From NCBI GenBank assembly GCA_002404055.1, contig DHIZ01000107.1, positions 7,020 to 71,019 of the forward strand: a DNA stretch of 64,000 nt, read 5' to 3'. Origin of the DNA: Chloroflexi bacterium UBA4733 (lineage in GTDB: Bacteria; Chloroflexota; UBA4733). The position numbers and the translations under genes were made by a program. The notes beneath the pieces are model-generated. The model saw nothing but the letters and a program-made list of their open reading frames with translations, did not search any database and was not told the DNA's origin. Positions 1-64,000 of this stretch are shown here, piece by piece (positions within the stretch are counted from its first letter, which is position 1; each line of letters begins with the position of its first letter).

Positions 1-1
1 G

Positions 2-1597
2 CACGGCACCCTGGAACCGACCGCCCGGCTGCGCGTGGAACTAATCGATCCTGGCCGCAACTGGGTACGCACGACCGTCGTGGACGACGCCACCGGGCAA
101 CCGCTGCCCTGCCGCATCCACTTTCGCTCGCCGCAAGGCGTGCCCTACGCCCCGCATGGCCACCACGCCCATGTGAACTCCAACAACGGGACCTGGCACA
201 TCGACGTTGGCGGTGATGTTCGGCTGGGCCAGATCAGCTATGCCTACATCGACGGCCGCTGCGAGGGCTGGCTGCCGCGCGGCGAGGTGCTCGTGGATGT
301 GGCGCGCGGCTTCGAGTACGAGCCGCTGCGCACCAGCGTGACCATCGCGCCCGGCCAGCAGGTGCTCCAGCTCCGCCTGAAGCGCTGGATCGACATGAAC
401 GCCCGCGGCTACTACAGCGGTGACACCCACGTCCATTTCCTCTCCACGCAGGGCGGCGCTTTTGAAGCGCGCGGCGAAGACCTCAACGTGGTCAACCTGC
501 TGCTATCGCAATGGGGCAGCCTCTTCACCAATACTGAAGAGTTCACGGGAGCGCCGCACCACTCGCCGGACGGTCGCACCATCGTCTACGCGACCCAGGA
601 GAACCGCCAGCACATGCTCGGCCACCTGACCTTGCTGGGTTTGAAAGAGCACGTCATGCCCTGGTGTACCGGCGGGCTGAGCGAGGCGGAGCTTGGCAGC
701 ACCCTGGAGACCACCATGTCCGCCTGGGCCGATGCCTGCCACGCCCAGGGCGGCACCGTCATCCTCCCCCACCTGCCCACGCCCAACGGCGAGCCGGCCG
801 CGCTAATCGCCACCGGTCGCGCCGATGCCGTGGAGATGCTGCGCCACGGCATGTACATGCACCAGGAATACTATCGCTACCTCAACGCCGGCTATCGCCT
901 GCCCCTCGTCGGCGGCACCGACAAGATGACCAGCGACGTACCGGTCGGCCTCTACCGCACCTACGTCCGCATCCCGGCCGGCGAGGCCTTCACCTACGAT
1001 AACTGGTGCCGGCGCCTGCGCCAGGGGCGCACCTTCCTCAGCGGTGGTCCCATCCTGCACTTCCGGGTCGACGGCCAGGAGGTGGGCGACACGCTCACCC
1101 TCCCCGGCAATGGCGGCACCGTGGAAATTGAGGCCTGGGCGGAGTCCACCCTGCCGATCCATAGCCTGCAGATCATCCAACAGGGACGCGTCGTCGCCGC
1201 GACGGAGCAGGCGGGAGGTGTCCGGCGCCTGGAACTCCGCCAGAAGCTGCACATCGACCACCATACCTGGCTGGCAGCGCGCTGCGGTGGACCCGGCTAC
1301 GCCACGGCGATTCCCCACTTTGACACGTGGCAGCGCGGCATCATGGCGCACACCTCGCCGGTCTACATCGCCGTGGGAGAACCCTGGCAGATGTTCGATG
1401 CCGGGACGGCCACCTATATGTTGACGCTGCTGGATGGCACCCTCAGTTACATCCGCCAGCGCAGCCCGCAGTATCCCCCCGGCGCCGTCACCCACCCCCA
1501 CGGCGACGATGACCACCTGGCCTTCCTGGAAAGACCCTTTCAGGAGGCAATCCAGGCGATCCACCGTCGCATGCACGAGCGCGGCATCGCGCATTGA
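2..1597 (+). CDS. CehA/McbA-type PHP metallohydrolase, 5'-truncated by the window edge
   Basis: The reading frame is open from the first bases, so the true start lies outside the window. The visible 531 residues align along their length with the C-terminal part of the 868-residue protein at 46436-49042. The GTG at 35 is therefore probably an internal valine. The PHP-like metal motif D-T-H-V-H is at nt 422-436, and further shared landmarks are TQENRQHMLGH, HLPTPNGEP and GGTDKM. CehA/McbA proteins are metal-dependent hydrolases, some of which cleave carbamate esters or aryl glycosides. The substrate here is unknown. No signal peptide can be judged. The gene converges on the SBP at 1767-3215 across an inverted repeat. 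Family membership is confident; the reaction is not. Confidence 0.8.
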   Translation, partial: HGTLEPTARLRVELIDPGRNWVRTTVVDDATGQPLPCRIHFRSPQGVPYAPHGHHAHVNSNNGTWHIDVGGDVRLGQISYAYIDGRCEGWLPRGEVLVDVARGFEYEPLRTSVTIAPGQQVLQLRLKRWIDMNARGYYSGDTHVHFLSTQGGAFEARGEDLNVVNLLLSQWGSLFTNTEEFTGAPHHSPDGRTIVYATQENRQHMLGHLTLLGLKEHVMPWCTGGLSEAELGSTLETTMSAWADACHAQGGTVILPHLPTPNGEPAALIATGRADAVEMLRHGMYMHQEYYRYLNAGYRLPLVGGTDKMTSDVPVGLYRTYVRIPAGEAFTYDNWCRRLRQGRTFLSGGPILHFRVDGQEVGDTLTLPGNGGTVEIEAWAESTLPIHSLQIIQQGRVVAATEQAGGVRRLELRQKLHIDHHTWLAARCGGPGYATAIPHFDTWQRGIMAHTSPVYIAVGEPWQMFDAGTATYMLTLLDGTLSYIRQRSPQYPPGAVTHPHGDDDHLAFLERPFQEAIQAIHRRMHERGIAH

Positions 1598-1654
1598 CGG
1601 CCGATGGGCCATACCGGCGATAGCGTCAGGCGTGATGCAGAGCCGTACACCCGT

Positions 1655-1749
1655 GTAGGGGCAGGTCCCCGTGCCTGCCCTTTTACCGGATGCAAACAAC
1701 GATCGCTTGCCGCAAGGCGAGCAGGGCAGGCACGGGGACCTGCCCCTAC
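1655..1749. repeat. 26-bp perfect inverted repeat between convergent genes
   Basis: The arms at 1655-1680 and 1724-1749 are perfect reverse complements (arm begins GTAGGGGCAGGTCCCC) around a 43-nt loop, with TTTT directly after the left arm. The element sits between the stops of two convergent genes. It could act as a bidirectional terminator, or be a copy of a dispersed palindromic repeat or small non-autonomous element. Confidence 0.7.
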
Positions 1750-1766
1750 GGCGCGATACCCGCCGC

Positions 1767-3215
1767 TCACTTCCCCCAATAGTCCGAATATTGCGCCAGA
1801 AGCGTCTGCTGCGCCGTATCCAGCGCCTGGCGGGTGGGCGTCTTCAGACTCAGCACATCGTTCTGCGCCTGGTTCAGCGCCGTTAACATAACATCAGTGT
1901 ACGGCCAGCGCCATTGGGCGGTGGGGAGTTCGGCGATGAAGAGCTGGCCTGGTGACCCGATGGTCTGTTTCACCTGGTCCAGCGCGGCCAGCGACGCCGG
2001 CAACTGGTGGGTCGCCTGGTAATAGGTGACCTGATTCTGGGTGTCGGCCAGGAAGGTGTACAGTTGCTGCACTGCCTCCGGGCGCTTGCCGCCAACGGGC
2101 CGAGCGAAGGAAAAGCCACCCTGCCAGGTGCCGTTCTTGCCTCCCGGCGGATGGGGCACGACACCGCCGCCATATTGGAAGGTCGGCGTCCCCTGCTGCA
2201 TGGCGCCGGTCAGCCCCCAATGCGCCGGGATCATGGCCACCCGCTGATCTTGGGCGAAGGACTTCATCAGGTCGCCGCTCACGCCGGCGCTGGTCAACGC
2301 CGTCGGCGTCCCATACTGCTTGGCGTAGCCCAGCATCCAGTCGTAGGCCTGAACGTTCTCCGGCCGGTTGAGTGTGGGCCGGAAAGTCTGGTCGTCGAAG
2401 TAGTCGCCCCCGAAGGTCCAGATCCAGCCGATGTTATACCAGTTGCCAATCCAGGGCAGCATGCCGAAGCGTTGGGTGCTGGGCGTGCCGCCCTGCTGGG
2501 TAAGCACCTGGGCGTAGTGGTTGAGATCGTCCCAACTTTGCGGGCCGAGCTTGGCGTCGAGGCCGGCCTGCTGCAACTGTCCCACGTTCCAGTAGAGGCC
2601 GCGAATACCGGTGTCCTGCGGCATGGCGTAGAGCTTCCCTTTATAGGTCGCCTCCTTGACCGTCGGCGCCAGGAAAGTCTTCACCGGGTCAAGGCCGCGC
2701 AGCAGGTCGTCCACCGGCTGGAAGAGCCCTTTCACTGCCCAGGTCCCCACCAGGTAGCGGTCGAAGTGGGTGACGTCGGGCGGCGTGCCGGCAGCGATCA
2801 TCGTCTGTAGCTTGGTCACGTCGACCGTCGGGCTGACGTTTACCTGGAGGCCGGGATTGGCGGCCTCGAAGCGCGGCGTTAGCAGCTTCCAGCCGGCCAC
2901 CAACCCCACGGAGCTGGGTAGAAAGACGCTGAAGACGGCGCTTGCCGCCGCTGGCGCAGTCACCGCGGCGGCGGCCGTGGTACTGCTGCCGGTTGACGAC
3001 GCAGTGCCATGCGTTGTCGCCGTCACCGTCGCGGCCGAGGTGATCCCCTGAGTCGCGCCGGCCTTTGTGGTGGCTGCTACCGTCGCGGCCGATGTGACCG
3101 CTTGCGTCCCATTACCGGCGCCGCCGCACGCCGTCAACAGCGCGCTGCCGGTTAGCGCGCCAAAGGCCAGGCCAAGAAGCCGGCGACGACTGGTGGAAAA
3201 CTGCACTGTGACCAT
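1767..3215 (-). CDS. Extracellular solute-binding lipoprotein (family 1 type)
   Basis: This 482-residue ABC-type substrate-binding protein starts with a twin-arginine-like SRRRLLG segment and a lipobox LTAC. A Thr/Ala/Val-rich linker of about 60 residues precedes the binding fold. Sugar-SBP landmarks include GTPPDVTHFDRY, GKLYAMPQDTG and a Trp-rich WIGNWYNIGWIWTFGGDY stretch. The ATG at 3215 is preceded by a GGAGGG Shine-Dalgarno. It is expected to be membrane-anchored outside the cell and to bind a sugar or similar solute. No permease or ATPase gene is adjacent. The start region faces ctaA divergently. Confidence 0.85.
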   Translation of the reverse strand: MVTVQFSTSRRRLLGLAFGALTGSALLTACGGAGNGTQAVTSAATVAATTKAGATQGITSAATVTATTHGTASSTGSSTTAAAAVTAPAAASAVFSVFLPSSVGLVAGWKLLTPRFEAANPGLQVNVSPTVDVTKLQTMIAAGTPPDVTHFDRYLVGTWAVKGLFQPVDDLLRGLDPVKTFLAPTVKEATYKGKLYAMPQDTGIRGLYWNVGQLQQAGLDAKLGPQSWDDLNHYAQVLTQQGGTPSTQRFGMLPWIGNWYNIGWIWTFGGDYFDDQTFRPTLNRPENVQAYDWMLGYAKQYGTPTALTSAGVSGDLMKSFAQDQRVAMIPAHWGLTGAMQQGTPTFQYGGGVVPHPPGGKNGTWQGGFSFARPVGGKRPEAVQQLYTFLADTQNQVTYYQATHQLPASLAALDQVKQTIGSPGQLFIAELPTAQWRWPYTDVMLTALNQAQNDVLSLKTPTRQALDTAQQTLLAQYSDYWGK

Positions 3216-3330
3216 GCTGGGCGATTCCCTCCGCTCAAACGTTACGCCAGAGATAAAGGACGTGGGGCAGGTACTGCACCGATTATATAGCCCGGTATTC
3301 CAACTGGTCAGTGGCGCAACTGCCGGGACT

Positions 3331-3378
3331 AGCCTGCTTGAGCAGGCTTGTCGATCGTAGCGCTACGATTTATCGTAG
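3331..3378. promoter_or_regulatory. Palindrome cluster in a divergent intergenic region
   Basis: Between the divergent SBP (start 3215) and ctaA (start 3424) lies an 8-2-8 perfect palindrome, AGCCTGCT-TG-AGCAGGCT (3331-3348). A 16-nt perfect palindrome, ATCGTAGCGCTACGAT (3354-3369), follows, and ATCGTAG recurs at 3372-3378. These could be operator sites or a small hairpin. The binding protein is unknown. Confidence 0.4.
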
Positions 3379-3423
3379 GGTGGGCCTGATCGCCTTGGCG
3401 GCGGGTATGATCCTACGCAGGGC

Positions 3424-4473
3424 ATGAGAGCACAACATAGGGTAGGCGAGGTGGGGCCGGTATCAATCGAGCGTTTTCGGGCCACAGCACGCCGGCCGTT
3501 GGCCTGGCTGGGTGTGATAACGACCGTCGGCATGTTCATCGTGGTGGCGATGGGCGACCTGGTGACGAATGCCGGGGCCGCCGAAGGCTGTGGCCGCTCC
3601 TGGCCGCTCTGCCATGGTCAGTTCGTGCCCACCTTCACGGCGCAGACGCTGATCGAGTTCAGCCACCGGGCAGTCGTCGGTCTGGTCAGTGTCGGTGTTA
3701 TCGCCCTGGCCGCCGGCACCTTCCTGCGCACGCCCTGGCGGCGGGAGACACAGATATTGGCGCCGGCGCTGGTCTTCTTCCTGGTCCTGCAGGCTGTTCT
3801 GGGCGGCATGGCAGTGCTCTGGCCGCAGTCGCCACCCGTGCTCGCCCTGCACCTGGGCATTTCCCTGATCGCCCTGGCCACGGTGTTGCTGACGACTGCG
3901 CTGCTTTTAGAAGAAGAGCAAGCTGATCGGCTGCGCGATCGACCAGCGCCGTTGCGGTTCCGACGGCTCTGCTGGGCGGCGCTGCTCTACCTGTACGCCC
4001 TGGTTTACCTGGGGGCCTTCGTCCGCCACAGCAACGCGCAACTGGCTTGCAGCGGCTGGCCCTTCTGCAACGGCGCGCTCATCCCCACGCTCCAGGGCCC
4101 TGTCCTGATCAATTTCGGACATCGCCTGGCGTCGCTCGGCGCTGTGGTGCTGTTCGGCTACCTCTACTGGTCGGCCCGCCCGCTGCGCGCCCAACGGCCG
4201 GACCTCTACTGGGGCAGCGTTGCTGCACTGCTGGCGCTGCTGGCGCAGGCGGGTAGCGGCGCGCTGGTCGCCCTCTCCGACATGACCCTCTGGTCGGCGC
4301 TGCTACACGGCGCGCTGATCAGCCTGGTCTTTAGCGCCGTTAGCTACCTCTGCCTGCACGTGCTGCCACGGCCCCGTCTGGCACGGACCGAGACTCAAGC
4401 CGCTCCAGGACCTGCGGTTGCTCCGAGCGCCCCCTCCTTTGTGCCGGCAGGTATCAAGGGCACACGGAGCTAA
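3424..4473 (+). CDS. ctaA: Heme A synthase (CtaA/COX15 family)
   Basis: This 349-residue polytopic membrane protein has about eight hydrophobic helices in two homologous halves. Each half carries a cysteine pair (CGRSWPLC and CSGWPFC) and heme-ligand-type histidines (EFSHRAVVG, LALHLGIS, NFGHRLAS, LLHGALIS). This is the CtaA pattern for converting heme O to heme A for cytochrome c oxidase in the plasma membrane. It implies an aerobic respiratory chain. The start is either ATG 3424 or GTG 3454; the first transmembrane helix follows both. No ctaB or oxidase subunit is nearby. Confidence 0.93.
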   Translation: MRAQHRVGEVGPVSIERFRATARRPLAWLGVITTVGMFIVVAMGDLVTNAGAAEGCGRSWPLCHGQFVPTFTAQTLIEFSHRAVVGLVSVGVIALAAGTFLRTPWRRETQILAPALVFFLVLQAVLGGMAVLWPQSPPVLALHLGISLIALATVLLTTALLLEEEQADRLRDRPAPLRFRRLCWAALLYLYALVYLGAFVRHSNAQLACSGWPFCNGALIPTLQGPVLINFGHRLASLGAVVLFGYLYWSARPLRAQRPDLYWGSVAALLALLAQAGSGALVALSDMTLWSALLHGALISLVFSAVSYLCLHVLPRPRLARTETQAAPGPAVAPSAPSFVPAGIKGTRS

Positions 4474-4481
4474 GCGACAGG

Positions 4482-5036
4482 ATGGCCTTGCCCGAACAAC
4501 GTGGTCCCTGGCAGTGCCTGGACAGCCGTGTCGCCTACACCAACCCCTGGATCACCGTGCGGGAAGATCGCGTCATCCAGCCGGATGGCCGGCCAGGGGT
4601 CTACGGCGTGGTGGAGTGCAACCCCGCCGTCGGCGTCGTCGCCCTCACGGCCGACGGCCACGTTTACCTCGTCGGCCAGTATCGCTACCCCATGGACGAG
4701 TACTCCTGGGAGATCGTCACCGGCTATACCGAGCCGGGCGAAGACCTCCTGATCGCAGCACAGCGCGAACTCCGCGAAGAGACAGGCCTCACCGCCAGCA
4801 ATTGGACCTCGCTGGGGCATTGCCACATCTCCAACAGCGTGACCAACCAGATCGGCCACCTCTACCTCGCCCAGGGGTTAGAGTCAGGCGTGGCAGCGCC
4901 CGAGCCGACAGAGAACCTCACGGTCAAGGCCGTACCGCTGCGCGAGGCGATGGAGCTTGCACAGTCGAGCGAGATCGTCCAGGCCTTCAGCCTGGTCGGC
5001 CTATACCGGGCGGCACGTGGGAGCGGAATGGACTGA
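4482..5036 (+). CDS. NUDIX hydrolase, ADP-ribose pyrophosphatase-like
   Basis: This 184-residue protein carries a full NUDIX box beginning GYTEPGED and ending RELREETG, with the REx2EE catalytic and Mg-binding residues present. The central barrel motif VALTADGHVYLVGQYRY resembles ADP-ribose/NDP-sugar pyrophosphatases. It probably hydrolyses a nucleoside diphosphate linked to another moiety in the cytoplasm. The ATG is 9 bases after the ctaA stop, so co-transcription with ctaA is likely. The exact substrate cannot be read from sequence. Confidence 0.88.
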   Translation: MALPEQRGPWQCLDSRVAYTNPWITVREDRVIQPDGRPGVYGVVECNPAVGVVALTADGHVYLVGQYRYPMDEYSWEIVTGYTEPGEDLLIAAQRELREETGLTASNWTSLGHCHISNSVTNQIGHLYLAQGLESGVAAPEPTENLTVKAVPLREAMELAQSSEIVQAFSLVGLYRAARGSGMD

Positions 5037-5101
5037 TGGAGACGATTCCCAGTGGCGTCGCTGCAAACTGTAGAAGAGGTGACCGTCGAGGCTGATCCTG
5101 C

Positions 5102-6010
5102 CTATCGCTGCTCCAGCCACTCCATTGTCTCGGCAATCGCGCCTTCCAGGTCGTAATGCGGGCGATACCCCGTCAGGTCTTCCAGCTTGCGCAGGCTGTA
5201 GATGCGGTGGCGGGCGTGAGGGGCCTTGTCCGGCCAGCGGCTGCGGAACTCTTCCACGCTCATGCTGTCGCAGCGCAAGGGCACACCCAGACGCCGGGCG
5301 ATGATCTCGAAATAGACGCGGGTGGTCACGGCATCCGGGCCGGTGCAGTTGAAGACCTGGCCAAAGGCGGCGCTGTTGCCGGCCAGGTGGGCGATGCAAG
5401 AACCGACCTCCCGGTTGCGCACCGGTGCAATCAGCAGCAGCCCTTCCGCCAGCAAGGTCAGGTCGGCGCCGGCGCGCATGTGCGCCAACAACTGCCCATC
5501 GCGCCCCTTCACCGAGCCGGTGCCGAGCACGTTCCCCGCTCCCAGGATGTGCGGCGGACGCAGCGACGTATACGGGAACTGTTGCGCGCGCCAGGCCGCC
5601 TCCAGCACCGCCTCGCAGGCCAGCTTGCCGACACCGTAGCGTCGCTCGGTCTCTTTGGGGGCATCCTCCTGGATGGGAAAAGGACCAGAAATCTCCGGGG
5701 AATAGACGAAGTCGGTGCTGATGAAGACATAATGGCCGGTCCGCCCGGCGAAGGTGGCGACTGCTCCCTCCGCATCCGCCTGCTGGTAGGCGGCGCAATC
5801 GACCACGAGATCAAACTGCTCACCACCCACCGCCTGCGCCAGCGCACCTTCCTGGGTGCGATCGGCCTGGATAAAGCGCACGCCTGCTGCCTGGTTGACT
5901 TTGTTGCCGCGCCCCAGCGAGGTTACCGACCACCCGGCGGCCTGCAACTCCGCCACAATGCCCGAACCGAGAAAGCCGGCTCCGCCGATGACTAGCGCCT
6001 GTCTTGCCAT
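5102..6010 (-). CDS. NAD-dependent epimerase/dehydratase (extended SDR)
   Basis: This 302-residue extended short-chain dehydrogenase has the N-terminal nucleotide-binding motif GGAGFLGSG (residues 9-17), the VFISTDFVYS strand and catalytic Y125xxxK129. The ATG at 6010 is chosen over an in-frame ATG at 6040 because AGGAGGT lies 7 bases before it. Family members act on nucleotide sugars or related sugars and some are isoflavone-reductase-like; the substrate is undefined. It is transcribed away from the neighbouring glycosyltransferase operon, which makes a link to glycan synthesis plausible but unproven. Confidence 0.85.
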   Translation of the reverse strand: MARQALVIGGAGFLGSGIVAELQAAGWSVTSLGRGNKVNQAAGVRFIQADRTQEGALAQAVGGEQFDLVVDCAAYQQADAEGAVATFAGRTGHYVFISTDFVYSPEISGPFPIQEDAPKETERRYGVGKLACEAVLEAAWRAQQFPYTSLRPPHILGAGNVLGTGSVKGRDGQLLAHMRAGADLTLLAEGLLLIAPVRNREVGSCIAHLAGNSAAFGQVFNCTGPDAVTTRVYFEIIARRLGVPLRCDSMSVEEFRSRWPDKAPHARHRIYSLRKLEDLTGYRPHYDLEGAIAETMEWLEQR

Positions 6011-6124
6011 GTGCTGTACCTCCTGTGGCTGAGTATACATAGCCTCTCAGCTACTGAGCCGGAATCTCGTATAGTGGCCCTATTCGTCATCGGCCGGCGC
6101 GCAACGTAAACGGGAACGGTAGCA

Positions 6125-6877
6125 GTGAGTCTAACCTATGCCATCCTGACGCTCAACGAGGCGGCGGAGATCGGCGATTGCATCCGTTCGCTCGGGCCGG
6201 CTGAGGAGCTGCTCGTACTGGACAGCGGCAGTACCGACGCGACGATCCAGGTGGCCCGCGCTGCCGCCCGTCAAATGCCTTTTCCGTTGCGCGTAGCGCA
6301 GCATCCCTTCCGCGACTACGCGGACCAGCGCAACGCGGCCCTCGATCTCGTGCGTACCGATTGGGTCTTTTTCGTCGACGCCGACGAACGCAGTTCGGCC
6401 GAGCAGACGGCGGAAATCGCCGCGCGAACGGCGGCGCGGGATGCACCGGCCGGCTTCTGGGTGCCGCGCGCGAACATCATCTTCGGGTACCGCATGCGGC
6501 ACACCGGCTGGTCGCCGGACTATCAGTTGCGGCTCTTCCAAACTCGTCTTGGTCGCTATGACCCGGCAAGGCCGGTCCACGAGTTGGTCCAACTCAACGG
6601 CCAGGTGGAGCACCTCCAGACGCCGCTGGTCCACTACAACTACCGGCGGGTACGCCAGTTCATCGCCAAGCAGCGCCGCTATGCCCGCCAGGAGGCGCAG
6701 CAGCGGCGGCGCGAGGGCGAAACGGTGCGGCCGCGTGCGCTGCTCACCCTGCCGGTCCGCGAGTTCTACTGGCGCTACGTCACCCTCACCGGCTGGCGCG
6801 ACGGCGGTCACGGCCTCCTGCTCAGCACCCTCATGGCCTGGTACCGCCTGCTGGTGGTGTGGAGGATGAGGGGATGA
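6125..6877 (+). CDS. Glycosyltransferase family 2 (WaaE/KdtX-like)
   Basis: This 250-residue cytoplasmic GT-A glycosyltransferase has the start strand YAILTLNEAAEIGDC, the nucleotide-binding region VLDSGSTDAT and a DxD-type motif in FFVDADER. The stretch DYADQRNAAL is typical of the LPS-core/capsule GT2 subgroup. The start is GTG at 6125. Its stop overlaps the next gene by 4 bases (ATGA), so it is translationally coupled to a second GT2. It probably adds a sugar during assembly of a cell-surface polysaccharide or glycolipid. Confidence 0.87.
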   Translation: MSLTYAILTLNEAAEIGDCIRSLGPAEELLVLDSGSTDATIQVARAAARQMPFPLRVAQHPFRDYADQRNAALDLVRTDWVFFVDADERSSAEQTAEIAARTAARDAPAGFWVPRANIIFGYRMRHTGWSPDYQLRLFQTRLGRYDPARPVHELVQLNGQVEHLQTPLVHYNYRRVRQFIAKQRRYARQEAQQRRREGETVRPRALLTLPVREFYWRYVTLTGWRDGGHGLLLSTLMAWYRLLVVWRMRG

Positions 6878-7833
6878 CGAGTGAGGGAGCCGTCGTCGCA
6901 GCGGTCGTCGTGAGCTGGAACGTGCGCGACCATCTGCGGCGGTGTTTGGAGTCGTTGCGGGTTGCGGCGCTGGAGACGGCGCTGGACGTCTGGGTCGTCG
7001 ATAACGGATCCCGTGACGGCAGTGCCTTGATGATGCAGCAGGAGTTCCCGGAGGTTCACCTGCTGGCGAACGGCGACAATCGCGGCTTCGCTGCGGCCAA
7101 CAACCAGGCGACGCAGGGCAGCGCCGGCAGGTATGTACTCCTGCTGAACCCTGATGCGGAGTTGGGGGTTGGTGCGCTCGCTACCATGTGCCGCTATCTG
7201 GACGATCACCCGCAGGTGGCCATAGTCGGACCGCAGTTGCGCTACGCTAACGGCAGTGTGCAGCCGTCACGCCGGCGCGCGCCGCGCCTGGCGACGGGTT
7301 TTGTGGAGAGTACCCAGCTACAGCAGCGCTGGCCACGCTCCTGGTTGACGGATCGCTATTACATCACTGATCGCTCCGATGATGAGGAGCAACCGGTGGA
7401 TTGGCTCGTCGGGGCTTGCCTGCTGGTGCGTCGCGCCGCGATCGACGCCGTGGGGCTAATGGACGAAGGCTTCCGGCTATACTCGGAAGAACTGGAGTGG
7501 TGCTTACGCTTCCGGCGTGCCGGTTGGGGGGTCGTCTATCTGCCTACGGCGCAGGCGCTGCACCATGAGGGGCAGAGCAGCGGTCAGGACGTCTTTCACC
7601 GGCACCTCCACCATCATCAAAGCAAGTACCGGCTGTATGCGCTGCTCTTTGGCCGGCCGGCGGCAACCGTGCTCCGGTTGTGGATCGCACTGCTCTACCT
7701 TGAGCAGTTTGCGGAGGAACTGGCGAAGCTGGCAGTGGTCCGCCGCAACCGGACCATGCGGCGGCAGCGCCTGCGTGTGGTGGCGCGCATGCTGGTGTGG
7801 CATGTCACCGGCCTGCCCTTTGGTACGCCATGA
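6874..7833 (+). CDS. Glycosyltransferase family 2 (WbbL/rhamnosyltransferase-like)
   Basis: This 319-residue GT2 has VVVSWNVRDHLRRCLESL at the N terminus, the DNGSRDGS loop, the LLLNPDAEL metal region and the late motif LYSEELEWCLR, typical of WbbL-type rhamnosyltransferases. ATG 6874 is preferred over the in-frame GTG at 6859. It overlaps the upstream stop as ATGA and follows GGAGGATGAGGGG. The C-terminal 70 residues are basic and partly hydrophobic, suggesting peripheral membrane association. It is the middle gene of a three-gene glycosyltransferase operon. Confidence 0.88.
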   Translation: MTSEGAVVAAVVVSWNVRDHLRRCLESLRVAALETALDVWVVDNGSRDGSALMMQQEFPEVHLLANGDNRGFAAANNQATQGSAGRYVLLLNPDAELGVGALATMCRYLDDHPQVAIVGPQLRYANGSVQPSRRRAPRLATGFVESTQLQQRWPRSWLTDRYYITDRSDDEEQPVDWLVGACLLVRRAAIDAVGLMDEGFRLYSEELEWCLRFRRAGWGVVYLPTAQALHHEGQSSGQDVFHRHLHHHQSKYRLYALLFGRPAATVLRLWIALLYLEQFAEELAKLAVVRRNRTMRRQRLRVVARMLVWHVTGLPFGTP

Positions 7834-9017
7834 GAGTGCTGTTCGTCACGGGAGAATTCCCCCCGACTCCTGGTGGCGTTGGTGACTATACCGACCGACT
7901 CGCCGGCGCGCTGACGGACCAGGGTCATGTCGTCGGCGTGTTCACCTCGGCACGAGCATCGGATGGCGAGGCGGCGAACACCGATACTGTCTGGGCCAAC
8001 CGTCCCGGCGCCAGCATCTGGCGCTCGGTCGGACGTTGGAACCTGCGCGCCTGGCGCACGCTGGCCGCACAAATACAATCGTGGCGGCCGGATGTGGTCC
8101 ATATCCAATATCAGGCCGGCGCCTACGGGTTGCGCGGCGCCGTCACCCTCTATCCCTGGCTGCTTCGCCTGTGGAATGTCCGCCCGCTGAGCGTCGTCAC
8201 CTTCCACGACCTGTTGCCGCCGCATATGTTCTCCGGGTCGGGCCGCCTGGGGTTCGATCGCCGGGCGGTGGCCTGGCTCGGGCGGGGGGCGGACGCGGCG
8301 ATTGCCACCAATGCCGACGATGCTCGCCAATTGGTGACAATGCAGGCCCGGCGCGTCTGGCAAGTACCAATCGGCGCGAACATCCCCGTTGTTTCGTCGC
8401 CAAACCGTCAGGATTTGCGCGCCCAATACGGCATCGTTCGCGAAGCGCCATTGCTGGCCTATTTTGGCTTCTATAACGCCTCCAAAGGGTTGCTGGAACT
8501 GCTCACGGCATTCGCCGCCCTGACCCAGCAGCGGCCCGACGCGCGGCTGCTACTGATCGGCGGTGGCGCCGGTCAAACCGACCCGACGAACGTGCAGTTC
8601 GCCGAGCGCTTGCGCCAGCACGCGCAGTCCCTGGCGGTGTCCGACCGCCTGATCTGGACCGGTTACACCGATGCCGCCGGTGTCTCCGCATGTCTGCACG
8701 CTGCCGATGTGGTCGTGCTGCCCTTTCGCGACGGCGTGTCGCTCCGCCGCGGAACGTTCATGGCAGCCCTGAGCCACGGCTGTGCCATCGTCAGCACCAT
8801 CCCCCCTGCGCCAGTCGTGGGTCTGGAAGAGGCGGTCTTGCTTTGCCGTGCCAACGATCCCGTCGACCTGCAGCGAGCCATGGAAGAGAGTCTGGACCCG
8901 GCGCTGCAAGCCCGTCTGCGGCGGGCGGCGGGCGCCGCGGCGGGCCAGTTTTCCTGGGAAACGATAGCGGCCTCCCATTCAGCCATCTATCATGCTTTAT
9001 GTTACTGCGATGCCTGA
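7830..9017 (+). CDS. Glycosyltransferase family 4 (GT-B)
   Basis: This 395-residue GT-B enzyme opens with MRVLFVTGEFPPTPGGVGDY, the usual acceptor-domain start of GT4. The C-terminal donor domain contains LLIGGGAG and AADVVVLPFRDGVS, followed by ALSHGCAIVST. The canonical E-x7-E appears degenerate in PFRDGVSLRRGTF. The ATG at 7830 overlaps the upstream stop by 4 bases (ATGA). This completes a coupled glycosyltransferase trio likely involved in surface glycan synthesis. Confidence 0.87.
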   Translation: MRVLFVTGEFPPTPGGVGDYTDRLAGALTDQGHVVGVFTSARASDGEAANTDTVWANRPGASIWRSVGRWNLRAWRTLAAQIQSWRPDVVHIQYQAGAYGLRGAVTLYPWLLRLWNVRPLSVVTFHDLLPPHMFSGSGRLGFDRRAVAWLGRGADAAIATNADDARQLVTMQARRVWQVPIGANIPVVSSPNRQDLRAQYGIVREAPLLAYFGFYNASKGLLELLTAFAALTQQRPDARLLLIGGGAGQTDPTNVQFAERLRQHAQSLAVSDRLIWTGYTDAAGVSACLHAADVVVLPFRDGVSLRRGTFMAALSHGCAIVSTIPPAPVVGLEEAVLLCRANDPVDLQRAMEESLDPALQARLRRAAGAAAGQFSWETIAASHSAIYHALCYCDA

Positions 9018-9139
9018 AAACACGAGCATTGACAGTATCTTCGATATTAACGTCTGTTGTTACTTCCGACCTGTGTAGGATGATGTGGCTATCGCTGTTC
9101 AAGTGCTTTGCGCTCATCCATCTGGTGTAGGCGTGAAAG

Positions 9140-9154
9140 GTATATCGTTATACT
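9140..9154 (+). promoter_or_regulatory. Possible promoter -10/operator upstream of the LuxR-type regulator
   Basis: A TATACT hexamer at 9149-9154 overlaps an exact 5-4-5 palindrome, GTATA-TCGT-TATAC (9140-9153). No good -35 box is present, so this is a weak, possibly activator-dependent, promoter candidate for the gene at 9262. Nothing else is recognisable in 9018-9261. Confidence 0.3.
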
Positions 9155-9261
9155 ACGGAGCGGACTATGGGGAAGACAGAACGGGCGCCAGGACGGTGTT
9201 CGACGGCGGCTCGACTGCAGGTCGCTGAGGTCAGGGGGATGGGCGTGGAGGAGCATACGGC

Positions 9262-10026
9262 ATGGGCGTGAGCATGTCACCGGAGATGGCACCCGTGGTG
9301 GCGACCGCGATTCGAATGGCGAGCGCAGCGCCGGCGCCGCACGGCGTACGAACGGGCATCCGCATCCTGCTGGCGGAGTCTATACCGTTGGTCCGTATGG
9401 GCCTGCGCAACTCGCTGGAGGCGCTGGGTGGCCACGTGGTGGTTGCCGGCGTGAGCACCTGTCGCGAAGCGCTGCTGGTGTTGCAACGTGAACCCGTGGA
9501 CGTGCTGATTGCCTGCATCGAGCTGGATGATCAGAGCGGCCTGAACCTGGTCCACGCGGCGCGCCGCCTTCGCCCGGAGTTGCGCTGCCTCCTCCTGAGC
9601 GAAGCAGAGAGCGAAGAAGAACTCTACCTGGCCTTCAAGGTGGGGGCGGCCGGCTATTTCTCCAAGATGATCGCGCCGGAGCCGCTGTTGCAGGCGGTGC
9701 AGCAGATCGCCGATGGCTGCCTGCTGTTGAGTACGGACGCGCTGGCCACGCCGCGCCGGCGCAGCCGCGCCGACAAGGTCCTGGAGCAAATGGATCAGCA
9801 GGTTCCCGAGCCCAGCTATCTGCCGCTCTCCAACCGGGAGCTGGAAGTGGTCAAGCTGATCGCCCAGGGCAATGGCAACAAGCACATCGCCCAGGCGCTC
9901 GGCATCAGCGATCAGACAGTGAAGAATCACATCACCGCCATCCTACGCAAGCTCGGTGTCAACGACCGCACCCACGCTGCCATCTACGCCTTGCAGCGCG
10001 GCTGGATCAGCGATGTCCAGACCTGA
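9262..10026 (+). CDS. LuxR/NarL-type regulator with degenerate receiver domain
   Basis: This 254-residue protein has a receiver-like domain (about residues 33-150) and a C-terminal LuxR helix-turn-helix (PLSNRELEVVKLIAQG, then ALGISDQTVKNHI). The fold landmarks remain (RILLAES, PLVRMGLRNSLEAL, KVGAAGYFSK with K135). The usual acidic pair is replaced by E39-S40 and the phospho-acceptor aspartate by C85 (VLIACIEL). Canonical phosphotransfer is therefore unlikely. The start ATG follows GGAGGAG. No histidine kinase is nearby, and nadC begins 9 bases downstream. Confidence 0.85.
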   Translation: MGVSMSPEMAPVVATAIRMASAAPAPHGVRTGIRILLAESIPLVRMGLRNSLEALGGHVVVAGVSTCREALLVLQREPVDVLIACIELDDQSGLNLVHAARRLRPELRCLLLSEAESEEELYLAFKVGAAGYFSKMIAPEPLLQAVQQIADGCLLLSTDALATPRRRSRADKVLEQMDQQVPEPSYLPLSNRELEVVKLIAQGNGNKHIAQALGISDQTVKNHITAILRKLGVNDRTHAAIYALQRGWISDVQT

Positions 10027-10035
10027 TCGAGCGCC

Positions 10036-10893
10036 GTGATCGCGTTCCCGCTGTCCGCGGCCGAACTGCAGGCGCATATTCACCATGCCCTGGCGGAGGA
10101 TGTCGGCTGGGGTGATGTGACGACTCTGGGGTTAGTGGACCCCGATGTGCAATCGCGTGGTGTCGTCGCCTTTCGCCAGGCCGGCGTCGTGGCTGGCTTG
10201 CCCGTAGCGGCGGCGGTCTACGCGGCACTCGACCCGACCGTACAGTGGCAAAGCCACGTCACCGATGGCGATCAGGTGACGGCGGGAGCGGCCGTGGCCG
10301 AAGTCAGCGGCCCGGCGGGCAGTCTGCTCACGGGCGAGCGTCTGGCGCTGAACTACCTGCAGCGACTCTCCGGCATCGCCACGCTGACGGCGCAGTACGT
10401 GCGGGCCTTAGCCGGCACTAAGGCGAAGTTGGTTGACACCCGCAAAACCACACCGGGACTACGCAGCCTCGAGAAGTACGCAGTGCGCTGTGGCGGCGGC
10501 AGCAACCACCGGCACGGCTTGAGCGATGGCGTGCTCGTGAAAGACAACCACATCGCCATCCTGCGGAGCCAGGGAGTCACCTTGCGCGACGTTGTGGCCC
10601 GCGCGCGCGCCGCCGCTCCCCATTCTCTCCGCGTGGAAGTGGAAGTCGACCGCCTTGACCAGATCGAGGATGTCATAGCCGGCGGCGCCGACGTCATCCT
10701 GCTGGACAACATGCCGCCGCCGGTGCTCGCCGAAGCGGTGCAGGCTGTGGCGGGCCGCGCCATCACCGAAGCGTCCGGCGGCATCACCCTGACCAACATT
10801 CGCGCCTGCGCAGAGGCGGGTGTTGACCTGATCAGCGTCGGCGCGCTCACGCATTCAGCGCGCGCGCTGGATATCGGGTTGGATTTTGATTGA
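10036..10893 (+). CDS. nadC: Quinolinate (nicotinate-nucleotide) phosphoribosyltransferase, carboxylating
   Basis: This 285-residue enzyme converts quinolinate plus PRPP to nicotinate mononucleotide in de novo NAD synthesis. The signatures present are ALAEDVGWGDVTT near the N terminus, GERLALNYLQRLSGIAT, the DTRKTTPGLR motif, KYAVRCGGGSNHR and VEVEVD, and the late EASGGI phosphate loop. Start is GTG at 10036, 9 bases after the preceding regulator gene. No nadA or nadB is visible here. Confidence 0.95.
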   Translation: MIAFPLSAAELQAHIHHALAEDVGWGDVTTLGLVDPDVQSRGVVAFRQAGVVAGLPVAAAVYAALDPTVQWQSHVTDGDQVTAGAAVAEVSGPAGSLLTGERLALNYLQRLSGIATLTAQYVRALAGTKAKLVDTRKTTPGLRSLEKYAVRCGGGSNHRHGLSDGVLVKDNHIAILRSQGVTLRDVVARARAAAPHSLRVEVEVDRLDQIEDVIAGGADVILLDNMPPPVLAEAVQAVAGRAITEASGGITLTNIRACAEAGVDLISVGALTHSARALDIGLDFD

Positions 10894-10930
10894 GGGGGGC
10901 TGGACCACCCAATGCGGTTTAGCCCGTCCC

Positions 10931-11036
10931 CCGGCGACTGAAGTCGCGGGCTACCTTTGCGAAGCCGCCCTTCGGCGGCTGACCCAGTCCGCGCAGGCGG
11001 ACTTCGCCTTGCGTAGCCCGCGACTTCAGTCGCCGG
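10931..11036. repeat. Dispersed palindromic repeat, GACTGAAGTC family (copy 1)
   Basis: The 24-bp arms at 10931-10954 and 11013-11036 are exact reverse complements (core GGCGACTGAAGTCGCG). Nested hairpins lie inside: AGCCGCC-CTTC-GGCGGCT at 10963-10980 and GTCCGC-GCAG-GCGGAC. It lies between convergent nadC and the Ldh-type gene. The same arm recurs at 16242, 17711 and 31156. Confidence 0.85.
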
Positions 11037-11078
11037 AGGACGTGCCCGAATGCGCGGCGAACTTGCCGGATGCACCAT

Positions 11079-12134
11079 TTAGGTTCCGCCCAACTCACCC
11101 CCCACATCCACCCCCACTGATTTCCCCGCCTCCACGATCTGCCGCACCGTTTCGTCGTCCACGTCGATCCCGTTCTGCAAGCGCGTGGCGCGCGTGCGGT
11201 ATTCCGGCTCGCCAGGAAGGAAGATTTCGGCGACCCCATCCTGAGGGGGGCTGGACTTGACGTGGTCGGCCAGCACCGTCATCTCGCTCAGGTATTGCTC
11301 CCGTGGCAGGAAGCTCTCCGGGTTGATTGCAGCATAGAAAAGCCCGTTGCCGCTGCGTCCGGGGTTGGGGCGGCTGACACCGGCGCCGCCGAGCGCGCCG
11401 GAGAGGATTTCGACCATCAGGGCCAGCGCGAAACCTTTATGCCCAACCGGCCCGCCCAAGGGCAATAACGAGCCGCCCTCATAGAGCGCGTTGGCGTCGG
11501 TGGTGGGGCGGCCTTCGGCGTCCTGCACCCAGCCCGGCGGCAGGTCCTCGCCGCGGTTGCGCTTGACGCGTACCTTGCCCTCCGGTACAACGGAAGGGGT
11601 GAGGTCCATGACGAAGGGCACGTCGCCTGGGCGCGGGGCGCCAAAGGCGATCGGGTTGGGCGACAGCCGGCCGGATTTAGCGCCGAAGGGGGCCAGCAGC
11701 CGGCCTTGACCGTGATTGTTGACGGTGGCCAGCGCCAGCATGCCCGCCTGGGCGGCGATCTCCACGTACTCGCCTAACCGGCCGACGTGGTTGCAATGAT
11801 AGGCGGTGACGACGGCGACCGTGTGCTGCCGCGCCTTTGCCACCGCCAGGTCCGCCGCCTGACGTGCCACAACCTGTCCGAAGCCCCAGCCGCCATCCAG
11901 CACGGCCATCGCCGGCGCCTCCTGCACGACGCGAATGGCGCCCGTGTGGACCTGGCCGTTGCGGACGTTGGTGACGTATTGTGGGATGCGAATCACACCG
12001 TGCGAGTCGTGGCCCATGAGGTTGGACTGCACGAGCGAGTGCGCAACGACCTGCGCCTCGGCGTCCGGAACGCCGGCGCTCATAAAGACACGGCTGGCGG
12101 CCGCTTCCAGTGTGGCGGCCTGATACCTGGGCAT
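11079..12134 (-). CDS. Malate/L-lactate/ureidoglycolate dehydrogenase family (Ldh_2)
   Basis: This 351-residue NAD(P)-dependent dehydrogenase of the Ldh_2/YlbC fold has SLVQSNLMGHDSHGV near the N terminus, where the catalytic histidine region lies. NNHGQGRLLAPFG and PLGGPVGHKGFALALMVEI, the usual C-terminal signature, are also present. It probably oxidises a 2-hydroxy acid in the cytoplasm; malate, lactate and sulfolactate are all possible and not resolvable here. ATG 12134 follows AGGAA. Repeat copy 1 lies just after its stop. Confidence 0.87.
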   Translation of the reverse strand: MPRYQAATLEAAASRVFMSAGVPDAEAQVVAHSLVQSNLMGHDSHGVIRIPQYVTNVRNGQVHTGAIRVVQEAPAMAVLDGGWGFGQVVARQAADLAVAKARQHTVAVVTAYHCNHVGRLGEYVEIAAQAGMLALATVNNHGQGRLLAPFGAKSGRLSPNPIAFGAPRPGDVPFVMDLTPSVVPEGKVRVKRNRGEDLPPGWVQDAEGRPTTDANALYEGGSLLPLGGPVGHKGFALALMVEILSGALGGAGVSRPNPGRSGNGLFYAAINPESFLPREQYLSEMTVLADHVKSSPPQDGVAEIFLPGEPEYRTRATRLQNGIDVDDETVRQIVEAGKSVGVDVGGELGGT

Positions 12135-12269
12135 GTGGTTCCTTTTTCCTGTAACCTGCGATCACGCCGCCGGCCCAGCCGGAGCGAAAACGAGTATAGC
12201 AAGGGGAAGCGGGCCGTGTACTATACTCAACCCCGCCGGGCGCTGGACGCCGGCTGAGGGGAGACAACG

Positions 12270-13043
12270 GTGGGACTGCTCGACGGCAAGATCGCGGTCA
12301 TCTTCGGCGTTGCTAACCATCGCAGCATCGGCTGGCAAATCGCCCTGGCCTTTGCCGAGCAGGGCGCCACGCTGGCATTCGCCGCCCAGGAGCGGGTGGC
12401 GCCGGACGTGCAGAAACTGGCCGCCACCCTGGGCGATTCGCCGGTCCTGACCTGTGACGTGCAGAACGATGGCGACGTACCCGCTGTCTTTGCCGCCCTG
12501 GCCGAACGCTACGGCGGCATCGACATCGTGGTTCACAGTCTGGCCTTCGCCAACCGGGAAGACGTCTCGGGCCGGCGCTACGTCGACACCTCGCGCGCCG
12601 GCTTCTTGCTGGCCCTCGACGTGAGCGCCTACTCGCTCACCCAGCTTGCCCGGGCAGCGGAGCCACTGCTGGAGGCGCGCGGTGGCGGCAGCATCGTCAC
12701 CATGACCTACATGGGCAGCGAGCGCGTCATCCCGAACTACAACGTCATGGGTGTGGCCAAGGCGGCGCTGGAATGCAGCGTGCGCTACCTGGCCAACGAC
12801 CTGGGGCCGAAAGGCATCCGCGTCAACGCCATCTCGGCGGGTCCGCAGCGCACGCTGGCCGCCCGAGCCATCGCCGGCTTCCCCGACATGGAGAAGCACG
12901 TGGCGGCGCGTGCCCCGATGCGGCGCAACGTGGAAGGGCAAGACCTGGGCAGCGCGGCCCTCTACCTGTGTAGCGACCTCGGCCGCAACGTCACAGGCGA
13001 AGTGCTGCACGTCGATGGCGGCTATAACATCATCGGCATGTGA
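12270..13043 (+). CDS. fabI: Enoyl-[acyl-carrier-protein] reductase (NADH)
   Basis: This 257-residue SDR closely matches FabI. It has GVANHRSIGWQIALAFAEQG for NADH binding, VVHSLAFA, and a catalytic region with Y147, Y157 and K164 in TYMGSERVIPNYNVMGVAK, spaced as in E. coli FabI. The late segment RNVEGQDLGSAALYL is also conserved. It carries out the last step of each fatty-acid elongation cycle in the cytoplasm. Start GTG 12270 follows GGGGAG. It stands alone, without other fab genes. Confidence 0.95.
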   Translation: MGLLDGKIAVIFGVANHRSIGWQIALAFAEQGATLAFAAQERVAPDVQKLAATLGDSPVLTCDVQNDGDVPAVFAALAERYGGIDIVVHSLAFANREDVSGRRYVDTSRAGFLLALDVSAYSLTQLARAAEPLLEARGGGSIVTMTYMGSERVIPNYNVMGVAKAALECSVRYLANDLGPKGIRVNAISAGPQRTLAARAIAGFPDMEKHVAARAPMRRNVEGQDLGSAALYLCSDLGRNVTGEVLHVDGGYNIIGM

Positions 13044-13141
13044 AGAAGTAGGTTGCGACTTGGTTATCGCCGCCTACTTCATACTTCCTATACGTCTCTG
13101 TACGCAATTCCTTCATAGTGGCCCGGTAGTTTCATTCTAGT

Positions 13142-13159
13142 TGAGATGAAGTCATCTCA
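13142..13159. promoter_or_regulatory. 8-2-8 perfect palindrome in the leader of the secreted repeat protein
   Basis: TGAGATGA-AG-TCATCTCA lies at 13142-13159, directly before the AAGGAAGG ribosome-binding site of the gene at 13180. It could be an operator or a leader hairpin affecting translation. No known regulator was matched. Confidence 0.4.
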
Positions 13160-13179
13160 CAAGGAAGGAAACAATCACG

Positions 13180-14031
13180 ATGGCAAGACGATCTCTTCGA
13201 AGGTTATTGATTGGCGGAGGCGCCGCGGCATGCTTGTTGCTGCCGGGCACGGCTTTTGCCGACAGTACCAATGCCCCGGCGGACGCTACGCTGGCAAGCA
13301 ACCCGGTGTCGCTGACCGGCCTCTTCACCGGCAGTCTGGCGGCCAATAGCGGCGGCAGCTTCAGCTATGCGCAGTTCAGCTATCCCGGCAACGGCTCGAC
13401 CGTCACGCTCAACCTGACCGTGGACAATGCTCTGCCCCTGGAGACCGGCGCCGCCGGCTTCAACGTTTATCAGGCGGGCAACCTGATCGGGTCGTCCGCT
13501 GAGATCTCCTCGAACACAGCCGACTTTGACCTGTCGTCTGCGACGCCTGGGCCGGTGCTGATCCAGGTGTTTAACTATGATCCCAGCAATGGCGTGAACT
13601 TCACGTTGGCGCCCCAGAGCTTGGCCGCGACCACAGCGGCTGTGGCGCCGGCATCGACCACCACTACACCGACTGCCGCTACGACGAGTGCCACGCCTAC
13701 TCAGAATCCCCAACTCAACGGTAGCGCCTCCGGCTCCCTGGCTGGTAACAGCGGCGGCAGCTTTGCCCTCTATGGTCTCAACTACGCCGGCAACACCGGC
13801 AACACCACCCTGAGCCTTGCTGTCTCACCCACGCTGGATGTCGCCAACGCAGCAGTCGGCTTCAACGTCTACGACGCCAACGGCAACCTGGTTGGCAGCG
13901 GCCAGCAGACGGACGTCGGCACGGTCAGCCTGAACATCTCCAACCTTGCCGCCGCCACCTATTCAGTGCAGGTCTTCAACTATGACCCGAGCACGACGAT
14001 CAGCTACACGCTGTCCCAGGTGAATTCGTAA
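13180..14031 (+). CDS. Secreted protein with two homologous beta-rich repeats
   Basis: This 283-residue exported protein has a typical Sec signal (basic MARRSLRRL, a hydrophobic core and the cleavage site AFA-DS). Two related modules of about 100 residues follow. Shared landmarks are GSLAxNSGGSF, GFNVY-x-GNL-GS and QVFNYDPS. A Thr/Ala linker of about 30 residues separates the modules. They resemble pre-peptidase C-terminal or carbohydrate-binding beta-sandwiches in length and Gly/Asn/Tyr content, but no family is assigned. The start is supported by AAGGAAGG. It may be a surface-binding or adhesive protein. Confidence 0.8.
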   Translation: MARRSLRRLLIGGGAAACLLLPGTAFADSTNAPADATLASNPVSLTGLFTGSLAANSGGSFSYAQFSYPGNGSTVTLNLTVDNALPLETGAAGFNVYQAGNLIGSSAEISSNTADFDLSSATPGPVLIQVFNYDPSNGVNFTLAPQSLAATTAAVAPASTTTTPTAATTSATPTQNPQLNGSASGSLAGNSGGSFALYGLNYAGNTGNTTLSLAVSPTLDVANAAVGFNVYDANGNLVGSGQQTDVGTVSLNISNLAAATYSVQVFNYDPSTTISYTLSQVNS

Positions 14032-14172
14032 GGGGGAATGGGCCCTCTCTCTGGGGTCGCCCGCAGGCGCACCCCACCCGCAGGCGCCACCTCTATGTAT
14101 CCCTCGCCTGCGGTTACAGTACCGACACCCCTGGCAATGGTAGGCCGGTCGGCGCTGAGAGACAGGCAATTG

Positions 14173-15351
14173 ATGGTGCAGTCCGCTGGGATGCGCGTCC
14201 GGCTTGAGCGCTGGGTTCGCGAGCGGGGGCCGCGGCTGCTGACGGCGGCGGCGCTGACATGGGCGGTGGGCTGGATCGCCGGCTTGTTTCTGGCGCCGGA
14301 CACGCTGTTTGGTGGCCGCTTCATTGATGCGGGTACGTACTACGGCGCCGGTCTGGCCTACCGCCAAGGCGCGGATCTGTTTTCCGGCGTCGCCTTTCGA
14401 CAGTGGCCCCTGGTGGCCGCCCTGTGGTCGCCTCTGACGCTGCTGGCACGTCCCATCGCCTTCCGCCTCTGGCTCCTCCTTTTACTGGTCGGCGTTGCTG
14501 TGGGGTTTGTCTCCCTCCTGTCTCGGCAAGAACGAGAGCCAGGCGGGGCGCCGTTTGGTCGGCTAGTCGTACTCTTCCTAGGACCGCCGACTCTGATTAT
14601 GCTCTATCTTGGTCAGATGAGCGGACTCTGCTTCGCCGCCTACGCCGTTGGGCTACGCCTCCTCCCCCGCCATCCGCGCCTGGCCGGCTGCTGCTTTGCG
14701 GTGATAGCGGCGAAGCCGAACCTGGCCCTGATCGCCCTACCCGCCCTCATCGCGGCGCCCCCCTCGGCCACGCTGGCCTTTGTCCTGGCTGCGCTGATCT
14801 GGCCGGTGGGGTCGGTGCTCGTGTCCGGGCCGGCGACGCTACTGGACTTCCTGGGGCGTGTCTACGCAGTGAGGGACTCGACTCTTGACCTGGTTTCCAG
14901 TTCGCTTGGCTCCCTCCTCCCGCTGCAGGGTACGCCGCATGCGCTGGTGCAGTTCGCTTTGCTCGGCGGCCTGGCGTGCCTGCTCGCCTGGCTTTGTTGG
15001 CGCCGCTGGCGGCGGGGGACGCTGCTCACTCCTGCTGGTGTGGATCTGGCGGCCGTCGTGACCCTGCTGGCGTTGCCCTATGCGCTGGTGTCGGATCTGC
15101 TCTTCGTGGCGCCGCTGCTGTTGCGGCTTTTCACATTGCCGGGACGGTCGACGCCGGCCCTGTTTACCGCCTGGTGGCTGGGTCCCTGGCTCGCTGCCCT
15201 TTTTGCCCATTCCGGTGGTGGTGGTCTGGCCGCCCTGTTGCCGCCGTTGGCGGCACTGGTTGGCTGGCGACTGCTCGGCGAACGCTGGCAGATGAGACCG
15301 CCTACAGCGCTGGTGGCAACGCCTCCAGATAGCGGATCACCGCCCGCGTGA
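14173..15351 (+). CDS. Multi-pass membrane protein, GT87/DUF2029-like
   Basis: This protein of about 392 residues has roughly nine hydrophobic helices. An acidic/tyrosine segment after the first helix (FIDAGTYYGAGLAYRQGADLF) resembles the polyprenol-phosphate-mannose-dependent GT87 mannosyltransferases. GT87 enzymes transfer mannose from a lipid donor at the outer membrane face. The frame is open from 14038, but the first ~45 residues are Pro/Arg-rich with no membrane character, so ATG 14173 (or 14191) is preferred. The 3' end overlaps ispH tail-to-tail by 50 bp. Confidence 0.65.
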   Translation: MVQSAGMRVRLERWVRERGPRLLTAAALTWAVGWIAGLFLAPDTLFGGRFIDAGTYYGAGLAYRQGADLFSGVAFRQWPLVAALWSPLTLLARPIAFRLWLLLLLVGVAVGFVSLLSRQEREPGGAPFGRLVVLFLGPPTLIMLYLGQMSGLCFAAYAVGLRLLPRHPRLAGCCFAVIAAKPNLALIALPALIAAPPSATLAFVLAALIWPVGSVLVSGPATLLDFLGRVYAVRDSTLDLVSSSLGSLLPLQGTPHALVQFALLGGLACLLAWLCWRRWRRGTLLTPAGVDLAAVVTLLALPYALVSDLLFVAPLLLRLFTLPGRSTPALFTAWWLGPWLAALFAHSGGGGLAALLPPLAALVGWRLLGERWQMRPPTALVATPPDSGSPPA

Positions 15352-16180
15352 TCTGGGTCTTGGTGGACGCCCCGGCGGTGACCCCCACCTTCTTGACGCC
15401 GCGTAGCCAGGCGGGGTCGATGTCGTCGACGGTATCGACGCGGTAGGCCGGCTTGCCGGCGCGATCGCGCACTGCATCCACGAGGCGGTTGGTATTGGAA
15501 CTACGCTCATCGCCGACGACGATGACGACATCGCAGAGTGCCGCCTGCTCCACGGCTGCCGTCTGCCGATCCTGGGTGGCGCTGCAAATCTCGTTGTGGA
15601 CTTCAATCTCCGGGAAGCGCTCCTGCAGGCGGTTGACCATGTCCTGCGTATCCCACATGCTCATGGTGGTCTGGGTCGTCACGGCGAGCTTGCCGGGCGG
15701 CAGTTCGAGCGCCTCCACTTCCGCCATGGTCTCCACCAGGTGGACCTGTTCGGGCGCATTGCCGATGGCGCCTTCCGGCTCCGGGTGGCCGTGCTTGCCG
15801 ATGTAGACGATGTGGTAGCCCTCGCCGGCCAGGCGCTGCACCAGGTCGTGCGTGCGCGTGACATCTGGGCATGTGGCATCAACCGTGCGGAGACCCTTGC
15901 GTGCCGCCAGTTCCCGCACCTGGGGCGAGACACCGTGCGCCGTGAAGATCACCGTACCGCCGTCGATCTGCTCCAGGATGCGTGCGCGGTTGGGGCCATC
16001 CACGGTCACGACGTTGTGTTCGGCCAGTTCGTCAATCATATGGCGGTTGTGGACCATCTGACCCAGGCCGTAGACAGGCCCGTTGGTGGTGTCACCGATC
16101 TGCTTCGCCAGCTTCATCGCCCGGACGACGCCGTAGCAGTAGCCCTGTGGCTTGATCACGTGAACGTCCATCGCCGCCAT
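15302..16180 (-). CDS. ispH: 4-hydroxy-3-methylbut-2-enyl diphosphate reductase
   Basis: This 292-residue iron-sulfur enzyme catalyses the last step of the MEP isoprenoid pathway, giving IPP and DMAPP. The three cluster cysteines are present: C15 in GYCYGV, C104 in DATCPDV and C199 in NEICSATQDRQ. So are the substrate-site histidines in LGQMVHNRH and TAHGVSP and the HPEPEG loop. The start may be ATG 16180 or ATG 16171; AGAGGG is better spaced for the second. It indicates use of the MEP rather than the mevalonate route. Confidence 0.95.
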   Translation of the reverse strand: MAAMDVHVIKPQGYCYGVVRAMKLAKQIGDTTNGPVYGLGQMVHNRHMIDELAEHNVVTVDGPNRARILEQIDGGTVIFTAHGVSPQVRELAARKGLRTVDATCPDVTRTHDLVQRLAGEGYHIVYIGKHGHPEPEGAIGNAPEQVHLVETMAEVEALELPPGKLAVTTQTTMSMWDTQDMVNRLQERFPEIEVHNEICSATQDRQTAAVEQAALCDVVIVVGDERSSNTNRLVDAVRDRAGKPAYRVDTVDDIDPAWLRGVKKVGVTAGASTKTQITRAVIRYLEALPPAL

Positions 16181-16241
16181 CCCTCTGTGCGAGTTTCTCT
16201 CCTCATGCTACCAGCGGCGGCAGACGCGGTGGCGTGGGCCT

Positions 16242-16348
16242 GCCTGGCGACTGAAGTCGCGGCTACCATAGCGAAGTCCGCCTGCGCGGACTCGTTAGCC
16301 CGCGAAGGCGGGCTTGGCATCGTGTAGCCGCGACTTCAGTCGCCAGGC
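16242..16348. repeat. Dispersed palindromic repeat, GACTGAAGTC family (copy 2)
   Basis: The 25-bp arms at 16242-16266 and 16324-16348 are exact reverse complements. Inner hairpins include GTCCGCCTGCGCGGAC. The element is in the 456-bp gap between ispH and the gene at 16638, close to a second unrelated inverted repeat. Confidence 0.85.
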
Positions 16349-16427
16349 GCGCCCCAGCGGCGCCTTAAATCCACCGCACACAGCGCGTGTCAACTCAAAT
16401 GAAAATGCTACCGAGGGGGCCGAAATT

Positions 16428-16552
16428 GGGTGCACCGCAGAGTTGTGCGTCGTAGGACGCTTGGTAAGCGTCAGCCCTGATGCGCGTCATCTGGGACAGT
16501 GAACGCTCGCGTGCTGCAAGCAGGCTGCGACGCACAACTCTGCGGTGCACCC
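16428..16552. repeat. 25-bp inverted repeat of a second family
   Basis: The arms at 16428-16452 and 16528-16552 are perfect reverse complements (GGGTGCACCGCAGAGTTGTG at the left end). The loop is 75 nt. The 10-mer CCGAAATTGG occurs just outside or overlapping each end in direct orientation (about 16420 and 16554), resembling a short target-site-like duplication. No transposase is encoded; a MITE-like element is possible. Confidence 0.7.
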
Positions 16553-16574
16553 GCCGAAATTGGCGGCGTTGCGA

Positions 16575-16602
16575 TGGCCTCGATTCCATGATACCATTTT
16601 CA
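16575..16602 (+). promoter_or_regulatory. Tandem 14-bp operator pair (site A)
   Basis: Two abutting 14-mers, TGGCCTCGATTCCA (16575-16588) and TGATACCATTTTCA (16589-16602), fit the window-wide consensus TGRYAYCGATNYCA. They lie between a -35-like TTGCGA (16569-16574) and overlap a -10-like TACCAT (16592-16597), 17 bp apart, upstream of the gene at 16638. Regulation of that hydrolase is inferred. Confidence 0.6.
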
Positions 16603-16637
16603 TAGCATTCTTTCTGTGAGCAAACTGGGAGGGTTTC

Positions 16638-17684
16638 ATGCTCCAACCGCCGCCGACCCCCAACGATCTCGACGCCCTCTTCGCGCCGCCTACGCCTGAG
16701 GAGATCGCCGAGGCCTGGGCGTCGCTGACGATGGACTTCGTCCCCGGCCCGCTCGAGCTCCTGGGCAAGCCGATTGAGGAGCACGGCGTGACGGCCCAGT
16801 TCTTCCACTACGCCAGTGCCGGGCTCAAAGTCTATGGGGCCCTCTACCGGCCAAGCGACACGTCCGCCGGCCCCTGTCCCTTGCTGCTGGCCAACCACGG
16901 TGGCGGCGGCGGCCTGGGACCGTTGCGAGCGGCCCCAGCACCGGCGCCTGGCGCTGCTGACGGGACACCGCCCGCCAGGCGGCGGCCCTTCCCGACGTGG
17001 TGCTGGGAGCTCGCCCAGGCCGGCTACGTCGTGCTGGCCTCCACTTACCGCGGCGAACCATCGCCCGTGGGCATGTCGGAAGGCACGCTCGAGTTGCGCA
17101 AAGGCGAGGTCGACGACGTGCTGCAACTGTTGGCCTGCGGCAAGGCGCTGCCCTATGTGGACGCCGGGCGCATCGGCATGTGGGGCAACTCCCACGGCGC
17201 CGTGATCACCGCCCTGGCCGTGCAGCGCTCGCCGGACCTGCGGGGTGGAATCTGCTTCTACCCGGCGATCGACGTCCTCTTTCGCGGACCCGCCCCCGAT
17301 CGCAGCACCCGGCAGTATCTGGCAGCGCTGCTCAGCGGCCAGACGCCGCAGCGGATGATCACGCACTTCATCTTCCAGCCCTGGCTGGAAGGACGCCAGA
17401 CGCTGCACCAGACTCGGCAGGAGATGATCGTCCGCACGGCGCATCTGTTCGCTGACCGCACGCAGTGCCCGGTCTTTGTCGTCTGTGGCGATGCCGACCC
17501 CCTCCTGGACCAGGCGATCACGCTCGACATCGCCCTGGCCCGTGCCGGCAAGGAGCACGAGTTCCGCATCTTCCCGAAGGAAGACCACGGCTTCAATCAC
17601 GGTGGCTCGCCTGAAGCAACGGCCGAATCCTGGCGGCTGACGCTGGACTTCTTTGCTCGCCGCCTAGACAGGGAGGTCTCGTAG
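16638..17684 (+). CDS. Alpha/beta hydrolase, dienelactone hydrolase/acetyl-esterase type
   Basis: This 348-residue cytoplasmic alpha/beta hydrolase has an oxyanion-type strand LLLANHGGGGG and the nucleophile elbow G-N-S185-H-G in GRIGMWGNSHG. Its acid residue is in VVCGDADPLLD and its histidine in KEDHGFNHGG. An Ala/Pro-rich insert (about residues 95-117) precedes the core. The fold resembles prolyl-oligopeptidase-like or DLH-type esterases. ATG 16638 follows GGGAGGG. The tandem operator upstream ties it to the candidate regulon. The substrate is unknown. Confidence 0.85.
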   Translation: MLQPPPTPNDLDALFAPPTPEEIAEAWASLTMDFVPGPLELLGKPIEEHGVTAQFFHYASAGLKVYGALYRPSDTSAGPCPLLLANHGGGGGLGPLRAAPAPAPGAADGTPPARRRPFPTWCWELAQAGYVVLASTYRGEPSPVGMSEGTLELRKGEVDDVLQLLACGKALPYVDAGRIGMWGNSHGAVITALAVQRSPDLRGGICFYPAIDVLFRGPAPDRSTRQYLAALLSGQTPQRMITHFIFQPWLEGRQTLHQTRQEMIVRTAHLFADRTQCPVFVVCGDADPLLDQAITLDIALARAGKEHEFRIFPKEDHGFNHGGSPEATAESWRLTLDFFARRLDREVS

Positions 17685-17710
17685 CAAACCAGCCTTCCAG
17701 GTATCGGCGC

Positions 17711-17819
17711 GCCTGGCGACTAAAGTCGCGGCTACAAGAAGCGAAGTCCGCCTTCGCGGACTCGTTCCCAGCCCGCGCAGGCGGGCTTCGCCGGCATTAG
17801 GCGCGACTTCAGTCGCCAG
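17711..17819. repeat. Dispersed palindromic repeat, GACTGAAGTC family (copy 3)
   Basis: Left arm 17711-17735 (GCCTGGCGACTAAAGTCGCG) carries one substitution in the core. The right arm is at about 17798-17819. The inner segments GTCCGCCTTCGCGGAC and GCCCGCGCAGGCGGGC form nested hairpins. It lies between two convergent alpha/beta hydrolase genes. Confidence 0.8.
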
Positions 17820-17857
17820 CCATCGACACACCGGGCCAGACTTGCCGGCTGCACCAC

Positions 17858-18562
17858 TCAGGCCGACCCCAGAGTCGCCTCGCGCCCGTCCTCCTGCAGC
17901 GTCTCCAGGAGCAGTGCGGTCAGCTCGCGTGGCGCTTGCAGGACGGCCCCGTGCCCGCTGGCCAGCTCCCGATAGCGCCAGCCAGGCTCACCTTGCAGCC
18001 GCTCAACGACGTGGTCAAGGATGGTCGATCGAGGGTTGGTGCAGCGAATGAAGGTGCGCGGCACTTTGGACGCGGCGGCGTTGGTGAGCCGGATCGGCTG
18101 CAAGTAGGTCTGCAGCGGCTGGGCAGCCGCCCGTGGTCCGGCGTTCTTGCCGGGGGGAATGCGCCAGCCATCGCCCTGGGCGCGCGCGGTCGCCAGCCAG
18201 CCCTCGCGCGCCTGGGGAAACAGGTCGGCCACGGCCTCGCCATCCCTGGGAACCATGGCGTCGACATAGACGACATGGGCCAGCCGCTCGGGCACACGAT
18301 CGGCGACGCCGGTGATGACCATGCCGCCGTAGCTGCCCCCTACCAGCACGGCCTGCTGGAGATCCTCGTAGACCAGGACGTTGACGACATCCTGGATGTG
18401 CGTGTCCAGGTTGGTATCCGGGCGGGCAAGGTGTACCCGCTCGCCAAGTCCGGTCAGTGTAGTGGCAACAAGCTCGTGGCCGGCTGCACGCAGCCTCGCT
18501 CGCATCTGGGCCCAGACCCACGCCCCGCCGTGACTGCCGGAAACCGTGACGAACACTGCCAT
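17858..18562 (-). CDS. Alpha/beta hydrolase, esterase of the MES/pyrethroid-hydrolase type
   Basis: This 234-residue protein starts with TVSGSHGGAWVW (oxyanion region) and has the nucleophile elbow G-G-S77-Y-G-G, the acid region HVVYVDAMVP and the late catalytic histidine in ELASGHGAVL. This compact form matches salicylate-esterase/hydroxynitrile-lyase-like bacterial hydrolases acting on small esters. ATG 18562 follows GGAGGGG. It is the last gene of a long minus-strand cluster running from 25.8 kb, about 100 bp after an SBP stop. Confidence 0.85.
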   Translation of the reverse strand: MAVFVTVSGSHGGAWVWAQMRARLRAAGHELVATTLTGLGERVHLARPDTNLDTHIQDVVNVLVYEDLQQAVLVGGSYGGMVITGVADRVPERLAHVVYVDAMVPRDGEAVADLFPQAREGWLATARAQGDGWRIPPGKNAGPRAAAQPLQTYLQPIRLTNAAASKVPRTFIRCTNPRSTILDHVVERLQGEPGWRYRELASGHGAVLQAPRELTALLLETLQEDGREATLGSA

Positions 18563-18602
18563 CGTACTCCCCTCCTAATCTTCATCTTCCTGTTCGTGTC
18601 CA

Positions 18603-18620
18603 CCAGACGCGAGCGTCTGG
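18603..18620. repeat. 8-2-8 perfect hairpin between SBP and esterase genes
   Basis: CCAGACGC-GA-GCGTCTGG lies at 18603-18620, between the SBP stop (18668) and the esterase start (18562) on the minus strand. No U-tract follows. It could be an attenuating or mRNA-processing hairpin. Confidence 0.4.
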
Positions 18621-18667
18621 CGGACCGCGAGCATTTGCGGACATCGTGCATATCGCGGCCGAGCGCA

Positions 18668-20146
18668 TCACGGCTGGGCCAGGATGCCGTTGATCTGGGC
18701 TGCAGCGGCGCGCAGACCGTCGGTCACGCCCACCGTGCCGGCAAAGACCTGTTGCCCTTGCTTGACGTATGCTGCCCAGACCTGATCAGCGTGCGGCGGG
18801 ACGGACGTAGGTACCCCTAGCTTGCTGGCAATGTCCACGATCTTGCCGATGCTCGCCGGCACCGGATGCTGCTGGAGCTCCTGCTTGGCCCACTGCTGCA
18901 AGGCCACCAGTCGGGACGGCAGGTTGCCGGGAAAGAGCACCTGCGCCGGCGTTTGGTTCAGGATCCACCAGCTCAGGAAGCCCCACGCCTCGTCCTGGTG
19001 CTTGCTCAAAGGCGAGAGGCCGTGCGTCGGCGCCGCGATTAGCAGCGAGTACTGACCGGCCGGCCCTTTCGGCGGCCAGGCGATATCCCAGTCCAGCGAG
19101 GGATTCGTCTGCAAAGTGCTGACCAGTGAACTTGGCCCGATCTGCAGCGCCACCCGGTTGGTTTCGAAGGGCGCTAGTTTCACCTTAAGGGGTTGCCACT
19201 CACTTGCCGGGAAGGTGACCTGATATTTCTGGATCAGATCAAGCAGATACTGGTGCTCGGCCAGCGAGGCGGGGCTGTCGACCAGCGCTTTCGTGCCGTC
19301 GGCCGACACCTCCTGAAAGCCGAAGGAGTCGAGGCATGTCAGGAAGAACGCGCCGTGGGGCGGCAGCAAGACATCGAGACCCCAGGACGCCTGGCTCGGG
19401 TCGGTGCTCTGATTGGTCAGCTTCTGGCCGAGCGCCAGCGCCGTCGTCTGGTAGTCCAGGTTGTCGCCCGGATCGAGCAGACCGGCGCGCCGCAGGAGCG
19501 CCTTGTTGTAAAAGAGCACGTCCGTGGACAGCATGGTGCCCCAGGCCCACAGCTTGCCCCCGTTCTGGGGGTAGCGCCCCTGCGCCAGCGCGGCGCTGAC
19601 GTAGTTGCGCTGATCGATGCCACTGCGGGCGACGAAGGAATCCAGGTCCATCAGCACTTGCCCCCGGGCGAAGCTCTGCAAATGGTAGAAGTCAATCTCG
19701 ATGAGGTCTGGCGGGTCGCCCGCGGCGGTCTCCGCCAGCATTTTCGTGTCGAGGGCATTGCTGCTGGCGCTGTACTCGACCGTGATGGTGAGGCCGGGAT
19801 GGAGTTGCTGGTAGGGAGCGATCAACTCCTTGTTGTAGACCGCCTGGCTCGGCGCCTGGCCCATCCAGGAGCCGATGCGTAAGCCAATGGAGCGAGAGCC
19901 TGGCGGCGTGGGGCGGGCGCTTGCCGTCGAGGCGCTCCTGCTTGGCGCGACGGTGGTGGCGCCCGTTCGCGCCGCCGTGGGAACCGCGCTCGGTGAGGAG
20001 GCGCTCGCGCTGGACGTTGCGCTGGACGTACCGGAGCAAGCGGCCAGCACGCCGGTTCCCAGGCCAGCCAGGCTGAGGAGCGCTGCAACTCGCCCCAGCA
20101 TGGAGCGCCGGCTCAGGCGCCGAGCAGAGAGCATCACGGGAATCAT
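18668..20146 (-). CDS. Extracellular solute-binding lipoprotein
   Basis: This 492-residue SBP has a twin-arginine-like RRLSRRSMLG segment and lipobox LAAC, then a Ser/Ala/Thr-rich linker of about 55 residues. Typical sugar-SBP stretches follow: GDPPDLIEIDFYHLQ and VLFYNKALLRRAGLL. The C-terminal block EAWGFLSWWILNQT resembles the SBP at 57895-59412, its probable paralog here. ATG 20146 is preceded by AAGGAGAGG. It lies downstream of the SGNH-type gene on the same strand. No transport partner is encoded nearby. Confidence 0.85.
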   Translation of the reverse strand: MIPVMLSARRLSRRSMLGRVAALLSLAGLGTGVLAACSGTSSATSSASASSPSAVPTAARTGATTVAPSRSASTASARPTPPGSRSIGLRIGSWMGQAPSQAVYNKELIAPYQQLHPGLTITVEYSASSNALDTKMLAETAAGDPPDLIEIDFYHLQSFARGQVLMDLDSFVARSGIDQRNYVSAALAQGRYPQNGGKLWAWGTMLSTDVLFYNKALLRRAGLLDPGDNLDYQTTALALGQKLTNQSTDPSQASWGLDVLLPPHGAFFLTCLDSFGFQEVSADGTKALVDSPASLAEHQYLLDLIQKYQVTFPASEWQPLKVKLAPFETNRVALQIGPSSLVSTLQTNPSLDWDIAWPPKGPAGQYSLLIAAPTHGLSPLSKHQDEAWGFLSWWILNQTPAQVLFPGNLPSRLVALQQWAKQELQQHPVPASIGKIVDIASKLGVPTSVPPHADQVWAAYVKQGQQVFAGTVGVTDGLRAAAAQINGILAQP

Positions 20147-20251
20147 GTCCTCTCCTTTTCACGCTGTGACGAACAGCTAACGCCAACGCTCCAGCTCCGG
20201 CCGCCCAACGGCACAGTGGCCGGCCGCGCTGAGGCCGGCGCGGGCGCTCGC

Positions 20252-21208
20252 TTACTGCGCTACGAACCACCCTTTCGCCGTGTCGTCGGACTTCAGGAAG
20301 CGCAGCAGCAACGCGGTAGTCTTCTGGCAGCCACTGACCGACGGGTGGAGTCCGTCGGCGCGAACGTCTTCGGGCGTCCAGGTCAGGCCATCACTGCGGC
20401 CTTTGGTCCCGTCGGTCCACAAATACGGCCCCCAGGCCAGCCATGGTCGCTTCACTCCGCTGTTGATCGCCTCTTCGATCAGCCACTTGACGGCGAAGCC
20501 GTTGTGATAGCTGTGGGGCTCCGGGCTGGAGTCGCGGGTGGAGTAACCCCCGTAGGTGCGGCTCGCGGCGTAGATGAGTTGCAGGTTGGGATAGCGCCGC
20601 GCCAGCAGCGCGATATCGGCGGCGAAGGCGCGTTGCTGGTGGCGCGCCTCCTCCGGGAATCCGCCGAGGAACAGGCGCTTGGGGATGACCTCCTTGAACC
20701 AGACGACCTGCACCTGCGCATCGCTGAGGCCGGCCTGGCGCATACGCTCGTCGACCACCTTCCAGTAGTTGGCGTCGGGGTTGCTGATGATCAGGGCATT
20801 CTGGCTGCCCTGGGCGCCATCAAGGAGCACCAGCCGGGGGTTCTTCTGCCGGTCGCCATCAGCTTCCAGCTTGAACGCGGAGAACTCCTGGGTGGTGTTG
20901 GAGTAACCGATGCTCAGGAAGACAATCGCACCGTCCGTCGCCGGTACACCGTCCTGGTTCAGCGGCTGCACCGCCCGGGCGCGCCCTAGCCCGATCTGCC
21001 GGTAGGCGGCCGGCGGCTCATTCTTGCCGCCGGGGTACAGCCCGCCCTGGAACCCCTCATGAGTAGCCGTTCCCAGATCGGTCAGGGGAATGAGACCCAC
21101 AGAGGTGCGGCTGAAGTCGACCATGCTCTCCAGAATACGGGCGGCGGGATTGGCGCCCGGCCGTGGCACTTCGGGTCCCGGAGCATCACCGGTCGGCGGC
21201 GTTGTCAT
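20252..21208 (-). CDS. SGNH/GDSL-type hydrolase-like protein (paralog A)
   Basis: This 318-residue protein without an obvious signal peptide has an apparent SGNH block I in FLSIGYSNTTQEF (Ser after Gly-Tyr) and a late D-x-x-H pair in ADGLHPSVSG. RYPNLQLIYAASRTYGGYS lies between them. These features match SGNH-fold esterases/deacetylases. The family is otherwise undescribed to me. Its paralog at 31374-32291 shares the whole architecture, including RTSVGxxPLTDLGT and WLAWGPYLWTDG. In both places it neighbours the same SBP subtype, suggesting joint action on one substrate class. Confidence 0.75.
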   Translation of the reverse strand: MTTPPTGDAPGPEVPRPGANPAARILESMVDFSRTSVGLIPLTDLGTATHEGFQGGLYPGGKNEPPAAYRQIGLGRARAVQPLNQDGVPATDGAIVFLSIGYSNTTQEFSAFKLEADGDRQKNPRLVLLDGAQGSQNALIISNPDANYWKVVDERMRQAGLSDAQVQVVWFKEVIPKRLFLGGFPEEARHQQRAFAADIALLARRYPNLQLIYAASRTYGGYSTRDSSPEPHSYHNGFAVKWLIEEAINSGVKRPWLAWGPYLWTDGTKGRSDGLTWTPEDVRADGLHPSVSGCQKTTALLLRFLKSDDTAKGWFVAQ

Positions 21209-21476
21209 GACAGACCTCTATTCTCAGCGCATAGCGAACCGCGCTCGCCCTCCGAAGGGCATGGTCCACGGCTGTCCGTGACTGCTGCAGGCGCAAAGAG
21301 CCGTTCGGACTTCATCGGAGCACCCCAGCGCACAGACGCCGGGCAAAGAAGTCCAGCGTCAACTCCCAGGATTGCGCTATGGCTGCGGGCGAACCACGGT
21401 AGATGAAGCCGGTGGCCCGCGGGCGGGTCACTGGTTCCGTGTATTCCTGTGCCTCCGGGCGTGGGAGCGCTCAACG

Positions 21477-22979
21477 TTAACAAACCCCCACCGCGCTGCC
21501 GGTAACGCAGAGCTTCTTGCCAACGTTGGGTGCGAGGACGGCCGTCACCGCCGTCTGCACACTGGTCAGGGCCGCCGATACACTGGCCTGTCCTGCCCAC
21601 AGCGTGTTGTTCAGGATCGGGTTGAACACGGTCAGCAGATGGATGCTGTCGACGAAGGCGTGGGTAAACGGCGGCTTGCCGTGTTGGAGCGCCCCCTCGA
21701 AGGCCTGTTTGAGCTCCTCCTTCGGCAGGAGGGTGTACGTTGGATACCACTCGTCCAGCAGCGTGCGGTTGGCCGGCGGCGAACCGGTGGATGCCATCAT
21801 GCCGCGCAAACCCGCCGGGCCGGTGAGGTACGAGAGGAGGGCCCAGGCCTGATCGGGAACCCTGGACTTCGCCGCCAGCACGTAGGAATCCGGCAAGAGC
21901 GGATTGGTATTGGCCTTGTCCCGGGGAAAGGCGGCGATGCCCAGCTCGAATTTCACCGTCTTGAGGAATGGCGTAAGCGCGAAACCACCACGGAAGACCA
22001 TGGCGATGCGCTGCTCGGCAAACGGGTCCTGGTTCGCCGCCAGCCCAAGCGCTTTCACGTCCGCCGTGCTCGGCGCCACGTGCTCTTTGAACATCAGGTC
22101 GGCAAAGAAGGTGTAGGCAGCCTGGGCCCCGGCGCTGTCGAAGCTGGCCTTGGATGGGTAACCTGTGCTGTAGCCGTCGGCCGACCAGGGGTCGGCAGCC
22201 CACAGCCAGCCCTCGACGGTCTCATTGCTGACGCAGCCATTGCCATTGACGCCGTACTGCGCGTCAGCCTGACCCGGATTGCGGGTGAGTTGGCGCGCTG
22301 TGGCGGTCATGACCTCGACGGTCCAACTCTGGTCATCCCAGTTTGCCGGCGGCAGGGGCGCCCCTGCCTTCGTCAACAAGTCCTTGTTGTAGAAGAGGAA
22401 GGAGCCGTAGACGCTGTACGGCATCGCGATGACGTGGCCCTGCACGCTGAACAGGTCGCGCACGGGCTTGTCGAAGACGGTCATGTCCACCTTGTCGCGC
22501 TGGATGAACGGGGTGAGGTCGCGCACCATGCCCAACGCCCCGTAGCCGCGCGCTCCGGTGCCGGCGTGGGGCACCCAGAGGTCGGCCGGTGTGCCGCCGG
22601 CCTGCATTGTTTGCAGCTTGGCATCGAGCTGCGGTTGGGGAATGTTGAGCCATTCAACCTTGATGGCGGGATTGGCCTGCTCGAAGCCCGGGATGGCGAC
22701 ATCCTTCTCCCACTTGTTCCAGGTTGCGTCGGCCCAGGTCGCCCAGGTGACGGTCGCGGCGCCCGCCACAGGACGGCTCGACTGAGGAGCCGCCACTACG
22801 GTGCTGGATGCAGCCGCGGCGGTGCTGGCGCTGCGTGTCGTGGCCGCAATGACGGGCTTGGGGACGGGACCAACACTCGCTCCCGCCCCCAGGCTACAGG
22901 CGGCAAGCGGCCCCGTCGAGCTGATCGTGAGGACTCCGGTCAAGCGCAGTAAGTCCCGTCTTGTCAAACTGACAGGCAT
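21477..22979 (-). CDS. Extracellular solute-binding lipoprotein (paralog of 29664-31145)
   Basis: This 500-residue SBP has TRRDLLRL and lipobox LAAC. The mature part is very similar to the SBP at 29664-31145: both have TWATWADxxWNxWEKDVAIPGF-type openings, a DLWVPHAxTGARGY stretch, MPYSVYGSFLFYNKD and the closing APNVGK-x-CVTG. ATG 22979 follows AGGAGGGAG. It probably binds an oligosaccharide or polyol. It precedes the SGNH-type gene on the same strand, and 21209-21476 between them shows nothing recognisable. Confidence 0.87.
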   Translation of the reverse strand: MPVSLTRRDLLRLTGVLTISSTGPLAACSLGAGASVGPVPKPVIAATTRSASTAAAASSTVVAAPQSSRPVAGAATVTWATWADATWNKWEKDVAIPGFEQANPAIKVEWLNIPQPQLDAKLQTMQAGGTPADLWVPHAGTGARGYGALGMVRDLTPFIQRDKVDMTVFDKPVRDLFSVQGHVIAMPYSVYGSFLFYNKDLLTKAGAPLPPANWDDQSWTVEVMTATARQLTRNPGQADAQYGVNGNGCVSNETVEGWLWAADPWSADGYSTGYPSKASFDSAGAQAAYTFFADLMFKEHVAPSTADVKALGLAANQDPFAEQRIAMVFRGGFALTPFLKTVKFELGIAAFPRDKANTNPLLPDSYVLAAKSRVPDQAWALLSYLTGPAGLRGMMASTGSPPANRTLLDEWYPTYTLLPKEELKQAFEGALQHGKPPFTHAFVDSIHLLTVFNPILNNTLWAGQASVSAALTSVQTAVTAVLAPNVGKKLCVTGSAVGVC

Positions 22980-23009
22980 CGGCTTCCTTTCTCCCTCCTG
23001 GTTCCTTCC

Positions 23010-23819
23010 CTACCTAAATTGTGCGCTACTCGCGCCGACGAGGTGCTGCCACATCTCTCGGCGTAGAGCGCGCTCCTTGTAGTGGTCAGACTGCGAGCAC
23101 GTGCAGGCTTTCTCAAATGTGAGACGGCCGAGCGACCTGGTTGCCTGCTCCGGGTCGTGGTCCCAAGTCGGAACCGAGGGATCACTGAGCCGATCAAACA
23201 GGAACTTCAGCATGTAGCGCGCCGTGTCTCCCTCGTTGCGCGTCCCAGCATGCCAGATGTCGTAGTGCGCCAGGACAACGGCGCCGGCTCGAACCGTCAG
23301 GAGCACCTGGTCACGGAGATTGGCGTAGGTCGCCATGAGCTCAGTCGGGGCATTGCGGAAGTGGGTACCGGGGAGGATGACCGTCGGCCCCAACGCCTCG
23401 GGGACGTCCTGCGGGTAGTAGAAGCCGAGCACGACGCGTATCTGGTGGTGACGTTGGTTCAGGCCATCCTGATGCCAGGCCTGGCTGCGCATCCCCGGTA
23501 GGCTGACGTGACAGTGCCGGTGCGACTTCATCCGATAATCGGCGCCGAGGAGACTGATGAGGGCCCCGTGGACTGCCGGGTGCTGCCACACCTGTTGCAA
23601 CTGGGGGACCAGATCAAGGATGGCGTCGCCGGGATTCTCCGCCGACCGCGCAAGGACCTGCGTGAGGTCGGCGTAGACCTCCCGATGGAACGCCGCCGGC
23701 AGGTCCGTCTCGATAATGTGGTAGCCACGGATGATAAACGAGATGACTTCATCGTCCGTGAGCAACACCTGTGCAGCAGTCTGCATGTCCGGCTGCCGGG
23801 TGAGTACTGCCTCACTCAT
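23010..23819 (-). CDS. Phytanoyl-CoA dioxygenase (PhyH)-family Fe(II)/2-oxoglutarate oxygenase
   Basis: This protein of about 269 residues has the facial-triad motif H-x-D in SQAWHQDGLN and a distal histidine/arginine region, LAHYDIWHAGTRNEGDTARYML. GPTVILPGTHFRN lies between them, as in PhyH-family hydroxylases. Such enzymes hydroxylate small molecules using 2-oxoglutarate and O2. The frame is open further upstream, but ATG 23819 (GGAGG 6 bases before) is preferred. It overlaps the stop of the 128-residue gene upstream, so the two are translationally coupled. Confidence 0.83.
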   Translation of the reverse strand: MSEAVLTRQPDMQTAAQVLLTDDEVISFIIRGYHIIETDLPAAFHREVYADLTQVLARSAENPGDAILDLVPQLQQVWQHPAVHGALISLLGADYRMKSHRHCHVSLPGMRSQAWHQDGLNQRHHQIRVVLGFYYPQDVPEALGPTVILPGTHFRNAPTELMATYANLRDQVLLTVRAGAVVLAHYDIWHAGTRNEGDTARYMLKFLFDRLSDPSVPTWDHDPEQATRSLGRLTFEKACTCSQSDHYKERALRREMWQHLVGASSAQFR

Positions 23820-24198
23820 CATATGCCTCCATCTTCTGTAGGATGAACTCGAAGCCGAGCACGTCGATCTCTCGGTCATCGAATGCCACGCGCAACTGCG
23901 GGAAACTGACGACTTGCCAGCCGTCCACGATGGCGGCATGGACGGTAGCGTAGGGCCACTGCACGTTGGATGCTACCTGCGTGACCGAGCCGCGAACGGG
24001 TTCGTGCAACGCCATACCGATGACGGGAGAGCGGATGCTCGGCGTGGACGCCTGCAAATAGAGGAGGCGTTGTCGACGGCAGCGGACAGGCAGATCCACT
24101 GCAGCGAGCAACTCGTCAAAGTCTTGCTCCGTCAACCCCCCGTTACGCAGTTTTTGGCGTGACCGCGCTGTCCAGGCTGCGACCTGTTCTCGCTCCAT
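23812..24198 (-). CDS. Small conserved-looking protein of unknown function
   Basis: This 128-residue soluble protein is not recognised. The N-terminal half is helical and charged (REQVAAWTARSRQKL, LTEQDFDELLAAV). The C-terminal half has beta-like segments (YATVHAAIVDGWQVVSF, IDVLGFEFILQKMEAYDE). It is encoded between an SBP and the PhyH-type oxygenase, whose start it overlaps by about 8 bases, implying equimolar expression and possibly a partner role. ATG 24198 follows AGAGGAG. Confidence 0.65.
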   Translation of the reverse strand: MEREQVAAWTARSRQKLRNGGLTEQDFDELLAAVDLPVRCRRQRLLYLQASTPSIRSPVIGMALHEPVRGSVTQVASNVQWPYATVHAAIVDGWQVVSFPQLRVAFDDREIDVLGFEFILQKMEAYDE

Positions 24199-24252
24199 GC
24201 TGACACGTGCTCCTCTCCCTCAAGGCGGCGAAGGCGAACGAGCGAGCGGCCG

Positions 24253-25788
24253 CTAGGTCGCGCTCAGCAACTGGTTGCCCTGGTCCGTGATCGTTCTGGC
24301 CACCTCCTGCGGTGACTTGCCTTCGTAGAGCAGGGAGGTGATCTCTGAGCTAAAGAGCTTGTCTACTTGCGATTGTTGCGGATTGTCTTTGGTCAGTGGC
24401 GGGAGGGAAAGCTGCCTCGCCGTCGCCTCGATCAGGGCCAGGTTGTGGGGCCTCTGCGTCCCCATGCTCTTCCGCCAGGCTGGTAGGTCCGACTGGCGTC
24501 CGACCATTTGGCCGTAGCTCACGGCGTTTTCCACATCGACGGCCGGGCTGAGCATGAAGGTGGCATAGGTCCAGGCGGCATCCTGCTGCTTCGAGGCAAG
24601 GGCAATACCCAGGTGGCCGACGTTGCCGTAGGTGGGATTGCCGGCCGGTCCGGCCGGCGTTGGCGCTACATCCCAGTCGAAGGAGGCCGTCCGCCACCAG
24701 GCGGCGGCGGCCATCCAGTAGATAGCCTGGGCGACGCGATTGCCCGTGATGAGGCCGTTGGATTTCGCTTCCCCCTGGAGGGGCATCGTCCGCAGTTGCG
24801 GTCCCAGCCGGTAGAGTACCTGCAGCGCCTGGACACCGGCATCGCTGTTGAGGATCACCTTGGTGCGGTCGGCGTTCATGTAGTCGGCGCCGTAGGCGTG
24901 GAGGAGGATCAGCACCCACGTCATCACCTCCCAGTCCTCGGGTGAGCCGAGACCGGCCTGGTCCAGGGTTTGGGGGGAGGAACGCTTCGTCATGGCCTGG
25001 GCGTTGTCGACGAGGGCATCCCAGGTCCACTGCTTGTTCTGCACCGCCTCGTCTGGCGTCGGGCGCCCGGCAGCAGCGAAGAGGTCTTTATTGTAGAAGA
25101 GCAAGGCAGCGCCCAGGCCGCCGGACATGGCCACCTGCGCGCCCTGGTACTGGTTGGCCTGACGCGCGGCCGGCCAGAAGTCCTGCCAGTTGAAAGCGGC
25201 GTCCTGCGCGATGCGGCTATCCAGCTTGAGCAGCACGCCCCGAACGGCCAGGTCGGCAACCCCGCCCGAACCGGGATAGGCCATGTTCAGCACGTCGGGG
25301 GGCGTATTGCTCGCCAGCATGATCAGCACCTTCTGGTTGATCTGCGCGCCGCCGGCCGTCACATAATCGACGCCGATGTCCGGGTGCTGCTGTCGGAACA
25401 ACTGGATGAAGTGCTGGCTGAGCTGATTCTGCGCCTGGGCGGCGGTCGTGTGACTCGTCACGATGATTGTGGTCTTCTGGGCAGCGGCGCTCTGCTGGGT
25501 AGCGGGCCCCGGAGTGGCTGTTGGGACAGGAACAGTTGTGACGGCCACGCTGCCGGCTGTGGCCGCCGTAGCCCTCGCGCGTGAGCTCGCAATGTTGGAC
25601 GCAGGCTGAGTCGCGACGGTCACGTTGCTCGTTTGTGCTGTGACTGCTGAGGTTGCCGTGCTGTCACAGGCGGTGAGGAGGGCGACCGCAGGGAGCGCGA
25701 TGCTGCCGCGGATGAGGGCCGGCGAGAGAGACCTGGTCGAGGGGCGCGTGCAGCATATGGCATGGTGAGCATGGCATTCTCCATCCAC
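24253..25788 (-). CDS. Extracellular solute-binding lipoprotein, probable N-terminal frameshift
   Basis: This SBP is paralogous to 44973-46430 (shared FNW-x-DFWPA, FYNKDLFAAAG and LTKR/MTKR blocks). The lipobox LTAC in RGSIALPAVALLTAC is clear, but the in-frame N terminus is odd. It contains HAHHAICC and lacks a twin-arginine motif. The most upstream ATG (25839) overlaps the operator at 25811-25838. A second frame starts at ATG 25772 behind GGATGGAG and gives GLSRRP. It would join the lipobox frame by one extra C near 25712-25716. The start is therefore uncertain; GTG 25788 is given provisionally. The cluster continues to 17858. Confidence 0.75.
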   Translation of the reverse strand: MDGECHAHHAICCTRPSTRSLSPALIRGSIALPAVALLTACDSTATSAVTAQTSNVTVATQPASNIASSRARATAATAGSVAVTTVPVPTATPGPATQQSAAAQKTTIIVTSHTTAAQAQNQLSQHFIQLFRQQHPDIGVDYVTAGGAQINQKVLIMLASNTPPDVLNMAYPGSGGVADLAVRGVLLKLDSRIAQDAAFNWQDFWPAARQANQYQGAQVAMSGGLGAALLFYNKDLFAAAGRPTPDEAVQNKQWTWDALVDNAQAMTKRSSPQTLDQAGLGSPEDWEVMTWVLILLHAYGADYMNADRTKVILNSDAGVQALQVLYRLGPQLRTMPLQGEAKSNGLITGNRVAQAIYWMAAAAWWRTASFDWDVAPTPAGPAGNPTYGNVGHLGIALASKQQDAAWTYATFMLSPAVDVENAVSYGQMVGRQSDLPAWRKSMGTQRPHNLALIEATARQLSLPPLTKDNPQQSQVDKLFSSEITSLLYEGKSPQEVARTITDQGNQLLSAT

Positions 25789-25810
25789 AACACAGTCTTT
25801 GACACGTGGA

Positions 25811-25838
25811 GGATAACGATACCATGGCAACGATCCCA
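25811..25838. promoter_or_regulatory. Tandem 14-bp operator pair (site B), divergent SBP/sulfatase
   Basis: The abutting 14-mers GGATAACGATACCA (25811-25824) and TGGCAACGATCCCA (25825-25838) fit the shared consensus, both with a central CG. They sit in the roughly 150-bp gap between the minus-strand SBP and the plus-strand sulfatase (25941), so either or both could be controlled. TTGACA at 25799-25804 is nearby but without a well-spaced -10. Confidence 0.6.
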
Positions 25839-25940
25839 CATGGTACTTTCTGAGCGAGTGCAGGCTTTCGTGGAGTCAGTACAGCCTCGCGCAAGCAGTG
25901 TACGGATTCTTTTCTTCCCAAGCGAGAGGAGCGCCCGATT

Positions 25941-27290
25941 ATGGCCCAACGACGACCGAACATCATCTTCATCCTAGGCGACGATTGGGGCTGGGGCGAT
26001 CTCGGCTGCTTCGGCCACAACCGGTTGCAGACGCCCCACCTCGATCAGCTAGCGGCAGACGGCGCCCGCTTCACCCAGTTTTACGTCGCGGCGCCCGTCT
26101 GCTCGCCCAGTCGCGTTTCCTTCATGACGGGTCGCTTCCCTGGTGAGCTCGGCGTCCACATTATCTATGCTACCGCCGAACAAAACCGCGCTCGCGGCAT
26201 GGCTGACTGGTTGGACCCGCAGATCCCTACGTTACCGCGCTTGCTGCAGCAGGCCGGCTATGTCACTGCCCACTTTGGCAAATGGCACCTCGGCCACGGC
26301 CCAAACGCGCCGGAGCCAGGAGCCTACGGCTTCGACACGCATCGAAGCACGGCCAGCAACGGTCCATCCTGGGAGGGCGGGCGTGAGCTGAACAATCCCG
26401 ATCAGGTCGCGATGTTTCGTCCGCGCTCCAGCGAGCTGATCGTGGACGAAACGCTGCACTTCATCGAGGCCAACCGGGACCGACCGTTCTTCGTGCAGGC
26501 CTGGCTGCACGATCCGCATGCCACGCTCGACCCAACGGCAGAGCAGATGGCACCGTACCGTCACCTCTCGCCCCCCGGGGTGACGCATGTCGGCGCGCCG
26601 ACGATCTATTACTCCGTCGTCACCAACGCCGACCGCCAGATTGGCCGCCTGCTGCAGCGGCTGGAGGCGCTGGGACTTGCCGAGAACACCATCATCCTCT
26701 TCACCGGTGATAACGGGCCGGAGGACATTCTCGTCTCGAACGCCTCGCACAGCGGCGTCGGCAGTTCCGGCCCCTTCCGTGGCCGCAAGCGCAGCCTCTA
26801 CGAAGGCGGCGTGCGGATGCCGCTGATCGTCCGCTGGCCCGGCCACGTCCCTGCGGGCGCCGTCGACAACGACAGCGTGTTCAGCAGCGTCGACTTTCTA
26901 CCGACGCTCTGCACGCTGGCCAGCGCTCGCCTACCGGAAGGCTGGCAAGGCAGCGGTGAAGACCGCTCCGCCGCCTTGCAGGGAGACAGCCTGGCGCGTC
27001 GCACGCCGTTGTACTGGGAATGGCGCTTCGCCATCATCGGTCACGTCCTCCACCGCAGCCCCATGCTGGCCATCCGCGATGGCAGTTGGAAGCTGCTGCT
27101 CAACCCGGATCGCAGCCGGATCGAGCTGTACGATATCCCGCGTGACCCGATGGAACTGAACAACCTGGCTGCGGCCGAGCCGGCCGTTGTGGCCAGGCTG
27201 GCCGAGCAGGCACTGGTCTGGCACGCCTCACTGCCGGCCGGTCCAAGCGTCCCAACGGCCGGCTCCAACGCCTATCCCTGGCCGACGTAA
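25941..27290 (+). CDS. Sulfatase (formylglycine-dependent, Cys type)
   Basis: This 449-residue alkaline-phosphatase-superfamily sulfatase has a metal-binding start IIFILGDDWGWGD and the modification motif C54-S-P-S-R, whose cysteine must be converted to formylglycine. TGRFPGELGVH, FAxHFGKWHLGH and FTGDNGPED-type active-site stretches are present. No signal peptide is seen, so it probably acts in the cytoplasm on an imported sulfate ester. No formylglycine-generating enzyme is in the window. ATG 25941 follows GAGGAG. The tandem operator lies 100 bp upstream. Confidence 0.9.
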   Translation: MAQRRPNIIFILGDDWGWGDLGCFGHNRLQTPHLDQLAADGARFTQFYVAAPVCSPSRVSFMTGRFPGELGVHIIYATAEQNRARGMADWLDPQIPTLPRLLQQAGYVTAHFGKWHLGHGPNAPEPGAYGFDTHRSTASNGPSWEGGRELNNPDQVAMFRPRSSELIVDETLHFIEANRDRPFFVQAWLHDPHATLDPTAEQMAPYRHLSPPGVTHVGAPTIYYSVVTNADRQIGRLLQRLEALGLAENTIILFTGDNGPEDILVSNASHSGVGSSGPFRGRKRSLYEGGVRMPLIVRWPGHVPAGAVDNDSVFSSVDFLPTLCTLASARLPEGWQGSGEDRSAALQGDSLARRTPLYWEWRFAIIGHVLHRSPMLAIRDGSWKLLLNPDRSRIELYDIPRDPMELNNLAAAEPAVVARLAEQALVWHASLPAGPSVPTAGSNAYPWPT

Positions 27291-27349
27291 AGTTAAGGCC
27301 GAAAGCCAGGCCAGCCAGCGGGGCACTGGCTTCGGTCGAGGATGAGCGG

Positions 27350-27937
27350 TTAGCCAGCGTCGAGGAGCGCCCCCGCGCTGACCAGGACGTCCCAGAAAGC
27401 GTAGTCGGCATAATGAACGATCGTGTTCTCCAGGCTGCGCACGACACGCTCGCCTTCGCCGGAGTGCGCCCCTGCGGTGTGTACCACTGCCTCCGGCAAG
27501 CCAACCGTCAAAGCAACATGCACACCGTAAACCGGATGGCGAATGGCTGGATAGCCCGCCGCGGCGGGATGCTCTTTCCAGCGCGCCTGATTGCGCGGAC
27601 TGAACTCGAAGGGCTTGCCCACATCGTGGCAGAGCGCGCAGGCAATCAGCAAGTCCCGATCAATTTCCAAGGGCCCGACCACCGCCTGCAGGGCATCGGC
27701 CATCGCCAGCGCCATGCGCGTGACGCCCCGGATGTGCTCGGTCTGGGTGCCTTGCTTCATTACCGGCGTCGTCGGCCCGCCGGAGGCCCGGATCTCTTCG
27801 ATGCAGGTGTACTCGGTCTGGGAGAGGGCCAACGCCCACGCCTCCACCACTTTGGCGCGCAACGCCGCATCCTGGATCTCGTCCAGTTCTGGGAAGCTCT
27901 TCCGCACACCAGTGCGCAACTCGTCAATCGTCGTCAT
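27350..27937 (-). CDS. HD-domain phosphohydrolase-like protein
   Basis: This 195-residue cytoplasmic protein carries the HD-domain metal set: a histidine in QTEHIRGVTRMAL, the HD pair in ALCHDVGKPFEF, a histidine in IRHPVYGVH and a later histidine/aspartate around VHTAGAHSGEG and NTIVHYADYAFWD. HD proteins hydrolyse phosphate esters or nucleotides. The acceptor here is unknown. ATG 27937 follows GGAGGG. It is downstream of the VOC-family gene on the same strand and probably co-transcribed with it. Confidence 0.82.
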   Translation of the reverse strand: MTTIDELRTGVRKSFPELDEIQDAALRAKVVEAWALALSQTEYTCIEEIRASGGPTTPVMKQGTQTEHIRGVTRMALAMADALQAVVGPLEIDRDLLIACALCHDVGKPFEFSPRNQARWKEHPAAAGYPAIRHPVYGVHVALTVGLPEAVVHTAGAHSGEGERVVRSLENTIVHYADYAFWDVLVSAGALLDAG

Positions 27938-28046
27938 GCCTTGCCCTCCAGCACCTCATTCGTCAAACCAGCCTGGCGGCGTGCGAAACGTCGCCCTATC
28001 GAGGCTCCCGCGAGTGATGCGGCGACCTGTTGTTGAGAAACCCCAA

Positions 28047-28490
28047 TCATATTTGCCCGTTTCGGTTGAGTCGGGCTATCGCTTCCGCTTGCTTGCCTGT
28101 TGGGGACAACTCCATGAGTTCGATCCGGTTGCCCTCGGGGTCCGCGATCCAGGCGATCCGGTTGCCGTCGATCGCGGCATCGACGCGACTCAGGATCCTG
28201 ACGCCGCGGTCTGTGAGGTCCGCCGCCGTCTCGTCGAGATTCTCCACCGCCAGGCAGAGGTGGTTCAAGCCGACCTGGGTGCGCGTGCGCGGGCCTTCCT
28301 CCGTGCCGTTCGGGAAGACTTCGATGAACTGCGTGTCGGCGACTCGAATGTACGCCAGCCTCAGTGACCCATCATCCATCTGCAGCCGGAACATCTCTGC
28401 GAAACCGAGCACCCTCGTGTAGTAGTCGAACAACGTATCGAACTGTTTGGCGCGAATCGCCACGTGACTGATGCTGGTGACACCCCGCAT
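28047..28490 (-). CDS. VOC (glyoxalase/dioxygenase) superfamily protein
   Basis: This 147-residue protein has two beta-alpha-beta-beta-beta VOC modules. Apparent metal ligands are the His in SISHVAIRA, a Glu in FIEVFPNG, the His in GLNHLCLAV and the Glu in DPEGNRIELMEL. It is glyoxalase I-like in size; family members include lyases, isomerases and epimerases, so the activity is open. ATG 28490 follows GGGAGG. It shares its upstream region with the tandem operator and the divergent NodB deacetylase. Confidence 0.82.
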   Translation of the reverse strand: MRGVTSISHVAIRAKQFDTLFDYYTRVLGFAEMFRLQMDDGSLRLAYIRVADTQFIEVFPNGTEEGPRTRTQVGLNHLCLAVENLDETAADLTDRGVRILSRVDAAIDGNRIAWIADPEGNRIELMELSPTGKQAEAIARLNRNGQI

Positions 28491-28533
28491 GAGGAACCTC
28501 CCGAGACACAGACAGCACGTGTATCGACGCCCA

Positions 28534-28563
28534 TTGACATCGATACCATGCCGTCGTTAAGAT
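28534..28563 (+). promoter_or_regulatory. Sigma-70-like promoter filled by a tandem 14-bp operator pair (site C)
   Basis: TTGACA (28534-28539), an 18-bp spacer and TAAGAT (28558-28563) form a plus-strand promoter. The operator 14-mers TGACATCGATACCA (28535-28548) and TGCCGTCGTTAAGA (28549-28562) cover it from -35 to -10. The second is the weakest match to the consensus. The promoter would drive the NodB deacetylase at 28805 and the SBP at 29664. An effect on the divergent VOC gene is also possible. Confidence 0.6.
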
Positions 28564-28654
28564 ATTAGCGACGCGGATAGCTGGCGTCAACTCGGCAGCG
28601 CCAGTGGAGTGTAACGCAGAGTCATGCACAGCAAGCGAGCGACGCGATTTGCAA

Positions 28655-28766
28655 GGCCGCGACTGCGGTCGCTTCGCGGTCCCGCCACCGCCCCCCTCCG
28701 CTGCGCTCCGTTACACCCCGTCGCTTGGCCGGGGGCGCCCACCGCAGTGGGCCCGCAGTCGCGGCC
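28655..28766. repeat. Inverted repeat in the leader of the deacetylase gene
   Basis: The arms GGCCGCGACTGCGG (28655-28668) and CCGCAGTCGCGGCC (28753-28766) are exact complements around an 84-nt GC-rich core. The layout resembles the GACTGAAGTC elements, with GACTGCGGTCGC in place of the usual core. It lies between promoter site C and the gene at 28805, so it would be transcribed in the 5' leader. Confidence 0.65.
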
Positions 28767-28804
28767 CTGTGACGCAAACCTGGAGCAGTGGAGAAAGGTC
28801 GGAT

Positions 28805-29635
28805 ATGCCAACGTTTTTGTTTGGGTACGACGTGGAAGCCCCCAACCCGGCGCTGACGGGCGCCTTCCTGGCCCAGATGCAGGCGGTGCATCACGACCTG
28901 CGGGTGCCGGCCAGCCTGTTTCTGGTGGGCCGGACTGTCGAGCATAGCACGGCGGCGCTCCGACCGGTGGCCGGGGACCCGCTCTTCGACGTGCAGCAGC
29001 ACACCTACTCGCACACCCTGCTCAAGACGGTCTGTGAGGTCAGCGATCGTGGAACGCTCCTCAAGCGCGGTGGCAGCCTGGAGCAAATCGACGAAGACCT
29101 CGGCCGGGCCAACGAAGCGATTGAGCGCCTGCTCGGCGTCCGCTGCCGTGCCATCACGGGGCCCTGGAACTACTATCGGGGACTCTCCGACCGGCCGGAC
29201 ATCCTCGAATTGTTACAGAAGCATGGGCTGACGACCTCCCGCTGCTGGGGCCGGAACGAACAGGACTGGCAACCGGTCAAGCTGGAGGTGCAGCCGTTCT
29301 GGTATGCCGCCCAGGGGTTCCCGGACATCCTGGAAGTCGGCATCCACGGCTGGCAGGACTGCCTGCGCCGCTCGCGGATTGGCTGGGATCAGCTCGCCGA
29401 CTATGTCGCGCTGACCTGTCGCGACCTGGATGAGGCCGCCGAGCGCGACTGCGTCTTCTCCTATTGCCAGCACGACTGGAGCAGCATCCGCGCCGATCCG
29501 GAGATGACGGCAACGCGCGCCATCCTGGAACACGCGTTGCGCCAGGGCTTCCGCATGCTGCACTATCGCCAGTTTTATGACGAGTTAGCGGCGCAGCAAC
29601 CGGCCAGGCGCGACCTGACTGGCGCCATGGCTTGA
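28805..29635 (+). CDS. Polysaccharide deacetylase (NodB-like)
   Basis: This 276-residue protein starts FLFGYDVEAPNP, where the aspartate corresponds to the NodB motif-1 acid. It has the zinc motif H-T-Y-S-H in QQHTYSHTLLK, then RAITGPWNYYRG and a late WDQLADY region. It probably removes N- or O-acyl groups from a sugar in the cytoplasm; no signal peptide is present. The frame is open from 28604, but ATG 28805 (GGAGAAAGG before it) is preferred because the upstream part is repeat DNA. The SBP at 29664 follows closely. Confidence 0.82.
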   Translation: MPTFLFGYDVEAPNPALTGAFLAQMQAVHHDLRVPASLFLVGRTVEHSTAALRPVAGDPLFDVQQHTYSHTLLKTVCEVSDRGTLLKRGGSLEQIDEDLGRANEAIERLLGVRCRAITGPWNYYRGLSDRPDILELLQKHGLTTSRCWGRNEQDWQPVKLEVQPFWYAAQGFPDILEVGIHGWQDCLRRSRIGWDQLADYVALTCRDLDEAAERDCVFSYCQHDWSSIRADPEMTATRAILEHALRQGFRMLHYRQFYDELAAQQPARRDLTGAMA

Positions 29636-29663
29636 GCCAGGGCAGTAACGAAGGAGGTGCAGC

Positions 29664-31145
29664 ATGCTGAATCCACTCACCCGGCGACGATTGCTTCAGT
29701 ACTGGCTCGGCGCATCGCTCGGCCTGGGCGGTAGCGCCTTGTTGATGGCGTGCAGTCGTGACGCAACGGTAACCACTGTGCCGCCGGCGACGATGGCGCA
29801 GGCGAGGGTCCGTACCGTCGGGACGTCGAGCAGCGCAGCAGCAAGCACGGCCGCCAGTACTTCACCCGCGGCGAAGGCAATCTCCGTCACCTGGGCGACC
29901 TGGGCCAACCCCGACTGGAACAACTGGGAGAAGGATGTCGCCATTCCGGGCTTCGAGCGCGCCAATCCCGCCATCACGGTAGCATGGCTCAACATTCCCC
30001 AACCCCAACTCGATACCAAGCTCCAAACTATGCAGGCCGGCGGCACCCCGGCCGACCTCTGGGTGCCCCACGCCAACACCGGCGCGCGCGGCTATGCGGC
30101 GCTGGGCATGGTGCGCGACCTCACGCCGTACATCCAGCGCGACAAGGTGGACATGACCGTCTTCGACCAGCCGGTGCGCGATCTTTTCACCTTGCAGGGC
30201 CACGTCATCGCCATGCCGTACAGCGTCTACGGTTCTTTCCTCTTCTACAACAAGGACTTGCTGACGAAGGCAGGGGCGCCTCTGCCACCGGCCAACTGGG
30301 ATGACCGGAACTGGACGGTCGAGGCCATGCGCGCCACGGCGCTCAAACTCACCCGCAATCCGGGCCAGGCCGACGCCCAGTACGGCGTCAACGGCAACGG
30401 CTGCGTCGGCCAGGGCGTCGAGGGCTGGCTATGGGCGGCCGACCCCTGGTCGGCCGACGGCTACACGACGGGCTACCCGTCCAGGGCCAGCTTCGACAGC
30501 GCCGGCGCTCAGGCTGCCTATACCTTCTTCGCCGACCTGATGTTCAAGGATCACGTGGCGCCCAGCGCGAACGACGTCAAGACCCTGGGGCTGGCGGCGA
30601 CTCAGGATCCGTTTGTCGAGCAGCGCCTCGCCATGGTGCTGCGCGGCGGCTTCGCGCTCACGCCGTTTCTCAAGACGGTGAAGTTCGGGCTGGGCATCGC
30701 CGCCTTTCCCTGGTCTAAAGCCAACACCAATCCGCTCTGGCCGGATTCCTACCTGCTGGCGGCGAAGACGAAGGTTCCTGATCAGTCCTGGTCGCTCCTC
30801 TCCTACCTCACCAGCCCGGAGGGGCTGCACGGCATGCTGACCTCCACCGGTTCGCCGCCGGCCAACCGCACGCTGCTGGATGCCTGGTATCCAACCTACA
30901 CCCTCCTACCGAAGGACGAACTCAAGCAGGCCTTCGAGGGTGCGCTCCAGTACGGCAAGCCGCCGCTCTCCCACGCCTTCGTCGACAGCATCCACCTGGA
31001 ATCCGTATTCAACCCGATCCTGAACAACACGCTGTGGCAAGAACAGGCCGCCGTATCGACGGCCCTGACCAATGTGCAGACGGGGGTAGCGGCGGCGCTC
31101 GCACCCAACGTCGGCAAGCGGGTCTGCGTCACGGGCGTGTGCTGA
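29664..31145 (+). CDS. Extracellular solute-binding lipoprotein (paralog of 21477-22979)
   Basis: This 493-residue SBP has TRRRLLQY and lipobox LMAC, and a near-identical domain plan to 21477-22979, including the PHANTGARGYAALGMVRDLT region and the C-terminal APNVGKRVCVTGVC. ATG 29664 follows a strong GAAGGAGGT. It lies 28 bases after the NodB-type deacetylase and converges with a paralog of the SGNH-type protein. It probably delivers a glycan to a transporter encoded elsewhere. Confidence 0.88.
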   Translation: MLNPLTRRRLLQYWLGASLGLGGSALLMACSRDATVTTVPPATMAQARVRTVGTSSSAAASTAASTSPAAKAISVTWATWANPDWNNWEKDVAIPGFERANPAITVAWLNIPQPQLDTKLQTMQAGGTPADLWVPHANTGARGYAALGMVRDLTPYIQRDKVDMTVFDQPVRDLFTLQGHVIAMPYSVYGSFLFYNKDLLTKAGAPLPPANWDDRNWTVEAMRATALKLTRNPGQADAQYGVNGNGCVGQGVEGWLWAADPWSADGYTTGYPSRASFDSAGAQAAYTFFADLMFKDHVAPSANDVKTLGLAATQDPFVEQRLAMVLRGGFALTPFLKTVKFGLGIAAFPWSKANTNPLWPDSYLLAAKTKVPDQSWSLLSYLTSPEGLHGMLTSTGSPPANRTLLDAWYPTYTLLPKDELKQAFEGALQYGKPPLSHAFVDSIHLESVFNPILNNTLWQEQAAVSTALTNVQTGVAAALAPNVGKRVCVTGVC

Positions 31146-31155
31146 GGGGGGGGCT

Positions 31156-31328
31156 GGCGACTGAAGTCGCGCCTAACGGAAGCGAAGTCCGCCTACGCGG
31201 ACTCCTATAGTGAAGCCGCAATGGGATCTACATGGCCTGGCGCGTCCCGGCCGCGGGTTTCATCGTGGCTTCACTATAGAGCCGCCGAAGGGCGGCTTCG
31301 CTTCTGGTAGCCCGCGACTTCAGTCGCC
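31156..31328. repeat. Dispersed palindromic repeat, GACTGAAGTC family (copy 4, expanded)
   Basis: The outer arms GGCGACTGAAGTCGCG (31156-31171) and its complement (31313-31328) enclose a second 13-bp inverted repeat, CTATAGTGAAGCC at 31205-31217 with its complement at 31267-31279. Inner segments are like those of copies 1-3. It sits between convergent SBP and SGNH-type genes and may contain an inserted element. Confidence 0.75.
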
Positions 31329-31373
31329 GGGCGGGCGCAGCGGACAGTAACCGAGAGTTGATAGATGCATCGT

Positions 31374-32291
31374 TCACTCAGCGCGCAGGAACCAATCCTT
31401 CGCCAGCGCATCGGTCGAGAAGAAGTCGAGTAACAACTGGCCGACCTTGTTGGCACCGGTTGGGATAGAAGGGTGTGTCCCGTCCGGGGCGACGTCCTCG
31501 CACGTCCAGATGAGGCCGTCGCTGCGTCCCTTCAAGCCGTCTGTCCAGAGGTAGGGACCCCAGCCGAGCCAGGGACCGCCGATCTTGCCGGCCATGCGCT
31601 CTTCGATCAGCCACTTGACGGCGAAGCCGCCATCGTAGGCAGCCGGCTCGGGGTTGAGCGGCGTCGAGGCGTAGCCGGCGTAGATGCGGCTGGAGAGATA
31701 GAGCAGTTGGAGGTTGGGGAAACGCTGCCGGATGATGGCGACGATCAGACGCAAGGCCTCTTGTAACCCCTGCGCATCGGCCGGGAAGGGGCGGCTTTCG
31801 CCGGCGATCGCCTGTTTCAGCCAGCCGACCTGCACTTGCGCCGCGCTCACGCCGGCGGCATCCAGGCGTTCCGCCACCGTGCTCCAGTACGGCGCCTCCG
31901 GCTCCTTGATCCGCCCGGCATGGGCTCCGCCCACGGCTCCATCGACGATGCTGAGTCGCGGGTGCTTGCGCGGGTCGGCGTCGGCGCGCTGCTTGAAGGC
32001 GCGGTACTCCATCGTCGTGTTTGACATGCCAAAGGAAAGCAGCGCCACCGTGCCCTCAGGATCAGGTTGACCCTGCTGGTTGCGCGGCAGCACCTTTTGG
32101 GCATAGGCGGCGCCTTCCCGGGCGTAGGCGGCCGGCGGCTGATTGGACCCGTTCGGGTAGAGGCCGCCAGTGAAACCCTGGTACGTTCCCGTGCCGAGGT
32201 CCGTGAGCGGCACAAAGCCGACCGACGTGCGGTCACAGTTGGGTACCGGCTGCGGCCGTGCCGGGGGTACGGGGGTTGCCTCTACGCTCAT
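31374..32291 (-). CDS. SGNH/GDSL-type hydrolase-like protein (paralog B)
   Basis: This protein of about 305 residues is homologous throughout to 20252-21208. It shares RTSVGFVPLTDLGT, LLSFGMSNTTMEY (candidate block I serine), RFPNLQLLYLSSRIYAGYAS, WLGWGPYLWTDG and the D-x-x-H of PDGTHPS. ATG 32291 is preferred over further upstream in-frame starts because AGGAGA lies 6 bases before it. Again it adjoins the same SBP subtype, here convergently. A hydrolytic (esterase/deacetylase) role is inferred. Confidence 0.75.
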   Translation of the reverse strand: MSVEATPVPPARPQPVPNCDRTSVGFVPLTDLGTGTYQGFTGGLYPNGSNQPPAAYAREGAAYAQKVLPRNQQGQPDPEGTVALLSFGMSNTTMEYRAFKQRADADPRKHPRLSIVDGAVGGAHAGRIKEPEAPYWSTVAERLDAAGVSAAQVQVGWLKQAIAGESRPFPADAQGLQEALRLIVAIIRQRFPNLQLLYLSSRIYAGYASTPLNPEPAAYDGGFAVKWLIEERMAGKIGGPWLGWGPYLWTDGLKGRSDGLIWTCEDVAPDGTHPSIPTGANKVGQLLLDFFSTDALAKDWFLRAE

Positions 32292-32395
32292 ATCTGTCTC
32301 CTGCTCACTATGGCCTTTGGTTCCCGAAGTACACCGCTGACCTCTGGACCGCGGCAGACGCCCTTGCTCGGGTTCCTTCCGCTCCTGGCGTTCGC

Positions 32396-34087
32396 TCAGG
32401 CTCTGTCCGGCCGGGGCGGAGGGTCCGGCAGCGCTGCCCACACCGCTTCGTAGGGCGTTCCGCGAAGGTCGCCGCCGGCTGCTTTCCAGGCGCGCAGGTC
32501 GAGCTCTTCCAGCCGGAAGCTGGTCTCGTGGCGAATGGCATCCATGACCGTCTGGCCGGGTGATTGCATTTTGCTCCGTTCGTCCGCCGGCAGGGTGGCC
32601 ACCCAGAAGGGGAACTGGCCGTTGCGGCCCCTGCCAGCCGGGCGAACAGGAAATGTGCGGAAGTGGTCACCATCCAGCGACTCTGCAAAGCCGTGTCTTC
32701 GCTCCCAATCGACCAACCGGCGCTCCAACGCCGCCGCCCGCTCGGGCTCGGTGTCAATCAGGTTGTGGCGCTCCTCCGGGTCATTCGCCAGGTCGTACAG
32801 TTCCCGCTTGCCCGAACTCAGCCAGACGGCGTACTTGGTGGTGCGTTCGCGCAGACAGAGCCAGCGTTGGGGGCCAAGGCCATGGTCGATCACCAGAGCG
32901 TCGCGTTGATCGGCCAGTTGGCGGCCTTCGGCCGTGAGCAGGCTGACGCCCGCCGGATCGTGCGGCCCGGCGTAGGTCACGCCGGCCGCCGCCAGGCAGG
33001 TCGGCAGCACGTCCAGCAAGCTGACGAGTTGCTCTCGTACCTGGCCGCCCGGCTCCCGGTCCGGCCAGCGCAGCAGGAAGGGGATGCGCACCGAAGCCTC
33101 ATAGGGACTGCTCTTCTGCCACAACCCGTGGTCGCCGAGCATCTCCCCGTGATCGCTGGCAAAGATCACCAGGGTGTTGCCGGCCAGCCCGAGGCGCTCT
33201 AACTCAGCCAGGATGCGGCCGACGCATTTGTCGATCAGGCTCACCTGCGCGTAATAGCGGGCCTTGATCGCCCGTAACCGAGCAGGGCTCTGGTCCGCCC
33301 CGTCGCCGACGTTGCGGAGCATGTGTGCCTGCGGGCTCAAGTCATCTTCCGGTCGATCCACGTAGACCGGCAAAGGAAGCTCGTTTGGATCGTACATATC
33401 CCGGAAACTCTCCGGCACGTTCCAGGGTGGGTGCGGCGCGATCCAGGACGACCAGAGGAAGAACGGGCGGCCCGGGCGACCGCCGGCGTGCTCGCGCAGA
33501 AAGGCGCAGGTGCGGTCGGCCACCCAGGTGGACCCCACATGCGCCTCGGGCACGATCGTCGTCTGGGGCTGCTGATAGAGCAGGTTGCGGACGCCGTGGA
33601 CCTCGCGGATGTGGCCGTAGCCCTGCTCCTGGAGGTAGCACAGGTAGTCGTCGTCGACTCGGTAGCGGGGGATCTCCTCCATCAACTCCATCTTGTGGAA
33701 GCCGTGGTGGCGACCGGTCGGCTGAAAGTGGAACTTGCCGATGCCGTGGGTGCGGTAGCCGGCGCCACCCAACAACGTCATCAAGGTCGGCAACTCCGGC
33801 CGCGGCCCCGGCACGCTGGCATTCGCCCCCCAATGATGCTCGCGCATGCGCAGGCCGGTGATGAGGGAGTAGCGCGAGGCGATGCAGACTGGCGTCGTCG
33901 TCACCGCCTGGCTGAAACGAATGCCCTCGCTCGCCAGCCGGTCCAGGTTGGGCGTCTGGATGAAGGGGTTGCCGGAACAGCCCAGCGCGTCGGCCCGTTG
34001 CTGGTCGGTAAAGAGCAGCAGGATATTCGGCGGCTCGGCGCCGCCGGCGGTCGTGGGCGGGGCCAGATCAGTCGAGCGTCGTTCCAT
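32396..34087 (-). CDS. Sulfatase (Cys type, C-x-A-x-R variant)
   Basis: This 563-residue sulfatase has NILLLFTDQQRADALG metal residues and a modification motif C68-I-A-S-R, where alanine replaces the usual proline. This variant is known in functional type-I sulfatases. GIGKFHF and VIFASDHGEMLGDHGL complete the active site. No signal peptide is seen. The closest named families are choline-sulfatase/phosphonate-monoester-hydrolase-like. ATG 34087 is near an AGGACTT-type site. It lies between paralog B and the RpiR regulator on the same strand. Confidence 0.88.
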   Translation of the reverse strand: MERRSTDLAPPTTAGGAEPPNILLLFTDQQRADALGCSGNPFIQTPNLDRLASEGIRFSQAVTTTPVCIASRYSLITGLRMREHHWGANASVPGPRPELPTLMTLLGGAGYRTHGIGKFHFQPTGRHHGFHKMELMEEIPRYRVDDDYLCYLQEQGYGHIREVHGVRNLLYQQPQTTIVPEAHVGSTWVADRTCAFLREHAGGRPGRPFFLWSSWIAPHPPWNVPESFRDMYDPNELPLPVYVDRPEDDLSPQAHMLRNVGDGADQSPARLRAIKARYYAQVSLIDKCVGRILAELERLGLAGNTLVIFASDHGEMLGDHGLWQKSSPYEASVRIPFLLRWPDREPGGQVREQLVSLLDVLPTCLAAAGVTYAGPHDPAGVSLLTAEGRQLADQRDALVIDHGLGPQRWLCLRERTTKYAVWLSSGKRELYDLANDPEERHNLIDTEPERAAALERRLVDWERRHGFAESLDGDHFRTFPVRPAGRGRNGQFPFWVATLPADERSKMQSPGQTVMDAIRHETSFRLEELDLRAWKAAGGDLRGTPYEAVWAALPDPPPRPDRA

Positions 34088-34171
34088 CGGAAGTCCTTTC
34101 GTCGCGGCCCAGTGTACTCATACCCCGATCCGCTGTCCAGGCGCTCCCCCGGCGACCTCCGCATACGTCGG

Positions 34172-35023
34172 TCATTGCATCTTGCGGGCGGCGATCGTTG
34201 CCGCCACCAGAGCGCGCATCGTGAGCAACTGCACAGGGAATACGGGATCGAAAACGTAGGCTTCTTCACTGTCGTCGCCTAGCTGGCTCGTTGCCAGCAC
34301 AAGGGTGGCCGCCTGGCTCAGCCCGCCGTCGGGAGCGTTGGTGAGCAAGATGACCTGCGTTCCCTGTGTTCGTAGTTGGCGAAGGGTCATGAGCAGTTCA
34401 GCCCCCGAGCCAGAAGCGCGACCCCGGTGCGAGACGGCCACGACGACGTCCTGCGGATCAATATCGCTGGCCCAGGTGGAATCGCCCGGGGCGACTTCGG
34501 CTCTGGTGCGCCAGCCACGGTAAGCGAGCATGCTGGCGAGCCGCTTCGCCACCACGCCGGATGTTGCGTAGCCAACCGTCACGACACGCCTGGCGGCAGC
34601 CAGTAGACGCGCCGCCGCCGCCATCGCCGCCGGATCAATGCCGTCCAGGTTCCGTTGCAGGGCAGCGATGTCATCAAGGACACTCGCACGGGCGGCGCCC
34701 CAGAGCGGCTCAGCGCCGTGGTTGTCAAGCTGCGGCACGACCGCCGCCGCGACGCCCTCGGCCCCCAGTTCTTCCGCCAGGGCAACGCGCAGCGCCCGAA
34801 AGCCGCTCAGGCCTATCGTGCGGCTGAAACGCGAAATCACGGCTGGCGCCACGCCGATTTCCCGGGCCAGCGCCTGAATGGGGAGTTCGATGACGAGCCG
34901 CGGCCGGCGTAGCACCGCCTGCGCCACCACCTGCTCGGCGGAAGTGAAGTGCCGGTATCGTCGCGCCACCGACCTGCGCAGCGTCTCGGCAAGGGGAACG
35001 CTGACGGCCTCGGGAATCGCCAC
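34172..35023 (-). CDS. MurR/RpiR-family transcriptional regulator (HTH + SIS)
   Basis: This 283-residue protein has an N-terminal RpiR helix-turn-helix (PIQALAREIGVAPAVISRF) and a C-terminal SIS sugar-phosphate isomerase-like domain (VTVGYATSGVVAKRLA, VVVAVSHRGRASG). Such regulators sense phosphosugars. It is divergent from the SBP at 35240, whose promoter has an inverted repeat over the -10. A 5-3-5 palindrome lies directly before its own start. Control of the SBP/phosphoesterase operon and autoregulation are inferred. Confidence 0.9.
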   Translation of the reverse strand: MAIPEAVSVPLAETLRRSVARRYRHFTSAEQVVAQAVLRRPRLVIELPIQALAREIGVAPAVISRFSRTIGLSGFRALRVALAEELGAEGVAAAVVPQLDNHGAEPLWGAARASVLDDIAALQRNLDGIDPAAMAAAARLLAAARRVVTVGYATSGVVAKRLASMLAYRGWRTRAEVAPGDSTWASDIDPQDVVVAVSHRGRASGSGAELLMTLRQLRTQGTQVILLTNAPDGGLSQAATLVLATSQLGDDSEEAYVFDPVFPVQLLTMRALVAATIAARKMQ

Positions 35024-35035
35024 CTTCTCGCTCCT

Positions 35036-35048
35036 GAAATAAAATTTC
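35036..35048. promoter_or_regulatory. Palindrome GAAAT-AAA-ATTTC before the RpiR gene
   Basis: A perfect 5-3-5 palindrome lies at 35036-35048, only 13 bases from the regulator start at 35023. The position and AT-rich half-sites fit an autoregulatory operator. Assignment to the RpiR protein is inferred. Confidence 0.45.
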
Positions 35049-35075
35049 TGTCTTTCGGCAATGGCACAAAAAGTA

Positions 35076-35113
35076 TTGACATGATAGTACCTGCTGTCTA
35101 TCCTTGATAGCAG
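35076..35113 (+). promoter_or_regulatory. Promoter with inverted repeat over the -10, upstream of the SBP at 35240
   Basis: TTGACA (35076-35081), a 17-bp spacer and TATCCT (35099-35104) form a sigma-70-like promoter. CTGCTGTC (35091-35098) and GATAGCAG (35106-35113) form an inverted repeat with one mismatch and a 7-nt spacer that contains the -10. This placement suggests a repressor site, plausibly for the divergent RpiR protein. Confidence 0.55.
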
Positions 35114-35239
35114 TCACCTCGGCGTCGCCCATCGGCGCAGGCGTCTGGGGCTTCTGATGCCTGTCGATACGTCAGATCGGCAGCCTGCGCCAGTGGGCGC
35201 CCCTCCCGGAGGTGCTACGTTCGTGGAAGGACGACCAAC

Positions 35240-36760
35240 ATGGCAACCTGCAGCGATGGAACTATGAGGACGCGACGGCAACTACTGGCAGGCGCGATGA
35301 CCGTGGCCGTTGGCTTGTTGACCGCCTGCGGCTCCAGCGGCCAGACTGCCAGCGCCACTGTCGCTGCGACCAATCCAACCGGAACTGGTCAGTCGAGCAC
35401 GGCGACCAGCACTATCGGAACCGGTCAGGCCGGTGGAGCGACCGGTACAGCACGAGGGAGTACAGCAGCGGCGACCACTACGAACGCGACCAGGACTGCA
35501 ACCAACAGCATCACAGCTACGGCGACCGCCGCCGGCGCTGCACCGCAGGCAACGAACGGGCACCTCACCATCTGGCACGCCTCCGGCACCCAGACCATCG
35601 CCAGCAAGACCTTAGATGGCCTCATCCACGACTTCCAGGCGCAAAACCCGACCATCCAGGCGGACCACGTCGTATCTTCCAGCACCAGCTCGAACAACTT
35701 CGAGAAGCTCACCGCCAGCATGGCTGGTGGTGAGCCACCCGACGTGATGTCCATTGACGTCATCTGGCCGGCAGCGCTGGTCGCCAAGCAGGCCATCCGA
35801 CCGCTGGACTCCTACCTGAATTCCAAACAAACCAGCGCCACCGGCCCCCTGTTGAGCGACTACTACCCCGGTCCGCTGGATGCCTGCACGATTGCCCAGA
35901 AGACCTACGCCCTTCCCTATGAGACGAGCGGTCTGTTGCTCTTTTACAACCAGGATATGTTCCGCGTCGCCGGGCTCGACCCCACGACGGCGCTGGCTAC
36001 CTGGTCGAGCTTCCGCGAGGCGGCGGTCCAACTCACCAGGCGTAGTGGCACTACCTTTGAGCAGATGGGGTTCCTGATTCCACGCGCCTCCCTGGAGTGG
36101 CGCATGTATACCTTCGCGCCGTTCGTCTGGCAGGCCGGCGGCGACTTTGTGAATGCCGATGGCACGAAGGATACCTTCAACCAGGCGCCAGGCGTCGCGG
36201 CAGCCCAGTTCTGGACGGATCTGGTCATCAAGGACCAGGTCACGGCGCTGAAGCAGCCGGCGAACCTGTTTGAAACAGGCAAAGCAGGCATCTATATCCA
36301 GGGCCCGGGCGACATCGTGCGACTGACCCAGCTGAAGCTCCCCTTCGCCTTTGGCACCGCTCTCCTTCCGAAGCAACAGACTGCTGCCAGCGATACCGGC
36401 GGCTGGAACTGGAGCATCGCCTCCCAATCCAAACGTGCCGACCAGGCCTGGACCTGGTTGGAGTGGAGCGGACGCGTGGCCCAACTGGTGCGCTGGAGTC
36501 TGGCCGTCGGCGCGGTCCCACCGCGCAAGAGTGCGCGCGACACCAAAGAATGGCAGGACCTCGTCACCGCTCAGCCGACCTGGAAGGCGGCGCTGGATAC
36601 CCTGGCCATCCAGCGCACGCGCCCCAAGCTGGTTCGCTACACCGATTGGTCACCCATCGTCAGTAACGGATTGGAACAGGCAGTCAGCGGCGCTACCGCC
36701 GTCCAGCAGGCGCTTGATACCGCGGCCCGGCTTGCCGACGCCGTGCTCACCCAGTCATGA
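35240..36760 (+). CDS. Extracellular solute-binding lipoprotein
   Basis: This 506-residue SBP has RTRRQLLAGAM, lipobox LTAC and a long Thr/Ala/Gly-rich linker. It then shows FTIWHA-like LTIWHASGTQTIASK, GEPPDVMSIDVIWPA, YALPYETSGLLLFYNQDMF and a C-terminal helix set. The start may be ATG 35240 (GGAAGGA before it) or ATG 35264. The stop overlaps the next gene's start by 4 bases (ATGA), coupling it to a metallophosphoesterase. It is probably under RpiR control through the promoter at 35076. Confidence 0.87.
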   Translation: MATCSDGTMRTRRQLLAGAMTVAVGLLTACGSSGQTASATVAATNPTGTGQSSTATSTIGTGQAGGATGTARGSTAAATTTNATRTATNSITATATAAGAAPQATNGHLTIWHASGTQTIASKTLDGLIHDFQAQNPTIQADHVVSSSTSSNNFEKLTASMAGGEPPDVMSIDVIWPAALVAKQAIRPLDSYLNSKQTSATGPLLSDYYPGPLDACTIAQKTYALPYETSGLLLFYNQDMFRVAGLDPTTALATWSSFREAAVQLTRRSGTTFEQMGFLIPRASLEWRMYTFAPFVWQAGGDFVNADGTKDTFNQAPGVAAAQFWTDLVIKDQVTALKQPANLFETGKAGIYIQGPGDIVRLTQLKLPFAFGTALLPKQQTAASDTGGWNWSIASQSKRADQAWTWLEWSGRVAQLVRWSLAVGAVPPRKSARDTKEWQDLVTAQPTWKAALDTLAIQRTRPKLVRYTDWSPIVSNGLEQAVSGATAVQQALDTAARLADAVLTQS

Positions 36761-38202
36761 ACCCGCCGGAGGGTCCTTCGGCCGACCCTCCCCGCCTGCG
36801 CCTGGCCATTGTGGGCGATACGCACTACCTCAACCCGGCGTACCACCGCGGCGCCCTCGGCGATGCTGCCGGCGCACCGAGCAATGCCCCGGACATTACA
36901 CGGCATACCTGGACGACGCAGGAGGTGCTGCCACAGCTCGTTGCCGAGGTGCGCGCCGCCGCCCCGGATCTCGTTGTCCACCTGGGCGACGTGGTCCAGG
37001 GTCACTGCGACGCCGCCGCCGGGGATGCGGCGGAGTTACGGGAGGCCTGGGAGTTCTTTACGGCGCTCCCGCGTCCGCTGCTCTTCGTGCGAGGCACGCA
37101 CGAAGGGCGACCAGGCGGCCCCGCCGACGCCATCTACCGCGACCTGTTCTTGACCGAAGTCGCCCGCACGTCAGGCCAGGTGCCGGCAACAGTGACTACC
37201 AACTATGCCCTCGTTGTCGGGGGCATTCGGGTCATCATCCTCGACTACACGACCTTCCGGCCGGCTGGCGAAGCCGAACGCTTGCTGGTGGAGCAATTGG
37301 CGCTGGCCGAACGCCGCGGGGAACAGGTCGTCCTCTGTGGTCACCCACCCCTGATCCCGGTCGCCAGGCCCTTCTTCAGCCGGCTCGACTATGCCCAAGG
37401 CGTGCTGGCCCGTCTGGCCGCCAGCACCGCCCCGACGGTCTACTGCTGCGGGCACACGCACAATCAGGTCGCCAGCCTGCACCGGCTCAGCGGCGAGCGC
37501 TGGCTACCGCAACTCCAGAGCGTGCCGCTCGGTTATCCCGACCGCGCACCGCTCCCCCTCCAGCATGTGCGAGGCTTGCTGCCACCGCCAGAGGATTTGC
37601 ACTACGGCTGGGGCTATCTGGAAGACTCCGCTCCAGGCTGGATCCTGGCAGAGGTGGAGGCCCATGGCCTTCGGCTCCGCTGGCGGCGCCTCGGCCAGCA
37701 AGAGGATGGGGGTGAGGTATACCTGGGCTTGGATGGTCGGGCCACCTTCGTGCATACGCCGGCCGAGGCGCCACCGGTGCCGCCGCCCGCGTGGCCCCTG
37801 CAAATAGGCGATGCGCGCGTACGCACCGTATGGTTGCGCGCTGCTGGTTCGGCCAGTCGTGCCCCCCACCGGCTCTTTCTGAATGACTGTGCCATTGGAA
37901 CATTGCCACGCCTGGAGTACTTCGATGCCCGGCAGGGGCTCGCCATCCCGCCCGCTTGCTGGCCGGCCATTACCCAGCAGAACGTCCTCCGCCTGGAGCC
38001 GGTGGCCGAGGAGGAGCGCAGCCACTGTGGCTTTGTCATCGAAGTGACGCTCGCCAATGGCAGTGTCGCCCGCACGAGACCGCTCGCCGACATCTATACG
38101 ACGTCGCCAAAATGGGATGGCTGGCGCTGGGCGGCGCCTTCCCTGCGCCGAGTTGGCCAGGATGAGCCGTTGCGTCTCTGCTTGGACTTCATGGGAACCT
38201 GA
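36757..38202 (+). CDS. Calcineurin-like metallophosphoesterase with extra C-terminal domain
   Basis: This 481-residue protein has the dimetal set: D-x-H in AIVGDTHYLN, GD in VVHLGDVVQG, the GNHE-equivalent VRGTHEGR, GH in VVLCGHPP and GHTH in YCCGHTHNQ. The phosphoesterase domain ends near residue 280. The last 200 residues form a beta-rich domain I do not recognise. No signal peptide is present. Coupling to the SBP suggests it dephosphorylates a derivative of the imported solute, as an RpiR/phosphosugar context would predict. Confidence 0.83.
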   Translation: MNPPEGPSADPPRLRLAIVGDTHYLNPAYHRGALGDAAGAPSNAPDITRHTWTTQEVLPQLVAEVRAAAPDLVVHLGDVVQGHCDAAAGDAAELREAWEFFTALPRPLLFVRGTHEGRPGGPADAIYRDLFLTEVARTSGQVPATVTTNYALVVGGIRVIILDYTTFRPAGEAERLLVEQLALAERRGEQVVLCGHPPLIPVARPFFSRLDYAQGVLARLAASTAPTVYCCGHTHNQVASLHRLSGERWLPQLQSVPLGYPDRAPLPLQHVRGLLPPPEDLHYGWGYLEDSAPGWILAEVEAHGLRLRWRRLGQQEDGGEVYLGLDGRATFVHTPAEAPPVPPPAWPLQIGDARVRTVWLRAAGSASRAPHRLFLNDCAIGTLPRLEYFDARQGLAIPPACWPAITQQNVLRLEPVAEEERSHCGFVIEVTLANGSVARTRPLADIYTTSPKWDGWRWAAPSLRRVGQDEPLRLCLDFMGT

Positions 38203-38280
38203 CCGAAAACTCGCCGCGGGGCCATGCACCACTGCCGACCTGTTCGGCCGGGAAGCTTACTATGTCTTGTAAGACAAAAA

Positions 38281-38401
38281 TTTCAGTCCTACGTTGTGGT
38301 GGATGAGATTTGGCAGCGCGTCGGCCCGCTGTTTCGGCGGCCCCGTCCGCCACCCGACTGCTCGGATAGTGAGTTGCTGACGCTGGCGCTGCTGGAGAGT
38401 G
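38281..38401 (+). pseudogene. Transposase N-terminal remnant
   Basis: The plus-strand frame encodes a segment containing VVVDEIWQRVGPLF and SDSELLTLALLESV, a typical start of DDE transposases of IS4/IS982-like elements. It stops matching exactly where the end of the minus-strand creatininase gene (stop at 38402) begins. No inverted terminal repeat or catalytic part remains. The family assignment is tentative. Confidence 0.5.
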
Positions 38402-39304
38402 TCAGGGCTCGGCCAGGATGGCATCGACCGGTAGCTTCCAGTGCTCGTGCCAGACCGAGTCGGGCGGTGGTGGCTCGCCGCTGGGTTCCTGCATGCACGC
38501 GAACTCCTTCAGCCGCGGCCGAACGACCGTTTCCCAGAGCGCTTCCACATCGGCATAGGTGCGCAACGTGTGACGCGGCTGCAGGCTCGCATAGGTCGCC
38601 AGCAACTCGCGACCCTTGCTCGACAGCACGCGGGCCGACGCGGCGACGATGTTCTCGCCCAGTAAGCGATTGGCCTGCTGCGCGCTGGCACTCATGCCGA
38701 ACTGGGGCAATGGCGTGCCCGGCGGCGGCAGGCGGGAGGCGTCCACGCAGTCCGGCTCCAGGGCCCAGAGCACGGAGGTCTCCAGTTGCCCGCCGTGATC
38801 GACGGGTACCCGTGTGCCGCTCTCCGGCAGCACATAGGGCATGGCGGGGCGTGGACACCAGAGGCGCGTGCCGACGTGCGGCTGCACCAGGTCGATCAGG
38901 CGGGCAAAGTCCGACGCGTGCGGCCCGAGGTGGCCGATCAAGAAGATCGCGGCGTGGAAACCGAGCAGGTCCGCCGTACGCAGGTGGTACAGGACCTGCC
39001 GGAAGAACACCCGGGGCGGCACGGCGGTGATCCAGGCGCGGTCGGTCTCACCAACCATGCGCCGCCCCCAGGCGGCGAAGGGGCCATAGCCGTGGATGTG
39101 CCAGTAGTCCGGCGGCGCCACAATGCCGCCATCCCCTCGGGCCGCGGCGCAGGCCAGGCCGTGCGAGTTCAGCGCGTCCAAACCGAGCGTGTTGTGCGGT
39201 CCGTGCGGCTCGCAGAGGCCGTAGGTGAAGTAGAGCAGCGGATGGGCGGCGAAAGCCTGTTCCAACTCATCGGGGAACATGCGTTCCCAGCGAACTTCGC
39301 GCAC
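38402..39304 (-). CDS. Creatininase/creatinine amidohydrolase-family protein (paralog A)
   Basis: This protein of about 300 residues has metal-ligand motifs of the family: E/H/D in CEPHGPHNTLGLD, the histidine-rich IGHLGPH region and the glutamate in GGQLETSVLW. The family includes amidohydrolases acting on small cyclic or linear amides, such as creatinine and FAPy-type intermediates. GTG 39304 is preferred over GTG 39328 because GAAGGGGG precedes it and its paralog at 61836 starts at the same residue (M/V-REVRWERMF). It is divergent from a sulfatase. The 3' end abuts transposase debris. Confidence 0.83.
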   Translation of the reverse strand: MREVRWERMFPDELEQAFAAHPLLYFTYGLCEPHGPHNTLGLDALNSHGLACAAARGDGGIVAPPDYWHIHGYGPFAAWGRRMVGETDRAWITAVPPRVFFRQVLYHLRTADLLGFHAAIFLIGHLGPHASDFARLIDLVQPHVGTRLWCPRPAMPYVLPESGTRVPVDHGGQLETSVLWALEPDCVDASRLPPPGTPLPQFGMSASAQQANRLLGENIVAASARVLSSKGRELLATYASLQPRHTLRTYADVEALWETVVRPRLKEFACMQEPSGEPPPPDSVWHEHWKLPVDAILAEP

Positions 39305-39337
39305 GTTGTCACCCCCTTCACGGGCCACCGATGCTCG

Positions 39338-39367
39338 TTGACAAGTTCCACCCTGGGCCGCTAGAAT
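39338..39367 (+). promoter_or_regulatory. Sigma-70-like promoter for the sulfatase at 39505
   Basis: TTGACA (39338-39343), an 18-bp spacer and TAGAAT (39362-39367) match five or six of six consensus bases in each box. The predicted transcription start near 39374 falls inside the tandem operator that begins at 39367. Confidence 0.7.
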
Positions 39368-39394
39368 GATACCGATGCCCTGATATCGGTGTCA
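39367..39394 (+). promoter_or_regulatory. Tandem 14-bp operator pair (site D) at a predicted transcription start
   Basis: TGATACCGATGCCC (39367-39380) abuts TGATATCGGTGTCA (39381-39394). The second is a near-perfect palindrome with central CG, as in LacI-family operators. The pair matches site F, read on the other strand, in 25 of 28 positions. Repression by blocking initiation is inferred. Confidence 0.7.
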
Positions 39395-39504
39395 ACACAA
39401 AGGGAGCGTTGAAGGACCGACGGATGTGACCACGCACTTTACGTGGCCGCTCGTCAAGATCGTGGATGTGGGCAACGCCTGCAACGATAGGTAAAGGAAC
39501 GCGA

Positions 39505-41022
39505 ATGGTGGCCCAGGCCGACCCGCGCCGTCCGAACGTATTGTGGCTGATGAGCGATCAGCACAACGCTTCCTGTATGGGCCATGCCGGGCGCAACGTC
39601 CGCACGCCACATCTGGATGCGCTGGCCGCCGGTGGCGTGAGTTTCAGCCAGGCCTTTTGCAACAACCCGATCTGCGCCCCCTCGCGCGTCACCTTCATCA
39701 CCGGTCAGTATCCGCACAGCCACGGGCACCTGGGCAATACGATCTTCGACTATCCCGAAGGCAACCCCAACACCCTTGCCGCCCTCGCCCGGCGCGGCGG
39801 CTACCAGACTGCCGTGATCGGCAAGGTACACATGATCCGCGCCTGGGACCAGGAAGGCTTCGAGTACCGCCGGTACTGCGACCTCGCCGACGCCGACCGC
39901 GATGACCCGCTTTCCAACCACTACTTTCGCTACCTGCACGAGCACGGTCTGGCCGACTGCTACGACCTGGGGACCTTGCCGCCGGACCATCCCGGCAAAC
40001 GCAGCCTCTGGTTCGTGAGCGCGATTCCCCACGAACACTCGCTGGAAGTGTGGACCGGTGAGGAGACGCTGCGCTTCTTGCGGCAGCGCGATCAGCAACG
40101 GCCCTTCTTTCTGCAGATGTCGTTCCAGCGTCCGCACGCGCCACTGTCCCCTTCGCCCGAGCGGGCCCACATGTACCGGCCGGAGGAGATCGACCTGCCT
40201 AACAATGCCGCGGACCTGTTCGAGCGGCGCTTCGTCACGAAACCGACCGTTCAGCGCGAGCACATCAGCCGCCGCGGCGCCTACCCTTACGTGTCGGCCG
40301 ACGTCGAGGAGTTGCGCCGGCAACTCACGCACTACTACGCGCTGGTGACGATTATCGACGAGCAGATCGGCCGCGTGCTCGACGAACTCCGGCAAAGCGG
40401 TGAGTTGGAGAACACCGTGGTCGTCTACGTCTCCGACCACGGTGACTTTGCCGGCGAGCACGGGCTGATGCAGAAGAACCTCGGCATCTATGAGTCGATT
40501 CAGCGCATCCCCTTCATCCTTGTCTACCCAGGCTGCCCCGCCGGCCGCCAGGTAACCGATCTGGTGGAGAGCGTCGACCTGTACCCGACGCTCTGCGACT
40601 TGATGCGCCTGGAGACACCGGAAGGAGTCGACGGCGCCAGCCTGTTGCCGCTAATTGCTGGGGAGCAGTCCGGCAAGGAGGCCGTGCTCTGCGAGTGGGG
40701 TCATCCCCGTCACGGATCGCTGATCCTGGCGGTCCGCACCGCCGACTACCGGCTGGTGTACTATGGTCGCGAGCAGGAAGGCGAGCTCTACCACCGCCGC
40801 TCGGATCCGGGAGAACTGGTCAACCGCTACGCGGATCCCATCTATCAGCCAGTGCGGCTGCACCTGCTGGAACGAATCCTGGACCAGACGAAGCAGTTCC
40901 GCAAGAAGACAGACGTGGCGTCCGACCGCCGCGAGGATACCCTGACCCGCAACAGTCTGACCCGGCTGATCCACAAGGGGATGAAGAGCTGGTCGGATAT
41001 CGCGCCACTCTATCGGCAGTGA
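39505..41022 (+). CDS. Sulfatase (formylglycine-dependent, Cys type)
   Basis: This 505-residue sulfatase has NVLWLMSDQHNASCMG, the modification motif C57-A-P-S-R, IGKVHMIRAW and VYVSDHGDFAGEHGL. No signal peptide is present, so it is predicted cytoplasmic. ATG 39505 is chosen over an in-frame ATG at 39466 because AAAGGA lies 6 bases before it. It is divergent from creatininase paralog A, and site D and its promoter lie upstream. A deleted, frameshifted copy of its 3' part is at 50742-51195. Confidence 0.9.
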   Translation: MVAQADPRRPNVLWLMSDQHNASCMGHAGRNVRTPHLDALAAGGVSFSQAFCNNPICAPSRVTFITGQYPHSHGHLGNTIFDYPEGNPNTLAALARRGGYQTAVIGKVHMIRAWDQEGFEYRRYCDLADADRDDPLSNHYFRYLHEHGLADCYDLGTLPPDHPGKRSLWFVSAIPHEHSLEVWTGEETLRFLRQRDQQRPFFLQMSFQRPHAPLSPSPERAHMYRPEEIDLPNNAADLFERRFVTKPTVQREHISRRGAYPYVSADVEELRRQLTHYYALVTIIDEQIGRVLDELRQSGELENTVVVYVSDHGDFAGEHGLMQKNLGIYESIQRIPFILVYPGCPAGRQVTDLVESVDLYPTLCDLMRLETPEGVDGASLLPLIAGEQSGKEAVLCEWGHPRHGSLILAVRTADYRLVYYGREQEGELYHRRSDPGELVNRYADPIYQPVRLHLLERILDQTKQFRKKTDVASDRREDTLTRNSLTRLIHKGMKSWSDIAPLYRQ

Positions 41023-41120
41023 GCAAGATGGCGGTCTCTCCTTCAATCCCCTTTTGGAGGAGCACGAGCAGGCGTACAGGCATCGACAGATTGTAGCCGG
41101 TGCTAGGAAAGGACACGGTC

Positions 41121-41930
41121 ATGCGCATCATTGCTTTTGGGGCACACCCGGACGACTGCGATTACAAGGTTGGCGGTACTGCAGCGCTCTGGGTCCAACA
41201 AGGGCACGTCGTCAAGTTCGTTTCGGTGACGAACGGGGACGCCGGGCACCACGAGATTGGCGGCGTGGAACTGGCGCGCCGCCGAAGGGCGGAAGCGGCG
41301 GCGGCCGGCCAGGTCATCGGCGTCACCTATCAGGTGCTGGATATCCACGACGGGGAGTTGGAACCGACACTCGCCAACCGGCGACGCGTCATCGAGCTTA
41401 TCCGGGAGTTCCAGCCCGACCTTGTGCTGTCGCCACGGCCGAACGACTACCACCCGGATCACCGTTACACTGCCGTCCTGGTTCAAGACGCCGCCTACAT
41501 GGTCACGGTGCCAAACATCGCAGCGCACACGCCCCATCTACGCGACAACCCCTGCATCTGCTACGTCAGCGACCACTTCCAGCGGCCGTATCCCTTTACG
41601 CCCGACGTCGTGGTCGCCATCGACGAAGTTATGACGCTGAAAATGGACATGCTGCACTGTCACGTCTCGCAGATGTACGAGTGGCTGCCCTACAACGGCC
41701 GGCGCGAGCAGGAGGTGCCGGCCACCGACCAGGAGCGTCGGCGCTGGTTGGAGGCATTGCGCGCGTCCGCCGGCCAGGACATCGCTAGCCGCTATCGGGA
41801 GAAACTGATTGAGCGCTACGGCCCGGCGCGAGGCTCCGCCATCCAATATGCCGAAGCGTTTGAAGCTTGCGAATACGGCGCCCGCCTATCGCCGGAGCGC
41901 CTCCAAGCGCTGTTCCCAGTGAAGGCTTGA
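41121..41930 (+). CDS. PIG-L/LmbE-family deacetylase
   Basis: This 269-residue protein has the zinc motif A-H-P-D-D in IIAFGAHPDDCDY and the later histidine region RPNDYHPDHRYTAV. Both are typical of N-acetylglucosaminyl deacetylases of the PIG-L/MshB/BshB group. It probably removes an acetyl group from an amino-sugar derivative in the cytoplasm. ATG 41121 (AGGAAAGGA upstream) is preferred to an earlier in-frame start at 41100. It follows the sulfatase by about 100 bp and is likely in its operon. Confidence 0.88.
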   Translation: MRIIAFGAHPDDCDYKVGGTAALWVQQGHVVKFVSVTNGDAGHHEIGGVELARRRRAEAAAAGQVIGVTYQVLDIHDGELEPTLANRRRVIELIREFQPDLVLSPRPNDYHPDHRYTAVLVQDAAYMVTVPNIAAHTPHLRDNPCICYVSDHFQRPYPFTPDVVVAIDEVMTLKMDMLHCHVSQMYEWLPYNGRREQEVPATDQERRRWLEALRASAGQDIASRYREKLIERYGPARGSAIQYAEAFEACEYGARLSPERLQALFPVKA

Positions 41931-42039
41931 CACCCGCCGATTCGCCGCCGGCGCACATCATCGTTTGTCAACCTACCGCCATGCCCATTTGTACTAGAGG
42001 GCAGCGCTGCAGCGCTCTCAATCGCCGACGATTGGGTCA

Positions 42040-42067
42040 TGGTGCCGATTCCATGATACCATTTCCA
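42040..42067 (+). promoter_or_regulatory. Tandem 14-bp operator pair (site E) upstream of the AraC-type gene
   Basis: TGGTGCCGATTCCA (42040-42053) abuts TGATACCATTTCCA (42054-42067). A 23-base stretch matches site A at 16581-16603 with one difference, although the downstream genes are unrelated. The pair lies 160 bp before the AraC-type start. The rest of 41931-42228 shows nothing recognisable. Confidence 0.65.
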
Positions 42068-42228
42068 TATTGCTGGTCGGTGTCCATCGGCGCTCCCTTG
42101 TAGAGGTACTCGGGATCGCCTCTACAGATGCCCGATGGACCTCACCTCCGCCATTAACCAACCGCCGACCACGGTTCATGGGGATGCTACCGGTCGAAAG
42201 CGGTAGCGTAAAGTTGAGAGGCAACGGC

Positions 42229-43113
42229 ATGCTCCAGGAGAGATGCGCAACACCCCCAAGCACCCTGAGCAGAGTCACGGTCCTACCCCACGTCCGGCAC
42301 CCAGCAGCGTGGCGAATGACCCCGCACGGGCATCCCAGAGTGGAATTGACCCTCGTCGCCGATGGCAACGCGGAGTTGATCGCTCCCGGTCGAGCATCCT
42401 TGCACCTTCAGGCCGGCGACGTCGTCGCCATTCCTCCCGGCCTGCTCCATGCCTTCTCGACAGATGACCGGGGCTGTGTCTTCCAGGTGGTGATGATGGA
42501 TGATCTGCCGCAGGCGCTGTTGCGGCGCCTGATGCCGAGTGCGCTGCCGGCGCGCTTCGCGGTGTCCATCCCTGGACAGCGGGCATTCAGTGATCTCGCC
42601 GGTCGTATCGCTCAGGAACTGGCCTGCCGGCGTGAGCTCAGCGAGGAGTTGTGCTTTGCCCTGGCGACTGAGCTGGCGATACTCATCATGCGAGCAGGCG
42701 GGCCGGGCGCGGCGAAGCGCAACGGCGAGGTGAGCCGGGGTTACGTTGATGCGGCGCTGGCCGCCGTGAGAGCTGGTGAGACGCGGGTGGAGCAGCTAGC
42801 CGCCGTACTCCACATCTCCCCAAGTCACCTGCGCCGGCTCTTCCAGCGCGATCTCGGGCTCTCGCCGAGGGCCTACCTGCAGCGGCGCCGCCGCCAGGTG
42901 GCGGAGGAACTGCTCCGGCACACCGACCTACCGGTCGGGGCGATCGCCGTGCAGTTGGGCTACGCCACGCATCGCGACTTCACCGCGGCGTTTACGCGCG
43001 CTGGCGGGATGTCGCCCTCTGCCTGGCGCCGCCGCCAGCCGGGAGCGGCAAACGCTGAGTTGTTGCCGATTACAGCAGCGGCGCCATACGTCGCCGCCAT
43101 GGCCTCGACATGA
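42229..43113 (+). CDS. AraC/XylS-family transcriptional regulator with cupin sensor domain
   Basis: This 294-residue protein has an N-terminal cupin-like ligand domain (HPRVELTLVADGNAELIAPG, GDVVAIPPGLLHAF) and a C-terminal pair of AraC helix-turn-helices (VEQLAAVLHISPSHLRRLF, AIAVQLGYATHRDFTAAF). ATG 42229 follows GAGAGG. The frame is open from 42070, but that part overlaps the upstream regulatory region. It may respond to a sugar-like inducer and regulate the surrounding sulfatase/SBP genes. Its own promoter carries a tandem operator. Confidence 0.88.
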   Translation: MLQERCATPPSTLSRVTVLPHVRHPAAWRMTPHGHPRVELTLVADGNAELIAPGRASLHLQAGDVVAIPPGLLHAFSTDDRGCVFQVVMMDDLPQALLRRLMPSALPARFAVSIPGQRAFSDLAGRIAQELACRRELSEELCFALATELAILIMRAGGPGAAKRNGEVSRGYVDAALAAVRAGETRVEQLAAVLHISPSHLRRLFQRDLGLSPRAYLQRRRRQVAEELLRHTDLPVGAIAVQLGYATHRDFTAAFTRAGGMSPSAWRRRQPGAANAELLPITAAAPYVAAMAST

Positions 43114-43240
43114 ATGCGTCAAGTTCTTGGTGGAGTGGCGCGATTTTCCGAAGGATACGCGCGCTTTACACAACGACTTTGGTCCCGAAGTCCTGTAAGC
43201 TGACGCACTGATCACGATTGGCGCAGGAGGGAGCGATTCC

Positions 43241-44839
43241 ATGCAATCTAACATCCCGCGACGGCGGCTTCTCGTCTCGGCGGCGCTGGCGGCAGGCGGT
43301 GTGTTCGGGCTGGCTGCCTGCGGCGCCACCTCGACGGTGACGACTGCTACCTCCAGCCATGCCGCGACGGTTGAGGCCACGTCGGCGACAGCGCGTAGCG
43401 CGGGGCCTCTAACTTCTGCTCAAACGTCAGTGGTGAGCACGGCCGCTCCGACCAAGGAGCCGGCGCCCACGTCGACATCCAGTCAAGCCAGCCAGACCCC
43501 CGCGAGGGGATCGCAAGGCAGTGCCAGCGTGTCCCCAACCGGCGTGACTGCGGCAGCGCCCGCGAAAGCGACCGGGGCGGTGCAGTTTTGGCAGTACGCC
43601 CCACCGTTCGTTTCGGCATTTGCTACCCTCACTAAGGCATTCAATCAGACGCACCAGATGCCAGTTGCCGCGTCGATGCCCTCTGGCTATTGGGAGAAGG
43701 TGGTCGTCTCCGAGGCTTCGGGCACGGGACCTGATGTCTTCTACGGCGATACTGCCTACTTTAAGGTCTTGGCCCATAATGGGAATATCGCAGATGTCTC
43801 CGCGTACGCGCAGACGGACAAGGGCGCGTCAGCGAATCTTGCCGCGATGTACCCAGCGCTGGTAGAGTTTCACACGTATAATGGCAAGCTGATGGCGGCA
43901 CCCTTCAACTTGACGGCTGGCGTCGTTACCTTCCACACGGACGAGTTGCAGGCAGCCGGACTGCCGTCTCCCAATACGCTGGGCAAGCAGTGGGACTGGA
44001 ATGCGCTGCGGAAATATGCCACCCAACTGGTCCAGATGCAGGGCAACACGGTCAAGCGGGCCGGTCTGTTCATCAGGACGACGCTTGAGGAGGGCTACTA
44101 CGGCTTCTGTGTCGCGAATGGCGGTAGCTTCTTCAATGCCACCCTGGACCAGTGCATCATTGCTTCGCCGGAGGCCATCGCCGGATTAGAGTTTGCCGTC
44201 AATCTGGTGCGGGACGGCGTCGCCGTGGCCAGCTCCGGCTCTTTCTGGACAGCGGAGGCGAGCAAGTATCAACAAACCGCGGAAGGGGCGATCCCATCGG
44301 CATTCCTCTACAGCGAGCTGGCCATGTCTTATGCCGGTGACTGGTTCAACGCCTGGTACATAAAGGATCACCTCCAGCAGTGGGACGAGACCATCTTCCC
44401 ATACAGCCCAACCACTGGCAAGACGGTCAACACCTCCAACCTCGTCGGGGTATACCTGAACCCGGCGTCTCGGGTGAAGGATGACGCGTGGGCCTGGATG
44501 GCTTACCTCATGACCCCAGCGGTACAGGACCAGATCCCCACCCTCTTCCAGCAGACGCCGGGCAATAGCGCGGCCGCCGCTGCGTTTGCGCTCGACCCAG
44601 CCAAAGCGGGGCCACCTGATGGTCGCCGCTTCCTGCAGCCGGAGCTCGATGCCACGGTTTCCCTACCGGCAAGTGACTGGATCGCCTGGAGCGACATCAG
44701 CAAGGCAGCCCAGGGTCAGGCACTCACCGACGCCTTCACCGGCAAGCTGAGCTCGACTGATGCCTTGAAACAGGTGCAGGACATCGTCAACGGGATCATC
44801 GCCGCCAACAAGCGGAAGGGCGGCGTTAGCGTCACGTAG
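43241..44839 (+). CDS. Extracellular solute-binding lipoprotein (near-duplicate of 49085-50683)
   Basis: This 532-residue SBP has NIPRRRLLVSAAL, lipobox LAAC and a linker of about 75 residues rich in Ser/Thr/Ala. Mature-part landmarks are WQYAPPFVSAFATL, SEASGTGPDVFYGDT and VTFHTDELQAAGLPSPNT. It has exactly the same length as 49085-50683 and is almost identical over long stretches. ATG 43241 follows CAGGAGGGAG. It is followed by another SBP, so two different binding proteins are encoded in tandem without a transporter. Confidence 0.88.
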   Translation: MQSNIPRRRLLVSAALAAGGVFGLAACGATSTVTTATSSHAATVEATSATARSAGPLTSAQTSVVSTAAPTKEPAPTSTSSQASQTPARGSQGSASVSPTGVTAAAPAKATGAVQFWQYAPPFVSAFATLTKAFNQTHQMPVAASMPSGYWEKVVVSEASGTGPDVFYGDTAYFKVLAHNGNIADVSAYAQTDKGASANLAAMYPALVEFHTYNGKLMAAPFNLTAGVVTFHTDELQAAGLPSPNTLGKQWDWNALRKYATQLVQMQGNTVKRAGLFIRTTLEEGYYGFCVANGGSFFNATLDQCIIASPEAIAGLEFAVNLVRDGVAVASSGSFWTAEASKYQQTAEGAIPSAFLYSELAMSYAGDWFNAWYIKDHLQQWDETIFPYSPTTGKTVNTSNLVGVYLNPASRVKDDAWAWMAYLMTPAVQDQIPTLFQQTPGNSAAAAAFALDPAKAGPPDGRRFLQPELDATVSLPASDWIAWSDISKAAQGQALTDAFTGKLSSTDALKQVQDIVNGIIAANKRKGGVSVT

Positions 44840-44972
44840 CTGATCGTCAATGGTTGTGACCGGATGTCCTGGAGGCTGCCCAGCGGAACGGTAGGAAGCG
44901 GTGGCTCTACGGCATGTAATGGCTGCTTGATCGTCGGCCGGCAGCACCGGCTCTGAAAAAGAGAGGCATAGG

Positions 44973-46430
44973 ATGGAAGGGATCGTGGCTCCACGCACGT
45001 CGACACGTCGGCAGGTATTGGCGGCATCCACTCTCCTCGCCGTTGCTGCCGGCGTCCTCGCCGCCTGCAGCACGCCGTCAAACAGGTCGAGCGTCCCTGC
45101 CACCGGTACGTCCTCCGCGCCCGGCGGCAGTTCAACCGCGAAAGCAGGGAGTTCGACCGCATCGGTGGCCTTGAGCGCTACCGGCGCCGTGACCAGCCCC
45201 TCACTGGCTCGAGGGGAGTTGTCGGTCGCCTATTTCACCAGCGTGCCGGAGTACAACCAACTGGTCGCGGGCATTTTCAAGCAGTACCAGGATGCTCATC
45301 CAGACGTCAAGCTCGAGCCGATTGCCGCCGCGGGCACGGACCTGAAAAACAAGGTGCTCACGATGTTCACGGCTGGTACACCGCCAGACCTGATGATGCT
45401 GAGCGCCGGCATCGGCGGCGGAGCTCCCGATCTCGCTGCGAGGGGTCAACTGCTCAAGCTGGACGACCGGCTGAAGCAGGATACGCAGTTCAATTGGAAC
45501 GACTTCTGGCCAGCCGTCCACCAGGCCGGCCAGTACCAAAGAGCGCAGGTGGCGCTGGCGCACAGCGGCATCGCGATGGCGCTCACCTTCTACAATAAGG
45601 ACCTCTTCGCAGCGGCGGGCCAGCGGACGCCGGCCGAGGATACGGCCAGCCAAAACTGGACCTGGCAGACGCTGGTAGACAGGGCGACGCATCTTACCAA
45701 GCGAGAAGCGAGTGGCACACTCGACCAGGCGGGAATGGGCTATCCGTGGGTTCCCATCGCCTGGGTCACCGTGTTGTTGCGCTGCTACGGCGCCGACTAC
45801 ATGAACGCCGATGGGACGAAAGTAGTCATCGACAGCCCGGAGGCCATCCAGGCGCTCACCATCGCCCAGCAGCTCGGCCCCCAGAACCGCACGATGCCCC
45901 TGCCGAGCGAGGGCGCGTCAGACGCGCTGGTGCGCGCCGGACGCGTTGCCCAGGCGATGTACTGGATGGCCGCGTCGTTATGGTGGCGCTCGACTCCTAT
46001 CACCTGGGATGTCGCAGCGACGCCAGCCGGGCCGGCTGGTCAGCCAGCGTACGGGAACATCAACCCGCTCGTCATCGCGGCGAGCACGAAGCAACCCGAC
46101 GTTGCCTGGTCCTTCGCCTCGTTCACCCTGGCTCCGTCCTTCAATGCACAGATGACGGCAGTGATCGGTACGCTCACCCTTCGCCAGTCGGCCATTCCCC
46201 AGTGGGAAAAGTTGATGTTAGCGGCCAAGAAGCCGGCCAATCTCACCCTGATCGAAACAGCGGCGAAGGCACTCCAGACCGATCCGTTGCGCTCACCCAA
46301 CCCTCACCAGGCAGACGTCGACCAGATCTTCACGCGTGAGTTCACGGCGCTGCTGCAGAATGGCAAGCCGCCGGATCAGGTCGTGAAGACGATCAGCGCC
46401 GACGGCAATGCGCTACTCGGCGCGAGTTGA
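44973..46430 (+). CDS. Extracellular solute-binding lipoprotein (paralog of 24253-25788)
   Basis: This 485-residue SBP has STRRQVLAAS, lipobox LAAC and a short Ser/Thr linker. Shared blocks with 24253-25788 include FNWNDFWPAVHQAGQYQ, FYNKDLFAAAGQ, a GADYMNADGTKVVI stretch and a TPAGPAGQPAYGN region. ATG 44973 follows GAGAGG. The stop is a few bases before the CehA-type hydrolase start, so binding protein and hydrolase are coupled and probably share a substrate. Confidence 0.88.
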   Translation: MEGIVAPRTSTRRQVLAASTLLAVAAGVLAACSTPSNRSSVPATGTSSAPGGSSTAKAGSSTASVALSATGAVTSPSLARGELSVAYFTSVPEYNQLVAGIFKQYQDAHPDVKLEPIAAAGTDLKNKVLTMFTAGTPPDLMMLSAGIGGGAPDLAARGQLLKLDDRLKQDTQFNWNDFWPAVHQAGQYQRAQVALAHSGIAMALTFYNKDLFAAAGQRTPAEDTASQNWTWQTLVDRATHLTKREASGTLDQAGMGYPWVPIAWVTVLLRCYGADYMNADGTKVVIDSPEAIQALTIAQQLGPQNRTMPLPSEGASDALVRAGRVAQAMYWMAASLWWRSTPITWDVAATPAGPAGQPAYGNINPLVIAASTKQPDVAWSFASFTLAPSFNAQMTAVIGTLTLRQSAIPQWEKLMLAAKKPANLTLIETAAKALQTDPLRSPNPHQADVDQIFTREFTALLQNGKPPDQVVKTISADGNALLGAS

Positions 46431-46435
46431 GCACG

Positions 46436-49042
46436 ATGGACGGGACCGCTGCTTCGCCGCCGCTCTTCGCGCCGATCGACCTGAGGCCCCATCTCAACGC
46501 ATCGGCCCGTTCAGTCCTTGGTCGCTGGCATCCGCGCGTCGACGTGCAACAACTGCATGTGCCGACAGGTACGCAGCGGTACTGGGGTGTCGAGTTCGTC
46601 CTCCCCTCCGATGGCGGCAACGCAACCGGGGAGGTTGGCTCCTGGCTTTTGCTGCCGGCCGGGGGGGCAGCTTCACCTCCGGTCCATATCGCTCTGTCAA
46701 CCAGCACTGACCACGGCGCGTCGTCGCGGCCGAGCTACATCCTGTTTCTACACTCCTGCGGTGTGCCTACCAGCGGGTCCGAGTCGCTGGATGCCGACTT
46801 CCTGGAAATAGTGAAGCGACAGGGGGAGCACGTCGCCACCTACGTGCTCGACTACGCCGACGGCAGCACACACCGCCAGGCGATCCGCTGGCGCTTCGAG
46901 ATCAACGGCGGACTGCCCGCCGAGTGGCTTCAGCCCTTCACCAGCCGCGCGCACTGGTGGCAGCGGCCGTTTGCGTCCCGGCCACAGGTAACTGATGCGC
47001 CGCTGGACTGGCGCGGTCCCTATGCGCCGAACTCCTGGGGGAAACATCAGCTCTCCGTTGGCGGGGAAGGCGGGCCGTCCTGGTTCTACGTCTACGCCCT
47101 GCCCAATCCAACACCCGAGAAACCGCTCATGGCGCTACGGCTGGAGGGGAACGGAACGGCGGACATCGCCATCGGCGCTGTGACCCTATTCTATGGTCTA
47201 GACCATCCCCTGCGCCACCGCCAACTGGCTACCTTCCAGGTGAGCATGTCTCTGGAGGCGCGAGGCGGCGTTGCCGATTGGGCAGCGTTGTCTAGCGCCG
47301 TTGATCTGGGGATAATTGCTCGCCGTTACGCCGTTCCCGCCTTCGATGCCGAGCGCTGGCTGGGCGGCGAGGGGATCACACGTCCGCTGTCCCGCGGGCG
47401 GCAGCGGGCCCCCGCCCAACTCTTTGTGGACCTCGCCGCGAGCGCCGACGCCACCCTGGCCGTCGGTCCGCACCGGGTGGCGCTACGTCCCGCCTACGAG
47501 CGCGGCATGGCGGCGTCGGCGGATGGGGCGCTGCGGGTAGAGGTGGTAGCGCCGCGAACGACATGGCTCCGCGTCCAGGTCCTGCAGAGCGACACCGGAC
47601 AGGCGGTGCCGACCCGGCTGCACTTCCACGACCGGCACGGCCGCTACCTGCCTCCGTACGGTCACCGGCACGAGGTGAACGATAACTGGTTCGAGGACTA
47701 TGGCGCCGACCTCAAGCTCCACGGAACCTCGTATGCCTACGTCGACGGAACCTTCCAGATCGAACTTCCGGCAGACGAGGTGTACGTCGAAATTTACAAA
47801 GGCTTGGAGTACCGGCCGGTGAGGCAGAAGCTCACGGTCGCACCAGGACAACGCGAACTCCGACTGACTGTGGAGCGGCCGTTGGACTGGCGAAAGCGCG
47901 GCTGGGTCACCGCTGACACGCACGTTCACTTCATCTCCCCGCAAACAGCCTGGCTGCAGGGCGAGGCCGAAGGCGTGAACGTCATCAATCTCCTGGCCTC
48001 GCAGTGGGGCGATCTCTTCAGCAACGTCGGCGACCTCACTGGAGGACTCGCTGGCGCCAGTCGAGGCGAGACGCTTATCTGGGTCGGCACGGAGAACCGG
48101 CAGCACATGCTCGGCCACATCAGCCTGCTGGGCACACACGGCGAGCCGGTTTTTCCGATGGCGACAGCGGGGCCAGTGGAAGGCTTCATCGGCGATCCGG
48201 CTTGGAGCACCCTGGCCGAATGGGCGGACGAAGCGCGACGCAAGGATGGCGTGGTAGTGCTCCCGCACTTCCCGACGCCGTACTGCGAAGCGCCGGCCGA
48301 CATCGTCCTCGGCAAGATTGATGCCGTGGAGTTGACTATGGCGCAGTGGCAGTTGCAGCTTCACGAGTGGTACCGCTATCTCAACTGCGGCTACCGTGTC
48401 GCAGCTGTCGGCGGCACCGACAAGATGAGCGCCGCTATGCCGGTTGGCGCGATCCGGACCTACGCGTTGCTGGCGGTCGGTCAGCCCTTCACCTACGAAG
48501 CGTGGGCAGCGGCGGTTCGGGCGGGACGAACCTTCGCCACGACAGGACCGCTGCTCGAACTGAGGGTCGAGGGCAGCGGGCCAGGCGAGGAAGTACAGGT
48601 CGCGCCGGGCGGCGGAACGCTCCACGTCACGGTGCTGGCCGAGTCAGTGGTGCCCTTCCACTGCATAGAGGTGGTGGTCAACGGCGAAATCGTAGCGGCG
48701 CGTGAGTACGCTGATGGCGCCTACCGTGCCACGCTCGAGGAGTCGTTGCGGGTGCAGGCCAACGCCTGGATTGCGGCACGCTGCACGAGTCAGTTGGGCG
48801 CCTGGGTGGGTGCGCCACGGCCGGTAGCCGCCCACACGTCACCAGTGTACGTTGTGGGAGGCGACAGAGCGCTGTTCAATCACGGCGACGCCTCCTATAT
48901 GCTGACGCTGATCGATGGCGCTCTCACCTGGCTGGATACCCTCGCTATTCCGGCCAGCCCGGAGCACCAGGCTCGCCATCGCGCCGTCTTTGAGCGTGCC
49001 CGCCACGAGCTACGCCATCGCCTGCAGAGCACCGGACAGTGA
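46436..49042 (+). CDS. CehA/McbA-type PHP metallohydrolase, full length
   Basis: This 868-residue protein has an N-terminal half (about 1-370) with beta-rich, glycan-binding-like character. A CehA-type C-terminal part contains D-T-H-V-H in WVTADTHVHFI, GTENRQHMLGHISLL, LPHFPTPYCEAP and AVGGTDKMSAAMPVG. No signal peptide is seen. The start is ATG 46436; TTG 46427, overlapping the SBP stop, is also possible. The partial gene at 2-1597 is its paralog. The reaction may be ester, carbamate or glycoside cleavage of what the neighbouring SBPs bring in. Confidence 0.83.
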   Translation: MDGTAASPPLFAPIDLRPHLNASARSVLGRWHPRVDVQQLHVPTGTQRYWGVEFVLPSDGGNATGEVGSWLLLPAGGAASPPVHIALSTSTDHGASSRPSYILFLHSCGVPTSGSESLDADFLEIVKRQGEHVATYVLDYADGSTHRQAIRWRFEINGGLPAEWLQPFTSRAHWWQRPFASRPQVTDAPLDWRGPYAPNSWGKHQLSVGGEGGPSWFYVYALPNPTPEKPLMALRLEGNGTADIAIGAVTLFYGLDHPLRHRQLATFQVSMSLEARGGVADWAALSSAVDLGIIARRYAVPAFDAERWLGGEGITRPLSRGRQRAPAQLFVDLAASADATLAVGPHRVALRPAYERGMAASADGALRVEVVAPRTTWLRVQVLQSDTGQAVPTRLHFHDRHGRYLPPYGHRHEVNDNWFEDYGADLKLHGTSYAYVDGTFQIELPADEVYVEIYKGLEYRPVRQKLTVAPGQRELRLTVERPLDWRKRGWVTADTHVHFISPQTAWLQGEAEGVNVINLLASQWGDLFSNVGDLTGGLAGASRGETLIWVGTENRQHMLGHISLLGTHGEPVFPMATAGPVEGFIGDPAWSTLAEWADEARRKDGVVVLPHFPTPYCEAPADIVLGKIDAVELTMAQWQLQLHEWYRYLNCGYRVAAVGGTDKMSAAMPVGAIRTYALLAVGQPFTYEAWAAAVRAGRTFATTGPLLELRVEGSGPGEEVQVAPGGGTLHVTVLAESVVPFHCIEVVVNGEIVAAREYADGAYRATLEESLRVQANAWIAARCTSQLGAWVGAPRPVAAHTSPVYVVGGDRALFNHGDASYMLTLIDGALTWLDTLAIPASPEHQARHRAVFERARHELRHRLQSTGQ

Positions 49043-49084
49043 GGCGTGATTTTCCGAAGGATTGGCGCAGGAGGGAGCGATTCC

Positions 49085-50683
49085 ATGCAGTCTAGCATCC
49101 CACGACGGCGGCTGCTCGTTTCGGCAGCGCTCGCGGCAGGCGGTGTGTTCGGGCTGGCTGCCTGCGGCGCCACCTCTCCGGTGACGACTGCTACCGGCAG
49201 CCATGCCGCGACGACCACGGCCACGTCGGCGACAGCGCGTAGCGCGGGGCCTCCAACTTCTGCTCAAACGTCGGTGGTGAGCACGGCCGCTCCGACCAAG
49301 GAGCCGGCACCCACGTCGACATCCAGTCAAGCCAGCCAGACCCCCGCGAGGGGATCGCAAGGCAGTGCCAGCGTGTCCCCAACCGGCGTGACTGCGGCAG
49401 CGCCCGCGAGAGCGACCGGGGCGGTGCAGTTTTGGCAGTACGCCCCGTCGTTCGTTTCGGCATTTGCCACCTTGACCAATGGGTTCAATCAGACGCACCA
49501 GATACCCGTCGCCGCGTCGGTGCCTTCTGACTATTGGACGAAGGTGGTCGTCTCCGAGGCTTCCGGTACTGGCCCTGATGTCTTCTATGGAGACACTGTC
49601 TACTTTAAGGCCCTCGCTCATAACGGGAATGTCGCGGATATCTCTGGATACGTGCATGCGGACAAGAACGCCTCAGCAAATCTTGCCGCGATGTACCCAG
49701 CACTGGTCGAGTTCCACACGTATCACGGTAAGCTGATGGCGGCACCGTTCAACTTGACGGTTGGCGTCATTACCTTCCACACGGACGAGTTGCAGGCAGC
49801 CGGACTGCCTTCCCCCAACACGCTGGGCAAGCAGTGGGACTGGAATGCCCTGCGGAAATATGCCACCCAACTGGTCCAGATACAGGGCAACACGGTCAAG
49901 CGCGCCGGTCTGTTCATCAACACGGCGGTCTCAATAGGCTACTACGGCTTTTGTGTCGCGAATGGTGGTAGCTTCTTCAATACCACCTCGGATCAGTGCG
50001 TTATCGCTTCGCCGGAGGCCATCGCCGGATTAGAGTTTGCAGTCAGTCTGGTGCGGGACGGCGTCGCCGTGACCAACTCCAGCTCCTTCTGGATGGCGGA
50101 GACCAGCAAGTACCAGCATACCGCGGAAGGGGCGATCCCATCGGCATTCCTCAACAGCGAGCTCGCCATGTCTTATATCGGCGACTGGGCCAACACTTGG
50201 TACATCAAGGATCACCTTCAGCAATGGGACGAGACCATCTTCCCCTATAGCCCGACCACCGGCAAGACGGTCAACACCTCCAACCTCGTCGGGGTATACC
50301 TGAACCCGGCGTCGAAGGTGAAGGACGACGCCTGGGCCTGGATGGCCTATCTAATGACCCCCAACGTGCAGGACCAGATCCCCACCCTCTTCCAGCAGAC
50401 GCCGGGCAATCGAGCGGCCGTTGCTACGTTTGCGCTCGACCCGGCCAAAGCGGGGCCACCTGATGGTCGACGCTTCCTGCAGCCGGAGCTTGATGCTACA
50501 GTTCCCCAACCGGCAAGTGAGTGGGTCTCCATTAGCGACATCGCCAAGGTGGCCCAGGGGCAGTTACTCACCGACGCCTTCAGCAGTAAGCTGAGCCCAG
50601 CCGACGCTTTAAAGCAGGTGCAGGACATTGTCAACGGGATCATCGCCACGAATAAGGGGAAGGGAGGCATCAGCGTCACGTAG
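49085..50683 (+). CDS. Extracellular solute-binding lipoprotein (near-duplicate of 43241-44839)
   Basis: This 532-residue SBP has the same length as 43241-44839 and the same signal and linker (SIPRRRLLVSAAL, LAAC). Substitutions are scattered through the mature part, for instance in the loops near residues 140-200 and 285-300. The ribosome-binding region is also duplicated. It follows the CehA-type gene and precedes a broken sulfatase copy. The conserved linker and diverged mature part suggest duplication followed by change of binding specificity. Confidence 0.88.
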   Translation: MQSSIPRRRLLVSAALAAGGVFGLAACGATSPVTTATGSHAATTTATSATARSAGPPTSAQTSVVSTAAPTKEPAPTSTSSQASQTPARGSQGSASVSPTGVTAAAPARATGAVQFWQYAPSFVSAFATLTNGFNQTHQIPVAASVPSDYWTKVVVSEASGTGPDVFYGDTVYFKALAHNGNVADISGYVHADKNASANLAAMYPALVEFHTYHGKLMAAPFNLTVGVITFHTDELQAAGLPSPNTLGKQWDWNALRKYATQLVQIQGNTVKRAGLFINTAVSIGYYGFCVANGGSFFNTTSDQCVIASPEAIAGLEFAVSLVRDGVAVTNSSSFWMAETSKYQHTAEGAIPSAFLNSELAMSYIGDWANTWYIKDHLQQWDETIFPYSPTTGKTVNTSNLVGVYLNPASKVKDDAWAWMAYLMTPNVQDQIPTLFQQTPGNRAAVATFALDPAKAGPPDGRRFLQPELDATVPQPASEWVSISDIAKVAQGQLLTDAFSSKLSPADALKQVQDIVNGIIATNKGKGGISVT

Positions 50684-50741
50684 CTGCGCAGCGGACTTCC
50701 CGCAGAGCGGTGGCCGGTCCGTCGCGCCGTGGCAGCACGGA

Positions 50742-51195
50742 TATGTGTCAGCCGACGTCGAGGAACTGCGCCGGCAACTCAGCCACTACTACGCGCTGGT
50801 GACGATTATCGACGAGCAGATCGGTCGCGTGCTCGACGAACTCCGGCAAGGAGGCCGTACTCTGCGAGTGGGGTCATCCCCGGCACGGCTCGCTGGTCCT
50901 GGCGGTCCGCACGCCCGACTACCGGCTGGTGTACTATGGTCGAGAGCAGGAAGGCGAGCTCTACCACCGTCGGTCGGATCCGGGAGAACTGGTCAACCGC
51001 TACGCGGACCCCATCTATCAGCCAGTGCGGCTGCGCCTGCTGGAGCGAATCCTGGATCAGACGAGGCATTTCCGCAAGAAGACGGACGTGGCGTCCGACC
51101 GCCATGAGGATTCCCTGGCCCGCAATAGTCTGACCCGGCTGATCCACAAAGGGATGAAGAGCTGGTCGGATGTCGCGCCACTCTATCGGCAGTAA
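50742..51195 (+). pseudogene. Sulfatase remnant with internal deletion (copy of 39505-41022)
   Basis: 50742-50849 matches 40288-40395 of the intact sulfatase, and 50842-51195 matches 40669-41022 through the stop codon. The missing 281 bp is bounded in the parent by the direct repeat TCCGGCAA (40388-40395 and 40669-40676), present once here (50842-50849). 281 is not a multiple of three, so the frame is broken. The N-terminal catalytic part is absent. It is clearly non-functional. Confidence 0.88.
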
Positions 51196-51261
51196 CCAGG
51201 GTGTCACGGCTGCGGCTGCTACAGTTGGCCGGGATGGTGAAGGCGCTAGCTGGAGAATGGG

Positions 51262-52296
51262 ATGACGGTTAAGGTGGGTTTTGTCGGCTGCGGCGCCCGC
51301 GCGCAGCGGGAGTGGCTGGACCTCGTGCGCATGCCGAACGTGCAGTTTGCCGGGCTGTGCGATGTGTCTGAGGAGGCCGTGCGGGGCAGTCTGGACCGCT
51401 TCAATCGCGAGCGTCCGCCGGCGGAGCAGCTCGCCGCACCCCTGTTCACGGACGTCCGCCGGATGCTCGACGCCGTAGATCTTGACGCGGTCTACGTGGC
51501 GCTGCCGCCCTTTGCCCATGGCGAGATCGAGCATGCGGTGATCGACGCCGGCAAGGCGATCCTGGTAGAGAAGCCCCTGGCGATTGACATGGGCGTGGCG
51601 CGGGCGATTGACGCCCATATCCGGGAAGCCGGCGTCATCAACTCGGTCGGCTATCAAGGACGCTACGGCGCGCTGGTCGACCGGGCGCGGGAGGTGCTGG
51701 CCGGCGTGCCGATCGGCCTGGTGCTGGCCATTCGCCTGGGCGGTCTGCCGCCCAAGCTGTGGTGGCGCATTCAGGAGCAGTCGGGCGGCATGCTCATCGA
51801 GCAGCACACCCACGCGGTCGACCTCATGCGCTACCTGGCCGGCGAGGTCGACAGCGTGTACGCCGCGGCCGGCACGCTGTTGCTGCAGGAGGTGCCCCAG
51901 CTCAGCATCGACGACGTGAACGCGGCGACCGTCCAGTTCAGCAGCGGCGCCGTCGGGACGATCGTCAATACTTGCGCGGTGGCCGGCCGGCAACTGCCCA
52001 ACGTCAGCGGCTACATCCACATCGTCGCCCGCAACCTCGTCCTGGCCATCTCCCCAGCGGCACTGCATATCATGCGCGGCAGGGAGGAGCCGGAAGTGCT
52101 GCGTGGCGAGCTCGAGGATGGCAACTACAAGATGAACGAGACGTTCATTCGCGCTGTCGAGACAGGGGACAGCTCCGCCATCCGCTCCTCCTACAGCGAC
52201 AGTCTGCGCACCCACGCCGTCACCGTCGGAGCGGTGCAGTCGGCCCGCACGGGCCGACCGCTGCGCATTGCCGACCTGCTGGAGGGGCGCTCCTGA
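51262..52296 (+). CDS. Gfo/Idh/MocA-family oxidoreductase
   Basis: This 344-residue NAD(P)-dependent oxidoreductase has a Rossmann start VKVGFVGCGARAQ, the substrate-domain motif VEKPLAIDMG with the conserved lysine, and EQHTHAVDLMRYLAG supplying the late histidine. Relatives oxidise or epimerise inositols, sugars or sugar acids in the cytoplasm. ATG 51262 follows GGAGA. It heads a plus-strand run with the flavin reductase at 52382 and the deiodinase-like selenoprotein, suggesting a joint redox pathway. Confidence 0.9.
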   Translation: MTVKVGFVGCGARAQREWLDLVRMPNVQFAGLCDVSEEAVRGSLDRFNRERPPAEQLAAPLFTDVRRMLDAVDLDAVYVALPPFAHGEIEHAVIDAGKAILVEKPLAIDMGVARAIDAHIREAGVINSVGYQGRYGALVDRAREVLAGVPIGLVLAIRLGGLPPKLWWRIQEQSGGMLIEQHTHAVDLMRYLAGEVDSVYAAAGTLLLQEVPQLSIDDVNAATVQFSSGAVGTIVNTCAVAGRQLPNVSGYIHIVARNLVLAISPAALHIMRGREEPEVLRGELEDGNYKMNETFIRAVETGDSSAIRSSYSDSLRTHAVTVGAVQSARTGRPLRIADLLEGRS

Positions 52297-52381
52297 ACTG
52301 TGGCCATCGTGAGAGCCGCGCGCGTTTCCGACTGCTGGAACACAAGATCAACGGCAAAATCGTGCTGGAGATGAGTTGACC

Positions 52382-53464
52382 ATGGAATCGTCCCCCCGGC
52401 TATTTCAGCCGTACCCGATCCGAGGCGTCACCCTGCGCAACCGCCTGGTGGTGTCGCCGATGTACCAGTACTCCTGTGAGGCTCGCGACGGCCTGGCGAC
52501 CGACTGGCACCTGGTCCATCTGGGCAGCCGCGCGGCTGGCGGCGCCGCCCTGGTCTTTACCGAGGGCGCCGCCGTCAGCCCGGAAGGGCGCGTCTCCCCC
52601 GAAGGTCTGGGCTTCTGGTCGGAGGCGCACGGCCAGGCGCTGGCGCCGGTCATCAACTTCGTCCGTGGCCAGGGGGCTGCCATGGGTCTCCAACTCTTCC
52701 ACGCCGGCCGCAAATCGAGCATCACTCGTCCCTGGGAGGGCCATCGCCGGGTGGCCGAAACGGAAGGCGGTTGGACCCCCATCGGGCCGAGCGCCTTTGC
52801 CTTCGACGCCTCCAACAGCGAACCGCGCGCCATGACCGACGACGATATCCAGCGCGTGATTGCTGCCTATGGTGCGGCAGCGGCGCGGGCCGATCGGTAC
52901 CAGGTCGATGTGATTGAGATCCACGCCGCCCACGGCTACCTGCTGCACCAGTTTCTGTCGCCGTTGAGCAACCGGCGCACCGACCGCTACGGCGGCAGCT
53001 TCGAGCACCGCATCCGTTTTGCCCTGGAGGTGGCGGAGGCCGTGCGCGCAAACTGGCCGGCCGCCAAGCCACTGTTCTTCCGGCTTTCGGTCACCGACTG
53101 GGTAGCCGGCGGCTGGGACGTGGCCGACAGCGTCCGCCTGGCCCGCGCCCTGGCCGAGCGCGGCGTCGACCTCATCGACTGCTCCGGCGGTGGTCTGGCT
53201 CCGCAGCAGCAGATCACCATCGGTCCGGGCTACCAGGTGCCGTTTGCCGAGCAAATCCGCCGGGAGGCCGGCATCGCGACGGCTGCCGTCGGGCTGATCA
53301 CGACCGCCGAACAGGCGGAACAGATTCTGCAGGCGGAGCAAGCCGACTTGATCGTGATGGCCCGCGAGTTCTTGCGTGATCCCTACTTCCCGCTGCACGC
53401 AGCGAAAGCGCTCGGTGCGCCGGACGCCGTGCGCTGGCCGATCCAGTACGCGCGAGCGAAGTAA
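52382..53464 (+). CDS. NADH:flavin oxidoreductase, Old Yellow Enzyme family (YqjM-like)
   Basis: This 360-residue TIM-barrel flavoenzyme has NRLVVSPMYQYSCE, typical of the YqjM/thermophilic-like group, and LQLFHAGRKSS. The substrate-binding pair is in IEIHAAHGYLLHQFLSP, followed by NRRTDRYGGSFEHR, and the late FMN-phosphate region is VIVMAREFLRDPYFPL. It reduces activated C=C bonds with NAD(P)H. ATG 52382 follows GGAG. It ends 35 bases before the selenoprotein gene, so co-transcription is likely. Confidence 0.92.
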   Translation: MESSPRLFQPYPIRGVTLRNRLVVSPMYQYSCEARDGLATDWHLVHLGSRAAGGAALVFTEGAAVSPEGRVSPEGLGFWSEAHGQALAPVINFVRGQGAAMGLQLFHAGRKSSITRPWEGHRRVAETEGGWTPIGPSAFAFDASNSEPRAMTDDDIQRVIAAYGAAAARADRYQVDVIEIHAAHGYLLHQFLSPLSNRRTDRYGGSFEHRIRFALEVAEAVRANWPAAKPLFFRLSVTDWVAGGWDVADSVRLARALAERGVDLIDCSGGGLAPQQQITIGPGYQVPFAEQIRREAGIATAAVGLITTAEQAEQILQAEQADLIVMAREFLRDPYFPLHAAKALGAPDAVRWPIQYARAK

Positions 53465-53499
53465 ACGTGGCTCGGCGGCGTTGGCGCCGGGAGGGAGAC

Positions 53500-54126
53500 A
53501 TGAGGAAGGTGGAAACGATGAGCACCAGCACACAGGGTAGTCCGGCTCCAGCCGATGTAGCATGGCAGGAGGCGCGGGCATGCGCCCTCAGTCGCTACCG
53601 GCGGCCGGACCAGCTGCAGGCCGGTGACCCAGCGCCCGATCTGGAGTTGGCGCGGCTGGACGGCAGTGGCCAGCAGCGGCTGGACGGCTTCGTGGGCGAC
53701 CGGCCACTGGTGCTGTTCTTTGGCAGCTATACCTGACCGCCGTTCCGTCGCCGGTCAGGCGACCTGGAGCGGATGTACCAGCAGCAACGTGAGCGAGCGG
53801 CGTTCTTCGTGGTGTATATCGCCGAGGCGCACAGCACCGACGGCTGGCAGGTGCAGGCGAACGAGCAGGAAGGGGTGCTGTTGCGCGAGCACACCAGTTT
53901 CGAGGAGCGGCGCGCGGCGGCGCACCTGTGCGCGGAGCAGCTCGGGCTGAGCATGCCGACGCTGGTGGACGGGATGGACGACGCGGCGTGCGAGCGCTTC
54001 TCGGCCTGGCCGGAGCGCATCTACATTGTCGGGGTGGACGGGCGCATCGCCTATAAAGGTGGGCCGGGGCCGCAGCAATTCAATCCGGCGGAGGCGCGGC
54101 AGGCGCTGGAGGGGCTGCTGGGGTAG
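53500..54126 (+). CDS. Iodothyronine deiodinase-family selenoprotein, UGA-encoded selenocysteine at residue 79
   Basis: The frame is open from ATG 53500 (GGGAGGGA before it) to the stop at 54124-54126 except for one TGA at 53734-53736. Read through, the protein has 208 residues. Around the TGA it reads LVLFFGSYT-U-PPF, matching the deiodinase active site FGSCT-U-PPF with Tyr for Cys. Downstream VVYIAEAHSTDGW matches the conserved deiodinase stretch around the active-site histidine. The fold is thioredoxin-like. An SECIS-like hairpin starts 3 bases after the TGA. Deiodinases carry out reductive dehalogenation; bacterial members have unknown substrates. It lacks the animal N-terminal membrane anchor. 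Conventional annotation would split it into two ORFs (ending 53736; starting 53773). Confidence 0.85.
53740..53772 (+). promoter_or_regulatory. Bacterial SECIS-like hairpin
   Basis: Directly after the in-frame TGA (53734-53736), CCGTTCC (53740-53746) pairs with GGAGCGG (53766-53772) with one G-U pair. GTCGCC (53747-53752) pairs with GGCGAC (53758-53763). A CU bulge lies at 53764-53765 and the apical loop is GGUCA (53753-53757). The first loop G is 17 bases after the TGA, within the range known for bacterial SECIS elements, and the loop contains GGUC as in E. coli fdhF. Confidence 0.7.
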
Positions 54127-54239
54127 AAGGCGGAGCCTGGCTGCTCAGCAGCTTGGGCCGACGTGAGCAAGCACGGCAAGGACCGTGCGATCATCGCTGC
54201 CGTCCTTGGAGCGGGCGCCGGTGAACTGAGAGGACCACG

Positions 54240-55889
54240 ATGCGCGGACGACGATGCCTCGGCTTGCTGCTCGCATGGTTACTGCTATCGGCCACCCCCA
54301 TCCGGGCCGATAGGCAGTGCCAGTTCATCCTGGGCTTCCAGACGCTGCACGACCTGGACTCGGCCGATGTGGGTAACTGTGTCGACCAGCAGGCCTTTGC
54401 GGCGAATGGCGACGCCCAGCAGCACACCACGAATGGCTTGCTGGTCTGGCGCAAGGCGGATAATTGGACGGCATTCACGAATGGCTCTATGACCTGGATC
54501 AATGGTCCCACTGGCCTGGTTTCCCGGCTGAACAGCCAGCGTTTCCCCTGGGAAGCGGACGCCGGCGCCGCCAGTCCCATCCCGGCAAGCTTCTTCGGCA
54601 TGACGACGACCCGAGCGACCGCCTACCCGGCGTTGAGCCTGGGCGCCCTGGGCAAGCCACCCAACTTCGGCTGGCCCTGGAATGAGCCGTCGCCGGGGGT
54701 CTTCAACTGGAACACCGTGGACGCCGACCTCGACCAGGCCGACCGCCACGGGGTCGATTTCCTGTACGACCTTGGTGGCACGCCACCGTGGGCGGCGGCG
54801 AATCCGAGCTCGTGCCGGACCCGTGTGGCGAACGTGGGGATCTGTACCTCGCCACCAGCCAGACTCCAGGATTGGCAGGACTATGTCACCGCCGTCGCCA
54901 CGCGGTACCAGGGACGGATCAAGTTCTACGAACTCTGGAATGAGCCGAATGCGCGCAACTTCTGGTCCGGGAGCTATGCCGACATGGTGACGTTGGCTCG
55001 CAGCGCGTATACCATCATCAAGGCCATCGACCCCGCAGCCCAGGTCCTGACCCCCGCGCCGACCGGACCGGTTGGCTCTGTCAACGGGGTCGTGAGCGCG
55101 TCGGACTGGATGGCCGGCTACCTACAGGCGGGAGGCGCGAGCTACGCCGACATCGGCGCCTGGCACGGTTACATGGGGCGGACCGGCGCCACCCCCTTTC
55201 CCGAGCCGGAGCAGGACGCCTCAACTGCGTGTCCGACCCCCCAGTGCTACGGCTCGATCCTGACCAAGGTCCACACCATGCGCGCGGTCTTCGACGCCAA
55301 TGGCATGGCCGGCAAACCGATGTTCGACACCGAAGGCAGTTGGGGCGTGACCACGAACGTGCCCGATCCGCAGGCGCAGAGCGCGTGGCTGGCGCGATGG
55401 TACCTGTTGCAGGCCAGCAGCTATGCCTCCGACAATCTGCAGCGTGTCTACTGGTATGCGTGGGGGCAAGGGGGCGCCAGCAACGGTTGGGGCACGATTG
55501 ACGACGCCGCCGAGGCGCCAACGGACGCCGGCCTCGCGTACAACCAGGTCTACACCTGGCTGGTTGGCGCCACAATGACCGGCCCCTGTACAGCCGACCC
55601 GAATGGCCTGTGGACGTGCCCGCTCAGCCGGTCGGGAGGCTACCAGGCGGTCGTGGTCTGGAGCACGGCTGGGCCGGCCGACTACACGGCGCCGCCCGGC
55701 TCTCGTCAGTACCGCGATCTGGCAGGCCACACCGTAGCCATCTCGGGCACGATCACTGTGGGCCCGGCGCCCCTCCTGATCGAACCGCTTGCGCGTCTTG
55801 ACAACGGTATCAGGACATCGGTATCATTCTCGTATGAGGTGACTTTAATGCGCACGGGGCCACCATCGACCGGTCTGATCATTCCGTGA
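54240..55889 (+). CDS. Secreted clan GH-A-type glycoside hydrolase (GH39-like)
   Basis: This 549-residue exported protein has a Sec signal (MRGRRCLGLLLAWLLLSATP). A module of about 90 residues follows (CQFILGFQTLHDL, TNGLLVWRKADNWTAFTNG), of a kind also found attached to other Chloroflexota surface proteins. The catalytic barrel comes next, with the acid/base N-E in KFYELWNEPNARNF and a nucleophile-like E in MFDTEGSWG. It probably cleaves an extracellular polysaccharide. ATG 54240 follows GAGAGGA. The last 30 residues overlap the promoter/operator of the next gene and look non-domain. Confidence 0.8.
   Translation: MRGRRCLGLLLAWLLLSATPIRADRQCQFILGFQTLHDLDSADVGNCVDQQAFAANGDAQQHTTNGLLVWRKADNWTAFTNGSMTWINGPTGLVSRLNSQRFPWEADAGAASPIPASFFGMTTTRATAYPALSLGALGKPPNFGWPWNEPSPGVFNWNTVDADLDQADRHGVDFLYDLGGTPPWAAANPSSCRTRVANVGICTSPPARLQDWQDYVTAVATRYQGRIKFYELWNEPNARNFWSGSYADMVTLARSAYTIIKAIDPAAQVLTPAPTGPVGSVNGVVSASDWMAGYLQAGGASYADIGAWHGYMGRTGATPFPEPEQDASTACPTPQCYGSILTKVHTMRAVFDANGMAGKPMFDTEGSWGVTTNVPDPQAQSAWLARWYLLQASSYASDNLQRVYWYAWGQGGASNGWGTIDDAAEAPTDAGLAYNQVYTWLVGATMTGPCTADPNGLWTCPLSRSGGYQAVVVWSTAGPADYTAPPGSRQYRDLAGHTVAISGTITVGPAPLLIEPLARLDNGIRTSVSFSYEVTLMRTGPPSTGLIIP
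55798..55827 (+). promoter_or_regulatory. Sigma-70-like promoter filled by a tandem 14-bp operator pair (site F)
   Basis: TTGACA (55798-55803), an 18-bp spacer and TATCAT (55822-55827) form a promoter inside the 3' end of the glycosidase gene. The operator 14-mers TGACAACGGTATCA (55799-55812) and GGACATCGGTATCA (55813-55826) cover it entirely. This is the same geometry as site C. It would drive the gene at 55907. Confidence 0.68.
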
Positions 55890-55906
55890 AGGGAGCTGCA
55901 GCGCGC

Positions 55907-57790
55907 ATGCCCAACCAACGCGTCGTCCTGCTCGGCATTGACTCGGTGTCCCTGGATTGGCTACTCACGTGGGTGGATCGTGGCGTCATGCCGACGGTGC
56001 GGCGGCTCATGGAGCGCGGCGCGCTCTGCCCGATGACCTCCTTCTATCCCGTGGACACCGGTACCAACTGGGCCTCGATCGCCACCGGCGCGCCGCCCAT
56101 GGTACACGGCTGCAACATGTCGATGCACCTGGCGGGGGAGCCGCTGGATCGCCACGTCACGAGCTTCCCCGCCGACCGGCTGCAGGCCGAGCCACTCTGG
56201 TTGGCGGCGCAACGCTCCGGCCGGACGGCGGCGGTGTTCGACTGGCCGCACTCCTCTCCCTTCCAGTCGGCGGAGCGGCTGCTGCATGTCGGCGAGGACG
56301 GGCGGCCCGACAGCGCCATTCGCGCGCTGCAGGAGGTGCGTGGCTACGTCACTAACCCGCCCGCACAGGACAATCCTCTTGCCCAACGTGGCCGGCGCGC
56401 GCACCTGCTGGCGGTCTCCTTTGGTCCAGCAGAGGGCTGGTCGCACCTGCCGGCCGGCGGGGCGCCTCTGCTGGCGGCCGAGCTGCCGGTCGTACCCGGT
56501 GAGCAGAGTCGCTACCGCCGGGTGGCTCCCCTCTGGTCGTTGCTCTGGCCCGGCCAGGCGGGATACGAGCGGCTCGGCCTGTATACCGAACGCGACGCCG
56601 AACGGCCGTTGGTCACCCTGCGCCTGGGCGAGCGCAGCGATTGGCTGCGTCACGAGTTCGAGACCGACCGCGGCGCCGCGCCGGCCGCCTTCCAGGCCAA
56701 GCTACTGCGACTCTCTCCCGACGGACAGGACGTCCACCTGTACCTGGGCGAGATCTATCCGCTCGGCGAGTTCGCCTACCCGCCGTCGCTGGCCGAGGAG
56801 CTCTTGCAGGTGGCTGGGCCGTTCACGGCTCAACCATCGCGGCAGCAGGTCGTCTTCAGCGGCGCGTCCGACGTGGCGACCTACCTCGAGGAGCAGGTGT
56901 TGCAGGGCGCCTGGTACGAACGCGCGCTGCGCCACGTCCTGGGCCAGGCCGACTGGGACCTGTGCATGCTGAAGTGGCACAGCACCGACTGGACGAACCA
57001 TCTGCTCGGCTTCGCCACGGAGCCGCGCCATCCACTCTACGACCCGGCGCGGGAGCCGGAGGCGCTGGCCGTATGGGAGCGCCTGTTTGTCCAGGCCGAC
57101 CGGCTCATTGCCGCCGCCTGGGAAGCGGCGGGTGAGCACGCAATCATGGCGGTGGTCTCCGACCACGGCAGCCGCAGCGCGCCGCCCGCGCTCACCTCCT
57201 ATCCCGACCTGAATGCGCTCCTGGAGCAAGGCGGCTGGCTGGTGCGCTCCAACGGCAGGATCGACTGGAGTCGCAGCCGCGCCTACGCCTATAGCTACTA
57301 CGTCTGGATGAACGTCCGTGGCCGCGACCCCGATGGCAGCGTCGCGCCCGGTGAAGAATACCGGCGCGAGCGCGACCGGCTGATCGACTTCTTGCTTGCT
57401 GCCCCTTCGGGCGGGCAGGGTGGCCGAGCCTTGCGCACGGTCTGGCCGATCGACGAGGCTGCCGTGCTCGGCGTGGGTGGGGAACGGGTAGGTGACATCT
57501 TCGTGCAGCCGTGGACCTCGGACGAAGAGCGGGATCGCCGCTTCGTGCAGGCGCGCGAGCAGGCCGGCGACGGCCGTTACGGCTCCTGGGACTGGCCGGC
57601 GGTCAACAGCGGCGACCACACCCCTGATCCCTTCTTCCTGCTGGCCGGACCCGGCGTGCGTGCCGGCTACCGCCGGCCGCTGGCCGCGCCGCTCAGCGCC
57701 GTCGCCCCGACGCTCTGTCACCTCTCCGGTATCCCGGTGCCGCGCCAGGCGACCGGCCCGGTGCTGTGGGATGTCCTGGCCGATACATGA
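55907..57790 (+). CDS. Alkaline-phosphatase-superfamily phosphodiesterase/nucleotide pyrophosphatase-like enzyme
   Basis: This 627-residue protein has metal Asp12 in LLGIDSVSLDW and a likely nucleophile Thr51 in YPVDTGTNWASIATG. Further metal sites are KWHSTDWTNHLLG, VVSDHGSR and the late histidine in NSGDHTPDPF. The Thr replaces the sulfatase cysteine, so phosphodiester or phosphomonoester cleavage is expected rather than formylglycine chemistry. No signal peptide is present. ATG 55907 is preferred over GTG 55886. The tandem operator lies 80-110 bp upstream, and an SBP follows. Confidence 0.85.
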   Translation: MPNQRVVLLGIDSVSLDWLLTWVDRGVMPTVRRLMERGALCPMTSFYPVDTGTNWASIATGAPPMVHGCNMSMHLAGEPLDRHVTSFPADRLQAEPLWLAAQRSGRTAAVFDWPHSSPFQSAERLLHVGEDGRPDSAIRALQEVRGYVTNPPAQDNPLAQRGRRAHLLAVSFGPAEGWSHLPAGGAPLLAAELPVVPGEQSRYRRVAPLWSLLWPGQAGYERLGLYTERDAERPLVTLRLGERSDWLRHEFETDRGAAPAAFQAKLLRLSPDGQDVHLYLGEIYPLGEFAYPPSLAEELLQVAGPFTAQPSRQQVVFSGASDVATYLEEQVLQGAWYERALRHVLGQADWDLCMLKWHSTDWTNHLLGFATEPRHPLYDPAREPEALAVWERLFVQADRLIAAAWEAAGEHAIMAVVSDHGSRSAPPALTSYPDLNALLEQGGWLVRSNGRIDWSRSRAYAYSYYVWMNVRGRDPDGSVAPGEEYRRERDRLIDFLLAAPSGGQGGRALRTVWPIDEAAVLGVGGERVGDIFVQPWTSDEERDRRFVQAREQAGDGRYGSWDWPAVNSGDHTPDPFFLLAGPGVRAGYRRPLAAPLSAVAPTLCHLSGIPVPRQATGPVLWDVLADT

Positions 57791-57894
57791 GGCGGCGTCC
57801 GTGTTCAGGAGGGAGGTGTGGCGCAACCAGAACGCTACTGCCAACCCGAGCCATGTAGATCGTTCCACCAGAAATGCGGAGAAAGGAAACCACC

Positions 57895-59412
57895 ATGTTC
57901 GCGCATGCTCGCTACGCCTCCTCGTTGCTCAGCCGGCGCCGGCTGCTGCGCGGAACGGCGCACGCCCTGGCGCTACCCGGCCTCGGACTGCTGGCCGCCT
58001 GCGGCGGAGGAGCGACCGTGAGCACGACCGGCTCCTCCAGCGCCAGCGTGAGCGTTGCCATCGCGCCCGTCTCATCCTCGGTGAGCAGCGCCGCTAGCTC
58101 GGCGCATCCTGCCACAAGCTCGGCGACGAGCAGCCCGGCGACGGCCGCCACCTCCGCGACAGCGAGCGCAGTGGCGCCAGGGGCGCGAGCGGTGACCCTG
58201 GAGATTACCTCCTGGCTCACCAACCAGCCGATGAAGGACGCCTATACGCACCTCATTGATACATACGCGAAGGTCAGCCCGAACGTCAAGATCGTCCAGC
58301 AGCCGCTGACGGGGGACTACATGACCGCGCTCACGGCTCGCATCGCCGGCGGCTCGGTTCCCAGCCTCGCGGAAACCGATTGGAAGATGAGCCAGCCCCT
58401 CGGTGAGCAGAAAGCGATTGTACCGCTGGATCCGCTGTTGAAGCAGGACAAGATCAGCGTCACCGATTACGTGCAGGTGGCGCAGGAACTGGGACGATGG
58501 CCCCAGAAGACCGGCAGCTACTACGCCTGGTACACCATGTTCGCCACGTCACCCCTTTTCTACAACACCGCCATGTTCCAATCGGCCGGCGTACAGCCGC
58601 CGGATGAGAGCTGGACGTGGGATCATCTGCTCGAGGCGGCGCAGAAGCTGACGAAGGCAGGGAGTGGCGCAGCCGATTCCTCCTTTGGGTTTAATCTGGA
58701 ATACTTCACGCGCACCCTGCTCTACTCCTACGGCTGGGACTTTGCGATCTCGGACCTCAGCCAGATCCTTGTGGACTCCACCGACAGCGTGAATGGGCTG
58801 CAGTACTGGCAGGATCTCATCTACAAATACAAGGTCTCACCACCGGGGAGCCTCAACAATGGTGGCGCCTTCGCGCAAGGGGCGCCGTTCGGGGCGTTTT
58901 CCACCAAGCGCCTGGGGATGTCCATCGGCGGCTCCTACCGGATCCAGTTGTACCGCAGCGTGCAGGGACTGGACTTCGACATCGCCGTCCCACCGCAAGG
59001 TCCAAAAGGTCGCGTTGCCGTAATAAAGGGCGCCCCCGCCCACTCCTTGCCGGCGCAGTCGCCACATCCCAAGGAGGCGTGGGCCTTCCTCTCCTGGTGG
59101 ACGCGCAACCAGACGGCCGACCTGGTGGTCCTGCCAGGCAACCTGCCAAGCAAGCTCACGGCACTGGCTGGCTGGACCGCCGAGCAGCAAAAGGACTACA
59201 AAGCTCCCGCGCACGTCGCACTCGTCTACGATATCGCCTCCAAGTACGGCAAGCCGGTGCAGGTGCTGCCGAACAACGACGTGGTGAAGAAGCCCTACTA
59301 CACCGAACGCGCCAACATCCTGGCCAACAAGGAGGACGCCAAGACCGGGATGACCATAGCCACGCAACAAATGCGGTCGCTCCTGCAACAGGCCCAGGCG
59401 GGTACTGCCTGA
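57895..59412 (+). CDS. Extracellular solute-binding lipoprotein
   Basis: This 505-residue SBP has LLSRRRLLRGTA, lipobox LAAC and a Ser/Thr/Ala linker of about 60 residues. It shows LEITSWLTNQPMKDAY, a PLFYNTAMF stretch and a C-terminal EAWAFLSWWTRNQTADLV block related to 18668-20146. ATG 57895 (GAAAGGAAA upstream) is preferred over an earlier in-frame ATG at 57874. The sulfatase follows within 40 bases, making an SBP-sulfatase unit under the promoter at 55798. Confidence 0.87.
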   Translation: MFAHARYASSLLSRRRLLRGTAHALALPGLGLLAACGGGATVSTTGSSSASVSVAIAPVSSSVSSAASSAHPATSSATSSPATAATSATASAVAPGARAVTLEITSWLTNQPMKDAYTHLIDTYAKVSPNVKIVQQPLTGDYMTALTARIAGGSVPSLAETDWKMSQPLGEQKAIVPLDPLLKQDKISVTDYVQVAQELGRWPQKTGSYYAWYTMFATSPLFYNTAMFQSAGVQPPDESWTWDHLLEAAQKLTKAGSGAADSSFGFNLEYFTRTLLYSYGWDFAISDLSQILVDSTDSVNGLQYWQDLIYKYKVSPPGSLNNGGAFAQGAPFGAFSTKRLGMSIGGSYRIQLYRSVQGLDFDIAVPPQGPKGRVAVIKGAPAHSLPAQSPHPKEAWAFLSWWTRNQTADLVVLPGNLPSKLTALAGWTAEQQKDYKAPAHVALVYDIASKYGKPVQVLPNNDVVKKPYYTERANILANKEDAKTGMTIATQQMRSLLQQAQAGTA

Positions 59413-59447
59413 TCGTTGGAGGTAGGAATGAAAGGTACAAGACAGAC

Positions 59448-60932
59448 GTGGCGACCACCCAACCGAACATTCTGCTCATCACCACCGACCAGCAGCGCTT
59501 TGACGCCGCCGGCGGAGCCGGCCCGCGCTTCCTGCGCACCCCCCACTTCGATCAGTTGCGCCGCGAGGGCCTGACCTTCACCTCCGCCTACGCCGACTGC
59601 CCGAGCTGCGTCCCCTCGCGCGTCTCCATCATGACCGGCCAGTTCGTCACCTCCCACGGCATGGCACGGAACGGCCAGACGTCGACCGTCATGGGGCGAG
59701 AGCGAACGTTGCCGGCCTACATGCGCGCGCTAGGCTACCAGACGGCAGCCATCGGCAAGATGCACTTCGGACCGCAACGCCTGCGGCACGGCTTCGACGA
59801 GATGATCCTCCCCGACGACTACTACCGGGAGATGATCCGGCGAGGCGCCTCTCTCCAGCCGATGCGCCACGGCCTCGGCCAAAACGAGCTCTATCCCACG
59901 ATGGCGACGGTCCCGGAAAGCCAGACGCTCACCAACTGGATCGCCGAGCAGTGCCTGGAGTACATTCGCGTCCGCCGCGACCCCACAGTACCCTTCTTCC
60001 TCTGGTGCTCCTTTTCCAAGCCCCATCCACCCTTGGACCCGCCTGAGCCTTACTACTCGATGTACCGTGGCTGCGCCATTGCCGAGCCGGTGTACGGCGA
60101 CTGGTCGGACGACGAGCACTGCCCGTACGCCCTCAAACGCGGCCGCCAGGCGCAGTCCTACGATCTACTGCCACCGGAGATCATCCGCGAGGCGCGCTCG
60201 GCCTACTACGGCTTGATCACCCAGATCGACTATAATCTGGGCCGCATCTTCGCCGGCCTGCAGGACGTCGACCTGTTCAACGAGACGCTCATCCTCTACA
60301 CCTCCGACCACGGGGAGTACCTGGGCGATCACCACATGGGCAGCAAGGGCTTCTTCCACGAGCCCTCCGCCCACGTGCCCTTCGTGCTGCGCCCGCCCCG
60401 AAGCTGGGATCGACGGGCGCAGGGGACGACGGTCGGCGACCTGGCGACGCTCGCCGACATCCTGCCGACGCTGGTCACGGCCGCCGGCGGCACGCCGAGC
60501 GCGGACTGCGATGGCCAGGACCTGCTTGCCGCCGCACGGGGCGAGCTCGACCAGCCCCGGCGCCACCTGGAGTTTCTGCTTGGCGGCGCGCCGGCGCTGA
60601 CGCGCGGAGCGCGGCCGCTACCGGCCAGCATCGGCCTCACCGACGGCCGCTGGAAGTACCTCTGGTACCCGCAGGGCGGCGCCGAGCAACTCTTCGACCT
60701 CGGCGCGGACCCCTTGGAGTGCCACAACCTGGCAGGCATCCCGGCCTTCGCGGGGCAGGCAGAGACACTGCGGCAGGAGTTGGTGCGCCGGCATCAGGAC
60801 CGGTCCAGCGCGGCTGTCGCCGACGGCCGGCTCGTCGCCCGCCCGGTGCCGGATGACACGGTTGCCGACCGACGCAGTCGAAGCTGGGCCGGTTATCACA
60901 CGGAGTACACCGACGTCGATGTGCGGCACTGA
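59448..60932 (+). CDS. Sulfatase (formylglycine-dependent, Cys type)
   Basis: This 494-residue sulfatase has NILLITTDQQRFDAAG, the modification motif C54-V-P-S-R, AAIGKMHFGPQRL and LYTSDHGEYLGDHHMG. The arylsulfatase/choline-sulfatase-like layout, without a signal peptide, points to the cytoplasm. The frame is open far upstream through the SBP gene, but GTG 59448 directly before ATTQPNILL is the sensible start. No ideal Shine-Dalgarno is seen. It converges with creatininase paralog B, repeating the sulfatase-creatininase pairing at 38.4-41 kb. Confidence 0.88.
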   Translation: MATTQPNILLITTDQQRFDAAGGAGPRFLRTPHFDQLRREGLTFTSAYADCPSCVPSRVSIMTGQFVTSHGMARNGQTSTVMGRERTLPAYMRALGYQTAAIGKMHFGPQRLRHGFDEMILPDDYYREMIRRGASLQPMRHGLGQNELYPTMATVPESQTLTNWIAEQCLEYIRVRRDPTVPFFLWCSFSKPHPPLDPPEPYYSMYRGCAIAEPVYGDWSDDEHCPYALKRGRQAQSYDLLPPEIIREARSAYYGLITQIDYNLGRIFAGLQDVDLFNETLILYTSDHGEYLGDHHMGSKGFFHEPSAHVPFVLRPPRSWDRRAQGTTVGDLATLADILPTLVTAAGGTPSADCDGQDLLAAARGELDQPRRHLEFLLGGAPALTRGARPLPASIGLTDGRWKYLWYPQGGAEQLFDLGADPLECHNLAGIPAFAGQAETLRQELVRRHQDRSSAAVADGRLVARPVPDDTVADRRSRSWAGYHTEYTDVDVRH

Positions 60933-60942
60933 GTGGGATCGT

Positions 60943-61836
60943 CTACTGGCCCGACACCTGCCAGTTCTCGCGCCAGACCGAGTCAACGGAGGGCGCCGGT
61001 GAGCCGTCCCACGATTCCTGCATGCAAGCGAACTGCCCGAGTTTCGGCTGCACCTCGGCGCTCCAGAACTCCTCCACGTCGGCGAAGGTGCGGAAGGTAT
61101 GGCGGGGCTGCAACCGGTCGTACTCGGCCAGCAACTCCTGACCCTTTGCGCCCAGGTTGCGCACGATGTCGGCCGCCATGCGCTCACCGACCAGACGATT
61201 CGACTGGTGCGCCGTCGGTCCCATGCCGAACTGCGGAATAGGCGTGCCGGGAGGTGGCAGGCGCGAGACATCGACGCAGTCCGGCTCGAGCGCCCAGAGC
61301 AGAGACGTTTCAACCTTCCCGGCGTGGTCACCGCTGCTCTTGCCATCGCTGTCGAAACCTGGCCGGTTCGCCTCGCTGTCCTGCAGGAAGAAGAGGCGTG
61401 TACCGACATGCGGCTGGAGGAGCTCGACCAGGCGCTTGAAGTCCAGGCTGTGCCGGCCGTAGTGACCCGTGATGAAAAGGGCAGCGTGGAACCCGAGCAT
61501 GTCCGCGGTGCGCACCTGGTAGCAGACGTTGCGAAAGAAGACCCACGGCGGCACACAGGAGAGCCAGGGTCGGGGTGTCTCCCCGACCATCCGCTCGGCC
61601 CAGATGTTGTAGCCGCCGAAGCCGTGGATGTGCCAGAAGCTGGGTGGCGCCACGATGCCCCCCGTGCTGTGGGCGGCGGCGCAGGCCAAACCGTGTGCCT
61701 TGAGTTCGTCCAGGCCCAGGGCATTGTGCGGACCATGGGGCTCGCACAGCCCATAGGTGAAGTACAGCAACGGACAGGCGGCGAAGGCCTGTTCCAACTC
61801 ATCGGGGAACATACGCTCCCAGCGAACTTCTCGCAT
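60943..61836 (-). CDS. Creatininase/creatinine amidohydrolase-family protein (paralog B)
   Basis: This 297-residue paralog of 38402-39304 has the same ligands: CEPHGPHNALGLD, ITGHYGRH and KVETSLLW for the glutamate region. ATG 61836 (AGGGAG upstream) gives MREVRWERMF, the same start as paralog A. The frame stays open to 62361, but that extension encodes a fragment of an SBP and not family sequence. It converges with the sulfatase at 59448. An amide or lactam substrate is likely; identity is unknown. Confidence 0.85.
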   Translation of the reverse strand: MREVRWERMFPDELEQAFAACPLLYFTYGLCEPHGPHNALGLDELKAHGLACAAAHSTGGIVAPPSFWHIHGFGGYNIWAERMVGETPRPWLSCVPPWVFFRNVCYQVRTADMLGFHAALFITGHYGRHSLDFKRLVELLQPHVGTRLFFLQDSEANRPGFDSDGKSSGDHAGKVETSLLWALEPDCVDVSRLPPPGTPIPQFGMGPTAHQSNRLVGERMAADIVRNLGAKGQELLAEYDRLQPRHTFRTFADVEEFWSAEVQPKLGQFACMQESWDGSPAPSVDSVWRENWQVSGQ

Positions 61837-62040
61837 CAACTCCCTATCTCGCTCCAGGTAAGCGGTGAGGTTGGTCAGCGCGCCCTTCCAACCGAGTGTG
61901 GCGATGATGCCACCGGCGAGTGTGGCAAAGTCCAGTGGCGCGCCACCGACCAGGAGTGTCAGCAGCTTCGTCACGTCCGAATAGCCAACCGTCTCGATCG
62001 TCACACCGGCCTTTTGGCCGGCATACGTAAGTGGGGTGGG
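61837..62040 (-). pseudogene. Internal fragment of a solute-binding protein gene
   Basis: In the frame directly before the creatininase start, about 65 codons encode AGVTIETVGYSDVTKLLTLL and GWKGALTNLTAYLERD. This is the early mature region of a sugar SBP (compare GAPLDFATLAGG with GTPPDV motifs of its neighbours). Signal peptide, lipobox and all later parts are missing. It is a relic of a deleted SBP gene, now in frame with the downstream enzyme. Confidence 0.65.
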
Positions 62041-62122
62041 CAATGGATGATAGCGACCGGGTAGTAGTAGCGGAGATGACGGTCCCCGTTCCCGCTGCGC
62101 CACTCCGTTCCCCTCCAGGCGC

Positions 62123-63022
62123 TCAACAGCGAACCGCCGGCTCAGTCCCCCCCGTGCTTTTATACCCTCGCATGGCCTCGCTGAGTTGTTCCCGTACTTC
62201 CTCTGGCACACGATCGCGCAGTCGGTTCTTCCCTTGCACACGGTCTTGCGGGATCGTCGCATCCGCGAAGATGAGCGCTTCACGGAAAAGGCCGGCTTCG
62301 GTAATCGGGTGGCCCCGTGGATCAAAAATAGCGCTGTCGCCGTAGCCAAGACAGCGTTCACGGTCCGTCACGACGACGTTGCTGCGCACGACGTACACAT
62401 CGAGCAGCGCGGCCAGACCAATGTGGTTATTGCGTACCCGAATCCGGTGGTCGTCCATGCCCTGGGGCGGGATGCAATTGAAGTGTGGACTGAAGAGAAT
62501 GGTCATACCGCGATACGCCATAGTGGCAGCAGTCTCAAAGAACGAGGAGTCGGCGCAAATGATGCAGCCAAAGGTGAGTCCCTTGGCCTGAAACACTGGC
62601 AGGTCGTAATCGCGGGAGAAACGCATCACGTCAGCATCGCTACTGGTCAGCATCGTCTTGCGATAGACACCGAGTAGCTGACCGCGGTGCAAGATCACCA
62701 CGCTGTTGGCGATGTTGTCCTTCTCCCGCCGCTCGGCCAGGCCCACGAGCAGCACGATGTCGTGTTGCCCAGTCTGGACCGTCAACTCGACAAGCCTCGG
62801 ATCGTCGACGGCGAGTGCTCCCCGCTCGATCGTTTGGCGGTCACCGTAGCCGCTCAGGAACGTCTCCGGCAAGCAGAGGAAATCGACGCCGCGACCGGCG
62901 GCCTCCTGCAGAATACGCCGAACGGTTGCTAGGTTGGCGTCGACATCGCCGGGGACGCTGCGTCCCTGGTACGCCGCTAGTCGCACCGTAATCGCGGACT
63001 CGGGCACGCGTTCGTTCCTCAT
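62123..63022 (-). CDS. Carbon-nitrogen hydrolase (nitrilase superfamily)
   Basis: This 299-residue protein has the full nitrilase-fold triad: E53 in CLPETFLSG, K122 in YRKTML and C156 in GCIICADSSFFE. It should hydrolyse an amide, nitrile or carbamoyl group in the cytoplasm. ATG 63022 lies 3 bases after the SBP stop at 63026, so the two are translationally coupled and the SBP ligand may carry an amide. Creatininase paralog B downstream adds a second amidohydrolase to the unit. Confidence 0.88.
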   Translation of the reverse strand: MRNERVPESAITVRLAAYQGRSVPGDVDANLATVRRILQEAAGRGVDFLCLPETFLSGYGDRQTIERGALAVDDPRLVELTVQTGQHDIVLLVGLAERREKDNIANSVVILHRGQLLGVYRKTMLTSSDADVMRFSRDYDLPVFQAKGLTFGCIICADSSFFETAATMAYRGMTILFSPHFNCIPPQGMDDHRIRVRNNHIGLAALLDVYVVRSNVVVTDRERCLGYGDSAIFDPRGHPITEAGLFREALIFADATIPQDRVQGKNRLRDRVPEEVREQLSEAMRGYKSTGGTEPAVRC

Positions 63023-63025
63023 CTA

Positions 63026-64000
63026 TCAACTCGGCTGACGCAAGAGTGCGTTAGCCAGTTGAGCGGCTTGCCGGATGGCATCCGTCGCGGACTGTTTGCC
63101 GGCCGCACACTGTACGAGGATCGGGTTCACCGCATTAGCCACGGCGGTGGGCTGGATGAAGGGATAGGCACCCCCCAGCACTCCGTACTGCGGTACATAC
63201 TGCAGATCCGGGAACTTTTGGGCCATAGAGGCAAACGCCTGGGACGCAAAGAAGTCCTTGCGCGGTTGCTCCGCTCGCTGCGTCGTCTGCAAGCAAATGG
63301 TGCGCGCTTCCAGTCCGGCGAAGTAGCTGGCGAAGGTCCAGGCGGCATCCGGATGCTTACTGCCGACGGGCAGCGTGATCATATTCGTAAAGCTCACGCT
63401 GCTGTTCTTCGCGCCGTGGGGACCGCGCGGCATCAGGGCCATGCGCAGATCAAGAGCCGAAGCTCCACTCTCCAAGAACTCCACCTGGAACGTCCCGCCG
63501 AGTTGCATGGCGACCGTGCCGTCGAAGACGCGCCCATTCTTGGTGACCGGCGGCTTTTGACCCGCGGCCCAGGTAGCTTGCCCCGGCCACTTACCCGAAT
63601 TGATGTCAGCGATGAACTGTAATGTTTCAATGCCGGCTTCGTTGTCCCAACCGACCGCCGTCTGTTGAGCGTCGTACATGCTCGCGCCGTCGGATTGAAC
63701 GAGCGTGGCCAGGTTGTTCACGTTCGCCGCCACGCCGTCGAAGCCGGCCACGGTGATGTTGGTACCTACCCGCTGGGTCAACTTGGCGGCATTGGCATAA
63801 AAGTCGCCCCAGGTCCAATGGTTCACGGCATCGACGGAGGGATCCAGCCCTGCCGTCTTGAATAGTGCGGCGTTATACCAGATGACGTTCGAGCTGGGCC
63901 CCTCCATGGGCTTTAAGGGGTAGGTTTTTGGATTAGGCGTCATCGTCGAGGCCTGGGAGGGGGAGTTGGATAGGGCCGGGAGTAGGTGGCCAGGGGTCTG
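63026..64000 (-). CDS. Extracellular solute-binding protein, N-terminal part outside the window
   Basis: The minus-strand frame is open to the window end, so the ATG at 63943 is internal and the lipoprotein signal lies beyond. The visible 324 residues show VIWYNAALFKTAGLDP, HWTWGDFYANAAKLTQR, AMQLGGTFQVEFLESG and KHPDAAWTFASYFAG. These are typical of the C-terminal two thirds of a family-1 SBP. It is coupled to the nitrilase-type hydrolase. Confidence 0.85.
   Translation of the reverse strand, partial: QTPGHLLPALSNSPSQASTMTPNPKTYPLKPMEGPSSNVIWYNAALFKTAGLDPSVDAVNHWTWGDFYANAAKLTQRVGTNITVAGFDGVAANVNNLATLVQSDGASMYDAQQTAVGWDNEAGIETLQFIADINSGKWPGQATWAAGQKPPVTKNGRVFDGTVAMQLGGTFQVEFLESGASALDLRMALMPRGPHGAKNSSVSFTNMITLPVGSKHPDAAWTFASYFAGLEARTICLQTTQRAEQPRKDFFASQAFASMAQKFPDLQYVPQYGVLGGAYPFIQPTAVANAVNPILVQCAAGKQSATDAIRQAAQLANALLRQPS

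Follow-up and report, generated by a model that had tools for sequence, protein, structure and literature searches.

Does a TGA in the middle of a deiodinase-like reading frame end translation or specify selenocysteine, and what would the full-length product do? This question is raised by one gene of the window, the 64,000-nucleotide stretch of DNA analysed here (Table 1).

Reading frame and protein family

The frame contains exactly one internal stop, the TGA at codon 79. Re-reading it bore out what the preliminary description had given for this single TGA and its surroundings: the flanking residues are LVLFFGSYT-U-PPFRRR, and VVYIAEAHSTDGW is also present in frame. The GGAGG ahead of the gene points to ATG 53500 as the probable start codon, ATG 53518 being a possible alternative.

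Read through the TGA, the protein matches the Pfam family PF00837 (T4_deiodinase) at 132.1 bits (cut-off, 27), unbroken over residues 36-204 with the TGA included, and mouse Dio3 (4tr3) with an E value of 6.9e-28 over residues 38-204. The catalytic core of mouse Dio2, for which a structure has been solved, is also matched. The match across the TGA is far beyond chance and confirms the deiodinase family assignment made at the outset. The predicted structure is a thioredoxin fold in which residue 79 just precedes a helix starting at residue 80, and two deiodinases are its top structure matches by Z; by sequence alignment, the deiodinase omega-loop is present as well. The NCBIfam model NF038285 (deiodinase_rel, a hypoth_equivalog) is matched at profile positions 178-340 of 347 (E 2.4e-53), at a score of 181.8 bits that is below the curated cut-off of 250; 177 positions of this profile precede the matched stretch.

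The window protein has no N-terminal hydrophobic segment, in agreement with the earlier proposal of a soluble protein, and a TM-like N-terminus is seen in 6 of 24 rows. In the deiodinase-like selenoproteins of four Planctomycetota loci, the catalytic domain is preceded by EF-hand sequences, which score above the Pfam cut-off in L018 and L020 and slightly below it in L014 and L019.

Table 1. Features of the window at and around the deiodinase-like gene.
Feature	Position	Strand	Remarks
Gfo/Idh/MocA oxidoreductase (PF01408)	51262..52296	+	upstream, same strand
Old Yellow Enzyme-type flavin oxidoreductase (PF00724)	52376..53464	+	ends 35 nt ahead of ATG 53500
Shine-Dalgarno-like GGAGG	53490..53494	+	5 nt ahead of ATG 53500; read from sequence
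Deiodinase-like gene, probable selenoprotein	53500..54126	+	208 residues with Sec79; stop TAG 54124-54126
TGA, putative selenocysteine codon (residue 79)	53734..53736	+	
Bacterial SECIS-type hairpin	53747..53763	+	stem GUCGCC / GGCGAC, loop GGUCA
Downstream piece, a separate 117-aa protein in the database	53773..54126	+	own ATG at 53773

Conservation of the in-frame TGA

A genome scan with the single window protein found no relative. An alignment-based scan of genome contigs, using conserved peptides that exclude the TGA site, yielded 24 loci; a search of the viral collection gave no deiodinase-like locus. TGA, and never TAA or TAG, occupies the same place in all 23 loci from other genomes that cover the site, in the context GS[YFC]T-U-[PA]PF (U-APF in L023). 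A run of N adjoins the site in L024. L022, which begins behind the site and hence is outside the 23, may be the remainder of the L017 gene from the same MAG. Among 400 Chloroflexota genomes, 40 gave some match at E <= 1e-8, including numerous short or stop-less ones, and the seven best matches (E <= 1e-30; one is the L003 gene itself) have one TGA each, at the same place. One of these seven, L035, reads FGSFT-U-TVF at the site and lacks the hairpin described below. With FGSVT-U-PIT (L042 and L043, both of which have the hairpin), it represents in-frame TGA variants that are neither UPPF nor UxxC. In four further Chloroflexota relatives (L038, L040, L041 and L048), the catalytic residue is Ser, Asp or Gly, so that redox catalysis of this type is improbable for them.

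Two full-length relatives have Cys at the site (P0004, P0005) and two have Trp (P0003, P0008), the latter presumably reflecting a TGA that the source rendered as Trp. The selenocysteine proposed for residue 79 in the preliminary description is thus matched in PF00837 relatives by TGA (23/23) or Cys. The Cys forms also give some ground for supposing that a TGC or TGT was turned into TGA by faulty sequencing or assembly. We consider this hardly credible, because assemblies made separately, from members of several phyla, share the codon and in most cases have a hairpin following it.

Were the TGA a real stop, the gene would be a decaying pseudogene, or its halves would be made as separate proteins. 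The downstream piece does have its own ATG and its own database entry; however, this Met is conserved in just 6 of 22 genes. With TGA in 23/23 loci and both halves alignable, the earlier argument against decay holds. The comparison of codon change on the two sides of the TGA, also proposed earlier, gave a divided answer. In ungapped codon-position counts over 42 codons to either side, two of the four groups tested, L007-L009 and the window gene with five relatives, have a third-position excess both upstream and downstream. The other two have it on one side only: it is missing downstream in L003/L004 (p 0.42) and upstream in L012/L015/L016 (p 0.8), where the stretch is divergent and was compared ungapped. 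Taken with the constancy of the codon, this makes a real stop very improbable.

Most of the best 120 of 210 relatives in a protein database search are pieces of about 115-145 aa, and all short relatives whose sequences were fetched begin behind the TGA. They seem to be present as short pieces because gene callers cut such genes at UGA, so the family is probably undercounted.

A SECIS-type hairpin behind the TGA

In the window gene, the 51 nt from the UGA fold at -24.2 kcal/mol, with a z score of -2.48 against dinucleotide shuffles. Since the hairpin sits in coding sequence, we compared it with sequences recoded synonymously according to each locus's own codon usage, which gave a z score of -2.99 for the window hairpin and a mean of -1.37 over 22 genes (single genes, -3.2 to +0.7). 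Only 6 of the 22 hairpins beat 95% of their own recodings in folding energy, and in seven (L002, L005, L006, L007, L009, L012 and L016) at least 20% of recodings fold equally well; most are therefore unremarkable by energy alone. The energy profile along the gene has its lowest mean z (-1.31) at offset 0 and a second, weaker dip at codon offsets +72 to +78 (-0.92 to -1.12), so that the SECIS would not stand out on energy alone.

We also defined the hairpin by at least five pairs, a loop with GGU, GU or GGC, and a set distance from the UGA. It occurs in 24 of 27 genes (all except L006, L032 and L034) versus 4.5 expected, an enrichment whose P value is nominal, as the rows are related. The definition is post hoc, drawn up after inspecting 22 of the 27 sequences; the other five gave 3/5. 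Control windows of the same genes contain it in 196 of 3388 cases, and at any other offset it is found in at most 4 of 27. The unchanged definition, applied to three genes previously left out, gave one (L024; not L023 or L035) with 0.3 expected, and all eight of the distant U-PYC and U-PIT genes, with 1.2 expected. Across phyla, stems vary and the G-rich loop is kept. The window SECIS is of the bacterial type and inside the coding region, unlike the animal element, which sits in the 3'UTR.

Selenocysteine machinery and host placement

At curated cut-offs, the 23 locus-bearing genomes contain SelB in 21 cases, tRNA-Sec in 19, SelA in 20 and SelD in 23, compared with 2, 5, 1 and 2, respectively, in a control set of 14 well-known genomes. 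All four components were found in 16 of the 23 and at least three in 22, the exception being G022 (bearing L023), with SelD only.

The window itself probably comes from a member of Chloroflexota, a placement based on IspH (15302-16180, minus strand). Among 301 genomes from the phylum of L003 (Ardenticatenales, Chloroflexota), its best matches are to G048 (91% identity), G024 (76%) and G037 (75%), which together make up the family of G048 and which we used as stand-ins for the window's own genome. SelA is found in all three, SelB above its cut-off and SelD in G048 only, and tRNA-Sec in none, with 150 of 453 candidates scored in the closest genome and all in the others; short loci around selA of these genomes and SelB of G048 gave no tRNA-Sec either. 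The deiodinase-like gene is absent from the three genomes, two of which are small assemblies (1.6 and 1.1 Mb). SelA is present in 164 of 201 Chloroflexota genomes. The phylum is thus largely selenocysteine-using, which makes decoding plausible, yet the machinery alone is not specific proof. The SelD gene of G048, the closest relative of the window among the genomes compared, has one in-frame TGA (G048:C602:3700-4617), and this SelD looks like a selenoprotein itself.

Judged by the conserved codon, the hairpin and the alignments, the window gene very probably encodes a deiodinase-fold selenoprotein made by UGA recoding, akin to the animal enzymes by which thyroid hormone is activated. SelB on the GGU-loop hairpin just behind the UGA would bring Sec-tRNA, ribosomes would insert selenocysteine at residue 79 rather than terminate, and a soluble selenoenzyme of the deiodinase fold would result.

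Active-site residues

Published work on Dio2 discusses Ser127, Thr129, Tyr157, Glu160, His162 and His182 in a proposed proton relay, with substrate binding or stacking also considered for His162 (PMC9141512, PMC11592359). The first five correspond to Ser76, Thr78, Tyr106, Glu109 and His111 of the window protein and are identical in it and in all 22 Sec rows. His131, aligned with His182, is present in the window protein, and the position is His in only 5 of the 22 rows. The relay Thr is replaced by Ser in both Cys-containing bacterial relatives; in DIO1 this Thr is described as essential, with T125S nearly normal (PMC9141512). Pro171-Glu172-Arg173 of the window protein align with Dio1 Pro213-Glu214-Arg215, of which Pro213 is described as opening the cleft, and a role in holding the hormone by its amino-acid end has been proposed for Glu214/Arg215 (PMC9141512, PMC11592359). 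The gating Phe of Dio2 and Dio3 is Pro in the window protein, as in Dio1. By alignment, the window protein retains the residues of the chemistry along with some of the substrate site.

Animal deiodinases (mouse Dio3, 4tr3; Dio2, 9h48) have a single-pass membrane anchor and a proximal and a distal Cys, none of which is found in the window protein: the anchor is absent, the proximal Cys is replaced by Tyr77, and the distal Cys is missing. The re-reduction route of Dio1 and Dio3 therefore cannot simply be copied, and recycling must take another course. A candidate resolving residue is Cys144, located in the helix 134-148. It is present in 14 of 15 FGSYT rows, 0 of 4 FGSCT rows and 0 of 3 FGSFT rows, and no row on the deiodinase side of the tree (0/29) has both Cys together. 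A swap of resolving cysteines, though possible, is not significant on these rows, L034 combining FGSFT with Cys144 and only two to three pairs being independent. FGSCT-U-PPF, which places a Cys where Dio1 and Dio3 have their proximal one, is found in L012, L015, L016 and L021, three of which also have an N-terminal TM-like segment, like animal deiodinases.

Relationship to known deiodinases

Bacterial deiodinase-like selenoproteins are already known, which the preliminary description did not mention, and the window gene adds one more. Those with a bacterial SECIS were described from the Sargasso Sea in 2005, where Table 1 gives four selenoprotein sequences and a second table row reads 4, 6, 0, 0, the 6 presumably being Cys forms (PMC1088965). 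Table 2 of the GOS study of 2008 gives 22 selenoproteins in 12 samples and 21 Cys homologs, with the motif entered as "-" (PMC2398784). These proteins share with the window protein PF00837, a Sec or Cys active site and a bacterial SECIS behind the UGA, a comparison drawn at the level of the family description rather than of subgroups. In their treatment of the family, reviews of 2022 and 2026 give the motif UxxC (PMC9312934, PMC13188914). Such proteins have Cys at +3 after Sec, in contrast to the window protein, which is U-PPF with no Cys at +3. Titles and the starts of abstracts in the open-licence literature named no bacterial deiodinase with tested activity, an absence that shows little.

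The value of the window gene is that it marks a U-PPF clade that groups with the animal enzymes. In a midpoint-rooted tree, this clade falls with the animal sequences, two Chloroflexota U-PPF loci (L036 and L037) are on the other side, and six UPYC relatives form a separate clade (support 99/99). With only two animal rows, both segments on long branches (shared stem 1.18), the tree says which side the animal enzymes fall on but not which bacterial group is closest to them. Both the omega-loop and the Arg of the Glu/Arg pair are retained in the U-PPF clade and missing in the UxxC relatives examined, which makes this clade a sensible set in which to ask what role deiodinases had before thyroid hormone. 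That it comprises widespread bacterial selenium-dependent reductive dehalogenases of halogenated aromatic amino or similar acids, and the stock from which the animal thyroid-hormone deiodinases came, is a doubtful proposition at present. If true, the omega-loop and the Glu/Arg pair proposed for the amino-acid end of the hormone predate animals.

Possible chemistry

Given a selenoenzyme, we see a somewhat less than even chance that it reductively dehalogenates an aromatic substrate, which would probably bear an amino or carboxyl group. If the enzyme works like its animal counterparts, the Sec79 selenolate would most likely attack the substrate, with Thr78, Tyr106, Glu109 and His111 relaying a proton, and an external thiol would then reduce the enzyme.

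Peroxide reduction is possible, if on the whole rather improbable. The protein would be a one-Sec peroxidase in which peroxides are reduced by Sec79, itself regenerated by an external thiol, and its deiodinase likeness would be ancestry only. This is consistent with a Pfam AhpC-TSA match just above the cut-off (28 versus 26 bits; a Redoxin match is below its cut-off) and with the 1-Cys peroxiredoxin AhpE, which at Z ~18 stands among other thioredoxin-fold oxidoreductases as one of the best structures after the two deiodinases. The Sargasso Sea paper, where it comments on function, also proposed a redox role, on the ground that bacteria are not expected to have thyroid hormone (PMC1088965). However, the peroxiredoxin motif, PxxxTxxC, is absent around Sec79 (-3 is Ser76 and -7 is Leu72), and the window protein has in common with animal deiodinases an omega-loop and an Arg that all 14 rows of the sister group lack. 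Some other thiol or selenol exchange is unlikely.

Gene neighborhood

Upstream of the deiodinase-like gene are those for the Gfo/Idh/MocA oxidoreductase and the Old Yellow Enzyme; it is followed by a gene whose glycoside-hydrolase match stays below threshold and by one for a phosphodiesterase. An operon with the two oxidoreductases had been suggested, an association that is not conserved: tblastn of six window neighbors against 29 loci gave only one weak match (Gfo in L001, 28% identity, opposite strand), the flanks being unequal, about 1.5 kb each side for loci of the Chloroflexota scan and reaching contig ends in some others. Gene order and direction within the window are the sole evidence for an operon. 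We rejected it as a functional clue, and the neighbors do not inform the function of the deiodinase-like gene.

Elsewhere in the window, the Rfam family CRISPR-DR28 has a single match just over the cut-off (17769-17792, minus strand), which we treated as chance, as it stands alone with no direct repeats within 17500-18100. The two neighboring proteins encoded at 43241-44839 and 49046-50683 have lipoprotein-like signal starts and a nearly identical N-terminus, and the pair is likely a duplication.
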